Of a stretch of DNA of 64,000 nt, positions 1 to 64,000 are shown piece after piece. The DNA is from Moritella sp. PE36 (GTDB lineage: Bacteria; Pseudomonadota; Gammaproteobacteria; Enterobacterales; Moritellaceae). The notes under the pieces were generated by a model. It saw only the letters and a list, made by a program, of their open reading frames with translations, ran no database searches and was not told the DNA's origin. The translations under genes were made by a program, and so were the position numbers. The stretch's first letter is position 1. Every line of letters starts with the position of its first letter. The stretch is from contig NZ_ABCQ01000003.1 in NCBI RefSeq assembly GCF_000170855.1, positions 1 to 64,000 of the forward strand, given 5' to 3'.

Positions 1-1
1 A

Positions 2-841
2 ACCACATTCATTAACTTGGAAGGCCCAAACACGACCATAGTAGCGGGTACAAAAAAAGATAATGAAACAGTGCGGGAAACACGTCGCTGGATAACACAG
101 CAAGATAAGTCAACTCCTTGGTTTGCCTACGTGAGTTTACAATCAGTACAGAACATGGAAACACCAAATGGTTTTCCTGCTTTGTTCTACCCTAATATTC
201 AAGACTTAAATAGCCAAGCAATTAATCGTCAAATCGCACTGTTTAACAGTTATCGAAATAGTGTCAGTTATATTGATAACGCCGTCGCTAAAATTGTTTA
301 TGAATTAAAGCAATCGAAACAATATGATAATACGGTCATTATTTTCACCGCCAATCACGGTAATGAATTTAATGATTCAGAAGATCACTCGTGGGGATAT
401 GGCAGTAATTACTCAACGTATCAAACTCAAGTACCCCTCTTTATTGTGTGGCCAGGTAAAACGCCAAGCGTGATAGAACAGGATACTAATAATACCGATT
501 TGGTCCCGACTATTTTGACTAACCTTGCAGCAGTCAAGAACCCGATCTCAGATTACAGCAATGGTATTGACCTTTTTTCTGGTCACTTTAAAACATGGCA
601 ACTGCTCGGCGATAAAAATAACTTTGTGATCCTGCAGAAAGACACAATCACATTATTCACTTATCAAGGTCTATTCAGCCGTCAAGGTAATCATGATGTT
701 CGAAATCGTAATGATTACAAATCTATTCCGCGAACAGCTATGCATGAAACTCAATTTAAACAGATTTTTGCTGAGTTAAACTACTTTTACAAAGCAGCGC
801 CAGCGCAAAAACAGAATGAAGAGTTAAAAATTAAGCACTAA
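2..841 (+). CDS. yejM: YejM/PbgA-like membrane-anchored sulfatase-fold protein, C-terminal part (5' end outside window)
   Basis: The reading frame is open from the first bases, so the gene starts outside the window; an in-frame TTG at 17 is probably not the true start. The visible part matches the periplasmic alkaline-phosphatase/sulfatase-fold domain of YejM (PbgA), an inner-membrane protein that in enterics governs LpxC turnover and so lipopolysaccharide level. Family landmarks seen are FTANHGNEFND, a stretch WGYGSNYSTYQTQVPLFIVW and a following DLVPTILTNL. The N-terminal transmembrane domain is not visible. The stop overlaps the stop region of the convergent phosphatase gene by 4 bases. 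I am confident of the family; regulatory function is by homology only. Confidence 0.8.
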   Translation, partial: TTFINLEGPNTTIVAGTKKDNETVRETRRWITQQDKSTPWFAYVSLQSVQNMETPNGFPALFYPNIQDLNSQAINRQIALFNSYRNSVSYIDNAVAKIVYELKQSKQYDNTVIIFTANHGNEFNDSEDHSWGYGSNYSTYQTQVPLFIVWPGKTPSVIEQDTNNTDLVPTILTNLAAVKNPISDYSNGIDLFSGHFKTWQLLGDKNNFVILQKDTITLFTYQGLFSRQGNHDVRNRNDYKSIPRTAMHETQFKQIFAELNYFYKAAPAQKQNEELKIKH

Positions 842-1515
842 GCTATCACCATATAGGCTTGTTGTGCGGACAGGATCGTTAATCGTCTTGTCCGCATTAA
901 CGTATCAATCCACAATTGGTTTAAATTCGTTGTGACTCTTGCGCAGTTTACATGCCCATGTATCACAAATGTGATCTCGTTAATATGAAAGACTTCCCCT
1001 TTTTTCACCTGCTGATATTGTTTTGTCGACCAAGCACAGTCTTTGAGTAGCTCTATATTATCTGCGCGTGCATTTTGTAGCGCAGACCAATGTAGCGGAG
1101 AACTTGCATGACAAACACCAATATTTCCAAACTTAGATTCAATCGTAAAAGCAAAGGGACAATACTGTTCAACCAAAGCTTTTAATCGAGATTGTTCTTG
1201 TGACGAGCACTGAAAAAACCATTCACCACCCGCATTTCGGTGAATGCGAGCCAATTCACTGTCTTCATCCGCTAACAACATCTCTTCATGATTGCCACGA
1301 ACGGCGTAAAACCAAGGTTTATGCAATAATTCAAGGCAGGCAATAGAGTCAACGCCACGATCGACAATATCACCAACAGAAAACAAGCGATCACATTCAA
1401 AATTAAACTGACACTGGGCTAATGTTGTTAATAACAAATCGTATTCACCATGGATATCACCCACAAAAAAATCCTGCCCTTTATGATTAGCTGGTATATT
1501 TTTATGTATTTGCAT
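838..1515 (-). CDS. PrpA/PrpB-type metallophosphatase (serine/threonine protein phosphatase)
   Basis: A 225-residue calcineurin-like phosphoesterase of the small bacterial/lambda phosphatase type. The metal-binding motifs are in order: GDIHG at 19-23, GDIVDRG at 48-54, RGNHE at 73-77, then histidines in HASSPLHW near 136 and VIHGHV near 186. Length matches E. coli PrpA and PrpB (about 218 residues). The family dephosphorylates Ser/Thr/Tyr phosphoproteins in vitro and uses two metals, often manganese. The ATG is preceded by AGGTAGGAA. It is convergent with the yejM-like gene, overlapping by 4 bases, and divergent from the GMC oxidoreductase. Which of PrpA or PrpB it corresponds to cannot be decided here. 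Confidence 0.85.
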   Translation of the reverse strand: MQIHKNIPANHKGQDFFVGDIHGEYDLLLTTLAQCQFNFECDRLFSVGDIVDRGVDSIACLELLHKPWFYAVRGNHEEMLLADEDSELARIHRNAGGEWFFQCSSQEQSRLKALVEQYCPFAFTIESKFGNIGVCHASSPLHWSALQNARADNIELLKDCAWSTKQYQQVKKGEVFHINEITFVIHGHVNCARVTTNLNQLWIDTLMRTRRLTILSAQQAYMVIA

Positions 1516-1829
1516 TTCCTACCTCATTAGACATATCCAACAATATTTTATTTTTGAGATAACCCTCACATTAATACCCTGACTAGTTAGCGCTAACACG
1601 ATTTAATAAAGGAAAGCGCCTCCAAACATCACAGCCCAGTAATTTTACTAGTATTATTTAACTACGTACCTACAGTATGGTACATACGATGATAACTACA
1701 TCTTGATAACATATTTCAGTCATTAGTCTTAATTAACCTAATGAGCACACCAAAGATATTCTAAAATAAATATAGTGCTTGAGGCACAGTCTTGGTGTGA
1801 AACTAGCGGATAAGCAGTAGGGGTAATAC
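1516..1829. other. Divergent intergenic region with a 12-bp perfect palindrome
   Basis: This AT-rich gap separates the divergent phosphatase and GMC oxidoreductase genes and should hold promoters for both. I see no coding stretch. GTTAGCGCTAAC at 1586-1597 is a perfect palindrome with a central CG, the shape of a LacI-family operator, but no LacI-type regulator is encoded in the window. Confidence 0.4.
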
Positions 1830-3617
1830 ATGTCGAGTACTAACTTTGATTTTGACCAGATAATTATCGGTTCTGGTTTTGGTGGTTCAGCCAGCGCATT
1901 GCGTTTAACAGAAAAAGGATTTCGAGTATTAGTATTAGAGCGTGGTAAGCGTATTAGAACCAAAGAGTTTTCACGCTCAAGTTGGAACCTAAAACGTTTT
2001 ATGTGGCTACCGCAATTAGGATTAACAGGCCCGTTTACATTCACGGTTACCCGTAAAATAAGCCTCGTTCACGGCAGTGCTGTTGGCGGTGGTTCACTCG
2101 TTTACGGCAATACCCATCTTATTCCAGATGCAGAAATATTTGCACACCCATCTTGGACAGGGATGCATGACGACTGGCACTCACGCCTATCTCCTTATTA
2201 CGCATTAGCACAACGCATGATTGGCGTACAAAAAAACCGCTACTTTGGTCCTGCCGATCTTATCTTAAAAGACGTTGCAACCGATATGGGACGTGAAGAT
2301 ACCTTTAAAACAGTATATAGCGGCCTCCTCTATCCAAAAGGTGAAGATAAAGTTTCACAGAATATCGATGTAGAACGCTTAGGTGAAGATCGTGGCGACC
2401 CCTATTTTAATGGTGATGGTCCACAACGTAATAGTTGCACTTATTGTGGTAACTGTATGTCAGGCTGCCGTCATAATGCTAAAAATAGTCTTGATAAAAA
2501 CTACCTTTACTTTGCTGAACGTAATGGCGCAGAGATCCGCCCAGAATCAAATGTAACTAAGATTGAACCGATTGCTGATGAGAATGGCATCAAAGATGGT
2601 AGCGCCGGTTATACCATCCACATTACTGAAGGTCTGGGACTATTTAATAAGAAAAAGTACACCCTAACGACACGAGGAGTGGTTGTATCGGGTGGTGTAT
2701 TCGGCACGATGCCGTTATTGCTTAAAATGCGAGATGTAGACAAAACATTACCCAACTTAAGCCCGAACCTTGGTCAAAATGTACTGACAAACTCAGAAAC
2801 ATTATTAACCGTTTCACATAATCGCTTAACCTTGCAAGAGCAGAAAGAAGAAGTTTGGAATGGTGCTGCTATTACTTCAATTTTTTCACCTGATGATGAA
2901 ACGAAAGTTGAAATCGTGCGTTATGCAAAAGGCAGCGATGCGGCATTCACTGGTGGCATGTCTGTCCCCCTCACATCAAAGCAATCAGGTATTCCACGCT
3001 CTGTTAGTATGCTGCTTAACATGGCCAAGCAGCCTATCAAAACCCTAAAAATGATGAACCCAGTTGGTAAAGCCAAAGACACCATCATTTTATTAGTCAT
3101 GCAAACTGCGCAAAACAATATCCACCTCGAGAGTAAACGTGCTTGGTACTCACCGTTCAAACCGACCTGGATACCGGTACAACATAAAGGTGATGAAAAG
3201 CTCAGAAACTACTTCCCGATTGCGCATAAAGTGGCTGAGCATTACGTTAAATACTCTGGTGGTGATGCTGGTAATCTCGCCTTAGAGGTTATCGCAGGCA
3301 CCCCTATCACAGCGCATATGATGGGCGGTGCAAGAATGGGCAAAGATCCTGAGATTGCCGTGATTGATGATACTGGTCAGACATATGGTTATAAAAATCT
3401 GCGTATACTTGACGGTTCAATTATTGCGGGTAATTTAGGGGTGAATCCATCGCTGACGATCTTAGCCTTAACTGAACATGCGATGGCGCAGATCCCAGTA
3501 TTTGATGCCGAGAGAGCGGCTAAGATTAAACCAATCCATTTTTCAGCAGCGCTCGATGGTAATCCTTCTGCACTGCAAACGGCTGGTGTACCAGACATTA
3601 TAGCCAAAGCAGTTTAG
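1830..3617 (+). CDS. GMC-family flavoprotein oxidoreductase (cholesterol-oxidase-like)
   Basis: A 595-residue FAD-dependent oxidoreductase. The dinucleotide-binding motif GSGFGGSASALRL lies at about 14-26, followed by a GSAVGGGSLVYGN segment, and the C-terminal GMC signature has GGARMGKDP then NPSLTILALTEH. This arrangement is that of the ChoD/cholesterol-oxidase-like branch; the natural substrate is a sterol, alcohol or lipid and cannot be fixed from sequence. Between the two FAD parts is a cluster C203-x2-C206-x2-C209-x3-C213, resembling a 4Fe-4S ligand set. No signal peptide is evident, so it is probably cytosolic or membrane-peripheral. AGGGG sits just upstream of the ATG. It appears monocistronic. 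Confidence 0.8.
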   Translation: MSSTNFDFDQIIIGSGFGGSASALRLTEKGFRVLVLERGKRIRTKEFSRSSWNLKRFMWLPQLGLTGPFTFTVTRKISLVHGSAVGGGSLVYGNTHLIPDAEIFAHPSWTGMHDDWHSRLSPYYALAQRMIGVQKNRYFGPADLILKDVATDMGREDTFKTVYSGLLYPKGEDKVSQNIDVERLGEDRGDPYFNGDGPQRNSCTYCGNCMSGCRHNAKNSLDKNYLYFAERNGAEIRPESNVTKIEPIADENGIKDGSAGYTIHITEGLGLFNKKKYTLTTRGVVVSGGVFGTMPLLLKMRDVDKTLPNLSPNLGQNVLTNSETLLTVSHNRLTLQEQKEEVWNGAAITSIFSPDDETKVEIVRYAKGSDAAFTGGMSVPLTSKQSGIPRSVSMLLNMAKQPIKTLKMMNPVGKAKDTIILLVMQTAQNNIHLESKRAWYSPFKPTWIPVQHKGDEKLRNYFPIAHKVAEHYVKYSGGDAGNLALEVIAGTPITAHMMGGARMGKDPEIAVIDDTGQTYGYKNLRILDGSIIAGNLGVNPSLTILALTEHAMAQIPVFDAERAAKIKPIHFSAALDGNPSALQTAGVPDIIAKAV

Positions 3618-3646
3618 TATTTATAAAATATTACTAACATGCCGTG

Positions 3647-3910
3647 TTAACAACAAATAGCTGAATTGATTAAAGCGAGTTTTTGTTTACGCGGTAGTTG
3701 TTTAATAGCGTACTCTCGTTTACTGGCCCGGCTTCGGTCGGGTTGAATTTCAGTGTAAGCAATACGTATCGGTTTCGCCCGACGGAAAAATTTTGCGCCG
3801 GTTCCTTTACAATGTTGCTGATAACGCCTCTCCATGTCAGTCGTAATGCCACAATACAAACCCGCATCCGTTTCAATAAGATAAACAATCCATAAACTCG
3901 CTTTCGCCAC
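3647..3910 (-). CDS. GIY-YIG domain protein (YhbQ/UPF0213 type)
   Basis: An 87-residue protein made almost wholly of a GIY-YIG nuclease-like domain: WIVYLIETDAGLYCGITTD carries the degenerate first motif, with the Y-x(7)-R element in MERRYQQH and a later E in KREYAIKQL. Proteins of this size (E. coli YhbQ about 100 residues) are a widespread group with DNA-cleaving activity reported for some members. The start is GTG at 3910, preceded by GAGG at a normal distance. It is convergent with the GMC oxidoreductase and divergent from dacB. Confidence 0.8.
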   Translation of the reverse strand: MAKASLWIVYLIETDAGLYCGITTDMERRYQQHCKGTGAKFFRRAKPIRIAYTEIQPDRSRASKREYAIKQLPRKQKLALINSAICC

Positions 3911-4063
3911 AACTTAGCCTCGAACTTATAATAACTACTCTAATATCTGCATCATAACAGTTCATATTATGAATTTTTAGTGTAAATTAATTATACCCAT
4001 TCTATTGCTTTACAATCTCAGATAGAATAATCATCCATATAACGATAACTATGTAAAAATAAT

Positions 4064-5503
4064 ATGTTACGAACTTACCTATATTGTATCACTCTCTACT
4101 TCATCAGCATGAATACGCATGCCTCAGAAATAGCGCCTTTAGAAAAGCTGCTGCCATCAGGCACAAATGTCGCTTATATTATTGGTCAGCCTTTTACTGC
4201 GACTGAAAAAGTCAGTCATAATGCCATCAGCCAGCATAATGCCGAGCTGTTATTAACACCGGCCTCAACACAAAAATTACTAACAGCATTAACCGCAAAA
4301 CTTTATCTTACCGACGAGTATATCTTTAATACCAGTTTGCACGGCAGTATAAGTAAACAAAGTATTAGTGAGATGGAATTCAACTTTACCGGTGATCCAA
4401 CCTTTAGCAGAGACGATTTACGTGACATGCTTAAGCGCTTGAAAGCAAGTGGCATCACAAAGATCAGTGGCGATATCACGCTCAATCAAAGTCGCTTTAA
4501 TGGTTATAATTGGGGCAATGGTCAGGTTTGGAACGATCAAGCAGTCTGTTATGCCACACAGGCATCAGCCTTAGTCATAAACAATAATTGTGTATTAGGC
4601 AATTTAAGACGCTCAGCCGATCTTAAAAAAGCCACAATCTATATTCCAGAATATGAACCCATCATTTTAACGAGCCAAGTCGATATCATTAGCAAAGAGC
4701 AGCAACAAGCGCAGTTTTGTGATTTAGAGGTCATACGTCACCCAAACAATAATTACACCTTATTTGGCTGTATTACGCCCTCTAAACGCAACCTCCCCTT
4801 ATCATTTGCGATATCCGATCCTGTATCTTATTTTACCGCATTACTTAATGCTGAATTAGCACAGGCCAACATTGAATTTACCGGTAACGTGGTTGAAAGT
4901 TTTAAAACAGTAAATACCGCTGTCATTGTTAACCACCAATCACCACCGCTGGCAGACATTATCACCGAGATGATGAAAGAATCAGATAATTTAATTGCCG
5001 ACATATTATTTAAAACCATAGGGGCAGAATACTTTCAGCAACCAGGTAACTACCGCAATGGTGCTAAAGCCATGCGTGAAATCTTGGCTGATGAAGGCTT
5101 ATCGTTAGCCTCAAATGTGATCGCGGATGGGTCCGGACTGTCACGGCATAATTTAGTGTCAGCGCAAACGATGTTCAATGTACTTGAATATATAATTAGT
5201 CATGATGATGAACTGCAATTATTAAAGACCATGCCGATATCTGGTGTGGACGGCACATTACAATACCGTCGTGGTTTACTGACTAAAAAACTAACCGGGA
5301 AAGTAGTTGCGAAAACAGGTTCGTTAAAAGGTTTATCAAATTTAGTCGGTATTGTAAAAACAGAAAAAAACCACATGGTACCTTTCGTTCTTATGGTCAG
5401 TGGTTATAACCCGCAACCACGCGATGCGGATAAACCTAAGCAACCATCACCATTAACACAATATTCAGCGGCATTTTTTAATACTATCGTTAGCCATTAC
5501 TAA
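4064..5503 (+). CDS. dacB: D-alanyl-D-alanine carboxypeptidase/endopeptidase (penicillin-binding protein 4)
   Basis: A 479-residue peptidase family S13 protein, the length of E. coli PBP4. It has a short N-terminal signal sequence (about 1-20, ending near THA) and the three active-site motifs of penicillin-recognising enzymes: SxxK as S68-T-Q-K71, SxN as S307-D-N309 and KTG as K417-T-G419. The long insert between SxxK and SxN is typical of class C PBP4. It acts in the periplasm, cleaving the terminal D-Ala and D-Ala-mDAP cross-links during peptidoglycan remodelling. No clear ribosome-binding site precedes the ATG. It ends before a strong bidirectional terminator shared with gsk. Confidence 0.9.
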   Translation: MLRTYLYCITLYFISMNTHASEIAPLEKLLPSGTNVAYIIGQPFTATEKVSHNAISQHNAELLLTPASTQKLLTALTAKLYLTDEYIFNTSLHGSISKQSISEMEFNFTGDPTFSRDDLRDMLKRLKASGITKISGDITLNQSRFNGYNWGNGQVWNDQAVCYATQASALVINNNCVLGNLRRSADLKKATIYIPEYEPIILTSQVDIISKEQQQAQFCDLEVIRHPNNNYTLFGCITPSKRNLPLSFAISDPVSYFTALLNAELAQANIEFTGNVVESFKTVNTAVIVNHQSPPLADIITEMMKESDNLIADILFKTIGAEYFQQPGNYRNGAKAMREILADEGLSLASNVIADGSGLSRHNLVSAQTMFNVLEYIISHDDELQLLKTMPISGVDGTLQYRRGLLTKKLTGKVVAKTGSLKGLSNLVGIVKTEKNHMVPFVLMVSGYNPQPRDADKPKQPSPLTQYSAAFFNTIVSHY

Positions 5504-5516
5504 ATATTGGTTAACG

Positions 5517-5541
5517 ATATATACCCAAGTTACTTCAAGAT
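5517..5541 (+). repeat. Dispersed palindromic repeat, copy 1
   Basis: A 25-base string beginning ATATATACCCAAGTTACTTC is identical at 37608-37632, and its 17-base core recurs inverted at 48536-48552. In this copy the downstream GCTCGGGTAT can pair with the upstream ATACCCAAG end, giving an imperfect hairpin of roughly 50 bases between dacB and its terminator. Confidence 0.6.
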
Positions 5542-5594
5542 ACAATATCAGCGCTTAGCTCGGGTATCGTAATCAATGATAAAGAGACAGTGAC

Positions 5595-5645
5595 AAAAAT
5601 GGCGAATGACTAAACTGAGTATCCGTTTAGTCATTCGCCATTTTT
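5595..5645. terminator. Bidirectional terminator between dacB and gsk
   Basis: Two 21-base arms (5595-5615 and 5625-5645) are perfect inverted repeats with a 9-base loop, ending in T5 on either strand. It serves the convergent dacB and gsk genes. Confidence 0.9.
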
Positions 5646-5724
5646 CTTTATCAACCTATCTACCTACGCACCAAGCCATCAAGCCATATTACCAATCAGT
5701 AACACGGCTTTGACGCTAACGCGA

Positions 5725-7026
5725 TTAGCTAGACCAGTAACCTTCATCAAGTGAATCTTCACGTTCAGGCAAGCCTTTTAATAAACGCGGAGAGTGTTGT
5801 GCTAATACTTCATAACTGACACGGTTTGCATATTTACATAACTGTGAAAGCGATGAATAAGCCAGACAGTTCGCCGTGTGCTTATCTGAATTAGGCACAA
5901 TGTCTCGGTGATAAGAGTTAGCTAACATATCATGTAAGATTGCCGATAAGGCACCATCGCCCGCGCCATTGGTATTTTTGATTTCGACAGGACCGCCTAG
6001 GTACGGTGCAATATGTGAATACATTTTTAATGGTTCAGTGGTATCAACTAAACGCATTGGACGGCTATATTCATAGCGGTTAAATTCAGCAATGGCACCA
6101 GGCAATAGTTGACCACTGGTTTCACGTTTATTTTTCTCATCCGTGTAACCAGCCATATACAGACCTTCTGCACCTGCAGTACAAAGCACAAGATCACACC
6201 ATTCCAGTGCCGCATCAGCCGCTAATAAAGGATCACTAAAGCCTGTTAACGCTTCACCTTCATCTTCATTCATTGCGATAACGGTCACATATTCGTTAAT
6301 GAAATTCTGCCACCACTTTTCATTACCTTCAATAATGAAACGCGTACCAAGTGTAAGGATGATTGGAATATTAAGGTATTTGGCTTGCTCAACCATATAC
6401 ATTGCAGCTTCTTTGATTGGATCGTCATCTGCACAACGTAATAAATAAGCCGAAATAAGTAAACCTGAGCTTTTTTGCAGTTGATCTACAGGCAAATGCT
6501 CTTTGGTTAATTTATTCATTAAGCCAGCATTGATACCGAAACTACGATTTCCATCAGCAGAGATGAAGGTAAAACAACGACCAATCGGGCCCTTAACAGG
6601 TTGCAAGTAATTAAGGTTTACCTTGCTGCTGGTATTACATAAATATTGGTACGCATAGCTACCAATTTTAATTTGGTCACACATAGTACCAAATAGCAGT
6701 GACTGTGATTCAGACAAGATCGCGTAGTTATGTAAAGTATTCGCTACTGTACCACCAGCGAACTCACTAACGATAAGATCGTGTTGCTTTAACTCGGTAT
6801 AAATTTGCTCGGCAATTTCATCACTGATCATCAGTGACTCACCTTTTCGTAAACCAAAACGAGTTAAAAACGCATCTTCGACATGTGCTTCAATATCAAC
6901 GAGTGTCTGATCAATACCACATAATACAGGTTGAGCTACATTTGCAATGTTTACTGGTTTGACAAATGGATTACCTGCATTAACAGGAAAGTAATGCTTA
7001 GACTTACGTTGACCGGGAAATTTCAT
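5725..7026 (-). CDS. gsk: Inosine-guanosine kinase
   Basis: A 433-residue PfkB/ribokinase-family kinase, colinear in length with E. coli Gsk (434). It phosphorylates inosine and guanosine in purine salvage in the cytosol. The C-terminal PfkB signature is visible as NTNGAGDGALSAIL, with the catalytic Asp in GAGD, and an N-terminal glycine-rich segment FAGGTVANTLHN matches the substrate-binding part. The start MKFPGQRK is that of the family. The upstream ribosome-binding site is weak. In enterics gsk lies near htpG-adk-hemH; here it is about 19 kb away, so the cluster has been split. Confidence 0.92.
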   Translation of the reverse strand: MKFPGQRKSKHYFPVNAGNPFVKPVNIANVAQPVLCGIDQTLVDIEAHVEDAFLTRFGLRKGESLMISDEIAEQIYTELKQHDLIVSEFAGGTVANTLHNYAILSESQSLLFGTMCDQIKIGSYAYQYLCNTSSKVNLNYLQPVKGPIGRCFTFISADGNRSFGINAGLMNKLTKEHLPVDQLQKSSGLLISAYLLRCADDDPIKEAAMYMVEQAKYLNIPIILTLGTRFIIEGNEKWWQNFINEYVTVIAMNEDEGEALTGFSDPLLAADAALEWCDLVLCTAGAEGLYMAGYTDEKNKRETSGQLLPGAIAEFNRYEYSRPMRLVDTTEPLKMYSHIAPYLGGPVEIKNTNGAGDGALSAILHDMLANSYHRDIVPNSDKHTANCLAYSSLSQLCKYANRVSYEVLAQHSPRLLKGLPEREDSLDEGYWSS

Positions 7027-7170
7027 ATTTGAACCAGCATGAGAGAATAAAAGGGGGCTGATTTTACCAGTCTAATTCTGAAATACCAGCAAAACCAATT
7101 TAATGATCCAATTATTAACCATATTCTGGTCGATCACATAGATTTAATCGAAATAAATGGTAAAAGACGC

Positions 7171-7527
7171 TTAAGCTTGTCGGATCCTCACGACAAAATC
7201 ACCACCCATTTTATCCTGATCACTGCCACGAATCGTAAAACTGCTACTCGCAAGGTCAAAACTACATTCATGCCAGGCACACGTGAAGTTCATCATATAA
7301 TCGGTTTGGGTTAGATCGTCATTAGGATCAAGACGAACAGTGCCTTCACAATAACCAGCCAGAACAAAACTGACAAGTGTCTCTACATGACACTTACGTA
7401 ATGGACTAACATATTCAACAAAGGCGAAAAACGAGGCGTTACCAAAATCATTGGTTGGTAAATCATGTGCAAGTAAATACTTACGCATATCTTTATGCTT
7501 AATCAAAATATCCTCCATGAATATCAT
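7171..7527 (-). CDS. Conserved-looking protein of unknown function
   Basis: A 118-residue soluble protein I do not recognise. It has no signal peptide or membrane segment, is mixed alpha/beta in character and carries three cysteines (two of them in CHVET and WHECSF). The ATG at 7527 has AAGGA five bases upstream, which favours it over the ATG three codons later. It lies between the gsk and desaturase genes, all on the minus strand, but with gaps that suggest separate transcription. No function is proposed. Confidence 0.65.
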   Translation of the reverse strand: MIFMEDILIKHKDMRKYLLAHDLPTNDFGNASFFAFVEYVSPLRKCHVETLVSFVLAGYCEGTVRLDPNDDLTQTDYMMNFTCAWHECSFDLASSSFTIRGSDQDKMGGDFVVRIRQA

Positions 7528-7595
7528 GCCATCCTTGGCAATCAGATAGGCTGTATTAAGATTACAACCTAACTGTTATTACATACATTTGTTAT

Positions 7596-8738
7596 CTAGT
7601 GAGAAAAACTAAGCTGCATGTTATTCCAAACTTTACGCTGTTCATAGAAGGCGTTTTTAAGTTGATTTAGTTGCAATTTAGTATCACGAATTTGTTGCTC
7701 AAATTGAATTTTATCAAATTTTTCATTCAGTGATTTTTTCTTAGATTCAAATAATACGATTTTTGCTTTATAAAAAGCGTTAAGTTTCTCACACAATACG
7801 TCGTATTCTTGATTAAGGCGTAAAATAACTTCGTCAGCATTAGGCAAGTGTTGCACTTTATCGTGACGGCGTTTAAGTTCCATCTTCAATTTAGCCTGCT
7901 CGATACGCGCTTCTGGTACAGTACGTAAATCGCTGGCTAAGTTGCACCAAGCTAATACGTTGATTAACCATTTCGTCGGATCATATTGGTACCACTTAAT
8001 ACCATTACGGTAATCAGTTTCAAAAATATGGTGGTAGTTATGGTAACCCTCACCATGAGTGAAGATAGCCAATAAGGCATTATCACGGGCCGTGTTACGG
8101 TCTGTATAAGGCTGTGAGCCCCACATGTGCGCCCATGAATTGATGAAGAAAGTAAAATGATGGCTCAATACTAAACGAGCAACACCTAATAATAATATGC
8201 TAGCCCAAACATCACCATACAACAGCCCCACTAAAATAGGCACGCCAACATTCATCACCAGTGCAAGTACGTTATAATATTTATGCTGCCATACTGCGAT
8301 AGCATCTTTTTGTAAGTCGCGCACATTCGTATAATCACTATACAACATTGCATGATACTCACGTAACATCCAACCAATATGAGAATACCAAAAGCCGTGA
8401 CTTGCTGAGTACGGGTCTTTCTCATCGTGATCAACATGTTTGTGGTGACGTCGGTGATCAGAACTCCAATGGATGGCACTATTTTGTAATGCAAACGCAC
8501 CACCTAATGCAAAAATCAATCGCACAGACCAATGCGCCTTGTAAGTACGGTGGGACCAAAGCCGATGGTAACCACCTGTAATAGATAAACCACATACAAA
8601 TATACCAATGATCATCGCAACAACTTCGAATGTCTCAAAGCCATACGTATAACCATACCAAGGCACTGCAGTAATAGCGACAAGGAAGGTTGAAGCAAAA
8701 ACGAATACGTTTAACCAAATTAACGGTGGTTTTTTCAT
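7596..8738 (-). CDS. Acyl-CoA delta-9 fatty acid desaturase, membrane di-iron type
   Basis: An integral-membrane desaturase with the three histidine boxes of the stearoyl-CoA/DesC family: H57-RLWS-H62, H94-RR-HH98 and H232-NY-HH236, with two pairs of transmembrane segments between and before them. It introduces a cis double bond into acyl chains, which keeps membranes fluid at low temperature. The start used is the ATG at 8738 (MKKPPLIWLN); an in-frame TTG 17 codons earlier would add a tail with no recognisable role. After the third box, residues about 285-375 form a long charged heptad-like region, probably coiled coil, which is longer than the catalytic domain needs. It is probably monocistronic. 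Confidence 0.88.
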   Translation of the reverse strand: MKKPPLIWLNVFVFASTFLVAITAVPWYGYTYGFETFEVVAMIIGIFVCGLSITGGYHRLWSHRTYKAHWSVRLIFALGGAFALQNSAIHWSSDHRRHHKHVDHDEKDPYSASHGFWYSHIGWMLREYHAMLYSDYTNVRDLQKDAIAVWQHKYYNVLALVMNVGVPILVGLLYGDVWASILLLGVARLVLSHHFTFFINSWAHMWGSQPYTDRNTARDNALLAIFTHGEGYHNYHHIFETDYRNGIKWYQYDPTKWLINVLAWCNLASDLRTVPEARIEQAKLKMELKRRHDKVQHLPNADEVILRLNQEYDVLCEKLNAFYKAKIVLFESKKKSLNEKFDKIQFEQQIRDTKLQLNQLKNAFYEQRKVWNNMQLSFSH

Positions 8739-8948
8739 AATACTATCTCTAAAGCCTGATGAAGTAGTTTCATTAATAACAGCGCACAAGTGTAAGCTGA
8801 GTTGTTAATTAATGCAAACCTATGTTACAAATATAGTTACTTTATCGACTATTTAGTTTAGTTAAATTTGATCTATAGCACATATTACGTTTTCAATTTG
8901 TGAATTTCATTAGAGGTTTGTTCTATAACGGAGTTAACTTTTCGTACT

Positions 8949-8974
8949 AAAAAGCCCTAGATAAAACTAGGGCT
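8949..8974 (-). terminator. Terminator of the lipoprotein gene
   Basis: On the minus strand AGCCCTAG, a 6-base loop and CTAGGGCT are followed by TTTT, 27 bases after the stop of the lipoprotein gene. Confidence 0.8.
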
Positions 8975-9000
8975 CTTCATTGGTAATCGTAAGTGTTAAA

Positions 9001-10467
9001 CTAGCACCCTTCTAACAACATATTCGCTTCTGAAGTACCACACTCATTAGTAATCTTCCCATTTTCATAATATGTCACTCTTTGCCACTGCCATCCTACC
9101 GCGCCTTTGGCGTTATAACGTATAGTTTCAACTCGTGCATTTTTATCTTGGGAATTACCTATCGCATATTTAGTATGCGACCAATTATCAGCACTATAGT
9201 TTGCTTCGCTATCAAAATCCGTGTCTACAATTACATCACGAACAGCATTAATTCGTTCTTTAATCTGCTCATCCTTCACAGTATCTGCAACGCCGATTAA
9301 ATCACTAAAACCACTATCATTACCCAGTAAATAGCTATATTCACTCATTCGAATTAAAACATTGTCTTGATAGTCTTTTGTCTTCAACGTTTGTTTAACA
9401 TTACCAGCAATAGCTTTATCTGAACATTCATCCCAATTATCCACCTCAACATCAATGGAATTCATAACTTCCGATGATTGTGTCGCTAATATTTCATCGA
9501 AATAACACTTGAACTTACTATTGTCAGTGCTCCGCGATAAATTAATCCTTTTCGTAATATCTACACCATAACGAACGGTTGTCAGCATTTCACCTTGTGC
9601 AATTAAAGCACCTTTGGTTTGTAAGTCATCCGAAACCAAATGAGTTTCAGAGTTTAAGCTACCGTTAGCGGTTAGGATCACTTGATGGCGATACCATTTT
9701 TGGTTATAGGCTTCTAACGTTACATCCCACGCACCTAAATAATACTCAACCCACGCAAGATCGGCATTTGGGTTAGCTTCATTTAATTCGACTGTCTCAG
9801 CGTATGATTTTTGTAAGCCAGGGACTAATTTTTTAGCAAAGTCATGTAATGCAACATCATCTGAAGCAACATAGTCACCATATAGTTCATCAACAGTGAC
9901 GTTATAATGGCTTGCCACTCGTTTGCTTTGCTCTGTTAATTTCTGCCCAATATCATATCTAAGCTGTTGATCTGCCAATATCGATTCACAGCTTAAACCT
10001 GATGATTGTGATTTTGATAACTCCTTTTCAACTTCGCTCCACACAACTGTTGTTAATGGCGTTAAGTTGAGAATATCTTTATCCGAGTTCAGTGAAAAAG
10101 ACGGTGGAAATACCATTGAATAAGCTTCATCGATGGGAATATTGGGAGAATCACTATCCACCGCACCAACTGGTACATCAACAACTACAGGAACATATTG
10201 CGAGCATTTCTGGTACATCGCGGGGATAGTTAAGTCGAAATCACCCTCACCTTTGGTCACAGTGAAAGGTTCATTTTCATCACGCTTATTATTAAAGTTT
10301 AAGTCAAGGTAAACAGTCGCACCAGTGATGTAGCCATCGATAACCTTCCCTGACATTGCCGTTGCGACACCACCTGAGGAGTTAGAATCTGAATCAGAAC
10401 CACCACCACAACCAGCTAGCAATGAACCTATAGCCAAACACAATAAACTTCTCGTAATACAACTCAT
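9001..10467 (-). CDS. Large surface or periplasmic lipoprotein of unknown function
   Basis: A 488-residue protein with a lipoprotein signal peptide; the lipobox is LLAGC with the lipidated Cys at about 20, followed by a Gly/Ser/Asp-rich linker. Next comes a small beta domain around 35-90 containing VIDGYITGATVYLDLNFN and an acidic D-x-N-x-N run that could bind calcium. This arrangement is common in uncharacterised lipoproteins of marine gammaproteobacteria. The rest has no motif I recognise; cysteines in the C-terminal half may form disulfides. The residue after the lipidated Cys is Gly, not Asp, so outer-membrane sorting is expected. It has its own terminator and sits next to the IS6-remnant region. 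Confidence 0.75.
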   Translation of the reverse strand: MSCITRSLLCLAIGSLLAGCGGGSDSDSNSSGGVATAMSGKVIDGYITGATVYLDLNFNNKRDENEPFTVTKGEGDFDLTIPAMYQKCSQYVPVVVDVPVGAVDSDSPNIPIDEAYSMVFPPSFSLNSDKDILNLTPLTTVVWSEVEKELSKSQSSGLSCESILADQQLRYDIGQKLTEQSKRVASHYNVTVDELYGDYVASDDVALHDFAKKLVPGLQKSYAETVELNEANPNADLAWVEYYLGAWDVTLEAYNQKWYRHQVILTANGSLNSETHLVSDDLQTKGALIAQGEMLTTVRYGVDITKRINLSRSTDNSKFKCYFDEILATQSSEVMNSIDVEVDNWDECSDKAIAGNVKQTLKTKDYQDNVLIRMSEYSYLLGNDSGFSDLIGVADTVKDEQIKERINAVRDVIVDTDFDSEANYSADNWSHTKYAIGNSQDKNARVETIRYNAKGAVGWQWQRVTYYENGKITNECGTSEANMLLEGC

Positions 10468-10773
10468 ATCATTACCTTTTATTAATTCATTTTATCTATT
10501 TAAAACAACACCTAAATCATTGGTGATAGAAACAAAATTTCGCGGACTATACCAGCTACATAGTTATAGCTATATAAAAATACATAAAACTATCTTGATT
10601 TATTACCAATGTAAAGATGCATAAAATCATCTTGACTTAGTTAGTTACGATAGAGCGCTCGTTAAAGTTACTTTCATAGATATGAAAAAATTATTAGAAA
10701 TAAGAATCTACGTGAAAGGGATATTTACCAAAATTGTACAAAATAACCTTGGTGATATTTGGTGTATTTAAAG
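10468..10773. other. Intergenic region upstream of the lipoprotein gene
   Basis: This AT-rich stretch should contain the lipoprotein promoter. The right part (about 10650-10773) is probably decayed sequence belonging to the IS6-family remnant, but I could not recover a convincing reading frame in it. Nothing else is recognised. Confidence 0.3.
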
Positions 10774-11108
10774 GATGAAACTTACATAAAATTCAAAGGC
10801 AAGTGGCCGATTATAGAGCTGTAGATAAATATGGAGTGAATATTACGGCCCTGGATACCCTCAAAATGCGTCTTTGGCTGTCTGGATATGTGTTTCCTAT
10901 AATTGAAATATTCACCGTTAAACAACTTAATGATATCGTCGAGTAAAGTCATTAAAAATTAAATCCATCAATGTCTCAGATGGAAGTTTAAACTGGTTCT
11001 AAGTCGACCTTAGCAGATGCTGAACTTTGTTCAATAATTAAGTCAGGGAAAATGATGTCATCTGAAGAATTGACTCCGTGGAACATGTTTTATTTTCTAG
11101 CAGCCTAG
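10774..11108 (+). pseudogene. Decayed IS6-family transposase
   Basis: No intact frame exists, but pieces in different frames read like the DDE transposase of IS6-family elements. DETYIKFKGKW is encoded at 10774-10806. A frame change follows, then YRAVDKYG at 10812-10835, matching the family core VDETYIK-KGKW-YLYRAVDK. Near the end TLADAELCSIIKSGKM and TPWNMFYFLAA lead to a TAG at 11106-11108, resembling the family C terminus with its ATLAGIEL and FYxLA endings. The middle is scrambled and the N-terminal third is not found. An IS6-like end follows at 11125-11153. The call rests on remembered family motifs, so a BLASTX against ISfinder is the direct check. Confidence 0.7.
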
Positions 11109-11124
11109 TCGCGCCTGAAGGTTG

Positions 11125-11153
11125 GTGCATTGACTAAACTTTGCAACATAATC
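11125..11153. repeat. IS6-like terminal inverted repeat, left copy (inner end)
   Basis: Read on the minus strand this is GATTATGTTGCAAAGTTTAG continuing for 9 more bases. It matches 17039-17067 on the plus strand at 27 of 29 positions. The core TGTTGCAAA is the shared end of IS6-family elements. Its orientation places the element body to the left, where the transposase remnant lies. Confidence 0.75.
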
Positions 11154-11341
11154 CTAAATTAGACTTATGCTGCATAATATTGAAGCTTTGTTTGTCAATT
11201 TAATTCAATGATATTTTATGTATCAAGTAAACATAAATAGATGCATTATTGAGCCCTGCAACAAAACCATACAAAACTATACAAATGAGTATGTTTAAAC
11301 TATGTATAATATTTATTATGGATCATTCATTGGCATTTCAT

Positions 11342-12490
11342 ATGGCACATATTTTAAAAAAGAGATTGTTAATCATAGTCTTATTATCTGCTTCGGTTGC
11401 AGGTGTCGGTTATTACAATACAATATTTTCATCTAATCAAAAGAACGAGTTACCTTCTATTACAGCTGCATTAGGCTCGATTGAAAAACAAGCCATAGCG
11501 GTCGGCCAAATCGTCCCAGCACATTCTATTTCGATTAAGTCTCAAATAGACGGTATTGTAGGTGAGATTTATCATCAAGTCGGCGATGTCGTCACGGCTG
11601 GCACGCCATTGATTAAAGTTCGCCCCAACCCGACTCCTGCGGCGTTAACACAGGCTAATACAGAATTAATGCGCAGCGAAGCCGCGTTAGAATCGGCACA
11701 ACAAAAATTAGATAACTTAAAACAACTTGTATCACAAGATATTATTCCGACGAATTATGGCGAATACATTCAGGCTAAATCGGATGTGAAATCCAACTTG
11801 GCGGATGTGCAGCAGAAGAAACAAAACTTCGACCTGATCCGCAGCGGAGAATCATCAGTGGGTAACTCAAAACTGACCTCGACAATTATATCCCCTATTG
11901 ATGGCACTATCTTGAACTTAAAAGTTGAGGTCGGTGAACCTATTACCTCAACAGAATCAAGGCAGGCAGCGACAGAAATGATGTCCATTGCAGATATGAA
12001 AAACATGATTTTTAAAGGCAGCATCAGTGAACATGATGCTGCCCAGCTGCAAGTTGGGACGTCAGTTAATGTTACGTTAGCACCTTACCCGGGAATGGTA
12101 ATGAAAGGGACGCTAAGTAAAGTGGCGGTACAATCTGAGGCGCTGAATGCCACCACAACAAGTAGCAGTCGAAGTTTTGATAATGGCTTTAAAGTTGAAG
12201 TTGGTAATATTCAATTTCCGCAAGATATTACGATTCGTTCTGGTTTTTCTGCGACAGCAAAAATCATTCTAAAACAGGCAACCGATGTAGTTACTATCCC
12301 AGAGCGTGTACTGAACTTCAATGGCGAAGACCCGGAAGTATGGATAGCTGATGAATCAAAAACAGGATATTCCCCACGTAAAGTGACTCTCGGCTTATCT
12401 GATGGTATTACCGTCGAGGTGCTTTCAGGTTTAGAAAATGGAGAAAACATTATCGATGTTAGCATGATGATGGGTCAGCCAGATGCATAA
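11342..12490 (+). CDS. HlyD/MacA-type periplasmic adaptor of a tripartite efflux pump
   Basis: A membrane-fusion protein of about 382 residues. One N-terminal transmembrane helix is followed by a biotinyl-lipoyl-like half motif, an alpha-hairpin (about 95-150, coiled-coil character), the second lipoyl half (STIISPIDGTILNLKVEVGE) and beta-barrel domains, the order seen in MacA. It bridges the inner-membrane permeases and the TolC-like channel. The frame is open from 11249; I use the ATG at 11342 because it gives a standard N terminus, but 11318 is possible and no site has a good ribosome-binding sequence. It is the first gene of a five-gene overlapping operon. A TATAAT at 11305-11310 could be the promoter -10 box. 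Confidence 0.85.
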   Translation: MAHILKKRLLIIVLLSASVAGVGYYNTIFSSNQKNELPSITAALGSIEKQAIAVGQIVPAHSISIKSQIDGIVGEIYHQVGDVVTAGTPLIKVRPNPTPAALTQANTELMRSEAALESAQQKLDNLKQLVSQDIIPTNYGEYIQAKSDVKSNLADVQQKKQNFDLIRSGESSVGNSKLTSTIISPIDGTILNLKVEVGEPITSTESRQAATEMMSIADMKNMIFKGSISEHDAAQLQVGTSVNVTLAPYPGMVMKGTLSKVAVQSEALNATTTSSSRSFDNGFKVEVGNIQFPQDITIRSGFSATAKIILKQATDVVTIPERVLNFNGEDPEVWIADESKTGYSPRKVTLGLSDGITVEVLSGLENGENIIDVSMMMGQPDA

Positions 12491-13790
12491 AAAAAACGCA
12501 GTACAGCGCCTTTGCTGCAATGCTTTATTAGGCCTTATATTGGGTAGCTTGAGCATATCAAGTTATGCGCTCACTATTGAAGAGGCATGGCAGGCGGCAA
12601 AGTATTATGATCCCGCTTACCAGCAGTCTCAATTAGATGAAAAGATCAGCGCAACAGAAGTAAGATCAAGCCGCAGTGCCTTACTGCCCAGCGCGGAAAT
12701 AACCGCGAGCAGCAATTGGAATGATAATAGCTATGGTAGTAGTAATACCAACAGCTATAAGCTGAGTTTGAACCAAACGATTTGGGATAGTAGCAAGTGG
12801 TCAGCATTGGACCAATCTCAAGCAGTATTTGTGACTGCGCAATTAAAGTTTAAGCAGAGCCACAATGATCTGGCCGCACGCCTTATTAAGGCTTATTTAG
12901 ATCTTGCTCAGTCGCAGGGTGATTTTCGTTTAGCACAGCAGAAATTCACCGAAGGAACAAAGATGCTGCATATTACCGAGCTGCGTTATAAGGCGGGGGC
13001 TATTCATTCAACAGCACTGGAAGACATGCGCGCAAATCATGTCGATGAGCGTGCTGAGATCTTAGCAAACCAATCCAACGTAGCCGATAAAAAGGCAATA
13101 TTAATCGCTTTAATTAATTTTGCACCAAATACAGTCAATGAAATTGATACGACCAACTTTATGCCTCCAAAATTGATTGTGAGCAGTGAAAAAGACTGGT
13201 TAAAACTGGCTAATAACAACAGCCCGGAACTACTTGTTGCGAAACAAAATATTCGCGTGATTGAATTTGAAAAAGATCAGGCCAAAGCAGGATATTACCC
13301 AACGGTAATTGGATCTTTCGGTTACAACGGTAGCCATAATAACAATGGTAATAATGGTGATGATACGCTTAACGCCAGCCTGCTCCTAAGCGTGCCGCTG
13401 GACTTAAATGGCTCCACCAGCGCAAATGTAGATCGGGCTAAGTTACGGATAAAGCGAGCCAAAGAAGAGGCCCGCGCGGTCGAAATTCGTATTAACAACA
13501 CGATTTCAAATCGATACTCTCAATTATCCATTGATTGGCAGCGTATTGAAATTGCGCAACAACAGGTAGAATCCCGCCAGCGCTCATTACAAACTAAGCA
13601 AGTCGTGTATGACGCGGGATTGGCTGATGCATCGGATGTGATCGATGCGCATAATCGCCTTTTTGGTAGTAAAAACGCGCTGCAATCTCGGTTTTATCAA
13701 TACTGGCAACACCGCATATCCTTGCTTAAGTCGGTGGGAAAGTTAGATAACAATACCATTGCCTTGATCTCGCAGGCTTTGCAATCATGA
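12483..13790 (+). CDS. TolC-family outer-membrane efflux channel
   Basis: A 435-residue outer-membrane factor with an N-terminal signal peptide (about 1-30, ending near SSYA) and two internally similar halves of long alpha-hairpins and beta segments, as in TolC. The first half starts TIEEAWQAAKYYDPAYQQS and the second begins near NNNSPELLVAKQNIR. It forms the trimeric exit duct for the pump built from its neighbours. It overlaps the adaptor gene by 8 bases and the next permease by 4, so translation is probably coupled. Having its own dedicated channel makes this operon self-sufficient. Confidence 0.85.
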   Translation: MHKKNAVQRLCCNALLGLILGSLSISSYALTIEEAWQAAKYYDPAYQQSQLDEKISATEVRSSRSALLPSAEITASSNWNDNSYGSSNTNSYKLSLNQTIWDSSKWSALDQSQAVFVTAQLKFKQSHNDLAARLIKAYLDLAQSQGDFRLAQQKFTEGTKMLHITELRYKAGAIHSTALEDMRANHVDERAEILANQSNVADKKAILIALINFAPNTVNEIDTTNFMPPKLIVSSEKDWLKLANNNSPELLVAKQNIRVIEFEKDQAKAGYYPTVIGSFGYNGSHNNNGNNGDDTLNASLLLSVPLDLNGSTSANVDRAKLRIKRAKEEARAVEIRINNTISNRYSQLSIDWQRIEIAQQQVESRQRSLQTKQVVYDAGLADASDVIDAHNRLFGSKNALQSRFYQYWQHRISLLKSVGKLDNNTIALISQALQS

Positions 13791-15004
13791 CAGGGTTATT
13801 GTCTCAAACAATTCAAACGCTACTAGCTCACCGTTTACGTAGTTTTTTAGCCATTCTTGCTATTGTGTGGGGCGTGATTTCAGTATTAGTGTTGGTTGGT
13901 TTAGGTGAAGGTTTTTATCAAACTAATACTAAATCGTTTGAATTATTGATGAGTGATACGCAAATTGTATTTCCAGGGCAGACGACAAAGGCGTGGCAAG
14001 GATTTTCAGCACAAAGAGATGTATCACCTTCCGAGAATGAAATGCGCCAACTCGTTAAGCAATCCGCGGTGCGGAATATCTCTGTCGTTTATGGAAAGTG
14101 GGATGCAAAGGTGACCGATCTTAAAGGGCATATGTTACCGGGTTATGTCAGTGGGATAGATAACCAATTTGTTGCATTACGAAATCTGAAATTAGTAAAA
14201 CAATCTCGAAAAATTAATCGAAGCGATTTAAACAATCACAATCGTGTAGCGATGGTTGGCTGGCAACTAGCTGAAATTGGTGATCTACAGGTTGGCGGGG
14301 AATTAAAAGTTAATGGCATTCCTTTTGTTATTATTGGTGTGAGCCAAAAAAAGGAAAATGGTATTTCATTAAATAATGAAGAAAGCCAGGTTATGATCCC
14401 CAGCACAACATTTAATGACATATGGAAAAGTAAGCCAATGATGTTATTGGTGTCACCTGCTGACGCGATTTCAGGTGTAGTATTGAGAAAGAGTTTACAG
14501 TCATTTTTTGCCAAACAGCAACATTTTGATCCCAGTGATAAAGGCGCTATATATATGCCAGATTTTGGAAAAGAAGCGGTATTTTTTAAGACCCTGTTAC
14601 GTGGCATCCAGTTATTTCTGGGTGCAAGTGGCGCAATGACGTTAGCTGTTGGCGCGCTTGGAGTGGCCAATATTATGTTTTTATCCGTTACTGAGCGTAC
14701 TCGCGAAATTGGCGTTCGTTTGGCAGTTGGCGCAACACCAAATAATATCCTCGGGCAATTTTTAGTTGAAGGCGCGATCTTAGTCGCTTGCGGGACAGTG
14801 ATCGGCATTATCTCTTCTTATGCCATTATCGCATTATTGAACTATATCGGTATGCCAGAGTGGTTAGGCTTTCCAGTGATAACTCTTGAAGCCGTTTGGA
14901 TGTCGTTGGCTGTTATTACTGTGCTTGCCCTGCTTGCTTCTTATTTTCCAGCTCGACGGGCTTCAAACCTTATACCAGTTATTGCTTTGAATTCGAGGGC
15001 TTGA
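13787..15004 (+). CDS. MacB-type ABC transporter permease (first of two)
   Basis: A 405-residue permease with one N-terminal transmembrane helix, a large periplasmic MacB core domain (about 50-240), and a C-terminal FtsX-like domain with three helices. The segment LSVTERTREIGVRLAVGATP is the typical FtsX/MacB cytosolic coupling region. In MacB itself the ATPase is fused to the N terminus; here it is separate. It overlaps the channel gene by 4 bases and the second permease through TGATG. It probably pairs with that second permease as a heterodimer. The substrate is unknown. Confidence 0.85.
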   Translation: MTGLLSQTIQTLLAHRLRSFLAILAIVWGVISVLVLVGLGEGFYQTNTKSFELLMSDTQIVFPGQTTKAWQGFSAQRDVSPSENEMRQLVKQSAVRNISVVYGKWDAKVTDLKGHMLPGYVSGIDNQFVALRNLKLVKQSRKINRSDLNNHNRVAMVGWQLAEIGDLQVGGELKVNGIPFVIIGVSQKKENGISLNNEESQVMIPSTTFNDIWKSKPMMLLVSPADAISGVVLRKSLQSFFAKQQHFDPSDKGAIYMPDFGKEAVFFKTLLRGIQLFLGASGAMTLAVGALGVANIMFLSVTERTREIGVRLAVGATPNNILGQFLVEGAILVACGTVIGIISSYAIIALLNYIGMPEWLGFPVITLEAVWMSLAVITVLALLASYFPARRASNLIPVIALNSRA

Positions 15005-16290
15005 TGATGTTACTTCCGATAAGGCAAATTTTTCAGGAGATGGCGGCTGAAAAATTGCGTCTCTGTTTAACGATTCTTGCTGTAGCGTGGGCAACCTTAT
15101 GTATTGCGCTTATGCTGGCGGCTGGTGAAGGCTTACGCCAAGGGCTGATCCGAAGTTCAGAGAGTGGTAATGGCAAACTGATGTATCTGACTGGCAGTTA
15201 TGCGACTAAAGATTTTGGTAATTTTCATACAGGTAAACAGCTTAAATTAAAGTATGACGATCTCAAAGTGATCCAAGCGCTACCTAGCGTTAAACATGTT
15301 CAACCCAGTGCCCAGTGGAATGAACGAGTGACATTTGAAGATCATCGCACATGGCAAAACCCGGTGGGTGTTTATCCTGAGTATCAAACCTTGACGGGTT
15401 TAAAGATTGCAGCCGGAGGTCGTTGGTTTAACTCTATGGACATGAAAGAACAACGCAACGTCATTGTTATAGGGGAAAGCGCCGCTATTTCGCTATTTAA
15501 TCAATCGGATGATTTTGATTGGATTAACCCACCAGCGCTAGACATTGATCCAGTGGGTAAGAAAGTCAAAGTCGGCAGTAAAGAATTTATGGTTATCGGA
15601 TTGATAAAAAGCAGCAGTGCCAATGTAGAGCAAGGCATACCGCTGAACGAGTCACTCTTCGTCCCCTTTTCTACTTGGCAACGTTTTCACCCCAACAGCG
15701 CCATTTCTGCACTCAATATCGAGCCAGTACCACAAGTGGACCGCAAACAAGTCGCAGCCACGGTGAAACAAGTAATTGCGAGAAAGTATGGTGCCAGTGT
15801 CGAGGACCAACAGTTGGTACAAATCCAAGATATGTTGCTGAGACAAAAAACCATGCGGCGTTTTTTGATCGGTTTACAAAGCTTCCTGGGTATTATCGGT
15901 TTGGTGACATTAGGCGTGGCCGGAATTGGGATAGCGAATGTGATGTACGCTGCGGTTAAGCGTGCGACTCGTGACATCGGGTTAAGAATGGCTGTCGGTG
16001 CAAGTCCTGCAACCATCAAAGCACACTATTTGACTCAGTCTCTTTTTACTATGGCAATAGGTGGCTTACTCGGGTTGGGGATGACGGTTGGATTAATCAG
16101 TTCTATTCAGGCATTTCCGCTGACAGGAAATAGCTTGTATGAAGAACTCGGAAAGCCAACACCGGAATTATCTTTTTCTATTATCGGCTTGGTTATTCTT
16201 GCCTTAGGTTTAGTGGGTGTGGCAGCGGCTTGGTTTCCAGCAAATAGAGCGGCCAGTATTACACCTTTAGAGGCATTACAGAGTGAATAA
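15004..16290 (+). CDS. MacB-type ABC transporter permease (second of two)
   Basis: A 428-residue paralogue of the preceding permease, with the same plan: one N-terminal helix, a periplasmic MacB core domain, and three C-terminal FtsX helices with VKRATRDIGLRMAVGASPAT as the coupling region. The frame is open upstream to 14896, but the ATG at 15004, overlapping the previous stop as TGATG, gives the proper N terminus MMLLPIRQ. Two non-identical permeases suggest a heterodimeric pump core. It overlaps the ATPase gene by 8 bases. Confidence 0.85.
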   Translation: MMLLPIRQIFQEMAAEKLRLCLTILAVAWATLCIALMLAAGEGLRQGLIRSSESGNGKLMYLTGSYATKDFGNFHTGKQLKLKYDDLKVIQALPSVKHVQPSAQWNERVTFEDHRTWQNPVGVYPEYQTLTGLKIAAGGRWFNSMDMKEQRNVIVIGESAAISLFNQSDDFDWINPPALDIDPVGKKVKVGSKEFMVIGLIKSSSANVEQGIPLNESLFVPFSTWQRFHPNSAISALNIEPVPQVDRKQVAATVKQVIARKYGASVEDQQLVQIQDMLLRQKTMRRFLIGLQSFLGIIGLVTLGVAGIGIANVMYAAVKRATRDIGLRMAVGASPATIKAHYLTQSLFTMAIGGLLGLGMTVGLISSIQAFPLTGNSLYEELGKPTPELSFSIIGLVILALGLVGVAAAWFPANRAASITPLEALQSE

Positions 16291-17029
16291 CTATATTAAT
16301 AATAACGAACTTAATAACAATAAAAATGACATATTTTCTACAGCTGAAACACTGGTCACGCTAACTGGCATCAGCAAGCATTATAAAAGTGGTGATGAAG
16401 AAGTACGCGCGTTGGACTGCGTCTCGTTGTCGATAAACAAGGGTGAATTTCTGTCTATATTAGGGCCTTCCGGTTCGGGTAAATCAACATTAATGAATAT
16501 GCTCGGTTGTTTAGATAAACCAACCTTTGGCGAATATCATTTAAATAACCAAGATGTATCCGCATTAAGTGGCAATCAACTCGCAGGCATTCGTAATCAG
16601 AACATTGGCTTTGTTTTTCAAAGTTTCAATTTGTTGGAATACGCCAGTGCACTAGATAATGTTGCACTGCCCTTGGTATATCGTGGAGTGAAAGCTACAG
16701 AAAGAAGAAAAAAAGCGGCTGCATTGCTTGAGCGAGTCGGGTTGGGCGATCGCATGCATCATAAACCCAATCAACTCTCTGGCGGTCAAAAGCAGCGTGT
16801 CGCAATTGCTCGCGCGTTGGTCAATGACCCACAAATTATCTTAGCTGATGAACCGACTGGCGCATTGGACTCTAAATCAGGGGCCGAAATTGAAGCTTTG
16901 TTTAATGAATTACACAGAGAAGGTCGAACCTTAATTATCGTTACTCATGATAACGCTTTAGCGTTGCGCACCAAACGCATCATCAATATTAAAGATGGAA
17001 AAATTGTGTCAGATGAACGTGTGGTTTAG
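16283..17029 (+). CDS. MacB/LolD-type ABC transporter ATPase
   Basis: A 248-residue nucleotide-binding subunit. Walker A GPSGSGKST is at 61-69, the Q-loop at VFQSFNLL, the signature LSGGQ at 165-169, Walker B IILADE at 185-190 and the H-loop in IVTHDN near 224. It has the ALDNVALPL and DEPTGALD features of the MacB/LolD branch. It powers the two permeases encoded immediately upstream and is the last gene of the operon. An Asn-rich N-terminal tail of about 15 residues is unusual. The operon ends about 10 bases before an IS6-like end, with no terminator in between. Confidence 0.9.
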   Translation: MNNYINNNELNNNKNDIFSTAETLVTLTGISKHYKSGDEEVRALDCVSLSINKGEFLSILGPSGSGKSTLMNMLGCLDKPTFGEYHLNNQDVSALSGNQLAGIRNQNIGFVFQSFNLLEYASALDNVALPLVYRGVKATERRKKAAALLERVGLGDRMHHKPNQLSGGQKQRVAIARALVNDPQIILADEPTGALDSKSGAEIEALFNELHREGRTLIIVTHDNALALRTKRIINIKDGKIVSDERVV

Positions 17030-17038
17030 TCTGTAGCC

Positions 17039-17067
17039 GATTCTGTTGCAAAATTTAGTCAATGCAC
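17039..17067. repeat. IS6-like terminal inverted repeat, right copy (inner end)
   Basis: GATTCTGTTGCAAAATTTAG and the following 9 bases are the inverted counterpart of 11125-11153 (27 of 29 identical). Read inward, the element body would lie to the right, but I see no transposase frame there, so this appears to be a solo end. Confidence 0.7.
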
Positions 17068-17238
17068 TCTCGATGACCTAAAAGGACAACCACATAATAT
17101 AGTCCGCCATCCTGTGCTGATGGAGTGGTTTTAGAATAGATTCTTGTGAATAAAATAAATTCTGAGGATTTGAATAATTGATACTTACTATAATAGCCAA
17201 GTAAAACCTGCCTATTATAGTAGCAATAATTTGAACGC

Positions 17239-17263
17239 AAAAAATGTCAGTTAAGAACTGACA
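17239..17263 (-). terminator. Terminator of kbl-tdh
   Basis: On the minus strand TGTCAGTT, loop CTT and AACTGACA are followed by T6, about 40 bases after the tdh stop. Confidence 0.85.
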
Positions 17264-17304
17264 GGTATTAAGCCAAGTGCCTCTGGGTAGATGTTATGTT
17301 TTTA

Positions 17305-18330
17305 TCATTCCCAATCAAGGATCACTTTACCTGACATGCCTGAGCGCATAATATCAAAACCTTCTTGGAATTGATCAATTGGGAAGTGGTGCGTAATGAT
17401 TGGTGTTAGGTCTAAACCTGACTGAATTAATGCAGCCATTTTGTACCAAGTTTCAAACATTTCACGACCATAGATACCTTTAATAACTAAACCTTTAAAG
17501 ATAACATTGCCCCATTCGATGCTCATGTCATTTGGTGGAATACCCAACATAGCAATTTTACCGCCATGGTTCATCTTGTCTAGCATATCGCGAAATGCAG
17601 ATGGCACACCTGACATTTCAAGGCCAACATCGAAGCCTTCTGTCATTTTAAGCTCGTCCATCACATCTGTCAGTGACTCTGTTGTTACGTTCACTGCACG
17701 TGTAACACCCATCTTGCGAGCGAGGTCTAAACGGAATTCATTCACATCAGTGATCACAACATTACGTGCACCAACGTGCTTACATACTGCCGCAGCCATG
17801 ATACCGATTGGACCAGCGCCAGTAATTAATACATCTTCACCAACCACATCAAATGATAGCGCTGTGTGTACTGCATTACCAAACGGGTCAAAGATTGCCG
17901 CCATGTCATCAGAAATATCATCTGGTAGTTTGAATGCGTTAAATGCAGGAATAACTAAGTATTCAGCAAATGCGCCTTCACGGTTAACACCAACACCAAT
18001 CGTATTACGGCATAAATGGGTACGGCCGGCACGACAGTTACGACAGTGACCACAGGTAATGTGACCTTCACCAGAAACGCGATCACCGAGAGTGAAACCA
18101 CGAACTTCTTGGCCGATACCAACAACTTCACCCACATACTCGTGGCCAACAACCATAGGTACTGGAATGGTTTTTTGTGACCATTCGTCCCAGTTATAAA
18201 TATGGATATCGGTACCACAGATCGCGGTTTTACGGATCTTGATTAACAGATCATTGTGGCCAAGTGTTGGCTTTTCCACGTCTGTCATCCAAATACCTTG
18301 TTCAGGTTTTAATTTTGCTAGTGCTTTCAT
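17305..18330 (-). CDS. tdh: L-threonine 3-dehydrogenase
   Basis: A 341-residue zinc-dependent medium-chain dehydrogenase, exactly the length of E. coli Tdh. It oxidises L-threonine to 2-amino-3-oxobutyrate with NAD+, which Kbl then cleaves to glycine and acetyl-CoA. The catalytic zinc site has C38 and H63-E64 (GHEY), and the structural zinc ligands are C93, C96, C99 and C107. The NAD-binding glycine motif is [11 protein letters not shown] near 169-179. It follows kbl on the same strand with an 88-base gap holding a hairpin, and has a clear terminator. Confidence 0.96.
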
Positions 18331-18357
18331 TTTCTTTAATCCACTTGTCTCGATGAT

Positions 18358-18407
18358 ATTAAGCTTCGATACTTAGACTCTAGGTACTAGGTACTTCGAA
18401 GCTTAAT
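18358..18407. other. Stem-loop between kbl and tdh
   Basis: ATTAAGCTTCGA at 18358-18369 is the exact inverse of TCGAAGCTTAAT at 18396-18407, giving a 12-bp stem with a 26-base loop and no T-run. It could stabilise or attenuate the downstream part of the kbl-tdh transcript. Confidence 0.55.
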
Positions 18408-18418
18408 TAATTGTCTAT

Positions 18419-19609
18419 TTAGATGATGCCAAGGTCTTTACCGATACGGGTAAATGCGGCAATGGCAATATCAATTTGTTCTACGCTGTGCGCTGCTGAC
18501 ATTTGCGTACGGATACGTGCTTTACCATGTGGAACCACTGGGAAAGAGAAACCGATAACATAAATGCCTTCCGCTAATAAACGCTCTGACATTTCAGCAG
18601 CCAGTGCCGCATCACCAATCATTACCGGTACAATTGCGTGGTCAGCACCTGCCAGTGTAAAACCAGCTGCGCTCATTTCACGGCGGAAATGTTCTGCGTT
18701 AGATTTAACTTTGACACGTAATTCATGGCCTTCTTCCATCATGTCGATAACACGAATTGATGCAGCAACAATCGCAGGAGCAACCGAGTTTGAGAATAAG
18801 TATGGACGTGAACGCTGACGTAACCAATCAACGACTTCTTTTTTAGCTGATGTGTAACCGCCTGACGCGCCACCTAATGCTTTGCCTAATGTACCAGTGA
18901 TGATATCCACACGATCCATTACGCCACAATGTTCAGGGGTACCACGACCGCCTTCACCCACAAAACCAACCGCATGTGAATCATCAACCATCACCAGTGC
19001 ATTATATTTGTCTGCAAGGTCACAAACGCTTTTTAGATTCGCGATCACGCCGTCCATTGAAAATACACCGTCAGTTGCGATCAACTTGTGACGCACACCT
19101 GCAGCATCGGCAGCAATAAGCTGCTCTTCGAGTGATGCCATGTTGTTATTTTTGTAACGGAATCGTTTTGCTTTACATAGACGTACACCATCAATGATTG
19201 ACGCGTGGTTTAGTTCGTCTGAGATAATGGCATCTTCTGCACTTAATAACGTCTCAAATAAACCCGTGTTTGCATCAAAGCAAGACGTATACAAGATAGT
19301 ATCTTCCATACCTAGGAAAGTACTGATCTTGCTTTCTAATTCTTTATGTTTATCCTGTGTTCCACAGATAAAGCGTACTGACGCCATACCAAAACCGTGG
19401 CTATCTAAACCTGATTGCGCAGCCGCAATAAGGTCTGCATGGTTAGCCAAACCTAAATAGTTGTTCGCACAGAAGTTAACAACTTCATTACCTGCCACTT
19501 GAATGTTGGCATTTTGGGCTGAAGTGATCACTCGCTCGTTTTTATAAAGGCCATCAGCTTTAGTTTGTTCTAACTGCTTACTGATCTGATTGTAGAATGT
19601 AGAAGTCAT
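18419..19609 (-). CDS. kbl: 2-amino-3-ketobutyrate CoA ligase (glycine C-acetyltransferase)
   Basis: A pyridoxal-phosphate enzyme of the alpha-oxoamine synthase family, about 396 residues (E. coli Kbl 398). It cleaves 2-amino-3-ketobutyrate with CoA to glycine and acetyl-CoA, completing the threonine route begun by Tdh. The PLP lysine lies in [15 protein letters not shown] near 245, and [15 protein letters not shown] is the cofactor-contact segment. The start is the ATG at 19609 (MTSTFYNQ), preceded by AAGGAATATTTAC; the open frame reaches 19672 but lacks a ribosome site. It is first in the kbl-tdh operon and divergent from a LysR regulator. Confidence 0.95.
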
Positions 19610-19769
19610 GTAAATATTCCTTTTTAACTTTATTTGAAACAACTTGTTATTAAGAACAGCCGAACAAGCCATGAAATAATTTATACTATAAAACTATTCT
19701 AATTGATCCTATATAAGACTATTATCCCTGTAGATGGAAAAACATTAGTGAAACACAGGCACAAATAGA

Positions 19770-20681
19770 ATGATGATATTTCACAAACTGATCGCCTTAT
19801 TACCCGACTTGGCTAGTTTTACTCTCGTTGTTCAGGAGGGCAGTTTTACTGCAGCAGCAAAGAAAATAAATGTCACCCCTTCTGCGCTGAGTAAAACCAT
19901 TACCCGGCTTGAGCAAGCCTTATCCGTTAAACTGTTTGAACGCACGACCAGAAAACTGATCATTACCGAAGCCGGAAAGAAGATTTACGATCAATGTGTT
20001 CCTATGGTTAATGCTGCGAAGCAAGTTGTTGAAATATCAAGTATCGAACATACTAAACCCGCAGGTTCAATAACCGTTGCGGCACCTGAGGCATTTTTAA
20101 ATGTGGTGCTACAGCCTTTTGTCGTTCCATTTTTACAGCAGTATCCGCAGGTCCAACTCAAGCTACGTGCTATTGATGGGCCAATCGATATCTTTGAACA
20201 CGGTATCGATATCGCCTTTATGCTAACGGATAAGCCAGATGAAAATTTGGTTCTAAAAGAGATTGCTAAAACCTACTTAGTGTTATGTGCAAGCCCTGAT
20301 TATCTAAAAGAGAAGGGTATTCCTTCCCACCCCGAACAATTAAAACAACACGATTGCCTATATTTAGCAGAGAATGAAACCGACCACATCTGGGATTTTG
20401 TGAAAGGCGACGAATCCCATACCGTTACAGTCTCAGGCCGTTACGCAGTCAACCACTCTCAAATGCGCCTAAACGGTGTCATTAATGGCTTGGGTATCGG
20501 AATTTTCCCCGACTTCGTCGTGCAGGAAGCAATAAGCAAAGGTGATGTAACAGAGGTTCTCTGTGACTGGACGATTAAGAGTAATTATCAGGGAATAATT
20601 GCACTGCAGTATGCCCAAACCAAATATATGCCAGCAAAGCTCAGAGTTTTTATCGATTACGCTATACAGCACTTGTGTTAA
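19770..20681 (+). CDS. LysR-family transcriptional regulator
   Basis: A 303-residue LysR-type regulator. The N-terminal winged helix-turn-helix spans about 14-70, with SFTAAAKKINVTPSALSKTI as the recognition region and FERTTRKLIITEAGKKIY following. The rest is the periplasmic-binding-like effector domain (about 95-300). It is transcribed away from kbl-tdh across a 160-base gap, the classic layout for a LysR protein controlling the divergent operon; that it regulates threonine breakdown is an inference. Two adjacent ATG codons (19770 and 19773) are both possible starts. Confidence 0.88.
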   Translation: MMIFHKLIALLPDLASFTLVVQEGSFTAAAKKINVTPSALSKTITRLEQALSVKLFERTTRKLIITEAGKKIYDQCVPMVNAAKQVVEISSIEHTKPAGSITVAAPEAFLNVVLQPFVVPFLQQYPQVQLKLRAIDGPIDIFEHGIDIAFMLTDKPDENLVLKEIAKTYLVLCASPDYLKEKGIPSHPEQLKQHDCLYLAENETDHIWDFVKGDESHTVTVSGRYAVNHSQMRLNGVINGLGIGIFPDFVVQEAISKGDVTEVLCDWTIKSNYQGIIALQYAQTKYMPAKLRVFIDYAIQHLC

Positions 20682-20998
20682 CGCTATGAAAGCGCAGCAC
20701 AGAGCCAATCGGGAATCACCATACATGCGGCTATTAGAACGCGTTAAATTGTATCAAGTATTCCAATATCACTGGCGGCTTAAATCTTACCTTACGGCCC
20801 TTAGCTAAATTACTTGGATAGAAGCATTAACCACTGGTGATAAAGATCACTATTTGAGTTAAACTAGCGGCAATTATCAGACTATCGCAGAAAATATTTA
20901 ACGCCTGCTCTAGCAACCAACTTTCAGACCTACACATTGAGTACCCCACAGCGTACCCCATGTGATAAAAAGATAAAAATAAAAGGCTTATATTTCAA
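20682..20998. other. Intergenic region before rbgA
   Basis: I see no gene here. GGTGATAAAGATCACT at 20836-20851 is a partial CRP-like palindrome, and GTACCCCA occurs twice, 12 bases apart, near 20941-20961. Neither is strong evidence of regulation. Confidence 0.3.
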
Positions 20999-21925
20999 AT
21001 GAGTAAACAAACGATTCAGTGGTACCCAGGGCATATGCACAAAGCCCGTAAAGAGATCGCGGAAGTTATGCCGCAAATGGACCTGATTATCGAAGTACTT
21101 GATGCACGGATCCCTTATAGCAGCTCGAATCCAATGATCTCCGATTTACGTGGTGATACCCCTTGTATTAAAATTCTCAATAAAAGCGACCTTGCAGACC
21201 CCATCGTTACTGCGCAATGGTTAGAATATTTAGAATTAGAAGAAGGTGTAAAAGCTTATGCCTTAACGACACAACAGCCGTCTGAGATCAAAAAGATCCC
21301 GCAATTAATACGTGCGCTAGTGCCAAATAAAGAAGGCGCACATAAAGTCATTAAAGCGATGATTATGGGTATTCCAAACGTGGGTAAATCAACCACGATT
21401 AATATCCTCGCCAATCGTATTATTGCTAAAACGGGTAACGAGCCTGCAGTGACTAAACAGCAGCAACGTATCAAGTTAGACGACGGTATCGTGTTGTCTG
21501 ATACTCCAGGAATGTTATGGCCAAAAGTACAAAATCCACTTTCTGGCTACCGTTTAGCATCAACAGGCGCAATTAAAGATACTGCGATTGAATACGATGA
21601 CATCGGTATGTATGCAGCAGAATACTTATGTAAAACTTACCCAGAAGCAATGCGTGCACGTTACAAGCTAGATAACCTAGACAAGACTGACATAGAGTTA
21701 TTAGAAGATATTGGCCGTGGTCGTGGTTGTTTAGGCCCTGGTGGTTTGGTTGATTTAAACAAAGCTGCAGCTATTTTAATCAATGAATTACGCACCGCTA
21801 AGATCTGTCGCATCAGTTTAGAAACACCAGCAATGGCTGAAGCAGAAAAACAAGCAGTGATTGAACGTTTAGCCCTTGAAGGCGTGAAGATTAAAAAACG
21901 TAAGCCAAAGAAAAAACGTCGTTAA
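20999..21925 (+). CDS. rbgA: Ribosome biogenesis GTPase YlqF/RbgA
   Basis: A 308-residue circularly permuted GTPase: the G4 motif NKSD (61-64) comes before G1 GIPNVGKST (124-132) and G3 DTPG (168-171), the order that defines the YlqF/YawG group. It begins WYPGHMHKARKEI, the family N terminus, and ends in a lysine-rich tail (KKRKPKKKRR) suited to rRNA contact. In Bacillus RbgA acts in late 50S subunit assembly. It is followed by a strong terminator shared with the convergent unknown gene. Confidence 0.92.
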   Translation: MSKQTIQWYPGHMHKARKEIAEVMPQMDLIIEVLDARIPYSSSNPMISDLRGDTPCIKILNKSDLADPIVTAQWLEYLELEEGVKAYALTTQQPSEIKKIPQLIRALVPNKEGAHKVIKAMIMGIPNVGKSTTINILANRIIAKTGNEPAVTKQQQRIKLDDGIVLSDTPGMLWPKVQNPLSGYRLASTGAIKDTAIEYDDIGMYAAEYLCKTYPEAMRARYKLDNLDKTDIELLEDIGRGRGCLGPGGLVDLNKAAAILINELRTAKICRISLETPAMAEAEKQAVIERLALEGVKIKKRKPKKKRR

Positions 21926-21969
21926 TCAAGAAAGATTAAACAGTCGTTAACCGTTATTCGAACAAATAA

Positions 21970-22005
21970 AAAAGCCTCTGGTTACAGTAACCAGAGGCTT
22001 TTTTA
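21970..22005. terminator. Bidirectional terminator after rbgA
   Basis: AAAAGCCTCTGGTTA and its exact inverse TAACCAGAGGCTTTT flank a 3-base loop (21985-21987), with T-runs on both strands. It serves rbgA and the convergent gene ending at 22025. Confidence 0.9.
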
Positions 22006-22024
22006 TTCAATTTAATTTAATGCT

Positions 22025-22519
22025 TTATTTAATGATTAGACGTACATCGTCATCATCACCAAGTTCAATAATGAACTGTTTCTTGCCTGCTTTCACAGAA
22101 CGGCTCACCCAGTCCAGAGGGATCGTAATTGAACCCATTTCACCATCAAAAACTTCATCTTGATTGAATTGAAAATCAGCATCGTTCTCAGGGTGGCAAC
22201 CTTGTGCATACGCTAACGTACCACGCTCGATTGGCGAGATATCACTTGAAACATTGTTCATAATGAAAACGCCGTGCTCAGCCATCAAGGTTAATTGTGC
22301 TGTTAGCTTTTTAGGGTTCAGTTGATTAACATCTGGCCAGAAGTTAAGACCTTTACTTAATGCTTCAACTTCATTGTTACCGTGTTCATCAATAACTTTA
22401 GAACCTTTAAACTTAGTCGGGTCCCAAAGATCATCATAAGTAGGGGTAAAAGTCTTTGCTGCTAACGCTTCAGCTTCAATCGGCAAAACTTCATCAAGAG
22501 AAAATATAATTCGTTTCAT
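22025..22519 (-). CDS. Acidic protein of unknown function
   Basis: A 164-residue soluble acidic protein that I do not recognise. It begins MKRIIFSLDEVLP and ends with a very acidic ELGDDDDVRLIIK tail; there is no signal peptide or membrane segment. The start chosen is the ATG at 22519; the frame runs back to a TTG at 22555 but that part lies inside a hairpin downstream of aroG. It lies 108 bases after aroG on the same strand, separated by that hairpin. No function is proposed. Confidence 0.7.
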   Translation of the reverse strand: MKRIIFSLDEVLPIEAEALAAKTFTPTYDDLWDPTKFKGSKVIDEHGNNEVEALSKGLNFWPDVNQLNPKKLTAQLTLMAEHGVFIMNNVSSDISPIERGTLAYAQGCHPENDADFQFNQDEVFDGEMGSITIPLDWVSRSVKAGKKQFIIELGDDDDVRLIIK

Positions 22520-22541
22520 TTTGGTGCGCTCTTTAATGACA

Positions 22542-22567
22542 AAAGCACAAACCAAAGTTTGTGCTTT
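22542..22567 (-). terminator. Probable terminator of aroG
   Basis: AAAGCACAAAC (22542-22552) and its exact inverse (22557-22567) form an 11-bp stem with a 4-base loop. The minus-strand T-run is only a few bases, so it may be partial or an attenuator. Confidence 0.55.
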
Positions 22568-22627
22568 ATAATATGCTAGGACTATATACCTAAACCGCGT
22601 TGTAATGCAAGTCAGGTTATCGCTGGC

Positions 22628-23689
22628 TTATTTAACTGCGCGGCGTGTAGCAACTGCATCAGATAGCTGTGCCATCATCGTTTCGGTGTCAGCCCAGCCA
22701 ATGCAAGCATCAGTGATACTTTGACCGTAAGTTTCTACTTTACCATTAATCAGATCTTGACGACCTTCGATTAAGTGACTTTCAACCATCACACCAAAGA
22801 TAGCTTTATTACCAGCACTAATTTGGCCAGAAACATCAGTTGAAACATCCATTTGTTTTTGGAATTTCTTTTCGCTATTGGCATGACTAAAATCAATCAT
22901 GATATTAACGTCTTGCTTAGCAGACTCTAACTGAGTTGTAATTGACGCTACATCATCAGCAGAATAGTTTGTCGACTTATTACCACCACGTAGAATGATA
23001 TGGCAATCAGGGTTACCTGCTGTCGAAATAATTGCAGAGTGACCAAATTTAGTTACTGATAAGAAATGGTGCGGCGCGTTTGCACTGCCAATCGCATCAA
23101 TAGCAACTTTAATAGTACCGTCAGTACCATTCTTGAAACCAACTGGGCAAGACATACCAGAAGCCAGTTCACGGTGAACTTGAGACTCTGTAGTACGTGC
23201 GCCAATTGCGCCCCAACTCATTAGATCACCAACATATTGTGGCGTGATCATATCAAGGAATTCGCCAGCTGTTGGCAAACCCATTGCATTCACATCAAGT
23301 AACAGTTTACGAGCGATACGTACACCATCATTTAATTGAAAGCTGTCATCTAGATACGGGTCGTTGATTAGACCTTTCCAACCAACCGTTGTACGCGGTT
23401 TTTCAAAATAAACACGCATCACAATTTCGAGTGTATCTTTATACTTTACACGTAATGCCACTAGTCGCTCTGCATATTCTAATGCAGCGTCAGTGTCATG
23501 AATTGAACAAGGACCAACGATCACTAAAAGGCGATCATCTTCTTGTTTAAGAATTTGGCTAATGCTATTACGTGATTCAAATATTGTTTTAGTCACATCA
23601 TCAGAAGCAGGATATTTTTCTAACACTGCAATTGGCGGTAATAATTCTTTTACTTCACGGATTCTGACGTCGTCTGTTTGATAATGCAT
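22628..23689 (-). CDS. aroG: 3-deoxy-7-phosphoheptulonate synthase, AroG-like
   Basis: A 353-residue class I DAHP synthase, condensing phosphoenolpyruvate and erythrose 4-phosphate as the first step of aromatic amino acid synthesis. It aligns end to end with E. coli AroG (350). The start MHYQTDDVRIREVKELLPP matches AroG rather than AroF or AroH, and active-site segments GPCSIHD, KPRTTVGWKG, GARTTESQVHRE and DFSHANS are all present. Feedback type (Phe-sensitive) is inferred from that similarity. AAGGAA precedes the ATG. A possible TyrR box lies about 66 bases upstream. Confidence 0.93.
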   Translation of the reverse strand: MHYQTDDVRIREVKELLPPIAVLEKYPASDDVTKTIFESRNSISQILKQEDDRLLVIVGPCSIHDTDAALEYAERLVALRVKYKDTLEIVMRVYFEKPRTTVGWKGLINDPYLDDSFQLNDGVRIARKLLLDVNAMGLPTAGEFLDMITPQYVGDLMSWGAIGARTTESQVHRELASGMSCPVGFKNGTDGTIKVAIDAIGSANAPHHFLSVTKFGHSAIISTAGNPDCHIILRGGNKSTNYSADDVASITTQLESAKQDVNIMIDFSHANSEKKFQKQMDVSTDVSGQISAGNKAIFGVMVESHLIEGRQDLINGKVETYGQSITDACIGWADTETMMAQLSDAVATRRAVK

Positions 23690-23754
23690 ACTAATAATAT
23701 TCCTTTATTCGCCCTCAGGCATTCATACTCTAATGTGATATTGTCCGCATTCAA

Positions 23755-23772
23755 TGTAACGTCTATTTCACT
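23755..23772. promoter_or_regulatory. Candidate TyrR box upstream of aroG
   Basis: TGTAACGTCTATTTCACT matches the TGTAAA-N6-TTTACA consensus at 9 of 12 positions. E. coli aroG is TyrR-repressed, which makes the site plausible, but a 9/12 match also occurs by chance. Confidence 0.3.
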
Positions 23773-23882
23773 CGGAAGCAATTACAAATCACATAAAAAT
23801 TCAGTGGATATTGTAAGAAATATTCTTATCTTAGCGAGATTAAGGTAAAATCCACCACAAATAAGTTAAATTTGGAAACCCT

Positions 23883-24197
23883 ATGCTATTAAAAACTGAA
23901 GACGAGCTAATTGACTTTGCCTATGACGCCTTCCTAGAGGATGCACAAAAGCAATTATCACCTGCAGATCAAATTTTATTTGCCATGCAATTCGAAGATC
24001 GCGGTGCCGTTGACATCGTCGACCTTGGCAGTGATTGGCCTGCAAACGTGGCAATGGGTATTAATGAAAATGAATACTGCGAATTACACATTGGCTTAGT
24101 TGATGACAACGACTTACTCAATGATATATTCGGACGTGTACTAGTAAAGAAAAAAGCCAACGATAAGTTTATCCATATTCTTTGGAAAACTGAATAA
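23883..24197 (+). CDS. yciU: YciU/HI1450-like DUF440 protein (putative dsDNA mimic)
   Basis: A 104-residue strongly acidic protein that aligns with E. coli YciU and Haemophilus HI1450 (DUF440). Shared features are the start EDELIDFAYDAFLEDA, the LSPADQILFAMQFEDRG segment and the ending HILWKTE. The structure of HI1450 suggested that its acidic surface mimics double-stranded DNA and binds HU-type proteins; that role is inferred here by homology. GGAAA precedes the ATG. It lies between divergent aroG and colinear argA. Confidence 0.82.
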   Translation: MLLKTEDELIDFAYDAFLEDAQKQLSPADQILFAMQFEDRGAVDIVDLGSDWPANVAMGINENEYCELHIGLVDDNDLLNDIFGRVLVKKKANDKFIHILWKTE

Positions 24198-24279
24198 TCA
24201 ATCTACGATAACTTGATTTCATCTTCAATTTAAGGAATATTAGCTGCTAGACTAAAAAGTTAAATCCAAGGAGATGGAA

Positions 24280-25602
24280 TTGAGTCAACAAGATAACCAG
24301 TTAGTACGTTGGTTTCGGCAATCAGCGCCTTACCTCAATGCGCATCGAGATAAAACAATTGTGCTGACATTAAGTGGTGAAGCCATAGCACATGCTAACT
24401 TCATCAATATCGTCAATGACATTGCCTTATTAAATATTCTCGGCATTCGCATTGTATTAGTCTTTGGCGCACGTCCTCAAATCAACAGCATACTCGCGAA
24501 TAATAACTGCGAGAGTCAGTTTCATAAACGCCGACGCGTCACTGATGAGCAAGCCTTCCCGTTAATTAAGCAAGTTATTGGTCAACTTCAATATGAAATC
24601 ACCGCCGCTTTCTCTATGGGACTGGTCAATACCCAAATGCACGGTGTCAAAATCAATATCGTCAGTGGTAACTTCATTACCGCACAACCAATTGGGGTTG
24701 ATGAAGGTGTTGATTTTTGCCATACCGGTCGTGTCCGCCGAGTTGATACTGACGCGCTGGAATATCAACTTGCGCAAAATGCGATCACCGTGATCCCACC
24801 ACTCGGCTATTCTGTCACCGGTGAGAGTTTTAATCTGAGCGCAGAAGAAGTGGCGACAAAAATAGCCATCAAACTCAATGCCCATAAGTTAATTAACTTT
24901 TGCTCTGCACAGGGCGTACTCGATTATAACGGCAATTTAATTTCAGAAATGTTTCCTGAACAAGCGCAAGAGCGTTTAGCCGAACTTGAAACTGAAGGTG
25001 GAATAAACACAGGCACAGCCTCTTACTTACGCGCGGCAATCAACGCTTCTGTAGCAGGGGTCCCCCGTTGTCATTTGGTGAGTTACAAAACCGATGGTTC
25101 GTTATTACAAGAGCTGTTTTCACGCGATGGTGTCGGTACTCAAATCGTACGTCAAAGTGCAGAGCAAACACGACCAGCAAAGATTGAAGATGTGCCAGGC
25201 ATTATGCTACTGATTCAGCCCTTAGTTGACCAGGGGATGCTAGTACAACGCACCAGAGAGCAGTTATTACGAGATATCGAGCACTTTACCGTGGTCGAAC
25301 GTGATGGCACCATTATTGGCTGCGCTTCACTTTATTGTTTCTCTGGTAATATTGCTGAAATGGCCAGTGTCGCAACCCACCCTGAATATCGACGCTTGAG
25401 TCGTGGTGACTTATTGGTCAAAGAAATCGAGAAACAAGCCAAGCAACAAGGCATGGATCGCCTGTTTGTGTTGACAACACACAGCATCCATTGGTTTAGA
25501 GAACGCGGTTTTGAACCTGTCGAACTGGAACGATTACCCGTTGAAAAGCAAGAGTTGTATAATTTACAGCGTCGTTCGAAAATATTAATGAAGAATTTAT
25601 AA
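24280..25602 (+). CDS. argA: N-acetylglutamate synthase (amino-acid N-acetyltransferase)
   Basis: A two-domain enzyme of about 440 residues (E. coli ArgA 443). The N-terminal two thirds is an amino-acid-kinase-like domain that binds arginine for feedback inhibition. The C-terminal GNAT domain (about 295-440, including [20 protein letters not shown]) transfers acetyl from acetyl-CoA to glutamate, the first step of arginine synthesis. Start choice: AAGGAG at 24268-24273 touches the ATG at 24274 but is 6 bases from an in-frame TTG at 24280, so I prefer TTG; ATG would add only two residues. It appears to be a single gene. Confidence 0.93.
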
Positions 25603-25796
25603 GATCTGGCAGTAACCGAAACACAGTGCATCAGCTATTTGTTACTGTCTTATCTGTTACTGCCTTCTTTATCATCCACCACACAGCTTGTTACAATTCG
25701 GTACACTTGCCTTGTTAATAATGAGCGTTAACCACTATTAAACAACGAATCTTTAAGCCTATAATCCCTCTTCAATTCTTTATCAGAGTTCAATAC

Positions 25797-26102
25797 ATGT
25801 CATTGCGGTTAATCTTACAGCGAGGATTGCAATATCTCAGTCCGCAATTTAATTATTTCAGTCAGCGATTACTCGCACAACTCGACAGTAAAAAACGCAT
25901 ATGGATTGTGCAAGTGGATGAAGGGGGTCTAAAAAACCAATCGTTTATTGTTGATGAAGATAATTTTCAGCAACCGATGGAATGGATGCTGAATAAACAC
26001 TACTCTGTCACTGATTTAGAAAATGTGGCTAACATGAAGCGTGCCGAAGTGGTTAGCGTCAAGCTCACCAATGCTAAACACAGTTTGATCCGCGCTAAAT
26101 AA
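25797..26102 (+). CDS. Small protein of unknown function
   Basis: A 101-residue basic, soluble protein with no signal peptide or obvious domain. It has a patterned region IWIVQVDEGGLKNQSFIVDE in the middle, probably beta strands. The ribosome-binding site is weak. It ends 10 bases before the stop of the convergent hemH gene. I do not recognise the family, and confidence that it is a real gene comes from its length, spacing and lack of a competing frame. Confidence 0.6.
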   Translation: MSLRLILQRGLQYLSPQFNYFSQRLLAQLDSKKRIWIVQVDEGGLKNQSFIVDEDNFQQPMEWMLNKHYSVTDLENVANMKRAEVVSVKLTNAKHSLIRAK

Positions 26103-26112
26103 CGCGATAGCA

Positions 26113-27084
26113 CTAACGTAAATATTCACTCGCAACGGCATGCAATGCACGAATATGTGCTTCATCGTCATTTAAACAAGCAATGAAACGATAATCGTCA
26201 CCACCGGCATTCACAAATACTGCTTTGTTTTCAATCGCCATTTCTTCTAATGTTTCTAAGCAATCAACCGCAAATGCAGGTGCAATGACATCTAACGATT
26301 TAGTGCCACTTGCAGCCAGTTTCACTAACGTTTCATTGGTATACGGCTGTAACCATTCAGCTTTACCAAAACGTGATTGATAACTATGTACCACCTCATC
26401 TTCGGTAATACCTAAACGCGCACAAAGCAGCGCGGTTGTTTCAACGCAATGATCAGCATAGATATCGCCTTTTTCTACAAGGAACTTAGGGATGCCATGA
26501 TAAGACAGTAACAACTTCTCTGCTCTGCCATTCTCTTGCCAATGACGTTCGATGCTTAGGGCTAATGCGTCAATATAAGTATCATGATTATGATAATGCT
26601 TCACTAAGCTCACACTCGGAGCATCGATAGTTGCTTGCAGATAGCGAGCTACCTGATCAAATACCGGCGCAGTTGTCGTTGACGAATACTGCGGAAATAA
26701 TGGAAGCACCACAATATGTTCAGAACCCGATTGCTGTAACTTAGCTATCGCCGCTTTAATACTGCGTTCACCATAGGTCATTGCCAGTTCAACATTGACA
26801 TTTTGACCCGCTTCTTCGAATAAGGAAGACAAGGCTTTTTGCTGTAATAGACTGTAATGTAATAAAGGTGAACCATCGTCAAACCAAATAGACTGATAGG
26901 CTTTAGCAACACGTTTACAACGCAAAGGTAAAATGACACCGTTTAATAGTGGTAACCAAAATAATCGTGGAATGCTAACAACGCGAGGATCAGAAAGAAA
27001 CGGTTTTAAAAAAGCTTTAACGCCCGCAGGTGTTGCCGATTCTGGCGTACCAAGGTTAACCAATAAAATACTTTGCTTAGTCAT
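26113..27084 (-). CDS. hemH: Ferrochelatase
   Basis: A ferrochelatase of about 323 residues, inserting Fe2+ into protoporphyrin IX as the last step of protoheme synthesis. The start ILLVNLGTPESATPAGV and the FLSDPRVV segment are family hallmarks. The metal-site histidine lies in LLSYHGIPKF and the conserved glutamate is in VIAPAFAVDCLETLEEM. I use the ATG at 27084 (MTKQS); in-frame starts at 27093 and 27099 (GTG) have no better ribosome site. It follows adk on the same strand, the enteric order htpG-adk-hemH, but a terminator lies after adk. Confidence 0.93.
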   Translation of the reverse strand: MTKQSILLVNLGTPESATPAGVKAFLKPFLSDPRVVSIPRLFWLPLLNGVILPLRCKRVAKAYQSIWFDDGSPLLHYSLLQQKALSSLFEEAGQNVNVELAMTYGERSIKAAIAKLQQSGSEHIVVLPLFPQYSSTTTAPVFDQVARYLQATIDAPSVSLVKHYHNHDTYIDALALSIERHWQENGRAEKLLLSYHGIPKFLVEKGDIYADHCVETTALLCARLGITEDEVVHSYQSRFGKAEWLQPYTNETLVKLAASGTKSLDVIAPAFAVDCLETLEEMAIENKAVFVNAGGDDYRFIACLNDDEAHIRALHAVASEYLR

Positions 27085-27173
27085 ATTACACATAATCACT
27101 ATTCGTTAAACGAGTATGCACATTCTATGTGATTAAGCGTATTGGATCCAATAACTCACTGAGATTTAGTTAT

Positions 27174-27200
27174 AAAAAAACCCCGAGCACGCTCGAGGTT
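27174..27200 (-). terminator. Terminator of adk
   Basis: On the minus strand a 10-bp stem (AACCTCGAGC with GCTCGGGGTT, one G-T pair) is followed by T5 or more, about 55 bases after the adk stop. Confidence 0.85.
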
Positions 27201-27253
27201 TCATAACCGTATACAAATTAATCGACAGAATACTCTCTCAATTAAGAGCCAGA

Positions 27254-27907
<654 letters not shown>

Positions 27908-28084
27908 TTAAATTGATTTTAACTTGTTTAAATTACTTAAACTGCTTAAATTTTAGAAACGCTAGACTACACGTGAAATCCGATGTGTTCAAGTCCAGCC
28001 CAGCTTTGTTGCTTTTTTGTATATAACTTTGTGAGTAGTACGCTAAAAAAACATATCCACACTGTTAAATCTTGTTAAATGTAC

Positions 28085-29995
28085 TTAACGGATAAGACGA
28101 TTCATGCGTGCAATGAATGCCGCTGGATCATCTAAGCTACCACGCTCAGTCAACTGTGCTTGTTCTAACAGTAGCTGAACCCAGTCTGCAAATACGGTTT
28201 CATCTGTTTCATCAGCAACACGTTTAATCATTTCGTGCTCAGGATTTAGCTCAAAAATGTACTTCTGTGGTGGTACAGCTTGGCCAGCAGATTCCATTAA
28301 CTTGATCATTTGACTGCTCATGCCATCTTCATTTGTAACAATACAAGACGGTGTTTCTGTTAGACGATGAGTTAAACGAACATCGGCTACTTTTTCACCT
28401 AGTGTTGACTTCGCACGCTCAAGGAAACTTGCAAATTCTTCTGTCGCTTCTTCTTTTTCTTTTTTCGCATCTTCATCATCTAGCGCGCCAAGGTCAAGAT
28501 CGCCTTTAGTTACAGATACAAGTTGTTTACCATCAAAATCTGTTAGATGTGATAATAACCACTCATCAATACGGTCAGTTAATAGTAATACTTCAATGCC
28601 TTTTTTCTTGAAGATCTCAAGATAAGCACTCTTCACAGCAGTTGTGTAGTTATCAGCGGTGATGTAATAAATCTTGTCTTGGCCTTCTTGCATGTTTTCG
28701 ATGTATTTACCGAAACCAACTTCTTGTGCAGCGCCGTCAACAGACGTTGAAGAGAAACGTAATAAAGAAGCAATCTTCTCTTTATTCGCCATGTCTTCAG
28801 CTGGACCTTCTTTAAGTACTTGACCGAATTCATTCCAGAATTTCAAGTATTTCTCGTCATCATTTTTCGCCATGCGTTCTAGCATAGTTAGTACACGCTT
28901 AGTACAAGCAGTACGTAATGACGTTGTGATCTTATTATCTTGTAAGATTTCACGAGAAACGTTTAGTGGTAAATCGTTTGAATCTAACACACCCTTCACG
29001 AAACGCAGGTAAGTTGGCATAAACTGCTCTGCGTCATCCATAATGAATACACGTTGCACATACAGTTTTAGACCGTGTTCTTTTTCACGGTTCCACATAT
29101 CAAATGGTGCGCGCGCTGGGATATAAAGTAGGCTAGTATATTCTTGCTTACCTTCTACACGGTTATGGCTCCATGTTAGTGGATCTTCAAAGTCGTGGGC
29201 AATGTGCTTATAGAACTCATTATATTCTTCATCTTTCAGCTCATTTTTCGATAATGTCCACAATGCGCTTGCACGTGTTACCGATTCCCATTCGCCTGGT
29301 ACTGCAGGTGTTTTTTCACCGTCAGGACCATCTGATTCAGGTTGTTCTTCTTTCCACATTTCAACTGGGATACTGATGTGATCAGAGTATTTGTTTACGA
29401 TTTGACGCAGTTTCCATGCATCCAATAAATCATCTTCGCCTTCACGCAAGTGTAAGATAATTTCAGTACCGCGGCTTTCTTTGGTGATATTAGTTAGACG
29501 GTAGTCGCCTTCACCTTCTGATTCCCACTGTACCGCTTGGTCCGCTGCTGCGCCCGCTGCACGTGTATTCACTGTTATCATGTCTGCAACAATGAAACCA
29601 GAATAGAAACCAACACCAAACTGACCGATTAATTGCGAATCTTTCGCTTGATCGCCAGATAGGTTGCCAAAGAATTCAGAGGTACCAGAACGTGCTATCG
29701 TACCTAGGTGTGAGATAACGTCTTCACGTGACATGCCGATACCGTTATCATCAATCGTGATTGTACGGGCCGTTTTGTCTAACGAAATGCGTACGCGTAA
29801 CTCACCATCATCGCCATATAAACTATTATCAGATAATGCTTTAAAACGAAGTTTATCGGCTGCATCTGCCGCATTAGAGACGAGTTCACGTAAAAAGATT
29901 TCTTTATTTGAGTATAAAGAATGGATCATTAATTTAAGCAGTTGCTTAACTTCAGCTTGAAAGCCGTGAGTCTCAGTATTAACTGTATCAGTCAT
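28085..29995 (-). CDS. htpG: Molecular chaperone HtpG (Hsp90 family)
   Basis: A bacterial Hsp90 of 636 residues (E. coli 624). The N-terminal GHKL ATPase domain shows [24 protein letters not shown] and [15 protein letters not shown]; the middle domain has [20 protein letters not shown] and [12 protein letters not shown]. The C-terminal dimerisation domain lacks the MEEVD tail of eukaryotic Hsp90. The start is the ATG at 29995 ([12 protein letters not shown]), preceded by AAAGGAAC; the frame is open to 30028 without a site. It heads htpG-adk-hemH. A highly conserved cytosolic chaperone. Confidence 0.97.
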
Positions 29996-30277
29996 TACTT
30001 GTTCCTTTGTTCTAATGGGGTGATTCATATTCAGATAACAAACTATCTGAATATATTTGTTAATAGATAGATGGGTTTGTTATCAGTGTTTTCAAGGGCA
30101 GTTTATAATTTTTATCTGTGACCTCTAACGCAACAACTATAAAACACACTAAAAAATAACATTAAATATAATAAAGTCCTTGCATATTAGTATACTAACC
30201 ACCAATATATTGCGCACAACTTAAATTAAGTATCACACATTAGCACTCGTGCTCATTCTATTATTAAGGAACTTAAA

Positions 30278-30757
30278 ATGACTAAGCTTTATGATTTCGA
30301 AGTAACTACGATCACAGGTGAACAAAAAAAACTCAGTGATTATAAAGGTCAAGCAGTGTTGATTGTAAATACAGCGAGTAAATGTGGATTCACTAATCAA
30401 TATGCCGAATTAGAAGAGTTACAGCAAACCTATGCAAGTAAAGGATTAGCTATTCTGGGGTTCCCTTGCAACCAGTTTAAGCAACAAGAAAAAGGCTCAG
30501 ATGCTGATATCAACGCGTTCTGTCAGCTTAATTTCGGTGTCACCTTTGATATGTTTAGCAAGATTGATGTGAATGGTGATAATGCAGCCCCACTTTATAA
30601 ATGGCTTAAGTCAGAAGCCACTGGGTTGTTAGGTAGTAAAGGCATTAAGTGGAACTTCACTAAATTTTTGGTTAACCGTGACGGTGATGTAGTCGATCGC
30701 TTTGCACCGACACTCTCGCCAAAAGGCATGGTAAAAGATATTGAGAAACTGCTGTAA
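30278..30757 (+). CDS. Glutathione peroxidase family thiol peroxidase
   Basis: A 159-residue member of the glutathione peroxidase/BtuE family. The peroxidatic cysteine is C36 in NTASKCGFTNQY (Cys, not selenocysteine), and the other tetrad residues are Q66 (or nearby) in GFPCNQF and W125-N126 in KWNFTKFL. A second cysteine, C64 in FPCNQF, and C82 could act as resolving residues, so thioredoxin may be the real reductant. It has no signal peptide. AAGGA lies upstream of the ATG. It appears monocistronic, with a hairpin after its stop. Confidence 0.9.
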   Translation: MTKLYDFEVTTITGEQKKLSDYKGQAVLIVNTASKCGFTNQYAELEELQQTYASKGLAILGFPCNQFKQQEKGSDADINAFCQLNFGVTFDMFSKIDVNGDNAAPLYKWLKSEATGLLGSKGIKWNFTKFLVNRDGDVVDRFAPTLSPKGMVKDIEKLL

Positions 30758-30764
30758 GCCCTCC

Positions 30765-30787
30765 GCAGGGCTAGCACTTAGCCCTGC
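30765..30787. other. Stem-loop between gpx-like gene and rnb
   Basis: GCAGGGCTA (30765-30773) and TAGCCCTGC (30779-30787) form a 9-bp stem with a 5-base loop. There is no T-run, so termination is possible but not shown. Confidence 0.5.
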
Positions 30788-30829
30788 TCTGTCGTATAGT
30801 ATGCGCAATTCATTATAGGAAGGCTTTAC

Positions 30830-32773
30830 ATGTTTCGCGACAATCCACTACTATCTCAATTAAAACAGAATATGCGCCAAAACACGCCGAGTGTAGAAGG
30901 CACAGTTAAAGGCACTGAACGTGGTTTTGGCTTCCTTGAAGCGGATGATGGCGAAAGCTATTTCATTGCCCCGCCTCACATGAAAAAAATCATGCATGGC
31001 GATAGAATTAAAGCATATATCGAAACTAACGGCGATAAAACATCGGCAGAACCAGATACCTTAGTTGAAGCTAAGCTAACGCGTTTTATTGCCCGTATTA
31101 GTATGACTAAAAATAAGCTAACTGTTCTTGCAGACAGCCCTGTTATCAACATGCCAATTAGAGCTAAGTTAGTTGGTCTGGGCAAGCAAAAAGTTAACGA
31201 CGGCGACTGGGTTGTAGCACAACTAAAATCTCACGCATTAAAAGATGGTAGCTTTGCAGCTGAAGTAACGGGTTTCGTTGCAACAGCAACCGATCCAAAT
31301 GCACCATGGTGGGTAACACTAGCACGTCAAGATCTAGCTAAAGATGTACCAGCGATGCCAGATTCTGTTGAATTTAAAGATGATACAACACGTATTGATC
31401 TAACAGATAAGCCATTCTTTACTATCGATTCAGCGTCAACACAAGATATGGATGATGCCCTGCTTATTGAAAAAACAGCAGAGGGCAACTTAAAAGTGAC
31501 GGTTGCGATCGCCGATCCAACATCATATATCCCTGCCGATTCAGAATTAAACAAAATTGCAGCAGAACGTGCTTTCACCGTGTATCTACCGGGTCGTAAT
31601 ATCCCAATGATGCCACGTGAATTAAGTGATAGCGTTTGTTCATTAGTTGCTGGCGAAAAGCGCCCGACATTATGCTGTACTTATACTATTCAAGAAGATG
31701 GTGCATTAGCAGAAGAATTTGAATTTTTCACTGCATGGATCACGTCACAGCACAAACTGTCTTATACCCAAGTATCTAATTGGATAGAAGAAGTATCAAC
31801 TGAATGGCAACCTGAAGCACAACTGGCAGAACAGCTACAGTCATTGGCTACGTTTGCTCGTCATCGTCAACAATGGCGTAAAAACAATGCCATCGTGTTC
31901 CCTGACCAACCAGATTACAGCTTTGAGCTAGATGAAACCGGTAACGTACTGGCTATTCATGTAGAGCACCGCCGTATTGCCAATCAAATGATCGAAGAAA
32001 CAATGGTTGCAGCGAACATTACAGCGGCACGTTTATTCCGTCAAAATGGTGATGTTGGTGTATTTAATACCCACGCAGGTTTCGATCCAGAGAAAATTGA
32101 TTTGGTTGTCGAATTATTAACTGAGCATGGCATTGAATGTACTAAAGAGCACATCCAATCACTACCGGGTTATGTTGAATTACAACGTACGTTAGCTGAA
32201 AAAGCCAATCCAGCGTTAGACAGCCGTTTACGTCGCATGCAAAGCTACAGCATAATCAGTGCAAGTGCAGAACGCCACTTCGCGATGGGCTTAGACGGTT
32301 ATGCAACATGGACGTCACCTATTCGTAAATATGGTGACATCATTAACCACCGTCTAATCAAAGCAACATTGACCAATGGTTCTGCACCGTCTGCAACTGA
32401 AGATGAAGTGATCTTAATGTCAGAACGTCGTCGTCAACACAGAATGGCTGAACGTGATATCTCATCGTGGTTATACGTGGACTACCTAACACCTGCAGTA
32501 GAGAGCAAACAAGCATTCGAAGCAAGTATTATGGATGTGAACCGTGGTGGTTTACGCGTGCGTTTACTTGAAAATGGCGCGGTTGCATTTATCCCTGCTA
32601 GCTTATTACATGATAATAAGAAAGAAGTTAAATGCTTAGTTGAAACTGGCCAAATCAGTATTAAAGATCAAGTTGAATACAGCCTAGGTGACGTGATTTA
32701 CGTTAACATTGCTGAAATCAACAAAGAAAAACGTAACATTGTTGCTAAACCAGTTGAAAGAATAGCGAGTTAA
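30830..32773 (+). CDS. rnb: Exoribonuclease II
   Basis: A 647-residue RNase II (E. coli 644), a processive 3'-to-5' hydrolytic exoribonuclease. An N-terminal pair of cold-shock-like domains (about 20-165) precedes the RNB catalytic domain; the metal-binding aspartates are in TIDSASTQDMDDALL (D200, D206, D208, D209). A C-terminal S1 domain (about 555-640) follows. The start MFRDNPLLSQLK matches the family, and AGGAAGG precedes the ATG. It ends before a strong stem-loop that also overlaps the stop of the convergent gene. Confidence 0.95.
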   Translation: MFRDNPLLSQLKQNMRQNTPSVEGTVKGTERGFGFLEADDGESYFIAPPHMKKIMHGDRIKAYIETNGDKTSAEPDTLVEAKLTRFIARISMTKNKLTVLADSPVINMPIRAKLVGLGKQKVNDGDWVVAQLKSHALKDGSFAAEVTGFVATATDPNAPWWVTLARQDLAKDVPAMPDSVEFKDDTTRIDLTDKPFFTIDSASTQDMDDALLIEKTAEGNLKVTVAIADPTSYIPADSELNKIAAERAFTVYLPGRNIPMMPRELSDSVCSLVAGEKRPTLCCTYTIQEDGALAEEFEFFTAWITSQHKLSYTQVSNWIEEVSTEWQPEAQLAEQLQSLATFARHRQQWRKNNAIVFPDQPDYSFELDETGNVLAIHVEHRRIANQMIEETMVAANITAARLFRQNGDVGVFNTHAGFDPEKIDLVVELLTEHGIECTKEHIQSLPGYVELQRTLAEKANPALDSRLRRMQSYSIISASAERHFAMGLDGYATWTSPIRKYGDIINHRLIKATLTNGSAPSATEDEVILMSERRRQHRMAERDISSWLYVDYLTPAVESKQAFEASIMDVNRGGLRVRLLENGAVAFIPASLLHDNKKEVKCLVETGQISIKDQVEYSLGDVIYVNIAEINKEKRNIVAKPVERIAS

Positions 32774-32787
32774 TCGCTACAACGCTG

Positions 32788-32819
32788 TTAACGAGGGCAA
32801 GGTCATTTGCCCTCGTTAA
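32788..32819. other. Stem-loop between rnb and a convergent gene
   Basis: Arms TTAACGAGGGCAA (32788-32800) and TTGCCCTCGTTAA (32807-32819) pair perfectly over 13 bp. The right arm contains the stop codon of the minus-strand gene. There is no T-run on either strand, so it may act through RNase protection or Rho rather than as an intrinsic terminator. Confidence 0.6.
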
Positions 32820-33373
32820 ATAATAAACCCTATCTCACCCCAATGTCGTTGTCGTTCCGTGTTCAATTGCACAATTAATTTAAGCGCATTATTTGGATCT
32901 ATCTGCCAGCTGGCATTAATATCCGGATTTAACGCCGTAAACTCCGCCAGCATGTTTTTTAAATGCGTCAGCATTACCGTCGTGACTTGCGCACGCTTCG
33001 GCAGATCAATTACAAACTTAAAGGCTTGTAACTCCATCATTTGGTATTGCTGTAACACAAAGCCTAAATCAGCTAACGTTTGTTCATACTTTACCTGCTC
33101 TTTCACCAGCGTAAGATCCACACTCGCTTGGTGGTCAAACCTTATCGCATCCGCATAAATACCATCAACATTCACCAAGCCTTGCGTTGCGCTAGCATCA
33201 TACATTGACAGAATAGCCATTTCTTTCGCATAAGAACTATTGGCATTAGTAAAGATCAAACTGACTGTTGCCGTCAAACAAACAACAAAGCATAAAAATA
33301 ATAGCTGCTGGGCTAATACCTGTTGATCGTAGCGACATTTCCATAACGTGTTTAGTTTTAATATCGAGTTCAT
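32816..33373 (-). CDS. Single-pass membrane protein of unknown function
   Basis: A 185-residue protein with one N-terminal transmembrane helix (about 22-42, LLFLCFVVCLTATVSLIF) after a short cytosolic segment; the remainder is predicted periplasmic. The layout recalls small bitopic proteins of pilus or secretion complexes (PilN/PilO or GspM type), but I cannot see a supporting motif and no such genes are nearby. GCGGAA lies just before the ATG. The stop codon lies inside the stem-loop shared with rnb. Confidence 0.65.
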   Translation of the reverse strand: MNSILKLNTLWKCRYDQQVLAQQLLFLCFVVCLTATVSLIFTNANSSYAKEMAILSMYDASATQGLVNVDGIYADAIRFDHQASVDLTLVKEQVKYEQTLADLGFVLQQYQMMELQAFKFVIDLPKRAQVTTVMLTHLKNMLAEFTALNPDINASWQIDPNNALKLIVQLNTERQRHWGEIGFII

Positions 33374-33629
33374 TTCCGCTGCTCATTAATCATCAATGAG
33401 GCTATTAAAACAAACAAGTGTGGCGATTAAATTTCACTAAAATGGCAAGAAAAGATGAATTATGACTAAATGTGGCAATAACATTATCAAGAGACTTAGG
33501 AAGTGGGCTAACGATAAAAACAAGGCGTGGTAATTTAGTATTATGAAAAGTACCCAAACTACAGAGTGGAAACACTCGTAAATTGTAGTTCAGGTTAACT
33601 TAATAGGTTGCTCAACAGCGAATCATCAA

Positions 33630-34280
33630 CTAGCGACAATGCAAGAATTCAGCTCTTGTTTCTGGACGTGATTTAAAAATACCACCCAAAGATGTGGTTG
33701 TTGTTTCGCTTGTTGCATCCATTACACCACGTGCTTTCACACAATAATGCGTCGCGGTAATGCTTACGGCAACATCTTGCGAATCAAGCAAGGTTTGCAA
33801 CGCAACTAAGATTTGTTGCGTTAAACGTTCTTGCACTTGTGGACGGCGTGAGAAAAACTGCACGATACGGTTAATCTTTGATAAGCCAATTATTTTACTG
33901 CGAGGAATATAGGCAATAGTAGCTTTACCATCGATAGTAATAAAGTGATGTTCACAAGTACTTGTTAACGTAATATTACTTACCTTAACCATTTCATCCA
34001 CTTGCATTTTATTATCGATTAAAGTGATTTTAGGAAATGACGCATAATCCAAACCTGAGAATATTTCATTCACGTACATTTTTGCAATACGGTGTGGCGT
34101 TTCAGCCAAACTATCATCACTTAAATCGAGCTCTAATAGTTTCAGGATCTCGGTAAAATGCGATTCAATGCGTTCTTTCTTCTCTGTGCTTGATAGTCCC
34201 GTTCCGATCATCGGAGTTTCTAACCCTCGCTCTTCCAAAACTGAACGAACTAATAAAGCTTCTTTACTTAGGCAGGTCAT
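33630..34280 (-). CDS. folE: GTP cyclohydrolase I
   Basis: A 216-residue type I GTP cyclohydrolase, converting GTP to dihydroneopterin triphosphate, the entry step of folate (and queuosine) synthesis. The zinc ligands C109 and H112 (STCEHHF) and C180 ([10 protein letters not shown]) are present, with [20 protein letters not shown] as the family signature. Length matches E. coli FolE (222). GGAGTAATTA precedes the ATG. It is divergent from moeA-moeB, a layout I recall from vibrios. Confidence 0.96.
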
Positions 34281-34465
34281 TAATTACTCCACAAACGGAT
34301 CGACTTAAGAAATATGGGCGCATAATAACACCTAACAATTAATAAGATAAACAAATTAGCTGAAATAGCGTTAATTAAGCTTTTTATTGTTATAGATCCT
34401 ATCGTCAACCTGCCGAGTTTGTCATAATTAACGACATAACAAAAAATAACCAACAAGGGTATGTA

Positions 34466-35698
34466 ATGGGATGTTGTGATGTACAAGGGCTAAAACCACT
34501 GGATTTAGCGATGCAAGAGATGTTAGCCAATATTGATGCAGTAAAAGAAACACTGACATTAGATTTAGCGGATGCGCTCGATTATATTCTCGCTGAAGAC
34601 ATTTCCTCTCCAATGAATGTCCCGCCTTTTGATAATTCAGCAATGGATGGTTATGCAGTTCGGATCTCAGACCTTACTCAATCAATGACCCTACCACTTG
34701 CAGGTAAGGCATTTGCTGGTCAACCATTTAATGGCGATTGGCCACTCGGTACTTGTATCCGCATTATGACTGGCGCGCCAGTACCGAAAGGTTGCGAAGC
34801 CGTTATCATGCAAGAAAGAACACAAGTGGACGGTGAGCAAATCACCTTCGAAAACATACCACCAATGCATGACAATATTCGTAATGCCGCTGAAGATATC
34901 GCTATCGGCCAAGCCGTACTAACTAAAGGTCGTCGGCTTACCCCTCGTGATATTCCCATGCTAGCAACTATTGGCATTGATAAAGTGACTGTGTATCGTC
35001 GTTTAAAAGTCGCTATATTCTCAACAGGTGATGAGCTAAAAAGCTTAGGCCAACCGCTTGCAGATGGTGAGATTTATGACAGTAACCGTTACAGCATCAA
35101 CGCCATGTTATCGCGTTTAAATTTAGACATCATCGATTTTGGTATTATCCCTGATAACGAAGTCCTGCTACGCGAAACCTTTATCAAAGCCGATGCGGTT
35201 GCAGACGCCGTGATCACATCAGGTGGTGTATCCGTTGGTGAAGCTGACTACACTAAAATATTACTCGAAGAACTGGGGGAAATTGGCTTTTGGAAACTGG
35301 CAATTAAACCAGGTAAACCGTTCGCATTTGGTACGCTGCCAAACAGCAAATTCTTTGGTTTACCCGGCAACCCGGTATCTGCGACGGTGACGTTTCACCA
35401 ACTCGTGGTACCCGCATTAGCTAAGATGACCAACCAAGTTTATACACCGACACCACGTTTCAATGCGATTGCGGCAACGAAAATGAAAAAAGCACCTGGT
35501 CGTATGGACTTCCAGCGCGCTATTTATAGTGTCAATGCGCAAGGTCAACTTGAAGTCGTATCAACAGGTAGCCAAGGGTCTGGCGTTTTCAGTAGTTTGA
35601 GTCATTCAAACTGCTATGCCATCATCGAGCAAGATCGCGGTAATGTTGAAATTGGTGAAACTGTCACTATCGAACCATTTAACGAGATCCTAAATTAA
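34466..35698 (+). CDS. moeA: Molybdopterin molybdenumtransferase
   Basis: A 410-residue MoeA (E. coli 411), which inserts molybdenum into adenylylated molybdopterin. Visible landmarks are PFDNSAMDGYA near 53-63, the IMTGAPVPKG segment, the MoCF-fold motifs STGDEL and SGGVSVGEAD, and KPGKPFAFG followed by GLPGNPVSA. AAGGG precedes the ATG. Its stop overlaps the moeB start as TAATG, so the two are translationally coupled. Confidence 0.95.
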   Translation: MGCCDVQGLKPLDLAMQEMLANIDAVKETLTLDLADALDYILAEDISSPMNVPPFDNSAMDGYAVRISDLTQSMTLPLAGKAFAGQPFNGDWPLGTCIRIMTGAPVPKGCEAVIMQERTQVDGEQITFENIPPMHDNIRNAAEDIAIGQAVLTKGRRLTPRDIPMLATIGIDKVTVYRRLKVAIFSTGDELKSLGQPLADGEIYDSNRYSINAMLSRLNLDIIDFGIIPDNEVLLRETFIKADAVADAVITSGGVSVGEADYTKILLEELGEIGFWKLAIKPGKPFAFGTLPNSKFFGLPGNPVSATVTFHQLVVPALAKMTNQVYTPTPRFNAIAATKMKKAPGRMDFQRAIYSVNAQGQLEVVSTGSQGSGVFSSLSHSNCYAIIEQDRGNVEIGETVTIEPFNEILN

Positions 35699-36495
35699 TG
35701 ACCAACCCAGCTATTGGTGGCGACTTGCCTTCCGAAGACATTCTATCTTCGGAAGAAGAGTTACGCTATAACCGTCAAATTGTCTTACGCCACTTTGATT
35801 TTGACGGTCAAGAAGCCTTGAAACAAGCAAAAGTCTTGATTGTTGGCGCTGGCGGTCTTGGTTGTGCGAGCAGTCAATACTTAGCATCTGCCGGTATGGG
35901 TCAGATGACATTAGTCGATTTTGATCATATTGAATTATCCAATTTACAGCGTCAATTACTGCACCGTGACAGTCGGATCGGTGAATTTAAAGCAATTTCA
36001 GCGAAATATGAACTTGAGCAAATAAACCCGCATTGTAAAGTCCAGGCTATCACCAACAAACCGTCTGAAGATGAATTAGCTCATTTAATCAGACAGCATG
36101 ATATCGTGCTTGATTGTACTGATAATGTAGAAACACGCGAACAAATTAACCGCGCTTGTTTTGCATTAAAAACACCCTTGGTGTCCGGTGCTGCGATCCG
36201 TATGGAAGGACAAATAAGCGTCTTTACCTATGCGGATGATGAACCTTGCTATCAATGTTTAAGTCAATTATTTGGAAGTGGTACGCTTAGTTGTGTTGAA
36301 TCTGGCATCATGGCACCTATGGTGGGTATTATTGGAGCCATGCAAGCGATGGAAGCCATTAAGGTCGTCGCTAATTTTGGGTCGCCAATGATAGGAAAAA
36401 TCTTACTTGTAGATGGTCTTACACTGTCATTTCAACAGATGAAATTACCAAAACTACCAACTTGTTCTGTATGTCATGCCCCACGCATAAAATAA
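35698..36495 (+). CDS. moeB: Molybdopterin-synthase adenylyltransferase
   Basis: A 265-residue E1-like adenylyltransferase that activates the C-terminal glycine of MoaD for sulfur transfer. The ATP-binding glycine motif GAGGLGCASSQ is at 50-60, followed by DFDHIELSNLQRQ, and the zinc is held by two CxxC pairs at C184/C187 and C256/C259. About 15 extra residues at the N terminus compared with E. coli MoeB (249) are acidic. It is coupled to moeA by TAATG and followed by a stem-loop. Confidence 0.95.
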   Translation: MTNPAIGGDLPSEDILSSEEELRYNRQIVLRHFDFDGQEALKQAKVLIVGAGGLGCASSQYLASAGMGQMTLVDFDHIELSNLQRQLLHRDSRIGEFKAISAKYELEQINPHCKVQAITNKPSEDELAHLIRQHDIVLDCTDNVETREQINRACFALKTPLVSGAAIRMEGQISVFTYADDEPCYQCLSQLFGSGTLSCVESGIMAPMVGIIGAMQAMEAIKVVANFGSPMIGKILLVDGLTLSFQQMKLPKLPTCSVCHAPRIK

Positions 36496-36506
36496 ATGTG
36501 ATTAGA

Positions 36507-36535
36507 TAGCGCGATTATTTAGCTTAATCGCGCTA
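36507..36535. other. Stem-loop after moeB
   Basis: TAGCGCGATTA (36507-36517) and TAATCGCGCTA (36525-36535) form a perfect 11-bp stem with a 7-base loop between the convergent moeB and membrane-protein genes. No T-run follows. Confidence 0.55.
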
Positions 36536-36567
36536 CACACCGATTAAAAATTACCTACTAAAAAGTT

Positions 36568-37407
36568 CTATAAGAAAATATGGGCGAGATAAGCAACCAA
36601 TAAGCAATACACAAGGTTGGCAATTAAGCTCGCTTCCAAACCCACAAACCAATATAACAAGCCTAAAGTTGAAGACGCTATAATGGTTATGATAACGATA
36701 AAAATGATCAGGTTTATCGATAAAGTAGCCGTGATCACTGCCACCAATAAAGCCATCAACAATGACAGGATAATTGATGAAATAACAATGCTTCCTGTGG
36801 TTAATTTAAACTGTGACGGTGTTGTTTCAAAGACCATTAACCTTGAGAGTACTATTGATAGCGGTAACATTAATACTGACAAATACAATGTACTCGAAAA
36901 TATAGCCGTGAGTACAATTAACACAAAGTCTAACGAGCCAAATATTTGATGATACTTAAGGAACGCCTGCGGTAAATGGGGCTCTGCGATCACAAAAATC
37001 AAACTACATAAAATAGCAGTCAACAAACCAAAACAAGCACCAAATACAAGAGTCATTCGTAAATCAGATAAGAATCTATTACCGTTTGTCTGTTGGGATG
37101 ACGGAGACACGTTAGACACGTTAGACACGTTAGACACGTTAGACACGCAAATAATGCCAAAATATGCAGAACAAGAAAGCGCTAAAAATCCTACAGCCAC
37201 TAACGGCGCAATAAAATTACTTGTTAACCCAATGCCCATTGGTAAACCAGAAAACAAAAATGATGCTATGTTCGCTCTTTCAGCAAACACAAACCCACTA
37301 ACCACTAAAAAAGCGCAAGTAAACATCAAGCAGCGTTGTAATGTAGAGTAGTTATTCAATACGTCCTCGAATAATGTTATCTGTCTCTTCGATTGTTGTT
37401 CAATCAT
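36568..37407 (-). CDS. Polytopic membrane protein with a VSN tandem repeat
   Basis: A 279-residue inner-membrane protein with about six to seven transmembrane segments, which I do not recognise (a Yip1-like fold is conceivable but unproven). Residues about 88-102 are VSN repeated four times plus VS, encoded by perfect 9-bp repeats, placed in a loop between the third and fourth helices. Because the unit is 9 bp, copy-number slippage would lengthen or shorten the loop without breaking the frame. The ribosome site is weak. It is convergent with moeB. Confidence 0.65.
   Translation of the reverse strand: MIEQQSKRQITLFEDVLNNYSTLQRCLMFTCAFLVVSGFVFAERANIASFLFSGLPMGIGLTSNFIAPLVAVGFLALSCSAYFGIICVSNVSNVSNVSNVSPSSQQTNGNRFLSDLRMTLVFGACFGLLTAILCSLIFVIAEPHLPQAFLKYHQIFGSLDFVLIVLTAIFSSTLYLSVLMLPLSIVLSRLMVFETTPSQFKLTTGSIVISSIILSLLMALLVAVITATLSINLIIFIVIITIIASSTLGLLYWFVGLEASLIANLVYCLLVAYLAHIFL
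37105..37146. repeat. 9-bp microsatellite inside the membrane-protein gene
   Basis: GTTAGACAC occurs four times without mismatch at 37111-37146, preceded by a partial copy (AGACAC). In the minus-strand gene it encodes VSN units. Confidence 0.95.
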
Positions 37408-37905
37408 ATCTTACTTACAAAAAATGAATTTAACGTTACCTATCCCCGGCGTTAATTTTACTAACACCCCAAAGGTCGTAACTACAAATGGGTAATGATA
37501 TATACAATTCCATATATTACAAGTCCAATGGCAGATTTTATCAGGCAAACCTCTGCATTCATGTATCAAATCAGTACAACACAGTGTAACGTTTTGCCAT
37601 GATCAACATATATACCCAAGTTACTTCAAGATGCTATATCAGAGATGAGATGGGAATAAAACGTCGTTATCGACACTATACTGAGTGTAGGAATTAGAAA
37701 TATCAACCTTATTAGTTTGAATCATAAGGATTTTTTATTATTTAATTTCATACCTAAAATCAAAATAAAATGATGTATTATTTCAAAAATAAAGGTAATA
37801 TTCGAGTTGTGACTCAACTACTCATTAGTAGGTGCATTACAAGGTTTCAAATTGTAATTATATTTAAGTACTTATTGATTCAATAATTAGATAAAGGAAT
37901 ATAGC
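37408..37905. other. Long intergenic region before the acyl-CoA-binding protein gene
   Basis: No gene is apparent. It holds copy 2 of the dispersed repeat at 37608-37632 and an AT-rich stretch (about 37690-37880) that should contain the promoter of the downstream gene. Confidence 0.4.
37608..37632 (+). repeat. Dispersed palindromic repeat, copy 2
   Basis: This is identical over 25 bases to 5517-5541. The sequences around the two copies diverge, although both continue with an AATATCAG/TATATCAG-like stretch a few bases later. Confidence 0.6.
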
Positions 37906-38172
37906 ATGACAGACCTACGCGCTAAATTTGACGCTACAGTAGACCAAGTTCAAAACGGCACGGCCAAAAAAAAGCCTTCACAAGAAGTTAAATTAGAATT
38001 TTACTCATTATTCAAACAAGCAACTGAAGGTGATGTCGCGGCTAAGAAGCCCTCTATCTTTGATATGGTTGCTTTTGCTAAATGGACAGCATGGAATAAA
38101 TTACGTGGTTTATCTTCCGACCAAGCAATGGAAAAATATATTGCACTAGTAGAAGAAGAAAACGCGGCTTAA
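37906..38172 (+). CDS. Acyl-CoA-binding protein
   Basis: An 88-residue stand-alone ACBP, the usual size of the eukaryotic protein. The four-helix signature is present: KPSQEVKLEFYSLFKQATEG, then KPSIFDMVAFAKWTAWNKL with the W-x2-W region, and a final helix SSDQAMEKYIALVEE. It binds medium- and long-chain acyl-CoA esters in the cytosol and would buffer or carry them for desaturation, beta-oxidation or lipid synthesis. AAGGAA precedes the ATG. It is alone, with long gaps on both sides. ACBP is common in eukaryotes and patchy in bacteria. Confidence 0.92.
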   Translation: MTDLRAKFDATVDQVQNGTAKKKPSQEVKLEFYSLFKQATEGDVAAKKPSIFDMVAFAKWTAWNKLRGLSSDQAMEKYIALVEEENAA

Positions 38173-38325
38173 CTATTACAAGGTATTATAGCTAATTACA
38201 AGGTATAGCTAAATAACACCTAGTCTGTGACCTGTTGTCAGTAAATAGTACTATTTACTGACAACTTTTAGAGTAGAACAACTACTCATTATTGAATATA
38301 TTTTAAATCTCACTCACACTATGTC

Positions 38326-38391
38326 TTAATAGAAGCGCTTTCCTACTTTCTTTTGGTGGAAAAACCACTGTCTACGAACACGCTTACTCAT
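38326..38391 (-). CDS. Possible small basic protein, 21 residues
   Basis: A short frame encodes a peptide starting MSKRVRRQWFFHQKK and ending GKRFY, rich in Arg, Lys and aromatic residues. AAGGA ends 7 bases before the third of three consecutive ATG codons (38397, 38394, 38391), so I use 38391. No other gene covers this region. The composition would suit a nucleic-acid- or membrane-binding peptide. It is too short for certainty; conservation of the frame in relatives would decide. Confidence 0.3.
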   Translation of the reverse strand: MSKRVRRQWFFHQKKVGKRFY

Positions 38392-38726
38392 CATCATTCC
38401 TTAATTTTATCGTTAGCATATGCTTCTTCACTGTCATCCAGTGCTAACCTACATTTATAACAATTTCAATTTATTAGCTTTATATCAACCACTTACAAAT
38501 ACGACATAGTGGTCTACACACCATTAAACTAGAAATAAATAATAACTTTTCAATCGTTACAGTCGACCTTAATTCAAAAATTAGATCGTGATATAGATTG
38601 GATGTTATATGAACTGATATTGAATAAAATAGCAGTTCCAGCGGCTGAAAATACATCAAACGGCCCCTGAAAATATTAAATTTGCTAATAAAAACAACAA
38701 TCTCATAAAAATAATGAACGAGTGTA

Positions 38727-38754
38727 TTGCTATGAAACTTTAACCATGTATAAT
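38727..38754 (+). promoter_or_regulatory. Predicted promoter of the cold-shock gene
   Basis: TTGCTA (38727-38732), a 16-base spacer and TATAAT (38749-38754). Initiation near 38761 would leave a leader of about 139 bases, the length class of cspA leaders that act as RNA thermosensors. Confidence 0.5.
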
Positions 38755-38899
38755 TCGTCTTAAGAAATTAGGCTAGTTTATATCGGTAGAATGAGCTTTA
38801 GTTGATACTTGTATCTATTATTGTTTTGTATTGTTTATATAAGTTACACCCTGGTTTTTTAACAAATTTTTTAATAACGTACATACAGGGTTTTTTAAT

Positions 38900-39109
38900 A
38901 TGTCTAATACAGTAATCGGTAAAGTAAAATTTTTCAACGAAGCTAAAGGTTTCGGTTTCATCGAGCAAGAAAATGGCCCAGATGTATTCGTACATTTCAG
39001 CTCTATCTTAGTTGATGGCTTTAAAGTACTTACTGACGGTCAAAAAGTTGAGTTCACTGTAGGCCAAGGCCAAAAAGGTCCTCAAGCTGAGAACGTTAAA
39101 CCTCTTTAA
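38900..39109 (+). CDS. CspA-family cold-shock protein
   Basis: A 69-residue single cold-shock domain. RNP1 (KGFGFIEQ) and RNP2 (VFVHFSSI) are intact, with the start [14 protein letters not shown]. It binds single-stranded RNA and DNA and melts RNA secondary structure. The predicted long leader suggests post-transcriptional cold control, but I did not find a clear match to the E. coli cold box. A strong terminator follows about 30 bases after the stop. Confidence 0.95.
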
Positions 39110-39140
39110 TAGTTTACTATTAATCGGTTAAACAGATATC

Positions 39141-39169
39141 AAAAAAGGTGAACTTAGTTCACCTTTTTT
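39141..39169 (+). terminator. Terminator of the cold-shock gene
   Basis: AAAAAAGGTGAAC and its exact inverse flank a 3-base loop, ending in T6. Confidence 0.9.
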
Positions 39170-39218
39170 ATTACCTAAAATTTATGACATGTAATGTGGC
39201 ATTAGGTTTAGGTAATAC

Positions 39219-39252
39219 AAAAGCCAATGAGACATCTCATTGGCTTTTTTTA
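39219..39252 (-). terminator. Terminator of can
   Basis: A 14-bp perfect stem (39219-39232 with 39235-39248) with a 2-base loop and T-runs on both strands. It lies about 30 bases after the can stop and could also back up the cold-shock terminator. Confidence 0.85.
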
Positions 39253-39282
39253 TACGTATGACTTCGCGCTAAAATACTTGGA

Positions 39283-39906
39283 CTACTTAGTAATTACTTC
39301 CAGTTGCTTCTCTCTCGAATTAATACTCTCAGTTAAGCTTTTCAATACACCATTACTGATATTAAAAATCCAACCATGAATGGTTAACTCTTCGCCTTTG
39401 CGCCAAGCTCGTTTCACAATGGTGGTATTGCAGACATTTCTAACCTGCTCGACAACATTCAATTCACACATACGGTCAATTTTATCTTCGCCAGTGACAT
39501 CTTTTAACTCGTCCATGTGGAAACGTTCTACATCTTTAATATGACGTAACCAATTATCAATCAAGCCATGCTGCTCATCGCCCATGGCGGCTTTAACACC
39601 ACCACAACCATAATGGCCACACACAATAATATGCTTAACTTTAAGCACCTCGACGGCGTACTGGATCACTGATAAACAATTTAAGTCAGTGTGCACAACA
39701 ACATTAGCAATGTTACGGTGAACAAAAACTTCCCCCGGAGGCAGGGCCATGATCTGGTTTGCAGGTACGCGACTATCGGAACAACCGATCCATAGATACT
39801 CAGGTGATTGTTGTTTAGAAAGTTGCTCAAAAAAGTCAGGGAACTGTTCATTAATCTGTGCTGACCATGCGCGATTACGTTCAAATATCGATTTAATAGT
39901 ACTCAA
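39283..39906 (-). CDS. can: Beta-class carbonic anhydrase
   Basis: A 207-residue beta carbonic anhydrase of the E. coli Can type (220). The zinc ligands C42, H98 and C101 and the D44/R46 dyad fall at the same positions as in E. coli Can (GCSDSRVPAN and CGHYGCGGVKAAM). It interconverts CO2 and bicarbonate, supplying bicarbonate for biosynthetic carboxylations. The start is TTG at 39906, with a purine-rich AGAGAGCG upstream; no better start is in frame. It has a terminator and no operon partners. Confidence 0.94.
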   Translation of the reverse strand: MSTIKSIFERNRAWSAQINEQFPDFFEQLSKQQSPEYLWIGCSDSRVPANQIMALPPGEVFVHRNIANVVVHTDLNCLSVIQYAVEVLKVKHIIVCGHYGCGGVKAAMGDEQHGLIDNWLRHIKDVERFHMDELKDVTGEDKIDRMCELNVVEQVRNVCNTTIVKRAWRKGEELTIHGWIFNISNGVLKSLTESINSREKQLEVITK

Positions 39907-40058
39907 GACTACGCTCTCTGATTATGATAACTACATTTTGAATCCTTAAACTAGCTTGTTTAATCAATATATTCAACTGATAAATAAGTAATCTTCGGAT
40001 ATAAGCCACTGGACTTATGAGTGTCATAATTAAAAAAAACACTGTACAAGCCAGATAT

Positions 40059-40085
40059 AAAAAAGCACCCAATCAAGGGTGCTTT
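40059..40085 (-). terminator. Terminator of nhaA
   Basis: On the minus strand AAAGCACCC, a 6-base loop and GGGTGCTTT run into a T-tract, about 30 bases after the nhaA stop. Confidence 0.85.
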
Positions 40086-40112
40086 AAGTTAAATCACAAG
40101 GTGAGCGCTAAG

Positions 40113-41306
40113 TTATTTAGCGACCTCCGCTTGCTTGGATAGACATGATTTCAGCATGAAGAAACCAACGATACCAGACAGTAATGAACCCAAGATAATA
40201 CCAAGACGCTCATCAAATAATAAGTTTGTACCCGTCTCTTCGAATGCTAGTGAACCAATAAATAAGCTCATGGTGAAACCAACACCACATAAGATGGCGG
40301 TACTGTATAAAGAACACCAGTCCATACCTTTTGGCATTTTTGCAATCTTACATTTAATTGCCAACCAGCATAAACCAAAGATACCAACTTGCTTACCAAT
40401 AAATAAGCCTAACGCAATACCCATCGGCACAGGGTGTAAAATTTGTTCTAGACCAACACCCGATAAATTAATCCCGGCATTTGCAAATGCAAAGACAGGT
40501 AAGATAATAAAGGCAACAACGAAGTGTAGACCATGTTCCATCGACTTCAGTGGTGAATGTGATTTATCTTTTGACTGCATCGGAATAAACAGTGCAAGGA
40601 TAACACCAGCCAATGTCGCATGAACGCCAGATTTCAGCATCGCTACCCACATCACAATACCAACGATGATATACAATGCTTTCGAATCAACATTACGTTT
40701 ATTGAAATAAGCCAACACAGGTATACATAATGCTGTAACAATAAGTGCTGCAACCGAAATCTTCGATGTATAGAAGAAAGCAATAATCAGGATCGCACCA
40801 ATATCATCAAAAATAGCTAACGATGTTAAAAATATTTTCAAACTAACAGGTACACGAGAACCTAATAGACTCAAGATACCTAACGCAAATGCAATATCTG
40901 TTGCAGCAGGGATAGCCCAACCACTTAATGCGGCGGGATCATCTATATTAAAGTAAACATAAATAAGCGCAGGGAATAACATACCACCGATAGCACCAAC
41001 GCCCGGTAGGATAATATTACGACGATCAGATAACTCCCCTTCGACTAATTCTCTTTTTAGCTCAAGTCCAACTAAAAAGAAGAACACTGCCATTAAACCA
41101 TCATTAATCCAAAGTAATAATGGTTTCGCGATCTCTAAACCGCCAAGCTTGATCTCTACTGGAATTTCCAGAAATAATGCATATAAACCTTGTGCAGGGC
41201 TATTAGCTAAAATCATAGCTAATACAGCTGAGAACATTAAGATAATGCCACCCGCTGATTCTAGTTTAAAGAAACTAGTTAAAAATGAATCTTGTGTGTT
41301 GTTCAT
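40113..41306 (-). CDS. nhaA: Na+/H+ antiporter NhaA
   Basis: A 397-residue inner-membrane antiporter with about 12 helices. The unwound-helix and ion-site segments are present: [13 protein letters not shown] holds the D133 equivalent, and [16 protein letters not shown] the two adjacent aspartates equivalent to D163-D164. It exports Na+ for H+ and matters for salt and alkaline pH tolerance in sea water. The ATG at 41306 (MNNTQDSF) has AAGGA upstream; the frame open to 41360 has none. It is monocistronic, without an adjacent nhaR. Confidence 0.95.
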
Positions 41307-41858
41307 GCTTGTCCTTATACTTATATATTCATCTATAAATGGTCGCTCAATACAATACAACGCTAGTCCATTACACCAGTATAGAATGAAGATATTTCAG
41401 TATTATCAAATACTATTAATTAAAGAGTAATTATACTTAATGCTATTTAAGGTGCTTGCCACCGTTTCTGTTCATTCGACATAATATGACACATAAAATG
41501 TGGGAATTACACATAAAAATATCAGATACAGTTCTTTAAAATAACCATAAATGGCTAAGTTACATTGCTAAAACAGCTGTAAAACCTATCAAAACCAAAA
41601 ACAAACACAGAATAGAAATAAAATCCTACTCAGAAGGCACTTAATTAGCTACCTAAGGGACGATCTAAATATAACTCAAACTAATATCAGCTGAATTCTC
41701 AACAATGCTTTAAAAAGGCTTTTAGGGTAATTTAATGAAGAATTAAATATTTAAGATGAGTATGAAAAGCAATCAAACGCACAAAAAAAGACCTGTTAGC
41801 ATAAACTAACAGGTCTTTGACGCTAAGCTCGTTGAGCTATCGTAATGACTTATGTGGA
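41307..41858. other. Intergenic region between nhaA and pgl
   Basis: AT-rich, holding the nhaA promoter on the right-hand side of the gene and the pgl terminator at 41783-41818. TGTGGGAATTACACA at 41499-41513 is an inverted repeat one base too short for a CRP site. I see no gene. Confidence 0.4.
41783..41818 (-). terminator. Terminator of zwf-pgl
   Basis: AAAGACCTGTTAG (41787-41799) and its exact inverse (41806-41818) with a 6-base loop; the minus-strand T-run follows. It lies about 40 bases after the pgl stop. Confidence 0.9.
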
Positions 41859-42578
41859 TTAACCGTTAATTAACTTAGCTGCATCCGCATCTAAAAACCA
41901 CTCAGTTTTACCCTGACTTGCTTTTACTTGTGCTGCAGGGTAAGCCAGTGCGGCATCATCATTATCATGAATTTGCTTGATCACTTGTGCTTTACCTTCA
42001 CCCATCACTAAATAGCTAATACGTTCTGCATTTGCTAACAGACGTGCCGTTTTAGAAATACGATACTGTCCTGATTCTGGGTGCTGCGCAATAATTGCAA
42101 TATTTTGCTCATTATAATCAGTTTGACCTGGGAATAATGAAGCTGTATGCCCATCGCCGCCCATGCCAAGCAAGATCCAATCAAAACACGGCAGACCATT
42201 ATTAGCCGGAATACAATCTTGCATCTCTTGTGCAAAACGAACCACTTCTTGCTCTGGCGCATTTTCACCTAAAATGCGGTGAATATTCTCAGCAGGTAAT
42301 GCTACTTGTGAAAATAATAACGCTTGCGCTTCACCAAAGTTACTTTCAGCATCATCAGGTGCTACGCAACGTTCGTCACCCCACCAGAAGTGTAAGTTGC
42401 CCCATTCAATACTTGTTGAAAATGGTGCCTTCGCTAATACTTTGAACAGAAGTTTCGGTGTACTGCCACCTGATAACGAGATATGCACAGGCTTATCTTG
42501 CTTACTGTATTCAACAAGCGAGTTAGCTAATGATTCAACAACTTGTTGAGGTGTTTCAAAAATACGATAATCCATCAT
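41859..42578 (-). CDS. pgl: 6-phosphogluconolactonase
   Basis: A 239-residue lactonase of the DevB/SOL type, hydrolysing 6-phosphogluconolactone in the oxidative pentose phosphate pathway. Family segments seen are SLSGGSTPKLLF near 38-49, WWGDERCVAPDDAESN near 66-81 and LLGMGGDGHTASLFPG near 134-149. It follows zwf by 46 bases on the same strand, so the first two steps of the pathway are in one operon, with gnd and edd absent. ATG codons at 42578 and 42575 are both possible starts. Confidence 0.93.
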   Translation of the reverse strand: MMDYRIFETPQQVVESLANSLVEYSKQDKPVHISLSGGSTPKLLFKVLAKAPFSTSIEWGNLHFWWGDERCVAPDDAESNFGEAQALLFSQVALPAENIHRILGENAPEQEVVRFAQEMQDCIPANNGLPCFDWILLGMGGDGHTASLFPGQTDYNEQNIAIIAQHPESGQYRISKTARLLANAERISYLVMGEGKAQVIKQIHDNDDAALAYPAAQVKASQGKTEWFLDADAAKLING

Positions 42579-42624
42579 GATCCCACGCTACTATATTATT
42601 TACTGAGTTATACTGAGTTATTAC

Positions 42625-44106
42625 TTAATTAATTACTTCTTCGCTAGAAAAGCGCCATTCACGGCCGTCTTTTTCTAACATCTCATCTGCTCGGTTCGGA
42701 CCCCAAGTACCACACTTATATCCAAATAAAGATTTCACTTCTTTTTTGTAATCTAAGATTGGCTGCACGTATTCCCAACACGCTTTAACCGCATCGGAAC
42801 GAGCAAATAAAGTCGCATCGCCTTTCATACAATCCAGTAGCAAGCGCTCATAAGCCGTTAATAAATTATTTTCTTCCAGGCTATTATAATTAAAGCTCAT
42901 TGATACCTGTTGCGCAGTAAAACCTGCACCCGGTTTTTTCAAACCAAAATCCATCTGAATCGATTCATTTGGTTGAATACGTAAGATCAACTTATTCTCT
43001 GGGGCATTTTGACCGAACACTGGATGTGGGGTTTTCTTAAAATGAACCACAATTTCAGTTAGACGTTCTGGCATACGTTTACCGGTACGTACATAGAAAG
43101 GTACACCGTTCCAACGCCAGTTATCAATCATCATCTTCATGCCTACATACGTAGGTGTACGTGAATCTTCATCAACGTCTTTTTCACTACGGTAACCAGG
43201 CAATTCTTCGCCATTTACAACACTCTTTGTATATTGACCAAGTACTAGATTCTCTTTTAAATCTTGTTCTTCAAGTGGACGTAAGCTTTGAATAACTTTA
43301 ACCACTTCGTTACGCATCGCATCCGCGTTAATAACCGCAGGCGGTTCCATCGCAACTAAGGCTAGTACCTGTAACAGATGATTTTGCAGCATGTCTCGAA
43401 CCGCGCCAGAATGATCATAATAACCACCTCGCTCTTCAACACCTAAACTCTCTGCGGCAGTAATTTCCACGTAATCAATAAAACTACGGTTCCAAAGTGG
43501 TTCAAAGAAACCATTTGAAAAGCGGAATACTAATAGGTTCTGTACTGTTTCTTTACCTAGGTAATGATCGATACGGTAAACCTGACGTTCACGGAAACAA
43601 GTATGTAGATGTTCATCTAACTCGTTGGCTGACGCAAGATCATAACCAAACGGTTTCTCAACGATTAATCGTTTCCAACCGTTACGGTCTTTATTCAATT
43701 TATGTTTAGCTAAATTAGTTGAGATGGCTGCATATAGGCTTGGTGGCGTTGCCATGTAATAAATAGCATTGCCAACCGTATTATGCTTCTCAGATAATAT
43801 TTCTAAGCGTTCTTTAAAGGCAACATAACTATCAGCATCTGTCATATCCATCGATATATAATACAAATGTTGACAGAATTCTTCAGCTTGCTGCTGAGAG
43901 ACGCCTTCACTTTTGATTAAATCATTAGTTACTTTCTCACGAAATGAATCATCCGTGAATGCTGTTTTACTCGCACCCAAAATAGAAAAATCTTCAGGTA
44001 ACAGTTCATTGACATAAAGGTGATAAAGCGCGGGGAGTAACTTTCGTTTTGTTAAATCACCCGAAGCACCAAAAATGACGATACTGTTATTCTCAGGTTT
44101 TACCAT
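42625..44106 (-). CDS. zwf: Glucose-6-phosphate 1-dehydrogenase
   Basis: A 493-residue enzyme (E. coli 491), oxidising glucose 6-phosphate to 6-phosphogluconolactone with NADP+. The coenzyme motif [11 protein letters not shown] lies at 12-22 and the active-site signature RIDHYLGKE near 178-186, followed by QNLLVFRF. The start is the ATG at 44106 with AGGAA upstream; the frame is open to 44205 but without a site. It is the first gene of zwf-pgl. Confidence 0.96.
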
Positions 44107-44403
44107 GGTTTTATTTCCTAAAGATTTTATCGAAAAGATTAGAATATATCGCTCTAGCCAGTCCGTATTGCGAGTAGATAACAGACTAGGGCGCGGCATT
44201 ATCACTCAAAATGGCCGAAAATTAAAATGGTTTCAGTAATATATCCACCAAATACCCACAAATAAGTACTTGATTGAAAGTGTATTGCAAATTTAACGGC
44301 TTTACACTTTCGAATGAAACAAATAATCGAAAGTTTAGAAAGTGAGACAGGTTAAATCAATGTTAACAGATGTATAAATTATCAGCGTAAATTAAGTGTT
44401 CAG

Positions 44404-44907
44404 TCACTCTAGGCAATCGCCAACTAACTTAATATCAACAGTGGTAATACTCTCATTACTATAACTTGCGATATATGATAACGCACAATCAGTCGACTCA
44501 AGCTTATTCATCTTAATCCAACTAGTTTTGAAGCTTTCGAATTTACAAGTATACATCCCGTCAATCGAGGTTACAGCTTCACCTTCGACAAGTTGTGCTG
44601 TGGTAAGCCCTAAAATATGACATATTTCACTCGGATGAAGCAGTTTACCAGCCACCTGGTAGTACTGTCTTACATCGTATTGAACATAGCTCTGACCATT
44701 AATCGTCTGTTTTCGCGATTCAATATTTGAGGCTGTTTTCAAGGTATCAACGGCGCTAGTCAACTTACCGCGTAAATCATTAAGTACTGCCACTTTAGCT
44801 TCGCGATGTGTTTTTGTATATTCCGGAATAGCGAACATAGCTAAAATAGAAAGCACAGCAATAACAAATGTTAGTTCCAGTAATGAAAAACCCATTTTTT
44901 CATTCAT
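44404..44907 (-). CDS. Type IV pilin-like (prepilin) protein
   Basis: A 167-residue protein with a class III prepilin leader: MNEKMG then the cleavage point and FSLLELTFVIAVLSILA, with Glu at mature position 5. After the hydrophobic N-terminal helix comes a globular part with several cysteines (such as CHILG, YTCKF and the C-terminal GDCLE) that could pair. It may be a minor pilin or pseudopilin, processed by PilD and placed in the inner membrane. No other pilus or secretion genes are nearby, so it is an orphan in this window. AAGGT lies upstream. Confidence 0.8.
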   Translation of the reverse strand: MNEKMGFSLLELTFVIAVLSILAMFAIPEYTKTHREAKVAVLNDLRGKLTSAVDTLKTASNIESRKQTINGQSYVQYDVRQYYQVAGKLLHPSEICHILGLTTAQLVEGEAVTSIDGMYTCKFESFKTSWIKMNKLESTDCALSYIASYSNESITTVDIKLVGDCLE

Positions 44908-45084
44908 TAAAATCTAATACCTTAAAATTTCCAATTAATTCGGCCAAATATTAACACAGCCAAAGGATATAAAAGACTAATAATACAATCATTTTAATGT
45001 ATATATAGTGTTGATTTGATACAGTGAAACAATGTTAGATAGTTTAATTTCACTATCTTAAACGTTTTCTGTTGGAGTTTATAA

Positions 45085-45747
45085 ATGCGACCTATACGCC
45101 CTGCTATTGTTTACTCGTTTCGACGCTGCCCTTATGCAATGAGAGCACGACTTGCTATTTGTTATAGCCAAGTTGAAGTTGAATTGAGAGAAGTGGTATT
45201 AAAAGATAAACCAACAAGTTTATTAGCTTATTCGCCTAAAGGCACTGTGCCCGTGTTGGTTACCCAGGATAAAAAGGTCATTGATCAGAGCCGCGATATT
45301 ATGCAGTGGGCGCTGTCACAAAATGACAGTAATGATTGGCTCCGTAAAAATCAGCCACATTTACAAAAACAAATTAGCTCACTGATCGATGAAAATGATA
45401 ACGAATTTAAAACCATCTTAGATAAATATAAATACGCCGATCGCCACCCAGAATATACTGAAACGGAATACCGTGAACAAGGTAGCCATTTTCTCAATCA
45501 ACTAGAACTGCTGCTGACCTTACATAGCAACCTTATTAGTGACGATGTGAGTCTAGCCGATATCGCAATTTTTCCTTTTATCCGTCAATTTGCAAGTGTT
45601 GATAAAGCTTGGTTCGAGCAATGCCCCTACCCTAAATTACGGGCTTGGTTAAACCGCCACACAAGCTCTGCATTATTTACTGATATTATGTATAAATACC
45701 CGCAATGGTCAGCCGGTGACAAAGCAGTTTATTTTGCATCGACATAG
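45085..45747 (+). CDS. Glutathione S-transferase family protein
   Basis: A 220-residue GST-fold protein. The N-terminal thioredoxin-like domain (about 8-80) has SFRRCPYAMRARLAI with C15 where GSH would bind, then the conserved cis-Pro segment GTVPVLV and the D-Q-S-R-D glutathione-contact run. The C-terminal helical domain ends near 215. The CPYAMR start is like that of omega- and YfcG/YibF-related groups, so disulfide or glutathionyl-transfer chemistry is possible; substrate unknown. GGAG precedes the ATG. It ends in a strong terminator. Confidence 0.88.
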   Translation: MRPIRPAIVYSFRRCPYAMRARLAICYSQVEVELREVVLKDKPTSLLAYSPKGTVPVLVTQDKKVIDQSRDIMQWALSQNDSNDWLRKNQPHLQKQISSLIDENDNEFKTILDKYKYADRHPEYTETEYREQGSHFLNQLELLLTLHSNLISDDVSLADIAIFPFIRQFASVDKAWFEQCPYPKLRAWLNRHTSSALFTDIMYKYPQWSAGDKAVYFAST

Positions 45748-45751
45748 ACAC

Positions 45752-45787
45752 AAAAAAGCCAGACCTCTACTTTAGTCTGGCTTTTTT
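45752..45787. terminator. Bidirectional terminator after the GST gene
   Basis: AAAAAAGCCAGAC (45752-45764) and GTCTGGCTTTTTT (45775-45787) pair perfectly with a 10-base loop. It serves the GST gene and the convergent secreted-protein gene. Confidence 0.9.
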
Positions 45788-45839
45788 CATCTAAATGTTC
45801 TTTGAATTGCATTACTTTTTATTAGCACAAATGTTGTGA

Positions 45840-46235
45840 TTATTTCATTACAAGGTAAACAGTATCATCTTTTTCGTATACTTTAGACAGTTCGTCGCCG
45901 TCACCTAATACCACTACGTTTTGACCCGATTTAGTTTTCGGTTCACCACTCACGACATCAATGATGATAGCAGCACCAATCGCGGCTAATAATGGGTTTT
46001 GATACCAAGCAGGACGTTGGTAACCATTCACGATAACAACAGGTCGGCCACGATAAATAGGAGCTCTGATTACTTTAGCTGGCGCTCTAACTACTTTACC
46101 AGATTTTCCTACACGACCATGCTCTTGACACTGAACCCCACCAGCACGTTTGCAGCCTACAGCTGCGTCTGCAGTTGTAATTGCAGATACGTTAAGCGTC
46201 AAAAATGCAGTGATCATTATAAGTAACTTTTTCAT
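45840..46235 (-). CDS. Small secreted protein of unknown function
   Basis: A 131-residue protein with a clear signal peptide (about 1-24, ending TADA). The mature part is basic at the start, with two cysteines in CKRAGGVQC that could form a disulfide, then an Arg/Pro-rich stretch and one hydrophobic segment (NPLLAAIGAAIIIDVV) that could be a second membrane anchor or buried strand. I do not recognise the family. GAGG lies upstream of the ATG. It lies between GST and udp with terminators or gaps on both sides. Confidence 0.7.
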   Translation of the reverse strand: MKKLLIMITAFLTLNVSAITTADAAVGCKRAGGVQCQEHGRVGKSGKVVRAPAKVIRAPIYRGRPVVIVNGYQRPAWYQNPLLAAIGAAIIIDVVSGEPKTKSGQNVVVLGDGDELSKVYEKDDTVYLVMK

Positions 46236-46392
46236 CGTAAAACCTCAATTGATTTGATGACGAAATAGTACTTGATAATAGGAGGGGGGAATATTTCGTT
46301 TGAAATTTAATTAATCCAAACGAAATATTTAGCCTAATTATTTATAATATAGTTTATATATCAATAACTAGAAATTGTAATAAATGTCACTA

Positions 46393-47160
46393 TTATGCAA
46401 TTAGCATGCGGCGCGCACTATCAACAACGACCTTGATTGATGACATTTCTACCGCTTTCATTGCTGCTTGATCTGGGATCTCTTTTTGCGTACGGTTAAT
46501 GATCACACCGGCTACACAACCTGCTTTAAGTCCTTGGCTTGCACACATAGTAAATAAAGTAGCAGATTCCATTTCAAAGTTTAATACACCCATTTCTTGC
46601 CATTCTTGCATTGAACCTTGGAAACGGCGAGTAACACGACCCGAGAATGTATCGTAACGCTCTTGGCCTGGGTAAAAAGTATCGCTCGATGCCGTTACGC
46701 CCATGTGTACTTTAATTCCTGCAGCATCAACAGCCGCTTTCATTTCTGTTGCGACAGTAAAATCAGCAACCGCTGGAAATTCCATAGGCGCAAAATGCAA
46801 ACTGGCGCCATCAAGACGCACTGATGCTGTAGTGACAATCATGTCACCAACATTAATGTTTTCTTGGATCGCACCAGTGGTGCCAACACGTAAGAAAGTA
46901 TTCACACCAAGCTGAGCAAGCTCTTCAACCGCGATAGATGTTGATGGGCCACCAATACCCGTTGAGCATACAACAACTTTCTTGCCTTCTAGCTCGGCTA
47001 AATAAACTGTGTATTCACGATGACTTGCTAAAAATTGCGGGTTTTCCATCTGCGCTGCGATCTTTTCGACACGAGCAGGATCACCCGGAATAATAGCCAA
47101 TTCGGCACCTTTTAAATCAGATTTATTAATACCAAGGTGAAAAACATTTGCAGTAGTCAT
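46393..47160 (-). CDS. udp: Uridine phosphorylase
   Basis: A 255-residue nucleoside phosphorylase (E. coli Udp 253), converting uridine and phosphate to uracil and ribose 1-phosphate. The phosphate-binding IIPGDPARV, the [14 protein letters not shown] segment and the substrate-binding [10 protein letters not shown] with Glu-Met-Glu are present. The start is the ATG at 47160 with AAGGAATACGCT upstream; the open frame reaching 47256 lacks a site. A good CRP-like site lies about 110 bases upstream, matching the known CRP/CytR control of E. coli udp. Confidence 0.95.
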
Positions 47161-47489
47161 AGCGTATTCCTTAAAACTGAGAGAATCATTATAATAGAAA
47201 TCATATAACGATATTAAAATAACGGTAAATATTATAAAACAATCATAATTCAGCATGTATATCTATAAAGTGATAATAATCACATATCTCATACATGATA
47301 GCTTTAAATATCGACATTGCTGGATTTATGAACAACATACAAATGTATTTCAAGTGAAGGTCATTAAAATGCAGCTATCACAATGTTAAAAGCAGCTCAA
47401 ACCTCTTGGGTATTTAAACTTACTTGCTCCATCCTGCTAAGCTTGTTATAACCATTACAGTTCTTCTCTATTTCTGGTATTTCTTACCT
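47161..47489. other. Divergent region between udp and the EEP-family gene
   Basis: This should contain promoters for both genes. Besides the CRP-like site I see no other recognisable signal. Confidence 0.4.
47269..47284. promoter_or_regulatory. CRP-like binding site upstream of udp
   Basis: AGTGATAATAATCACA matches TGTGA-N6-TCACA at 9 of 10 conserved positions and is palindromic. E. coli udp is activated by CRP and repressed by CytR with CRP, so position and neighbour agree. Confidence 0.6.
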
Positions 47490-48518
47490 ATGCTAAAAAT
47501 TGCCACCTTTAATCTTTTCAATTACATTGAACCACCGTTTGCCTGTTATGATTTTGATCGTATCTATGACGAGCAACAATGGCAGAAAAAGCAGAAGTGG
47601 ATCCGTGATTATCTTGCCGAGCATCAGCCTGATGTCATCGGTTTTCAAGAAGTGTTTAGCCCTGACTCTCTCAAAGCATTAGTCGCTGAATGTGATTATC
47701 CGTATTTTGAAGTCGTTGATAGCGCAGATGTTATCGAAGACTACATTTTTCGCAGTCCAGTAGTGGCAATAGCATCACGTTACCCGATAACAGCTATCGC
47801 AGCAGTCATACCTGATGGCGATCTTGCCGTGAGCATGGGTTTATCATCGGAATACCAATTCAGTCGCAAGCCCCTGCGCGCCAGTATAGAATTACCACAC
47901 CTTGGTACAACCGATTGTTATGTAGTGCACTTTAAATCTAAGCGACCAATGTTAGAAAGTGAAGATAATGAATTAGCCACAACCAAAGCCGTACTAGATG
48001 CTTTTAGCAAACAAATGTGCGGTAGTTGGGGTTCATCAATGCAACGGGGCTCTGAAGCAGCATTATTATTCCAGCAAATGATCCAACGTCGGCTAGCGAC
48101 CAATAATCCGATGATGTTAATGGGTGACTTTAACGATGTATTAGATCATGATCGAGATGGCATACTATCACACCTGACTATGAATACATTACGCTTCAAC
48201 TCAGACCCGCAAGCACAAGACATTGTAAAACAATTTAGTCTGCAAGATAGCTGGCATTTATACCAACACGCAGCAAACGGTGTAGTGGCAAGTAGTACAC
48301 CAGCCCCTCGCCCGGCGACCCATTACTTTTATAATAAAGGTTCGGTATTAGATTACATCTTATTATCGTGTGAGTTTAATGCAGAGTATCAGCGTAGCCT
48401 TTATGAGGTCAGTGATTACCATACTTATGATCGCCACTTGATTAATCCTATCTATGAGCGTGATAGCGAAAGCACCGACCATGCGGTTGTGCAAATCAAT
48501 TTACAATTGAGAAGTTAG
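47490..48518 (+). CDS. Endonuclease/exonuclease/phosphatase-family protein
   Basis: A 342-residue EEP-fold protein. The motifs run in order: KIATFNLFNY at 3-12, IGFQEVF near 50-56 (metal-binding Glu), LMGDFNDVLDHD near 210-221 and STDHAVV near 330-336 (catalytic His). Members cleave nucleic acids or phosphodiesters in lipids and inositides; the substrate cannot be told. The frame is open from 47424 with a TTG, but the ATG at 47490 gives the normal start of the fold. No clear ribosome site. It is divergent from udp and followed by copy 3 of the dispersed repeat. Confidence 0.85.
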   Translation: MLKIATFNLFNYIEPPFACYDFDRIYDEQQWQKKQKWIRDYLAEHQPDVIGFQEVFSPDSLKALVAECDYPYFEVVDSADVIEDYIFRSPVVAIASRYPITAIAAVIPDGDLAVSMGLSSEYQFSRKPLRASIELPHLGTTDCYVVHFKSKRPMLESEDNELATTKAVLDAFSKQMCGSWGSSMQRGSEAALLFQQMIQRRLATNNPMMLMGDFNDVLDHDRDGILSHLTMNTLRFNSDPQAQDIVKQFSLQDSWHLYQHAANGVVASSTPAPRPATHYFYNKGSVLDYILLSCEFNAEYQRSLYEVSDYHTYDRHLINPIYERDSESTDHAVVQINLQLRS

Positions 48519-48535
48519 CGCTTAACGCTTATACC

Positions 48536-48552
48536 GAAGTAACTTGGGTATA
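48536..48552 (-). repeat. Dispersed palindromic repeat, copy 3 (core)
   Basis: The 17-base core TATACCCAAGTTACTTC appears here on the minus strand, shortly after the EEP-family gene. The rest of the longer repeat is not conserved. Confidence 0.5.
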
Positions 48553-48570
48553 CATAAGGCCATTTAATTC

Positions 48571-48593
48571 ATTGTGTAATTAAATTACACAAT
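48571..48593. other. 23-base perfect palindrome
   Basis: ATTGTGTAATT, a central A and AATTACACAAT form an exact palindrome just upstream of the predicted exchanger promoter. It may be an operator or a weak hairpin for the preceding gene; there is no T-run. Confidence 0.55.
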
Positions 48594-48597
48594 CTAC

Positions 48598-48625
48598 TTG
48601 CGTTAGTTCGGTTCTGTCTTATAAT
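48598..48625 (+). promoter_or_regulatory. Predicted promoter of the exchanger gene
   Basis: TTGCGT (48598-48603), 16 bases and TATAAT (48620-48625). Initiation near 48632 would place the whole riboswitch-like leader in the transcript. Confidence 0.5.
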
Positions 48626-48638
48626 GCCCAAATCTATT

Positions 48639-48816
48639 CGAGGGAGTAGTCGCTTCACGCACGTGAAGGAGTACATCAACATAACTGACCCACAGGTCAT
48701 GGTGTATTCAACCTAGTTCGAGGTTAACAACCCGAGACTAAGTTTGATGAGACTTGAACAAGTAAACACCTACTTTCGAGGGCGGGGTGTCGCTTGTTTA
48801 TGTCAAAATGCCCTCG
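48639..48816 (+). ncRNA. Candidate yybP-ykoY manganese riboswitch leader
   Basis: The leader of the cation-exchanger gene carries the landmarks I know from the yybP-ykoY class: a 5' GGGAGTAG (48642-48649), ATCAACATA in the first arm, paired arms such as TGACC/GGTCA and CGAGGTTAACAACCCGAG, and the 3' GATGAGACTTGAAC (48746-48759). This class binds Mn2+ and often controls Mn or Ca/Mn exporters. Near the gene, CGAGGGC (48777-48783) can pair with GCCCTCG (48810-48816) just ahead of the start codon. The same CCCTCG can also pair with CGAGGG at 48639-48644, giving a candidate switch. Infernal with RF00080 would decide. Confidence 0.65.
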
Positions 48817-48828
48817 TACGAGAATCCT

Positions 48829-49851
48829 ATGTCTTTATTATTACCCATCATTGCAGTGTTAGTTGGCTTTATCTTACTAACAGTAAGTGCCGACCGTCTT
48901 ATCTTAGTATCATCAACATTAGCCAAACAGTTTGGTGTTTCAGTCATGTTTATTGGTATGACTGTCATTGCCTTTGGTACTTCATTCCCAGAATTAGTCG
49001 TCAGCGCAATTGCGTCATTTAATGGTGCAGAAGGTCTTGCGGTCGGTAATGCTATCGGCTCTAACATTATCAACTGTGGTTTAGTATTAGCGCTTTGTGC
49101 CCTGTTTATGCCGTTAGTAATTAAAGTACGTTTTATTAAACGTGAATTACCTATTTTAGTATTCGCACTTATTGCAACTATCGCGTTAATGTCAAACGGT
49201 TCAATTACGATGTGGGACAGTCTTATCCTGATCTTATTGCTTGCACTTTACTGCGTATACCTCGCTAAATCATCGTCTGCTGATGATGTTGAGAACGAGC
49301 TAGAGTTTTTGGATGTTAGCCAGAATCGTGCATTAGTTGAAACTATAGCCATGCTGTTCATGTTATTAATCAGCTCACAAATTATGGTTTGGGGCAGTGT
49401 ACAACTTGCTAAAGCGATGGGCGTTAGCGACTTGTTGATTGGTCTAACGATTGTTGCATTTGGTACCAGTTTGCCAGAACTAGCCGCTGCTATCGCGGGT
49501 GTTCGCCGTGGTATGCCTGAAATTGCATTCGCAACTGTGATTGGTTCAAACACCTTTAACCTATTAGGTGTATTAGCATTCCCAGGGTTAATTGGTGATG
49601 GATTACAACTGCCAGCAGAAGTATTAACGCGTGATTTACCAATGTTATCTATTATGACGGCATTCATGGTTATCTCATTCACAATGACTTATTTTGCTGT
49701 GACTAAACGTCGTGCCGCTTTAACACCAGAACAACAAACAGATGAATTAATTGCGGCAGACAGTAAACTAAACTATCGTTTTGGCCGTCTTTCTGGCGCA
49801 ATACTGTTAACTATGTTTATTGGTTATAGCTGGATACTGTTTACATCATAA
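48829..49851 (+). CDS. CaCA-family cation/Na+ (or H+) exchanger, YrbG-like
   Basis: A 340-residue inner-membrane exchanger with about 10 helices and the two alpha-repeats of the calcium/cation antiporter family: GMTVIAFGTSFPELVVSAIA with AIGSNIINCG, and GLTIVAFGTSLPELAAAIAG with VIGSNTFNLLG. The family moves Ca2+, and in some members Mn2+, out of the cell. The ATG at 48829 has GAGAA upstream; the frame is open from 48787 but that part is inside the leader RNA. A Mn-sensing leader would argue for manganese as a physiological substrate; that is an inference. Confidence 0.9.
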   Translation: MSLLLPIIAVLVGFILLTVSADRLILVSSTLAKQFGVSVMFIGMTVIAFGTSFPELVVSAIASFNGAEGLAVGNAIGSNIINCGLVLALCALFMPLVIKVRFIKRELPILVFALIATIALMSNGSITMWDSLILILLLALYCVYLAKSSSADDVENELEFLDVSQNRALVETIAMLFMLLISSQIMVWGSVQLAKAMGVSDLLIGLTIVAFGTSLPELAAAIAGVRRGMPEIAFATVIGSNTFNLLGVLAFPGLIGDGLQLPAEVLTRDLPMLSIMTAFMVISFTMTYFAVTKRRAALTPEQQTDELIAADSKLNYRFGRLSGAILLTMFIGYSWILFTS

Positions 49852-49915
49852 GTTTTACAGCTTAAAACTATCTAACGCATCAGGTATTCGCTTGATGCGT
49901 TACGTACTTTATTAG

Positions 49916-51298
49916 TTATGGTAATAGTAGCGCCTCATCAATTGCCTTAGCCCTGTCACCATATCGACCACTCACACTGACCATCAAAAACAATAAATAT
50001 CCAAACTGTCCCATTATCGCTAACGATAATAACCAGTAATTCGCGGGATTATATAACGTCAGAATCAACGCAAATAAACTAAAAACATGGCTATATAATA
50101 AGTACTGCATTCGCGATTTACTTAATAGTTCGTGCATATTAGGCAACAGTGAGAACGCCTGCATATGAAATCCACATTGACGTTGCAAGTGCAGGTATGC
50201 CAAAAAAGGAATGATCTTGATGATCATCGCCATGATCACACTGATTATCCAACCATAGATAAATACCGCAGCCAATGTCAGCGGTGACCAACCTAAACTG
50301 AATAACAAGCTCTCTGCTCCCGTCATAGTATTCATCATTACGTGCATCACTAAACTAATCGCACAGCAAAGAAATAAGCAGCATAATGCAATAAACCAAC
50401 AGGTTACACTCACATCGTTAATTTTTCGCTTACGTCTGTTTAAACAATGAATCGCCGTTATTGCATATACCATCAAGCCTAACTTTAATAACGCCGTACA
50501 AATAGATTGAATCATTTGCCATGCGGGAATATTAATCAACGCAAGTTGTGTCATCCCCAAAGTCACTAACGTATGTGCCAACAAGATGATGAATAAAAAA
50601 CCAGGCAAGAAACGAGAGCACCACAATGGAAATGCAGGTGCAACATGAAACATAGGTAACACTTGAAAACTAACACCCATAATCACTAAACTGATCCAGC
50701 CAATCAATCCCCAACTGGCATGGTTATCAGTCAGCTTTTTAGTGATATTAAATTGGCTGGCGAATAAATAATCCGCCAAGAGTAAACTGGCAATAATGCC
50801 CACCACCAGCATCGCAACAAAGCCTAATCGCATGGTATTAATTGATACACTGGCCCGACTTCGTTGCCTAATTAGCCATAATATTACACCGATAAAACCG
50901 CCTAAGCCAAGTGTAAACGACACGCCTGAAACAGCGAAAAAGAGAACCTGACTAAGCCCAAACATACTCGCTAAGAATGCCGTGGTTAACGACAGCGTGC
51001 CTAATGACATCGTCACTAATGTTAACGTGGAAATAAGTTTAACATGAGGGATTGACTTGCCAGCCAGTACCGGTAATAACTGTAAAATTGCGCCACACAT
51101 GATCATGGAAATAATACCCAGCACCATAGCATGAGTCAGCGCGAGCGTGGCAGGATGCCAGCGGGTTAACCACAGAGACTCCCCTGCAAAAGCAATAATC
51201 AATGCGCTGATGAATGCAAATACAGGCGCAGCCAAAAAGAACCGCATCGGCACTGAAAATGCCGGTATATTGTCAAAATCCAATCCAGCAAGATTCAT
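49916..51298 (-). CDS. Polytopic membrane protein, NnrS/heme-copper-oxidase-subunit-like
   Basis: A 460-residue inner-membrane protein with about 12 helices and several helix-embedded histidines (WHPATLALTHAMVLG, VLPMFHVAP, SLVMHVMMN), a pattern like NnrS or cytochrome-oxidase-subunit-I-type heme proteins. The assignment is by pattern and context, not by a decisive motif. It is the third gene of an operon: hemerythrin, DUF2249, this. Its ATG overlaps the DUF2249 stop as ATGA, with GGAG upstream. Similar trios are often linked to nitric-oxide response, so a role in NO or oxygen handling at the membrane is likely but unproven. Confidence 0.7.
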   Translation of the reverse strand: MNLAGLDFDNIPAFSVPMRFFLAAPVFAFISALIIAFAGESLWLTRWHPATLALTHAMVLGIISMIMCGAILQLLPVLAGKSIPHVKLISTLTLVTMSLGTLSLTTAFLASMFGLSQVLFFAVSGVSFTLGLGGFIGVILWLIRQRSRASVSINTMRLGFVAMLVVGIIASLLLADYLFASQFNITKKLTDNHASWGLIGWISLVIMGVSFQVLPMFHVAPAFPLWCSRFLPGFLFIILLAHTLVTLGMTQLALINIPAWQMIQSICTALLKLGLMVYAITAIHCLNRRKRKINDVSVTCWFIALCCLFLCCAISLVMHVMMNTMTGAESLLFSLGWSPLTLAAVFIYGWIISVIMAMIIKIIPFLAYLHLQRQCGFHMQAFSLLPNMHELLSKSRMQYLLYSHVFSLFALILTLYNPANYWLLSLAIMGQFGYLLFLMVSVSGRYGDRAKAIDEALLLP

Positions 51299-51645
51299 GC
51301 TAACTCCATCTCAGAAAATGAGGCTAATGCCGACTCATCGGTTTTAAAAGCAACCTTGATGACAACCGCTAGATCTTCACAACTGCCGTTGCTACGTGCA
51401 TGTTTACTGCTTTGGCTATCACGTAATGCCGTCGAATCATTCAAGCTATACTCAACATCGACTCTATAGACAAAACCTAATTCGGTTAATTTAGGGTATA
51501 ACGGCACGGGATTTTTACGGTGATAAATAACCAGACACTGGCCAGGGGATAGTGCCGCTAACGCCAGCAAAATTTGACGCATCGGCTCCGGAGCGGGTAA
51601 TTCGCTTACATCAAGATCGATTGCTTGCAAGTAATTCGTCTCCAT
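51295..51645 (-). CDS. DUF2249 (TusA/SirA-like fold) protein
   Basis: A 116-residue protein with a DUF2249 domain: LDVSELPAPEPMRQILLALA near 11-30 and GQCLVIYHRKNPVPLYPKL, ending in a FVYRVDVEY strand. The domain is a small SirA/TusA-like fold found beside hemerythrins and denitrification genes; its activity is not known. The ATG at 51645 follows an in-frame TTG; the preceding hemerythrin stop is 4 bases away, so translation is probably coupled. Confidence 0.8.
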   Translation of the reverse strand: METNYLQAIDLDVSELPAPEPMRQILLALAALSPGQCLVIYHRKNPVPLYPKLTELGFVYRVDVEYSLNDSTALRDSQSSKHARSNGSCEDLAVVIKVAFKTDESALASFSEMELA

Positions 51646-51648
51646 CAA

Positions 51649-52080
51649 CTAGTATGCTTTGACTTGCTGTAACACTGCAGCTGCATCCGGAAGGTGAGCT
51701 TGCGTCATTGGATATAACATCTGCTCTTCTTTCATGTTGTGTTGCTGCATTAAGATCATTAACGTTTCAGATAACCCTAAGAATTGATCTTTATTCTGCG
51801 CAGACAATGCCTGCGTCATCTCAGCGACCAATTGACGCATTTGAGCATGTTCAGCACGCATAACTTGCGTTGGTCCCATCGTCATACCCGTCGCCTGTTC
51901 AAATGCTGGGAATAAAATCGTTTCTTCTTGCTGTAAATGGCATTCAAGATCGGTTGTAAATACAGACCATTGGCTATCTGCTTGTATCCAATTGCTTGCC
52001 GATACAGCCGACTCAGTGGCAATAAAAGAATCATCACAATGGCGATGCTGTGCGGTCATAAAAGTAGGAATAGTATCCAT
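51649..52080 (-). CDS. Hemerythrin (HHE) domain protein
   Basis: A 143-residue four-helix hemerythrin-like protein. Potential di-iron ligands are H12 and H14 (TAQHRHCDD), H48 and E52-E53 (CHLQQEETILFPAF), a His in RAEHAQMRQ and H plus Glu in QQHNMKEEQMLYP. The spacing HxxxE and HNMKEEQ is that of bacterial hemerythrin/YtfE-related proteins, which bind O2 or NO or repair iron-sulfur clusters. It starts with GAGGTACTT before the ATG and is the first gene of the operon hemerythrin-DUF2249-membrane protein. Confidence 0.85.
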   Translation of the reverse strand: MDTIPTFMTAQHRHCDDSFIATESAVSASNWIQADSQWSVFTTDLECHLQQEETILFPAFEQATGMTMGPTQVMRAEHAQMRQLVAEMTQALSAQNKDQFLGLSETLMILMQQHNMKEEQMLYPMTQAHLPDAAAVLQQVKAY

Positions 52081-52102
52081 AAGTACCTCAAAATAACAAA
52101 TT

Positions 52103-52131
52103 GTAATAATATTACGATCATATTACGGATC
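52103..52131. promoter_or_regulatory. Repeated motif upstream of the hemerythrin operon
   Basis: GTAATAATATTAC at 52103-52115 is a perfect palindrome. ATATTACGATC at 52109-52119 is followed directly by ATATTACGGATC. This is a plausible operator about 25-50 bases before the hemerythrin start, but I cannot match it to NsrR, FNR or NorR. Confidence 0.35.
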
Positions 52132-52266
52132 CCCTACTTGCTTGTAATTGATATATGTCTATTCCAAGAATAACTTTATTTTGCAACAAAGCATCACAGC
52201 GAGACTTGGCAATGTCATTTTTATCCAGCACAATAACGCTTAATAGAAATACAGCAGGTAAAAGAG

Positions 52267-53100
52267 ATGGACGACTGGTTTATCGTTAACAGTAATGCAC
52301 TGCGTCTTGGTGCTTTTATTGGTTTGTTTATATTATTAGCCGTATGGGAACACTATCAACCCAAACGACCGCTAACCGTTGCAAAAATCCAGCGTTGGGG
52401 CAATAACATCGCAATGGTGATGCTTAATAATCTCACGCTAAAATTGCTAATGCCGTTTGTTGCTATCGATGCAGCCCTGTATGCACAGCAACAGCAATGG
52501 GGGTTCGTAGCCCTAATGGCTGGAACGGAACTAATGCTAGAATCGGACCTAATAAGAAGTACGCTAATCGTGGTCTTGTCTATCATGTTGCTTGATGCTG
52601 CTATTTATTTTCAGCACCGAATATTCCATAAAATTCCAGTACTGTGGCGTTTACACCGGATGCACCACAGCGATCTTGATATAGACCTAACCACAGCAAT
52701 CCGTTTTCATCCCATTGAGATTGTATTGTCTATGCTGATCAAAATTGCGGTCATTATCGCATTGGGGGTGCCAGTGATAGCCGTGGTGTTATTTGAAATG
52801 TTATTGAATCTGACCGCGATGTTTAATCACAGCAACATCAGATTACCAAGTAAAGTAGATCATTATCTTCGCTACTGTTTAGTTACGCCTGATATGCACC
52901 GCGTGCATCACTCGATCAATGGCCGTGAAACCAATCATAATTTCGGCTTCTGCTTACCTTGGTGGGATCGTTTATTTGGTAGTTACCAAGCGCAACCAGC
53001 ATTAGGTCATCAAAAAATGCAGATTGGTTTACCTTATTTTCGTGATACCAAAGAATGCCAGGTGCAGCGAATGCTTACCCAACCATTCAGAGATAAGTAA
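52267..53100 (+). CDS. Sterol desaturase/fatty acid hydroxylase superfamily protein
   Basis: A 277-residue integral-membrane di-iron protein. The histidine boxes are H117-RIF-H121, H130-RM-HH134 and H211-RV-HH215, with an additional H188, the pattern of the superfamily that includes sterol C-5 desaturase, alkylglycerol monooxygenase and carotenoid hydroxylase. The substrate is unknown. Gram-negative members of this length hydroxylate or desaturate lipids. AGGTAAAAGAG leads into the ATG. It is divergent from the hemerythrin operon and convergent with the arginine kinase. Confidence 0.87.
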   Translation: MDDWFIVNSNALRLGAFIGLFILLAVWEHYQPKRPLTVAKIQRWGNNIAMVMLNNLTLKLLMPFVAIDAALYAQQQQWGFVALMAGTELMLESDLIRSTLIVVLSIMLLDAAIYFQHRIFHKIPVLWRLHRMHHSDLDIDLTTAIRFHPIEIVLSMLIKIAVIIALGVPVIAVVLFEMLLNLTAMFNHSNIRLPSKVDHYLRYCLVTPDMHRVHHSINGRETNHNFGFCLPWWDRLFGSYQAQPALGHQKMQIGLPYFRDTKECQVQRMLTQPFRDK

Positions 53101-53180
53101 CTCGCCATAAAAACAACGTTAAAACGCCACTACTTATGCATTTCTGAAGGCTGGATGTAGAGATAATGTTATTGCTTATT

Positions 53181-54218
53181 TTAAGCGTGTTCGAGCAATT
53201 GTTCCTTGGCGATTAATGCAACCACCCCTTGATATAAATCTTGTACACATTCGACTTCAGTAACCCCTAAACGACGGCGGTTACTGATGTCATAAACATG
53301 CCCCTCACTTTCAGAGTGTTCACCGTGGATGCCGCGGATCTGTAAATGATGCGCTTCGGTAATGGCTTTAAATTTAGCCATGTTGTTACCTAAGCAGGGC
53401 AGTTTAATATGCACACTGGCTCGCATAGCCGTTCCCAGATTTGTCGGGCAACTACTTATGTAGCCGAGGTGCTCAGTAAACGCAAAATCTAAATGCTGCT
53501 CAAGCTCAGCCAGTGCAGTCGTCAGACGTACAAACACCTGCTGAATATTACCGCCAGCTTGCATCGAAATAATACGCAATTGGTCTTCTTCATTCACCCA
53601 GACTAAAAAGGTCTTGTCATCATTATGATAAATACCACGTCCGGCAGGCCAGTCACGGTTTAATCCCGCAGCTTCAAAAAAACGATCGCCCGCTTTAAAC
53701 AAGAAGTGATCATTAACCAGTTGTGTTTTCACCGTTTCAGGAATGTCAGATAAGGTATAATAATTACCCAATAATTCACCTGACATGTTTGCCAATGCGG
53801 CAGCTGCACGTGTTTCAACTTCATTGCGTTGTGATTTAGTTATCGCGGGCCCGAGTGGCATATCAGCAAGGTTTCGCCCTACCCTAATACGTGTAGATAC
53901 TATGTACTTATTAGTCGGATCAGGATCATTCGCATCTATATCAGCAGGGTTTAAATTAGTAGTGTGTAAGGTATTTTCGTCAAAACCATGATATTGACTA
54001 ATAATTGGATTGAACAAGGGCGCGAAACTTTGGTATGACTCAGTGTCACCAGCATAGACTCCAATACCGCTATCAGGATTTATTAACCCTGAATTAATCA
54101 CATCGTGTAATGTAAAACCATTTTTAGTCACTACATCCTGCAATTGAGTGAACAAATCAGGGGTTAGATGTTTTGCCATAAGTGATTCATGTTTGTCGGT
54201 AAAGTCTGGGTATTTCAT
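53181..54218 (-). CDS. Arginine kinase (ATP:guanido phosphotransferase)
   Basis: A full-length phosphagen kinase of 345 residues (animal arginine kinases about 357), with both the all-alpha N-terminal and the catalytic C-terminal domain. The active-site signature CPTNLGT carries the conserved cysteine at C257. ATP-site arginines appear in STRIRVGRN, and the catalytic glutamate lies in FLVWVNEEDQLR. The N-terminal GVYAGDTESY resembles the guanidino-specificity loop region. It would buffer ATP through phospho-L-arginine. The start is the ATG at 54218 with AGGA upstream; an open extension to 54260 lacks a site. Unlike McsB-type proteins it retains the N-terminal domain. It stands alone. Confidence 0.93.
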   Translation of the reverse strand: MKYPDFTDKHESLMAKHLTPDLFTQLQDVVTKNGFTLHDVINSGLINPDSGIGVYAGDTESYQSFAPLFNPIISQYHGFDENTLHTTNLNPADIDANDPDPTNKYIVSTRIRVGRNLADMPLGPAITKSQRNEVETRAAAALANMSGELLGNYYTLSDIPETVKTQLVNDHFLFKAGDRFFEAAGLNRDWPAGRGIYHNDDKTFLVWVNEEDQLRIISMQAGGNIQQVFVRLTTALAELEQHLDFAFTEHLGYISSCPTNLGTAMRASVHIKLPCLGNNMAKFKAITEAHHLQIRGIHGEHSESEGHVYDISNRRRLGVTEVECVQDLYQGVVALIAKEQLLEHA

Positions 54219-54499
54219 AGCGTCCTGCTCGTTAACGGTGTAATAAGTAAATATTGGCATAGTTTGGGGATGACTATAAAATACAACTAAATACGGCTGA
54301 ATACCATGGTCAATAAAAGTGCATTTCGATAATGAGAGATAGAAACTAAGAACCTAAAATAGTTTATTTCTTTGTCGTTCAATCAAACCACTATTGACTA
54401 AAATAGCAACAATGCAATCCATGACTAAAATCGATTATTTTCAAGGTTATGTTATTCTGGCTAATAATAAATATTAAGCACTAACAAGGTATCATTTCA

Positions 54500-54907
54500 G
54501 TGACTCAAGCTAACATTATTTCTACAACACCAATCATGTCTAATGATGATGCCCGTAAACTCAGCCGTAAAGTTACTGCTGATATTGCCACTAAACAGCT
54601 CGATGAAATATTTAGCGACAATAACGTGTCTCTAGATATACAGATCGCGGTAACAGAATACCAAGGCATGGAGCCAGGCGCGTACTTGGAAATATTAACA
54701 GCCCATCTACGCCCGAGTTATTTACGCGTGATTACTGAATCACTGCAAACACAAAATTTAACGGCGCTAGATGCTAATAGCCATTACTTGAAACTCAGTA
54801 AAACTCATAAAAACATGCTTGAAGCCCTTAAACAACAAGACAAATATAAGCAACTCAATGATAGCCAACTGATTGAAATGGCATTACTCGCGTTACTAAA
54901 AGGTTAA
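54500..54907 (+). CDS. Protein of unknown function
   Basis: A 135-residue soluble, mostly helical protein with no signal peptide. The start is GTG at 54500 with AAGGT upstream. Its C terminus (NDSQLIEMALLALLKG) is amphipathic. It is divergent from the arginine kinase, 281 bases away, so the two could share regulation, but nothing in the sequence shows that. I do not recognise the family. Confidence 0.65.
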   Translation: MTQANIISTTPIMSNDDARKLSRKVTADIATKQLDEIFSDNNVSLDIQIAVTEYQGMEPGAYLEILTAHLRPSYLRVITESLQTQNLTALDANSHYLKLSKTHKNMLEALKQQDKYKQLNDSQLIEMALLALLKG

Positions 54908-54927
54908 GAGGTTAACGCCCTACAACC

Positions 54928-54966
54928 AAAAAGCCCTGCTCAGTTAAAATTAACTAATACAGGGCT
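54928..54966 (-). terminator. Terminator of the PKD lipoprotein gene
   Basis: AGCCCTG and CAGGGCT (54932-54938, 54960-54966), with an inner AGTTAA/TTAACT pair, form a hairpin followed by TTTTT on the minus strand. It may also slow readthrough from the left. Confidence 0.7.
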
Positions 54967-55031
54967 AAATACTTCATTTTATATTAACGTTGATGCATTT
55001 TTATTACACCAATTTTTATAACGAGATGTGT

Positions 55032-56390
55032 TTATGGACAAGCCGTTTCTAATACATTAGCCGTTAATGTCGGACGGAAACGCCCCAGTGGCATATCAGT
55101 AATGTAAGTAGACACTTGTACTGCACACCAAGTAGCTGCCAGAGCCTTATCTAAAATCGATGTGTCACTGCTAAAACAGCTCGCGAGCTCTTCATTACGG
55201 TTAGCGACAATTATCGATGACGTTGTTGAAGTCACCTGGCAAGCAATGTATTCAGGCTGCTCAACCACAGGGGAAAATACTTCAACATTATCCGAATAGC
55301 TATTTTCAATACCTTCTTCTGAAGTGACCGTCAACGCTACTGTGTATAAACCTGCATTAGCAAACGTGAATGTTGGATTCGCCGCACTTGATACACCTAA
55401 GCTATCGAAGTCCCATGCGTAAGTGGTAATTGGACTTGTTTCATTTGCTGCGTCAGCGGTAAAGTTAACCGTTAGGTTTGGGGACACCTCTAATGCATCA
55501 GCAGTAAAGCTCACCGTCGGTGTGGTCGGTTCGATTGCAGGATCATAAGCGGTAACCTCTTTACTATTACTTGCTGTCGTACCATCACTCCCTGTTACAT
55601 CAAGTCTCACCGTATAAGTGCCACCCGCCGCATAAAGATGGGAAGGTGAAGCAAGTGCAGACGACGCGCTATCGCCAAAGTCCCATAAGTAGTCAGTAAT
55701 GCTACCATTATCCACACTGGTTAAATCAGTAAATGTCACTTCTAAGTCATTAACAACCGAACTGAAGTCCGCTTGCGGATTCACCGGGTCAACCACATTA
55801 TCAGTCACAGTAACCTGGTAACTAACAGTAGCGGTTTTATTACCTAATTCAGAGTTCACACTCAAGGTAACATCATAATCACCAGAGGCTGTGTAAGTAT
55901 GTGATGGGGAAGCAAGCGCCGATGTATTACCTGGCGCCACATCACCAAAGTTCCAACTGTGATTGGCAATCGTATCATTAGTCACTGCCGAGCTATCAGT
56001 AAAAGTAACCGTTAAACCATCAGGACTATAAGTAAAGTCAGCCGTCGGTGTACCTGGTATTTTAGCAACCGTTACGTCACGAGTCACACTAGCACTACTT
56101 CCGCCTTCAGTCGTCACGGTTAGCAGTACACTGTAGGTGTCTGCCGTTGCATAAGTATAAATCGGGTTTGTATCAAAATTAATTACTGAATCATCACCAA
56201 AATCCCACTGATAACTGTCTATCAGGCTACCTGCACTTGTTGATGTGCTAGTAAAAGTAACTTTAAGATCATCTTTTTCTGTAGAAAAGTCTGCAGTGAT
56301 GATCGGTGAACTCAACTCCTCAGTATCATCTGATTCGCCAAAACAGCCAGATAATACGCCAAGTGTCATTACGAGTAATAATTTTTTCAT
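55032..56390 (-). CDS. Lipoprotein with four PKD repeats
   Basis: A 452-residue lipoprotein. The signal peptide ends in the lipobox LSGC (Cys near 16), followed by an acidic linker. Four PKD (polycystic-kidney-disease) domains of about 85-90 residues follow, each with its W-[DN]-F-[GD] signature: YQWDFGDD, HSWNFGDV, YLWDFGDS and YAWDFDSL. The C-terminal 85 residues have four cysteines and no recognised domain. PKD domains mediate protein-protein or polysaccharide contact on the surface. Its ATG overlaps the stop of the preceding small secreted-protein gene as TAATG. Confidence 0.88.
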   Translation of the reverse strand: MKKLLLVMTLGVLSGCFGESDDTEELSSPIITADFSTEKDDLKVTFTSTSTSAGSLIDSYQWDFGDDSVINFDTNPIYTYATADTYSVLLTVTTEGGSSASVTRDVTVAKIPGTPTADFTYSPDGLTVTFTDSSAVTNDTIANHSWNFGDVAPGNTSALASPSHTYTASGDYDVTLSVNSELGNKTATVSYQVTVTDNVVDPVNPQADFSSVVNDLEVTFTDLTSVDNGSITDYLWDFGDSASSALASPSHLYAAGGTYTVRLDVTGSDGTTASNSKEVTAYDPAIEPTTPTVSFTADALEVSPNLTVNFTADAANETSPITTYAWDFDSLGVSSAANPTFTFANAGLYTVALTVTSEEGIENSYSDNVEVFSPVVEQPEYIACQVTSTTSSIIVANRNEELASCFSSDTSILDKALAATWCAVQVSTYITDMPLGRFRPTLTANVLETACP

Positions 56391-56692
56391 TATTCTGTCT
56401 CCTCAATCGTTATAAATACTGGGCAAGTAACCACTTCATCATAACCAGCGGCAGGCACAGTGACTTGCACCGTCCTCGGGATAAAAATAACAATTGGAGA
56501 ACATGGAATAATGTAATTACTATCGGCGAGCGTTACCGCGTCACCATCGACGACAATATCTACAGCGCCATTCGTGGCATTAATAACACCCAATACATTT
56601 TTATCGTAACTCGCAGAGATGACTTGAAGTTGTGCGACAGCAGCAGTACTGGCACTTATCAATGTCACAGCAAGAAGTAACTTCTTCAACAT
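56390..56692 (-). CDS. Small secreted protein coupled to the PKD lipoprotein
   Basis: A 100-residue protein with an N-terminal signal peptide (about 1-20, ending AVA). The mature 80 residues are predicted mostly beta, with two cysteines (IPCSP and VTCPV) that may pair. I do not recognise the family. It is the first gene of a two-gene operon and overlaps the lipoprotein start as TAATG, which points to joint function at the cell envelope. Confidence 0.72.
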   Translation of the reverse strand: MLKKLLLAVTLISASTAAVAQLQVISASYDKNVLGVINATNGAVDIVVDGDAVTLADSNYIIPCSPIVIFIPRTVQVTVPAAGYDEVVTCPVFITIEETE

Positions 56693-57053
56693 GGTAAATA
56701 TCCTTATTTAATGTTGTCGATGAACAGTCCTTATTCACCCGCTGAAAAGGTTAACATTTCCGATTAAAATAAAAGTGCCAACGACACATCAGCAGTATGA
56801 TAATGGCAAAAGAAGAAGTATGAGAAATGCAATTATTTGAGAAAGGTAAGGTCAAGTATAATAAAGGCTTAGAGAATAAGTGAATCTAGACTTAAGTACT
56901 AATTGAGCTATAGAACCCATTAATACGCTAAGTTAAAAACGTGACAGACAGCATGCGGGATGAATGAAAATGCCAGCAACAATGCCGACATTCTCGAATA
57001 AATAGAACCATTACTTAAATAATAGTCTTAACGAAGCATAGTTATAGTAGGTA
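56693..57053. other. Intergenic region before the PKD operon
   Basis: This holds the promoter of the two-gene operon on its left side and the end of the TonB-type operon on its right. I see no gene, terminator or clear site. Confidence 0.35.
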
Positions 57054-58388
57054 CTAACTATTTATTTGACGTACTTGTTGTAAGTACTTAAGCCAGCCTT
57101 TTGCACTCGCCGAGGGAGCAAGGTGCTGAGCTAATTTTGCATGGGTGATCGCGCGGTCAAATTGCTCAAGTTTATAGTAAGATCGAACTTTGGCTAGTTC
57201 GATTGCAGCTTGCTCCTTGTTAGTTTTACCTTGGTTAATTTGATGGTGATTCAACTCCAGCAGTGCCAACTCATAACGTCCCTGCTGTAACAATAGTTGT
57301 GCGAGCGGCCAGCGATATTCCGCAGCATCACCTGGAGACAAGGCTATAACATCACGCCATGTGCCAATCGCCTTATTCCACTCTTTCGCCATCTGCCAAT
57401 ATTGCGCTTGTTCCGTTAATAGTTTCTGACGCTCATCATTGTCCGTAATATTGGCTGCTAATAAGCCTAATTCACGTGCAGCTTGCTCAGGTATACCTTG
57501 TTGTGCATATAGCTGAGCCAAGGTACGACGTTCTTGTACACTTAATGCAAGCCCTTGACGCTGCGCTAAAATTAAAGTGGTTAATGCCGCTTGAGGCTGT
57601 GAAATTCGCAGTTGCAAACCAGCCAGTTGTTGCCACCATAATAGCTTATCAGGTTCTACAGCAATGATGCGGCCTAAGGTATCAATAGCTGCAGGCCAGC
57701 GTTGCAGTTGCGATTGTGCCGTCAACTGTAGATTTAACGCCTGCACTTGGTCACCTTGGGTACTTATCCCTTCATATGAACGTACGGCAGTGAGTACCTT
57801 GTCCCACTCACGGAGCTGATAATGGGTTTGCGCGATACGTAACCACAGTTCTGTAAATTCTTTAATCTTGATATTAGATGATTTGTTATTACGTTTAGCG
57901 GCCTGATGACTATTTCCATCCGCCTTTCGATTAGCTTTTAGTGGCGAATTAACCAGCACACCATCGAGTAAAACATAGTTATTCACGAGTCCGTAATAAT
58001 GCGGCAACGCTTGTTTGTACTTTTGCTGACTAAGCAAGATATCCGCCACCATACGCTGCGTCATCCAAGTCTGCTCTGTCGGTAATAACTGACTTTCAAC
58101 GGCCAATGATAAGTACTTTACCGCTTGGTCGGTATTTTCTTGCTGCCAATGAAATATGCCTAACACACGTTGTACAAAAGCTTGGTCGTACGCTTGGCGA
58201 GGTGTTAGCTCAGCCAATAACTCAATCGCATCGCCATAGCGTTCTTGCTGCTGTAAAGCCTGTGCGGCTTGGATCTTACCAGCGATAAACTGCGTTAACT
58301 GTGGCGGATTAGCATAAGTCGATGATGCAAACAAACACATCAGGACAAACAACCAACTGCTTTTTAGTTTGTTTAGATAATGGTTCAT
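57054..58388 (-). CDS. TPR-repeat periplasmic protein of the TonB-type operon
   Basis: A 444-residue protein with a signal peptide (about 1-26, ending TYA) and roughly seven to eight tetratricopeptide-like helical repeats, for example RYGDAIELLAELTP, NTDQAVKYLSLAVE and QFDRAITHAKLAQHLAP. It is the last gene of the six-gene operon, overlapping tonB by ATGA. TPR proteins occur beside TonB2-type systems in marine gammaproteobacteria and may help the energy complex or receptor contacts; the exact role is unknown. Confidence 0.8.
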   Translation of the reverse strand: MNHYLNKLKSSWLFVLMCLFASSTYANPPQLTQFIAGKIQAAQALQQQERYGDAIELLAELTPRQAYDQAFVQRVLGIFHWQQENTDQAVKYLSLAVESQLLPTEQTWMTQRMVADILLSQQKYKQALPHYYGLVNNYVLLDGVLVNSPLKANRKADGNSHQAAKRNNKSSNIKIKEFTELWLRIAQTHYQLREWDKVLTAVRSYEGISTQGDQVQALNLQLTAQSQLQRWPAAIDTLGRIIAVEPDKLLWWQQLAGLQLRISQPQAALTTLILAQRQGLALSVQERRTLAQLYAQQGIPEQAARELGLLAANITDNDERQKLLTEQAQYWQMAKEWNKAIGTWRDVIALSPGDAAEYRWPLAQLLLQQGRYELALLELNHHQINQGKTNKEQAAIELAKVRSYYKLEQFDRAITHAKLAQHLAPSASAKGWLKYLQQVRQINS

Positions 58389-58999
58389 CGTTCTAATTTA
58401 AACTCCAAAGTAACAGTCTGGTTAACTTGCATAACAGCTCTCCCCACTTCCAATTTGGGTTGGTACTTCCATTTTCTTAATGCTTTCACTGCCGATTTTT
58501 CAAATAAGCGTCTTGGTTTTGCATCCATCACTTTAATATCAACCGGACGACCCAAGGTATCAATGGTGAATGACAGTTTAACCCAGCCCTGAGCACCTTG
58601 TTTTAACGCTCTTGATGGATAACGCGGTTCAACACGATACAAGGGCATTGCTTGCTGATTAGCACTAAATTCACCAATGGCAGGTAAACCCACTTCGACA
58701 CCAATACCCGCCATATCGATACCAAGTAACGGCATATCGGGTAATGCTAATGATTTAACCTCTGCATTCGCAACAGGTACACTGTCTGTTGGTGGCGGTG
58801 CATTTTTAGGTTGCTCTGGTAAGACTCGCTGGCGACGATTAACATCACGCTCTTGCTCGACCATAACAATGTCGAACGCTTGTGCCGTCGATTCTTCAGG
58901 CTTGCCAGCGTTGCCGTTATCCACCATCCACGCCATTAACGTAAACAAAGCTAATGTCATCGCCAAAGCCAGCGGTACAGCCAGTAAAAAACGTAACAT
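58385..58999 (-). CDS. tonB: TonB energy transducer
   Basis: A 204-residue TonB with an N-terminal membrane anchor (about 5-28, including the conserved Ser/His-free helix), a short proline-containing periplasmic linker and the C-terminal TonB fold: YPSRALKQGAQGWVKLSFTI and RLFEKSAVKALRKWKYQPK. It transmits proton-motive force to TonB-dependent receptors such as the one encoded nearby. It is short compared with E. coli TonB (239), like TonB2 of vibrios. It overlaps exbD (TAATG) upstream and the TPR gene (ATGA) downstream. Confidence 0.9.
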   Translation of the reverse strand: MLRFLLAVPLALAMTLALFTLMAWMVDNGNAGKPEESTAQAFDIVMVEQERDVNRRQRVLPEQPKNAPPPTDSVPVANAEVKSLALPDMPLLGIDMAGIGVEVGLPAIGEFSANQQAMPLYRVEPRYPSRALKQGAQGWVKLSFTIDTLGRPVDIKVMDAKPRRLFEKSAVKALRKWKYQPKLEVGRAVMQVNQTVTLEFKLER

Positions 59000-59409
59000 T
59001 AAGACTTCTCCACCGCCAATGCGATACCTTTAACACCCGCACCGTTTGCTGCATCCATGACTTTAACCACGGTGCCATTAAACGCATGTTCATCTGCTTG
59101 AATAACCAAAGAAGCATCAGGTTGAGACAATAACAAGTGCTCTAATGTTGCTTGAACACGCTCTACATCAACCATGCGTTTATCAATATAAATATCATTG
59201 TTAGCGGTAATGCCAATAAAGATACCCGCACCCGCTTGGCTAACCACATTACTGGCCTGCGGACGGTTAACTTCCACCCCTGATTCACGCACAAATGAAC
59301 TCGTCACAATAAAAAATATCAGCATGATAAACACGATATCTAACATCGAGGTCATGTCAATTTGTGCATCTTCACGCGCGGCTGAACGACGATTAAATCT
59401 CATATTCAT
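58999..59409 (-). CDS. exbD: ExbD biopolymer transport protein
   Basis: A 136-residue ExbD/TolR-family protein. The single transmembrane helix begins with the conserved aspartate region IDMTSMLDIVFIMLIFFIVT, where the Asp in LDIVF takes part in proton transfer, and a small periplasmic domain follows. With ExbB it forms the motor energising TonB. It overlaps the exbB gene by ATGA and tonB by TAATG. Confidence 0.93.
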   Translation of the reverse strand: MNMRFNRRSAAREDAQIDMTSMLDIVFIMLIFFIVTSSFVRESGVEVNRPQASNVVSQAGAGIFIGITANNDIYIDKRMVDVERVQATLEHLLLSQPDASLVIQADEHAFNGTVVKVMDAANGAGVKGIALAVEKS

Positions 59410-59948
59410 TCCTTAATAGATAGTCTTAATAATTTTTCTAATCTGCTATAGCGTGTATCACAAGCTTTGGTTAAACGTGCATGCGCAAACATACCTGCAA
59501 GTGCTGCAACCATGCCTGCCATTGTAGGCAAGGTTGCTAACGAAATCCCTGCGGCCATTAACTTAGGTTCACTACTGCCGAGTGTTGCCATTACATCAAA
59601 CACACTGATCATGCCTGTTACTGTGCCTAACAGCCCTAACATAGGGCAAATAGCCACCAGCACTTTCAGAAAACTAAGGTTTTGCTGTAAAGCTTGCTGT
59701 GCCTGTAACAACCAACCACCACGAATCGCTTGAGCATGCCATGAGCCTTGCTCTGAACGTGCTTGCCAACGTGTTAACAAGTCACGTTGCAGGGCAGGGA
59801 AATAGCAATACAAATACAACAACCGTTCCATCACGCAAAACCAACACAACATAACAACAGCAGCAAGCCAATACAGTATTGGTCCCCCCTGTTGCATAAA
59901 TTGATTGACGCTTTCAAGCCAATCAACTGACGTTATATCAAAATGCAT
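59406..59948 (-). CDS. exbB: ExbB/TolQ-type proton channel subunit
   Basis: A 180-residue ExbB, shorter than enteric ExbB (244). It has three transmembrane helices, with the conserved motor region VAICPMLGLLGTVTGMI and a C-terminal LATLPTMAGMVAALAG. With ExbD it drives TonB. It starts 3 bases after the stop of the larger ExbB-like gene and overlaps exbD by 4 bases. Two ExbB-like proteins in one operon are typical of TonB2-type systems, where the larger is TtpC. Confidence 0.9.
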   Translation of the reverse strand: MHFDITSVDWLESVNQFMQQGGPILYWLAAVVMLCWFCVMERLLYLYCYFPALQRDLLTRWQARSEQGSWHAQAIRGGWLLQAQQALQQNLSFLKVLVAICPMLGLLGTVTGMISVFDVMATLGSSEPKLMAAGISLATLPTMAGMVAALAGMFAHARLTKACDTRYSRLEKLLRLSIKE

Positions 59949-59951
59949 CGC

Positions 59952-61439
59952 TTAGCCTACTTGCTGTGTAAGAGGTGTCACGTTCGTATCATTAACGGCT
60001 GCAACAGCTAGTTTTTCAGCTTCTTGTGCAACTAAGCTAATGCCCTGTTTTTCTAAAATATCGCGAATATTATCGGCTTGCGTACTCAGTATGTTATGTG
60101 CAAGTAATAACGGCATTGCTGCAACTAAACCTAATACAGTAGTGATCAGCGCCATTGAAATACCACCAGCCATTACTTTTGGATCGCCATTACCAAACTG
60201 CGTGATCACTTGGAAGGTTTCAATCATGCCGGTTACTGTTCCCAGTAGCCCCAGCATAGGAGCAAGCGCAGCTAGTAATTTCAACATCGACAAACCTTTC
60301 TCTAAACCTTGCTGCTCATCAATAACAACTTCCATCAAGCGCAGCTCTAACGCTTCAGTACTGTTATGCAATGCCGACTTAATATTACTGTCTACGTATA
60401 CTTGTAGAATACGACCTAATGGGTTGTCACCAATGTGACTTGGGTTGGCTAGTTGTTGCTTGATTTGACGACGTGTAATGACTAATTTCATGCCTTGTAC
60501 TATCGCGATTAATAAACCAACCACCAACAATGACATGATCACGTAGCCCACTGTGCCACCATTTTCTAAGCGGTCTTTTAAGGTGGGGGTATTTTCTAAT
60601 TGCGCTAGCATCACACCGCGTGATGGATCAAGTACAACAACATTCCCAACCGTATTAGGATTAACTAGATTAGTCGCGACAGGTCCATTGCTAGGTAGCT
60701 TTAGGTATGCTGTCGCGGTTTTCTTTTCACCATTCCAGGCTAAATAACCTTGTTCATCCACAAGACCAATACTACCGAGACGAACAGCTTGTTTATCTGC
60801 TAATTGCCCTGCTCCATCAATCACAGCAACATTCACCGTTTTGATTTCGCCACTGGCTTTAATTTGTTCTGATAACGCAGACCACAACCCCGTAAGCTGC
60901 AACATTGACGGTAAAGTCCTTGCTGCAACCACATCCGCCACAATCGGTGCAAACGTCGCACTATCAATAGCCGTTACTGAGGTATTAATTTCACTGCTTA
61001 ACTGCTTCGCAGATTGACGCACAACACCAAACAATTCACCTAAACTACCGGTTTCTAAACGTAGACGTGTTTCTAACTTTGCTAACGTTTCTTCGTTACG
61101 CGTAAACTGCTCGCTTAACGTTTCTGTTTCATGTTGCAGTTGACGCTGTTGCGCTAATAACGCCTGACGCTGCTGTTTAATTTCTTGTTCTGTTAATTTA
61201 AAGCCTGCTTCTCGTTGCTTTAACGCTTTTGTAAGCTGCTTATTATCTTGTTTGGTGTCTGTTAGTAATTTTTCACTTACAACTTGCGCGTCGTTATTCG
61301 GCGCATCCGCAGCCAGTGCAGGATTAGCAATCAAAGAGTATGCACTAATGGTGAGCGCGCTTAATAGCAATGTCTTTGTTAAAAATGGTTTCGCTTTATT
61401 CACTGAAAATCTAGGGTTCATTGCAATAAATGGTTTCAT
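59952..61439 (-). CDS. TtpC-like large MotA/TolQ/ExbB protein
   Basis: A 495-residue protein with a signal peptide (about 1-43, ending ALA), a long periplasmic coiled coil (about 50-140, such as LKQREAGFKLTEQEIKQQR), then three transmembrane helices (about 300-325, 395-425 and 440-465) with the ExbB motor region LLAALAPMLGLLGTVTGMIE. This is the architecture of TtpC, the extra component of the Vibrio TonB2 system, needed for TonB2-mediated iron-siderophore uptake. It overlaps the DUF3450 gene by ATGA. Confidence 0.85.
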   Translation of the reverse strand: MKPFIAMNPRFSVNKAKPFLTKTLLLSALTISAYSLIANPALAADAPNNDAQVVSEKLLTDTKQDNKQLTKALKQREAGFKLTEQEIKQQRQALLAQQRQLQHETETLSEQFTRNEETLAKLETRLRLETGSLGELFGVVRQSAKQLSSEINTSVTAIDSATFAPIVADVVAARTLPSMLQLTGLWSALSEQIKASGEIKTVNVAVIDGAGQLADKQAVRLGSIGLVDEQGYLAWNGEKKTATAYLKLPSNGPVATNLVNPNTVGNVVVLDPSRGVMLAQLENTPTLKDRLENGGTVGYVIMSLLVVGLLIAIVQGMKLVITRRQIKQQLANPSHIGDNPLGRILQVYVDSNIKSALHNSTEALELRLMEVVIDEQQGLEKGLSMLKLLAALAPMLGLLGTVTGMIETFQVITQFGNGDPKVMAGGISMALITTVLGLVAAMPLLLAHNILSTQADNIRDILEKQGISLVAQEAEKLAVAAVNDTNVTPLTQQVG

Positions 61440-62278
61440 TGGGCATTACCTACACGTTGCGCAGTTGTCACAGGAAGAGAAATTAAGCTTGGTGCAATTT
61501 GTTTATTGGCCATTTTGAAGGCCTTGTCGATATCATTGGTTTGTTCAGAAATCGATACCCATTCCTGACGTTGGTCATGCCACTGCCAATAATTTTGGCT
61601 ATCTAAACTGCGCGCAACAAATGCAATACGGCCAAGGTGTAATAGATCAACGATGATAGTGTTATTTGATGACGCCAATACAATCTCGCTTTGATACACA
61701 CCCAACTTAGTGCCGTAATCAATTTCGATTTGGTACGCTTCTAAAATACGGCGGTACTTTTCAGCATCGCTGACATTCGCTTGCCCCATCATGGTATTTA
61801 ATTTTGCTAGGCGTGCTAGGCGTTGTTCTTTTTTAATTGGTTTACCAGTATTGATGATGTCATCTAACCCAGCCAGCATTTTGTACATGAGCGGTACTAT
61901 GCCTTGGCGCGTAGTTTGAATACCTTGTAATTGTTCGTCTAAACTATCCAGTTCTTGGTTTTGATTGTTCACTAATTTAGCAAGATGGTCGCGATATACA
62001 GCTAAATTGTCGACTTCTTCCTGCAGGCGTTCGATTTCTGCTTGCATGCTTAAAGTTCGATCTGCACTCTTATCAATTTTGTGCTGACTGTTGGCCGCAG
62101 TATTATTCATTTTGTGAGTCAGTGCTTGGGCGTTATTAATTGCTTGGGCACTGTCATTGGCTTGTACGCTGTTATTAGCTTGCGCACTATCATTAGCTTG
62201 CGCAGACACGACATGGCTAAACGTAACACAGCTAAGTGCAGCCACGAGAACGAGAGAGTAAGATTTATTTAAAAGCAT
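61436..62278 (-). CDS. DUF3450 periplasmic protein of the TonB-type operon
   Basis: A 280-residue periplasmic coiled-coil protein with a signal peptide (about 1-26, ending VSA), a Q/A/N-rich hexapeptide repeat (about 27-56), and a DUF3450 body with the coiled coil EIERLQEEVDNLAVYRDHL and the later YWQWHDQRQEW segment. DUF3450 proteins accompany TtpC-type TonB operons. It is the first gene of six overlapping genes on the minus strand. The function is unknown; a scaffold or modulator of the motor is a reasonable guess. Confidence 0.82.
   Translation of the reverse strand: MLLNKSYSLVLVAALSCVTFSHVVSAQANDSAQANNSVQANDSAQAINNAQALTHKMNNTAANSQHKIDKSADRTLSMQAEIERLQEEVDNLAVYRDHLAKLVNNQNQELDSLDEQLQGIQTTRQGIVPLMYKMLAGLDDIINTGKPIKKEQRLARLAKLNTMMGQANVSDAEKYRRILEAYQIEIDYGTKLGVYQSEIVLASSNNTIIVDLLHLGRIAFVARSLDSQNYWQWHDQRQEWVSISEQTNDIDKAFKMANKQIAPSLISLPVTTAQRVGNAQ
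62130..62205. repeat. 18-bp imperfect tandem repeat in the DUF3450 gene
   Basis: About four imperfect 18-bp units encode AQANDS, AQANNS, VQANDS and AQAINN just after the signal peptide. Length variation here would stay in frame. Confidence 0.75.
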
Positions 62279-62320
62279 AATTAATCAACATTCGAGTTAA
62301 ATTTAAAAGGAATAAAACCA

Positions 62321-62355
62321 CAAAAAGCAACAACCGAAATGACTCGATTGTTGCT
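62321..62355 (-). terminator. Terminator of the TonB-dependent receptor gene
   Basis: On the minus strand AGCAACAA and TTGTTGCT (62326-62333, 62348-62355), with an inner CGA/TCG pair, are followed by TTTTT. It separates the receptor from the energy operon. Confidence 0.7.
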
Positions 62356-62379
62356 AGCGATGAGGCTTAGATTATATTA

Positions 62380-64000
62380 TTAATAACGTAATTGGATTGA
62401 AGCCATGTAGTTACGACCTTCACCAACGATAGTTTTCTTTTGACTACCACCCGCTAGATAATCCGTATCAAACAAGTTTTCGATGTTGAAACGTAATACT
62501 AGGTCCATGTCTTTGTCGTAATTAATCGTATACGCAACACCGGTATCAAAACGTGTGTAAGCGTCTTTCTTGTAAGTATTTTCTACATCACCGAAACGTT
62601 CGCCAACATAGATAGCACCTAAGTTTACATCGGTGTTATTAGCAAAAGAGTAACGAGTCCAAATGCTTGCAGAAAACTCAGGTACATCAGCTGGACGATT
62701 ACCATCACGATCAGGTTTGAATTCATCATGAATCGTCGCATCTAAGTAAGTCATAGAACCGCTTAGCGAGAATGCTTCAGTTACATAACCCATCGCACTG
62801 AATTCAACACCACGGTGAACTTGCTTACCTGCTTGTGTTGTTTCAGTTTCGTCCGAATTACCAGGATTATTATCAGTATCTTGAGAGATAACGATGTTCT
62901 CTTGAGTAATATCGAAGATTGCACCTGACACAAACAGTTGGTTATCCATCAACTCCCATTTCGAACCAATCTCATATAGCTTACCCTTAACAGGGTCTAA
63001 CTCCGTACCATTGTTAATATCGTCTAAATTATTAATAGGATCTTTCGGTTCGAAACTTTCAGAATAAGTCGCGTAGATAGAACCATTTTCTTTTGGATGA
63101 TAAATCAGTCCTAATTTTGGGAGTACATTGTTATGAGTATTATCTTTATTTACTTCACGATCAAAACGTAACCCAGCTAGCACTTGCCATTGTTCGTTAA
63201 CTGTAATCATATCTTGAACATAGATTCCGTAAGAGTCACGCTCTGTCGGATCCTTTACCGAACCATTACTGTAATGCAAACCATCTGGCTTTTCTAAAGG
63301 GTCGCCCGGCTTAGCTGTTTGGCCACCAATTTTATGAGTTTGACCAAGGTAATAATAACCTAACCAGTTTGCACCAATAAGTGTTTGGTGCTGCATACCC
63401 AACGCATCAAATTCACCTACAAAATCAATAAACGCAGTATTAAATTCCCAGTGATCAAAACGATCATAACCACTATAAGTAATGTCGCCAACTGCATTAG
63501 GAATAGGATTAGTAAAGCTTTCAATATCGCGACGTTTGAAGTCTTGGTTGTTATAACCTAACTTAAGATTCCAGTTATCAGATAATTGGGCTGCAATATC
63601 AAAACCGATATTCTCAACATTATTTTCAATCGTAGACCAGTCAGCGTCCCAGATAAACTGATCTCCGCCGACTGGCTTACCATCAACAATGTAAGCACCA
63701 GAATCAACACTGCCGTTATCGTTAGTCTTATCGTAATGCACTGATACAGTAACTTTGTCGTTTATGTCGTAATCAACAAACAAACCACCAACAAAACGCT
63801 CCGTCGACGGTGTGCTACCATCGCTGTATGTGCGCCATGAGTCATAGCTCTGCTTAGATACAATCGCACGGGCACGTAATGTTTGGTCATTATTTAATGA
63901 ACCACTGATATCCGCAGTGGTTCGTGAATCATTGTTAGAGCCTAAATCTTGGCTAATATTAATTTGGGTTTCGTAAGTTGGCTTTTTAGCAACCATGTTG
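62380..64000 (-). CDS. TonB-dependent siderophore receptor, C-terminal part (5' end outside window)
   Basis: The frame is open to the right edge, so only the beta-barrel part (about 538 residues) is visible; an ATG at 63996 is internal. Alternating strands end with the C-terminal NYMASIQLRY, the aromatic ending of outer-membrane barrels. RFNIENLFDTDYLAG is the typical TonB-dependent receptor box near the C terminus, and VLAGLRFDREV and YATYSESFEPKD match ferri-siderophore receptors of the FhuA/FoxA class. The plug and TonB box lie outside. The next operon supplies the TonB machinery, so joint use is likely. Confidence 0.9.
   Translation of the reverse strand, partial: NMVAKKPTYETQINISQDLGSNNDSRTTADISGSLNNDQTLRARAIVSKQSYDSWRTYSDGSTPSTERFVGGLFVDYDINDKVTVSVHYDKTNDNGSVDSGAYIVDGKPVGGDQFIWDADWSTIENNVENIGFDIAAQLSDNWNLKLGYNNQDFKRRDIESFTNPIPNAVGDITYSGYDRFDHWEFNTAFIDFVGEFDALGMQHQTLIGANWLGYYYLGQTHKIGGQTAKPGDPLEKPDGLHYSNGSVKDPTERDSYGIYVQDMITVNEQWQVLAGLRFDREVNKDNTHNNVLPKLGLIYHPKENGSIYATYSESFEPKDPINNLDDINNGTELDPVKGKLYEIGSKWELMDNQLFVSGAIFDITQENIVISQDTDNNPGNSDETETTQAGKQVHRGVEFSAMGYVTEAFSLSGSMTYLDATIHDEFKPDRDGNRPADVPEFSASIWTRYSFANNTDVNLGAIYVGERFGDVENTYKKDAYTRFDTGVAYTINYDKDMDLVLRFNIENLFDTDYLAGGSQKKTIVGEGRNYMASIQLRY

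Follow-up and report, generated by a model that had tools for sequence, protein, structure and literature searches.

A leader RNA and a cation exchanger gene lie together on the forward strand of the 64-kb window, i.e., the whole stretch of Moritella DNA that was analyzed. The sole Rfam match in this window is to the Mn2+ riboswitch family RF00080 (yybP-ykoY), with a score of 51.6 bits (E value, 8.4e-11; gathering score, 45 bits), or 55.6 bits with laxer filters, and it is placed between a conserved promoter and the exchanger gene (Table 1).

Table 1. Features of the riboswitch-exchanger locus (positions are those of the window)
Feature	Position	Strand	Basis or remark
Promoter: −35 TTGCGT (48598-48603), 16-nt spacer, −10 TATAAT (48620-48625)	48598-48625	+	Conservation
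P1 5' strand UUCGAG, partner 48753-48758	48637-48642	+	Pairs in 15/15 leaders
RF00080 manganese (yybP-ykoY) riboswitch match	48642-48815	+	Rfam covariance model
Aptamer loop L1, GGGAGUAG	48642-48649	+	Same in 15/15 leaders and in E. coli mntP
P2 hairpin CUUCAC/GUGAAG	48653-48668	+	Compensatory changes between lineages
P3 hairpin with internal loop L3	48669-48709	+	Fold and Rfam alignment
Internal loop L3, UCAACAUA	48676-48683	+	Same in 13/15 leaders; the other two each differ by one base
P4, variable stem	48710-48743	+	Fold; insertions in two Moritella genomes
P1 3' strand CUUGAA, ends the GATGAGAC landmark	48753-48758	+	Leader comparison
Anti-P1 5' strand, UGAACAAGU	48755-48763	+	Overlaps P1 3' strand; pairs with 48792-48800 in all Moritella
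Platform CGAGGG, potential partner of 48811-48816	48777-48782	+	Fold and helix comparison
Anti-P1 3' strand, GCUUGUUUA	48792-48800	+	Helix comparison
CCCUCG just 5' of the start codon	48811-48816	+	Pairs with 48639-48644 (unconstrained) or 48777-48782 (P1 constrained)
PF01699/TIGR00367 CaCA exchanger, 340 aa, proposed Mn2+ exporter; alpha-2 motif FATVIGSN	48829-49851	+	Profile matches
13-bp stem-loop 3' of the gene, possible terminator	49873-49902	+	Scan

Leader and gene at the locus

A manganese riboswitch had been predicted here from yybP-ykoY-like landmarks, with an Rfam scan proposed as the check. The landmarks are present (GGGAGTAG at 48642-48649 and GATGAGACTTGAAC at 48746-48759), and the scan returned the RF00080 match above the gathering score. 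P1 closes the aptamer in all 15 leaders compared and is exclusive with an expression platform helix, and P2 is formed by CUUCAC/GUGAAG or, through compensatory changes in another lineage, by UUUUGC/GCAAAA. The metal-site loops L1 and L3 are intact and match those of the E. coli mntP leader. Judged by these features, the RNA is an ordinary member of a known riboswitch class, for which a response to Mn2+ is predicted.

The promoter was assigned by conservation; a generic promoter scan made no call at 48598-48625 because the −35 element is weak. The −35 and −10 hexamers and their spacing are kept in 10 of the 11 Moritella genomes, with TTGTGT as the −35 element of the eleventh, and the flanking DNA is otherwise variable, which bears out the promoter proposed upstream of the leader. 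Across the genus, conservation is strong in promoter, aptamer, and platform and does not extend to the upstream DNA or the P4 stem.

The gene downstream encodes a CaCA exchanger, as predicted: its product scores 193.7 bits with PF01699 (Na_Ca_ex; two stretches; cutoff, 24.9) and 213 bits with TIGR00367, “calcium/sodium antiporter” (cutoff, 179.65). Its score with PRK10734 (NF008005), the equivalog model for E. coli YrbG, is 183.9 bits, below the cutoff of 432, and the exchanger is therefore not filed as YrbG itself. Translation more likely starts at ATG 48829 than at the in-frame ATG 48808, which would lengthen the protein by seven residues (MPSYENP), since the position corresponding to 48829 is where homologues from other lineages start and one Moritella genome (L010) has no ATG 48808. 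The gene looks like a single-gene unit.

Two neighbors on the reverse strand of the window may be recorded. An ATP:guanido phosphotransferase of the arginine kinase type (PF00217 and PF02807; 53184-54260) is encoded here in a bacterial genome; the family is best known from animals. A 460-amino-acid membrane-type protein with no Pfam match (49919-51298) adjoins a DUF2249 protein (51298-51648) and a hemerythrin domain protein (51652-52080).

Distribution of the leader and the exchanger clade

The nearest named loci are from Moritella, with 94 to 98% protein identity. Exactly one RF00080 copy is found in each of the 11 Moritella genomes (over the cutoff in 10), and the gene behind it is the exchanger in all of them (92 to 100% identical). 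Outside Moritella, two other lineages contribute four genomes with a member of the clade, again with the leader in each, so that all 15 exchangers are linked to it. One of these genomes, G083, is the sole carrier of exchanger and leader in a family of four genomes. Genus g21 (227 genomes), which is probably Vibrio, yielded two further clade members, whose leaders score 40.5 and 39.3 bits, under the RF00080 cutoff but with E values of 8.5e-8 or better. No further close member was found among the 369 genomes of the class that were searched, and Rfam detected RF00080 in none of 38 scanned loci of unlinked relatives, including that of the paralogue in the same genome.

The target is unusual within the order. 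Among 345 genomes, the analysis covered 118 RF00080 sites outside Moritella, of which 70 precede GDT1/MneA-type genes and 25 precede MntP-type genes (95 of 118 for these two), 12 precede PF01699 proteins of an Aeromonas type, 2 precede members of the present clade, and 9 are without assignment. In the Aeromonas-type loci (L020 to L034; family f25, genus g35; Aeromonas by inference), RF00080 sites of 62 to 71 bits lie directly 5' of a very divergent PF01699 protein whose alpha motifs are altered (GTALPE...GGPLV and ATEMPE...NISGAMM). Because these proteins lie far from the 15-member clade in a quick tree, CaCA proteins probably came under an RF00080 riboswitch at least twice. Genomes G316 and G297 contain an additional RF00080 site before GDT1/MneA.

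The clade has its own alpha-2 motif, with A-T in 15 of 15 riboswitch-linked exchangers versus G-N in 47 of 47 unlinked relatives. The canonical YrbG-type pattern, GNxxGSN in both alpha repeats, is thus replaced by GN in alpha-1 and AT in alpha-2. The A-T pair corresponds to positions G231-N232 of NCX_Mj. This archaeal Na+/Ca2+ exchanger (PDB 5HXC and 3V5U) shares the fold family and the ion ligand motifs GTSxPE and GSN; it differs in having G-N in alpha-2 and in D240, which is N both in the clade and in its unlinked bacterial relatives. The 15 proteins are monophyletic, with 100% SH-aLRT support and a long stem branch, in the quick tree, for which long-branch warnings were given. As the clade represents one evolutionary event, the correlation of motif with linkage is not independent replication.

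Alternative helices of the expression platform

The original prediction placed two alternative structures next to the start codon, with CCCTCG at 48811-48816 pairing with either of two CGAGGG copies (48639-48644 and 48777-48782). The hexamers are at these positions. CGAGGG occurs 10 times in the window versus 8.0 expected, so only the location of the three matching hexamers and the degree to which they are conserved give the match meaning. The match is present in all Moritella leaders (11 of 11) and, slightly altered, in the four leaders of the two other lineages. The pairing of 48777 with 48811 is supported, and G083 has a C-G to A-U change in this helix. The 48639 copy, however, is made up of a P1 strand and the invariant GGG of loop L1, so that its being conserved adds no independent evidence of pairing, and folding does not predict its pairing with 48811 in the three g21 leaders. 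A symmetrical switch of the two copies was rejected for these reasons.

The switch that covariation supports is instead one between P1 and an anti-P1 hairpin. The strand that closes P1 also starts this hairpin, and by their sequences the two helices are mutually exclusive and could not fully coexist. In the lineages outside Moritella, anti-P1 is formed by CGAACAAC/GUUGUUCG and by CGAGUGA/UCACUCG; among the three lineages, five base pairs of the helix show double-sided changes that preserve pairing. The helices of the 15 leaders were compared singly; a MAFFT alignment misaligns the platform between lineages. When an anti-P1 stem was looked for over 117 RF00080 sites, 43% had a shuffle P value of ≤0.1.

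In unconstrained folds of the Moritella leaders, anti-P1 is formed and CCCUCG is paired with the 5' CGAGGG, while with P1 enforced CCCUCG is mostly paired with the second copy. Predicted start codon accessibility shows no consistent change between the free and P1-enforced states, and start codon masking by simple folding was rejected on this basis. Terminator-type control was also rejected, as there is no stem with a clear U run 5' of the gene and the only scan match (48780-48795) is weak.

Proposed manganese export and its control

Several lines of evidence favor Mn2+ as the substrate of the exchanger. First, MntP (PF02659) has no match in any of the 11 Moritella genomes, and neither GDT1/MneA (PF01169) nor TerC (PF03741) has one above the cutoff in these genomes (two subthreshold GDT1 matches of 22 to 24 bits and weak TerC matches only). 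G083 also lacks all three families, and G306 retains GDT1 and TerC. Second, searching with the exchanger as query gave two or more matches in each Moritella genome, and the genome studied here encodes, besides the riboswitch-linked exchanger, a canonical one with G-N that lacks a riboswitch. Third, the alpha-2 change is specific to the clade. Together these points strengthen the reading of the protein as a Mn2+ exporter, and the displacement argument from genomes suggests that it may serve as the Mn2+ exporter of the cell in place of the absent usual ones. A CDF family protein, present in every genome, could contribute, which counts against this reading. We consider it likely that a genuine Mn2+ riboswitch turns on the exchanger at high Mn2+ and that the exchanger would export Mn2+, probably driven by entry of Na+ or H+.

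The riboswitch could also sense Mn2+ while its target is an exchanger of the ordinary Ca2+ type, or one of mixed Ca2+/Mn2+ type, so that Mn2+ control would tune Ca2+ traffic or the balance between Mn2+ and Ca2+. The above-cutoff match to the “calcium/sodium antiporter” model agrees with this, as does the retention of all NCX_Mj-type ligand positions as in ordinary YrbG proteins, because of which no feature of the site demands Mn2+ rather than Ca2+. Such a role is nevertheless unlikely given that a canonical paralogue without a riboswitch is already present, that the exporters usually controlled by this riboswitch are missing, and that a long stem branch and a distinctive alpha-2 motif set the clade apart.

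The riboswitch would act as an ON switch, turning on expression when cytoplasmic Mn2+ is high. Mn2+ would dock L1 with L3 and stabilize P1, formation of P1 would disrupt the anti-P1 hairpin and the long-range CCCUCG pairing, and the freed leader would allow translation to start, as in E. coli mntP. Regulation would then act on translation, perhaps with Rho. The model draws on E. coli mntP, whose leader switches translation on in response to Mn2+ and also undergoes Rho termination (PMC11647493), because that leader shares the predicted ligand-free topology, with an anti-P1 hairpin and pairing of a 5' G run with a downstream C run, in addition to the L1 and L3 sequences and the P1-P4 layout. The Moritella leader differs in its PF01699 exchanger target, a shorter platform, and a weak Shine-Dalgarno sequence. 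Against the final regulatory step, enforcing P1 does not consistently raise predicted start codon accessibility. This could point to control mainly through Rho-dependent termination rather than start codon masking, and E. coli mntP does combine a riboswitch with Rho termination; we regard that as improbable, however, since the Rho effect in E. coli depends on Mn2+-restored translation (PMC11647493), so that the two mechanisms are not exclusive.

That the leader is a yybP-ykoY variant with a changed ligand (e.g., Ca2+ or another divalent ion), fitting a Ca2+ exchanger, is very improbable: the target gene is unusual, and a review suggests ligand-altered variants, to be expected where the controlled genes are at odds with Mn2+ (PMC7266159), but L1 and L3 are unaltered from the Mn2+-responsive E. 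coli mntP leader.

The riboswitch family is also represented in related marine bacteria. In Vibrio cholerae and V. parahaemolyticus, mneA (UPF0016/GDT1) is under yybP-ykoY control (PMC13274385); riboswitch family and cation exporter target (an exporter role being proposed for Moritella) are alike, whereas the transporter family is different and GDT1 is not above the cutoff in Moritella. Further, yrbG of V. vulnificus is listed under yybP-ykoY control as a RegPrecise prediction, in one sentence that does not discuss function (PMC13274385); riboswitch and gene name are as in Moritella, and the protein probably belongs to the same exchanger clade. Further discussion of the yrbG link was not found in the part of the literature that our search covered. 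The link itself is thus already predicted for V. vulnificus, and the interest is in a clade of exchangers that may export Mn2+ and that seems to have replaced three exporter families.

Bacterial Mn2+ efflux is attributed to four main families (CDF, MntP, UPF0016, and P-type ATPase) plus TerC (PMC13274385). On balance, we lean toward the view that this CaCA subfamily comprises further bacterial Mn2+ exporters that displaced MntP, MneA, and TerC in Moritella, with the very distant Aeromonas-type branch recruited separately to the same riboswitch. The two exchangers of one genome, with and without a riboswitch and with A-T versus G-N in alpha-2, form a pair in which the choice between Mn2+ and Ca2+ is testable. 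If the proposal is true, CaCA exchangers would be a further Mn2+ efflux family, and many annotations as Ca2+/Na+ antiporters would need a second look.
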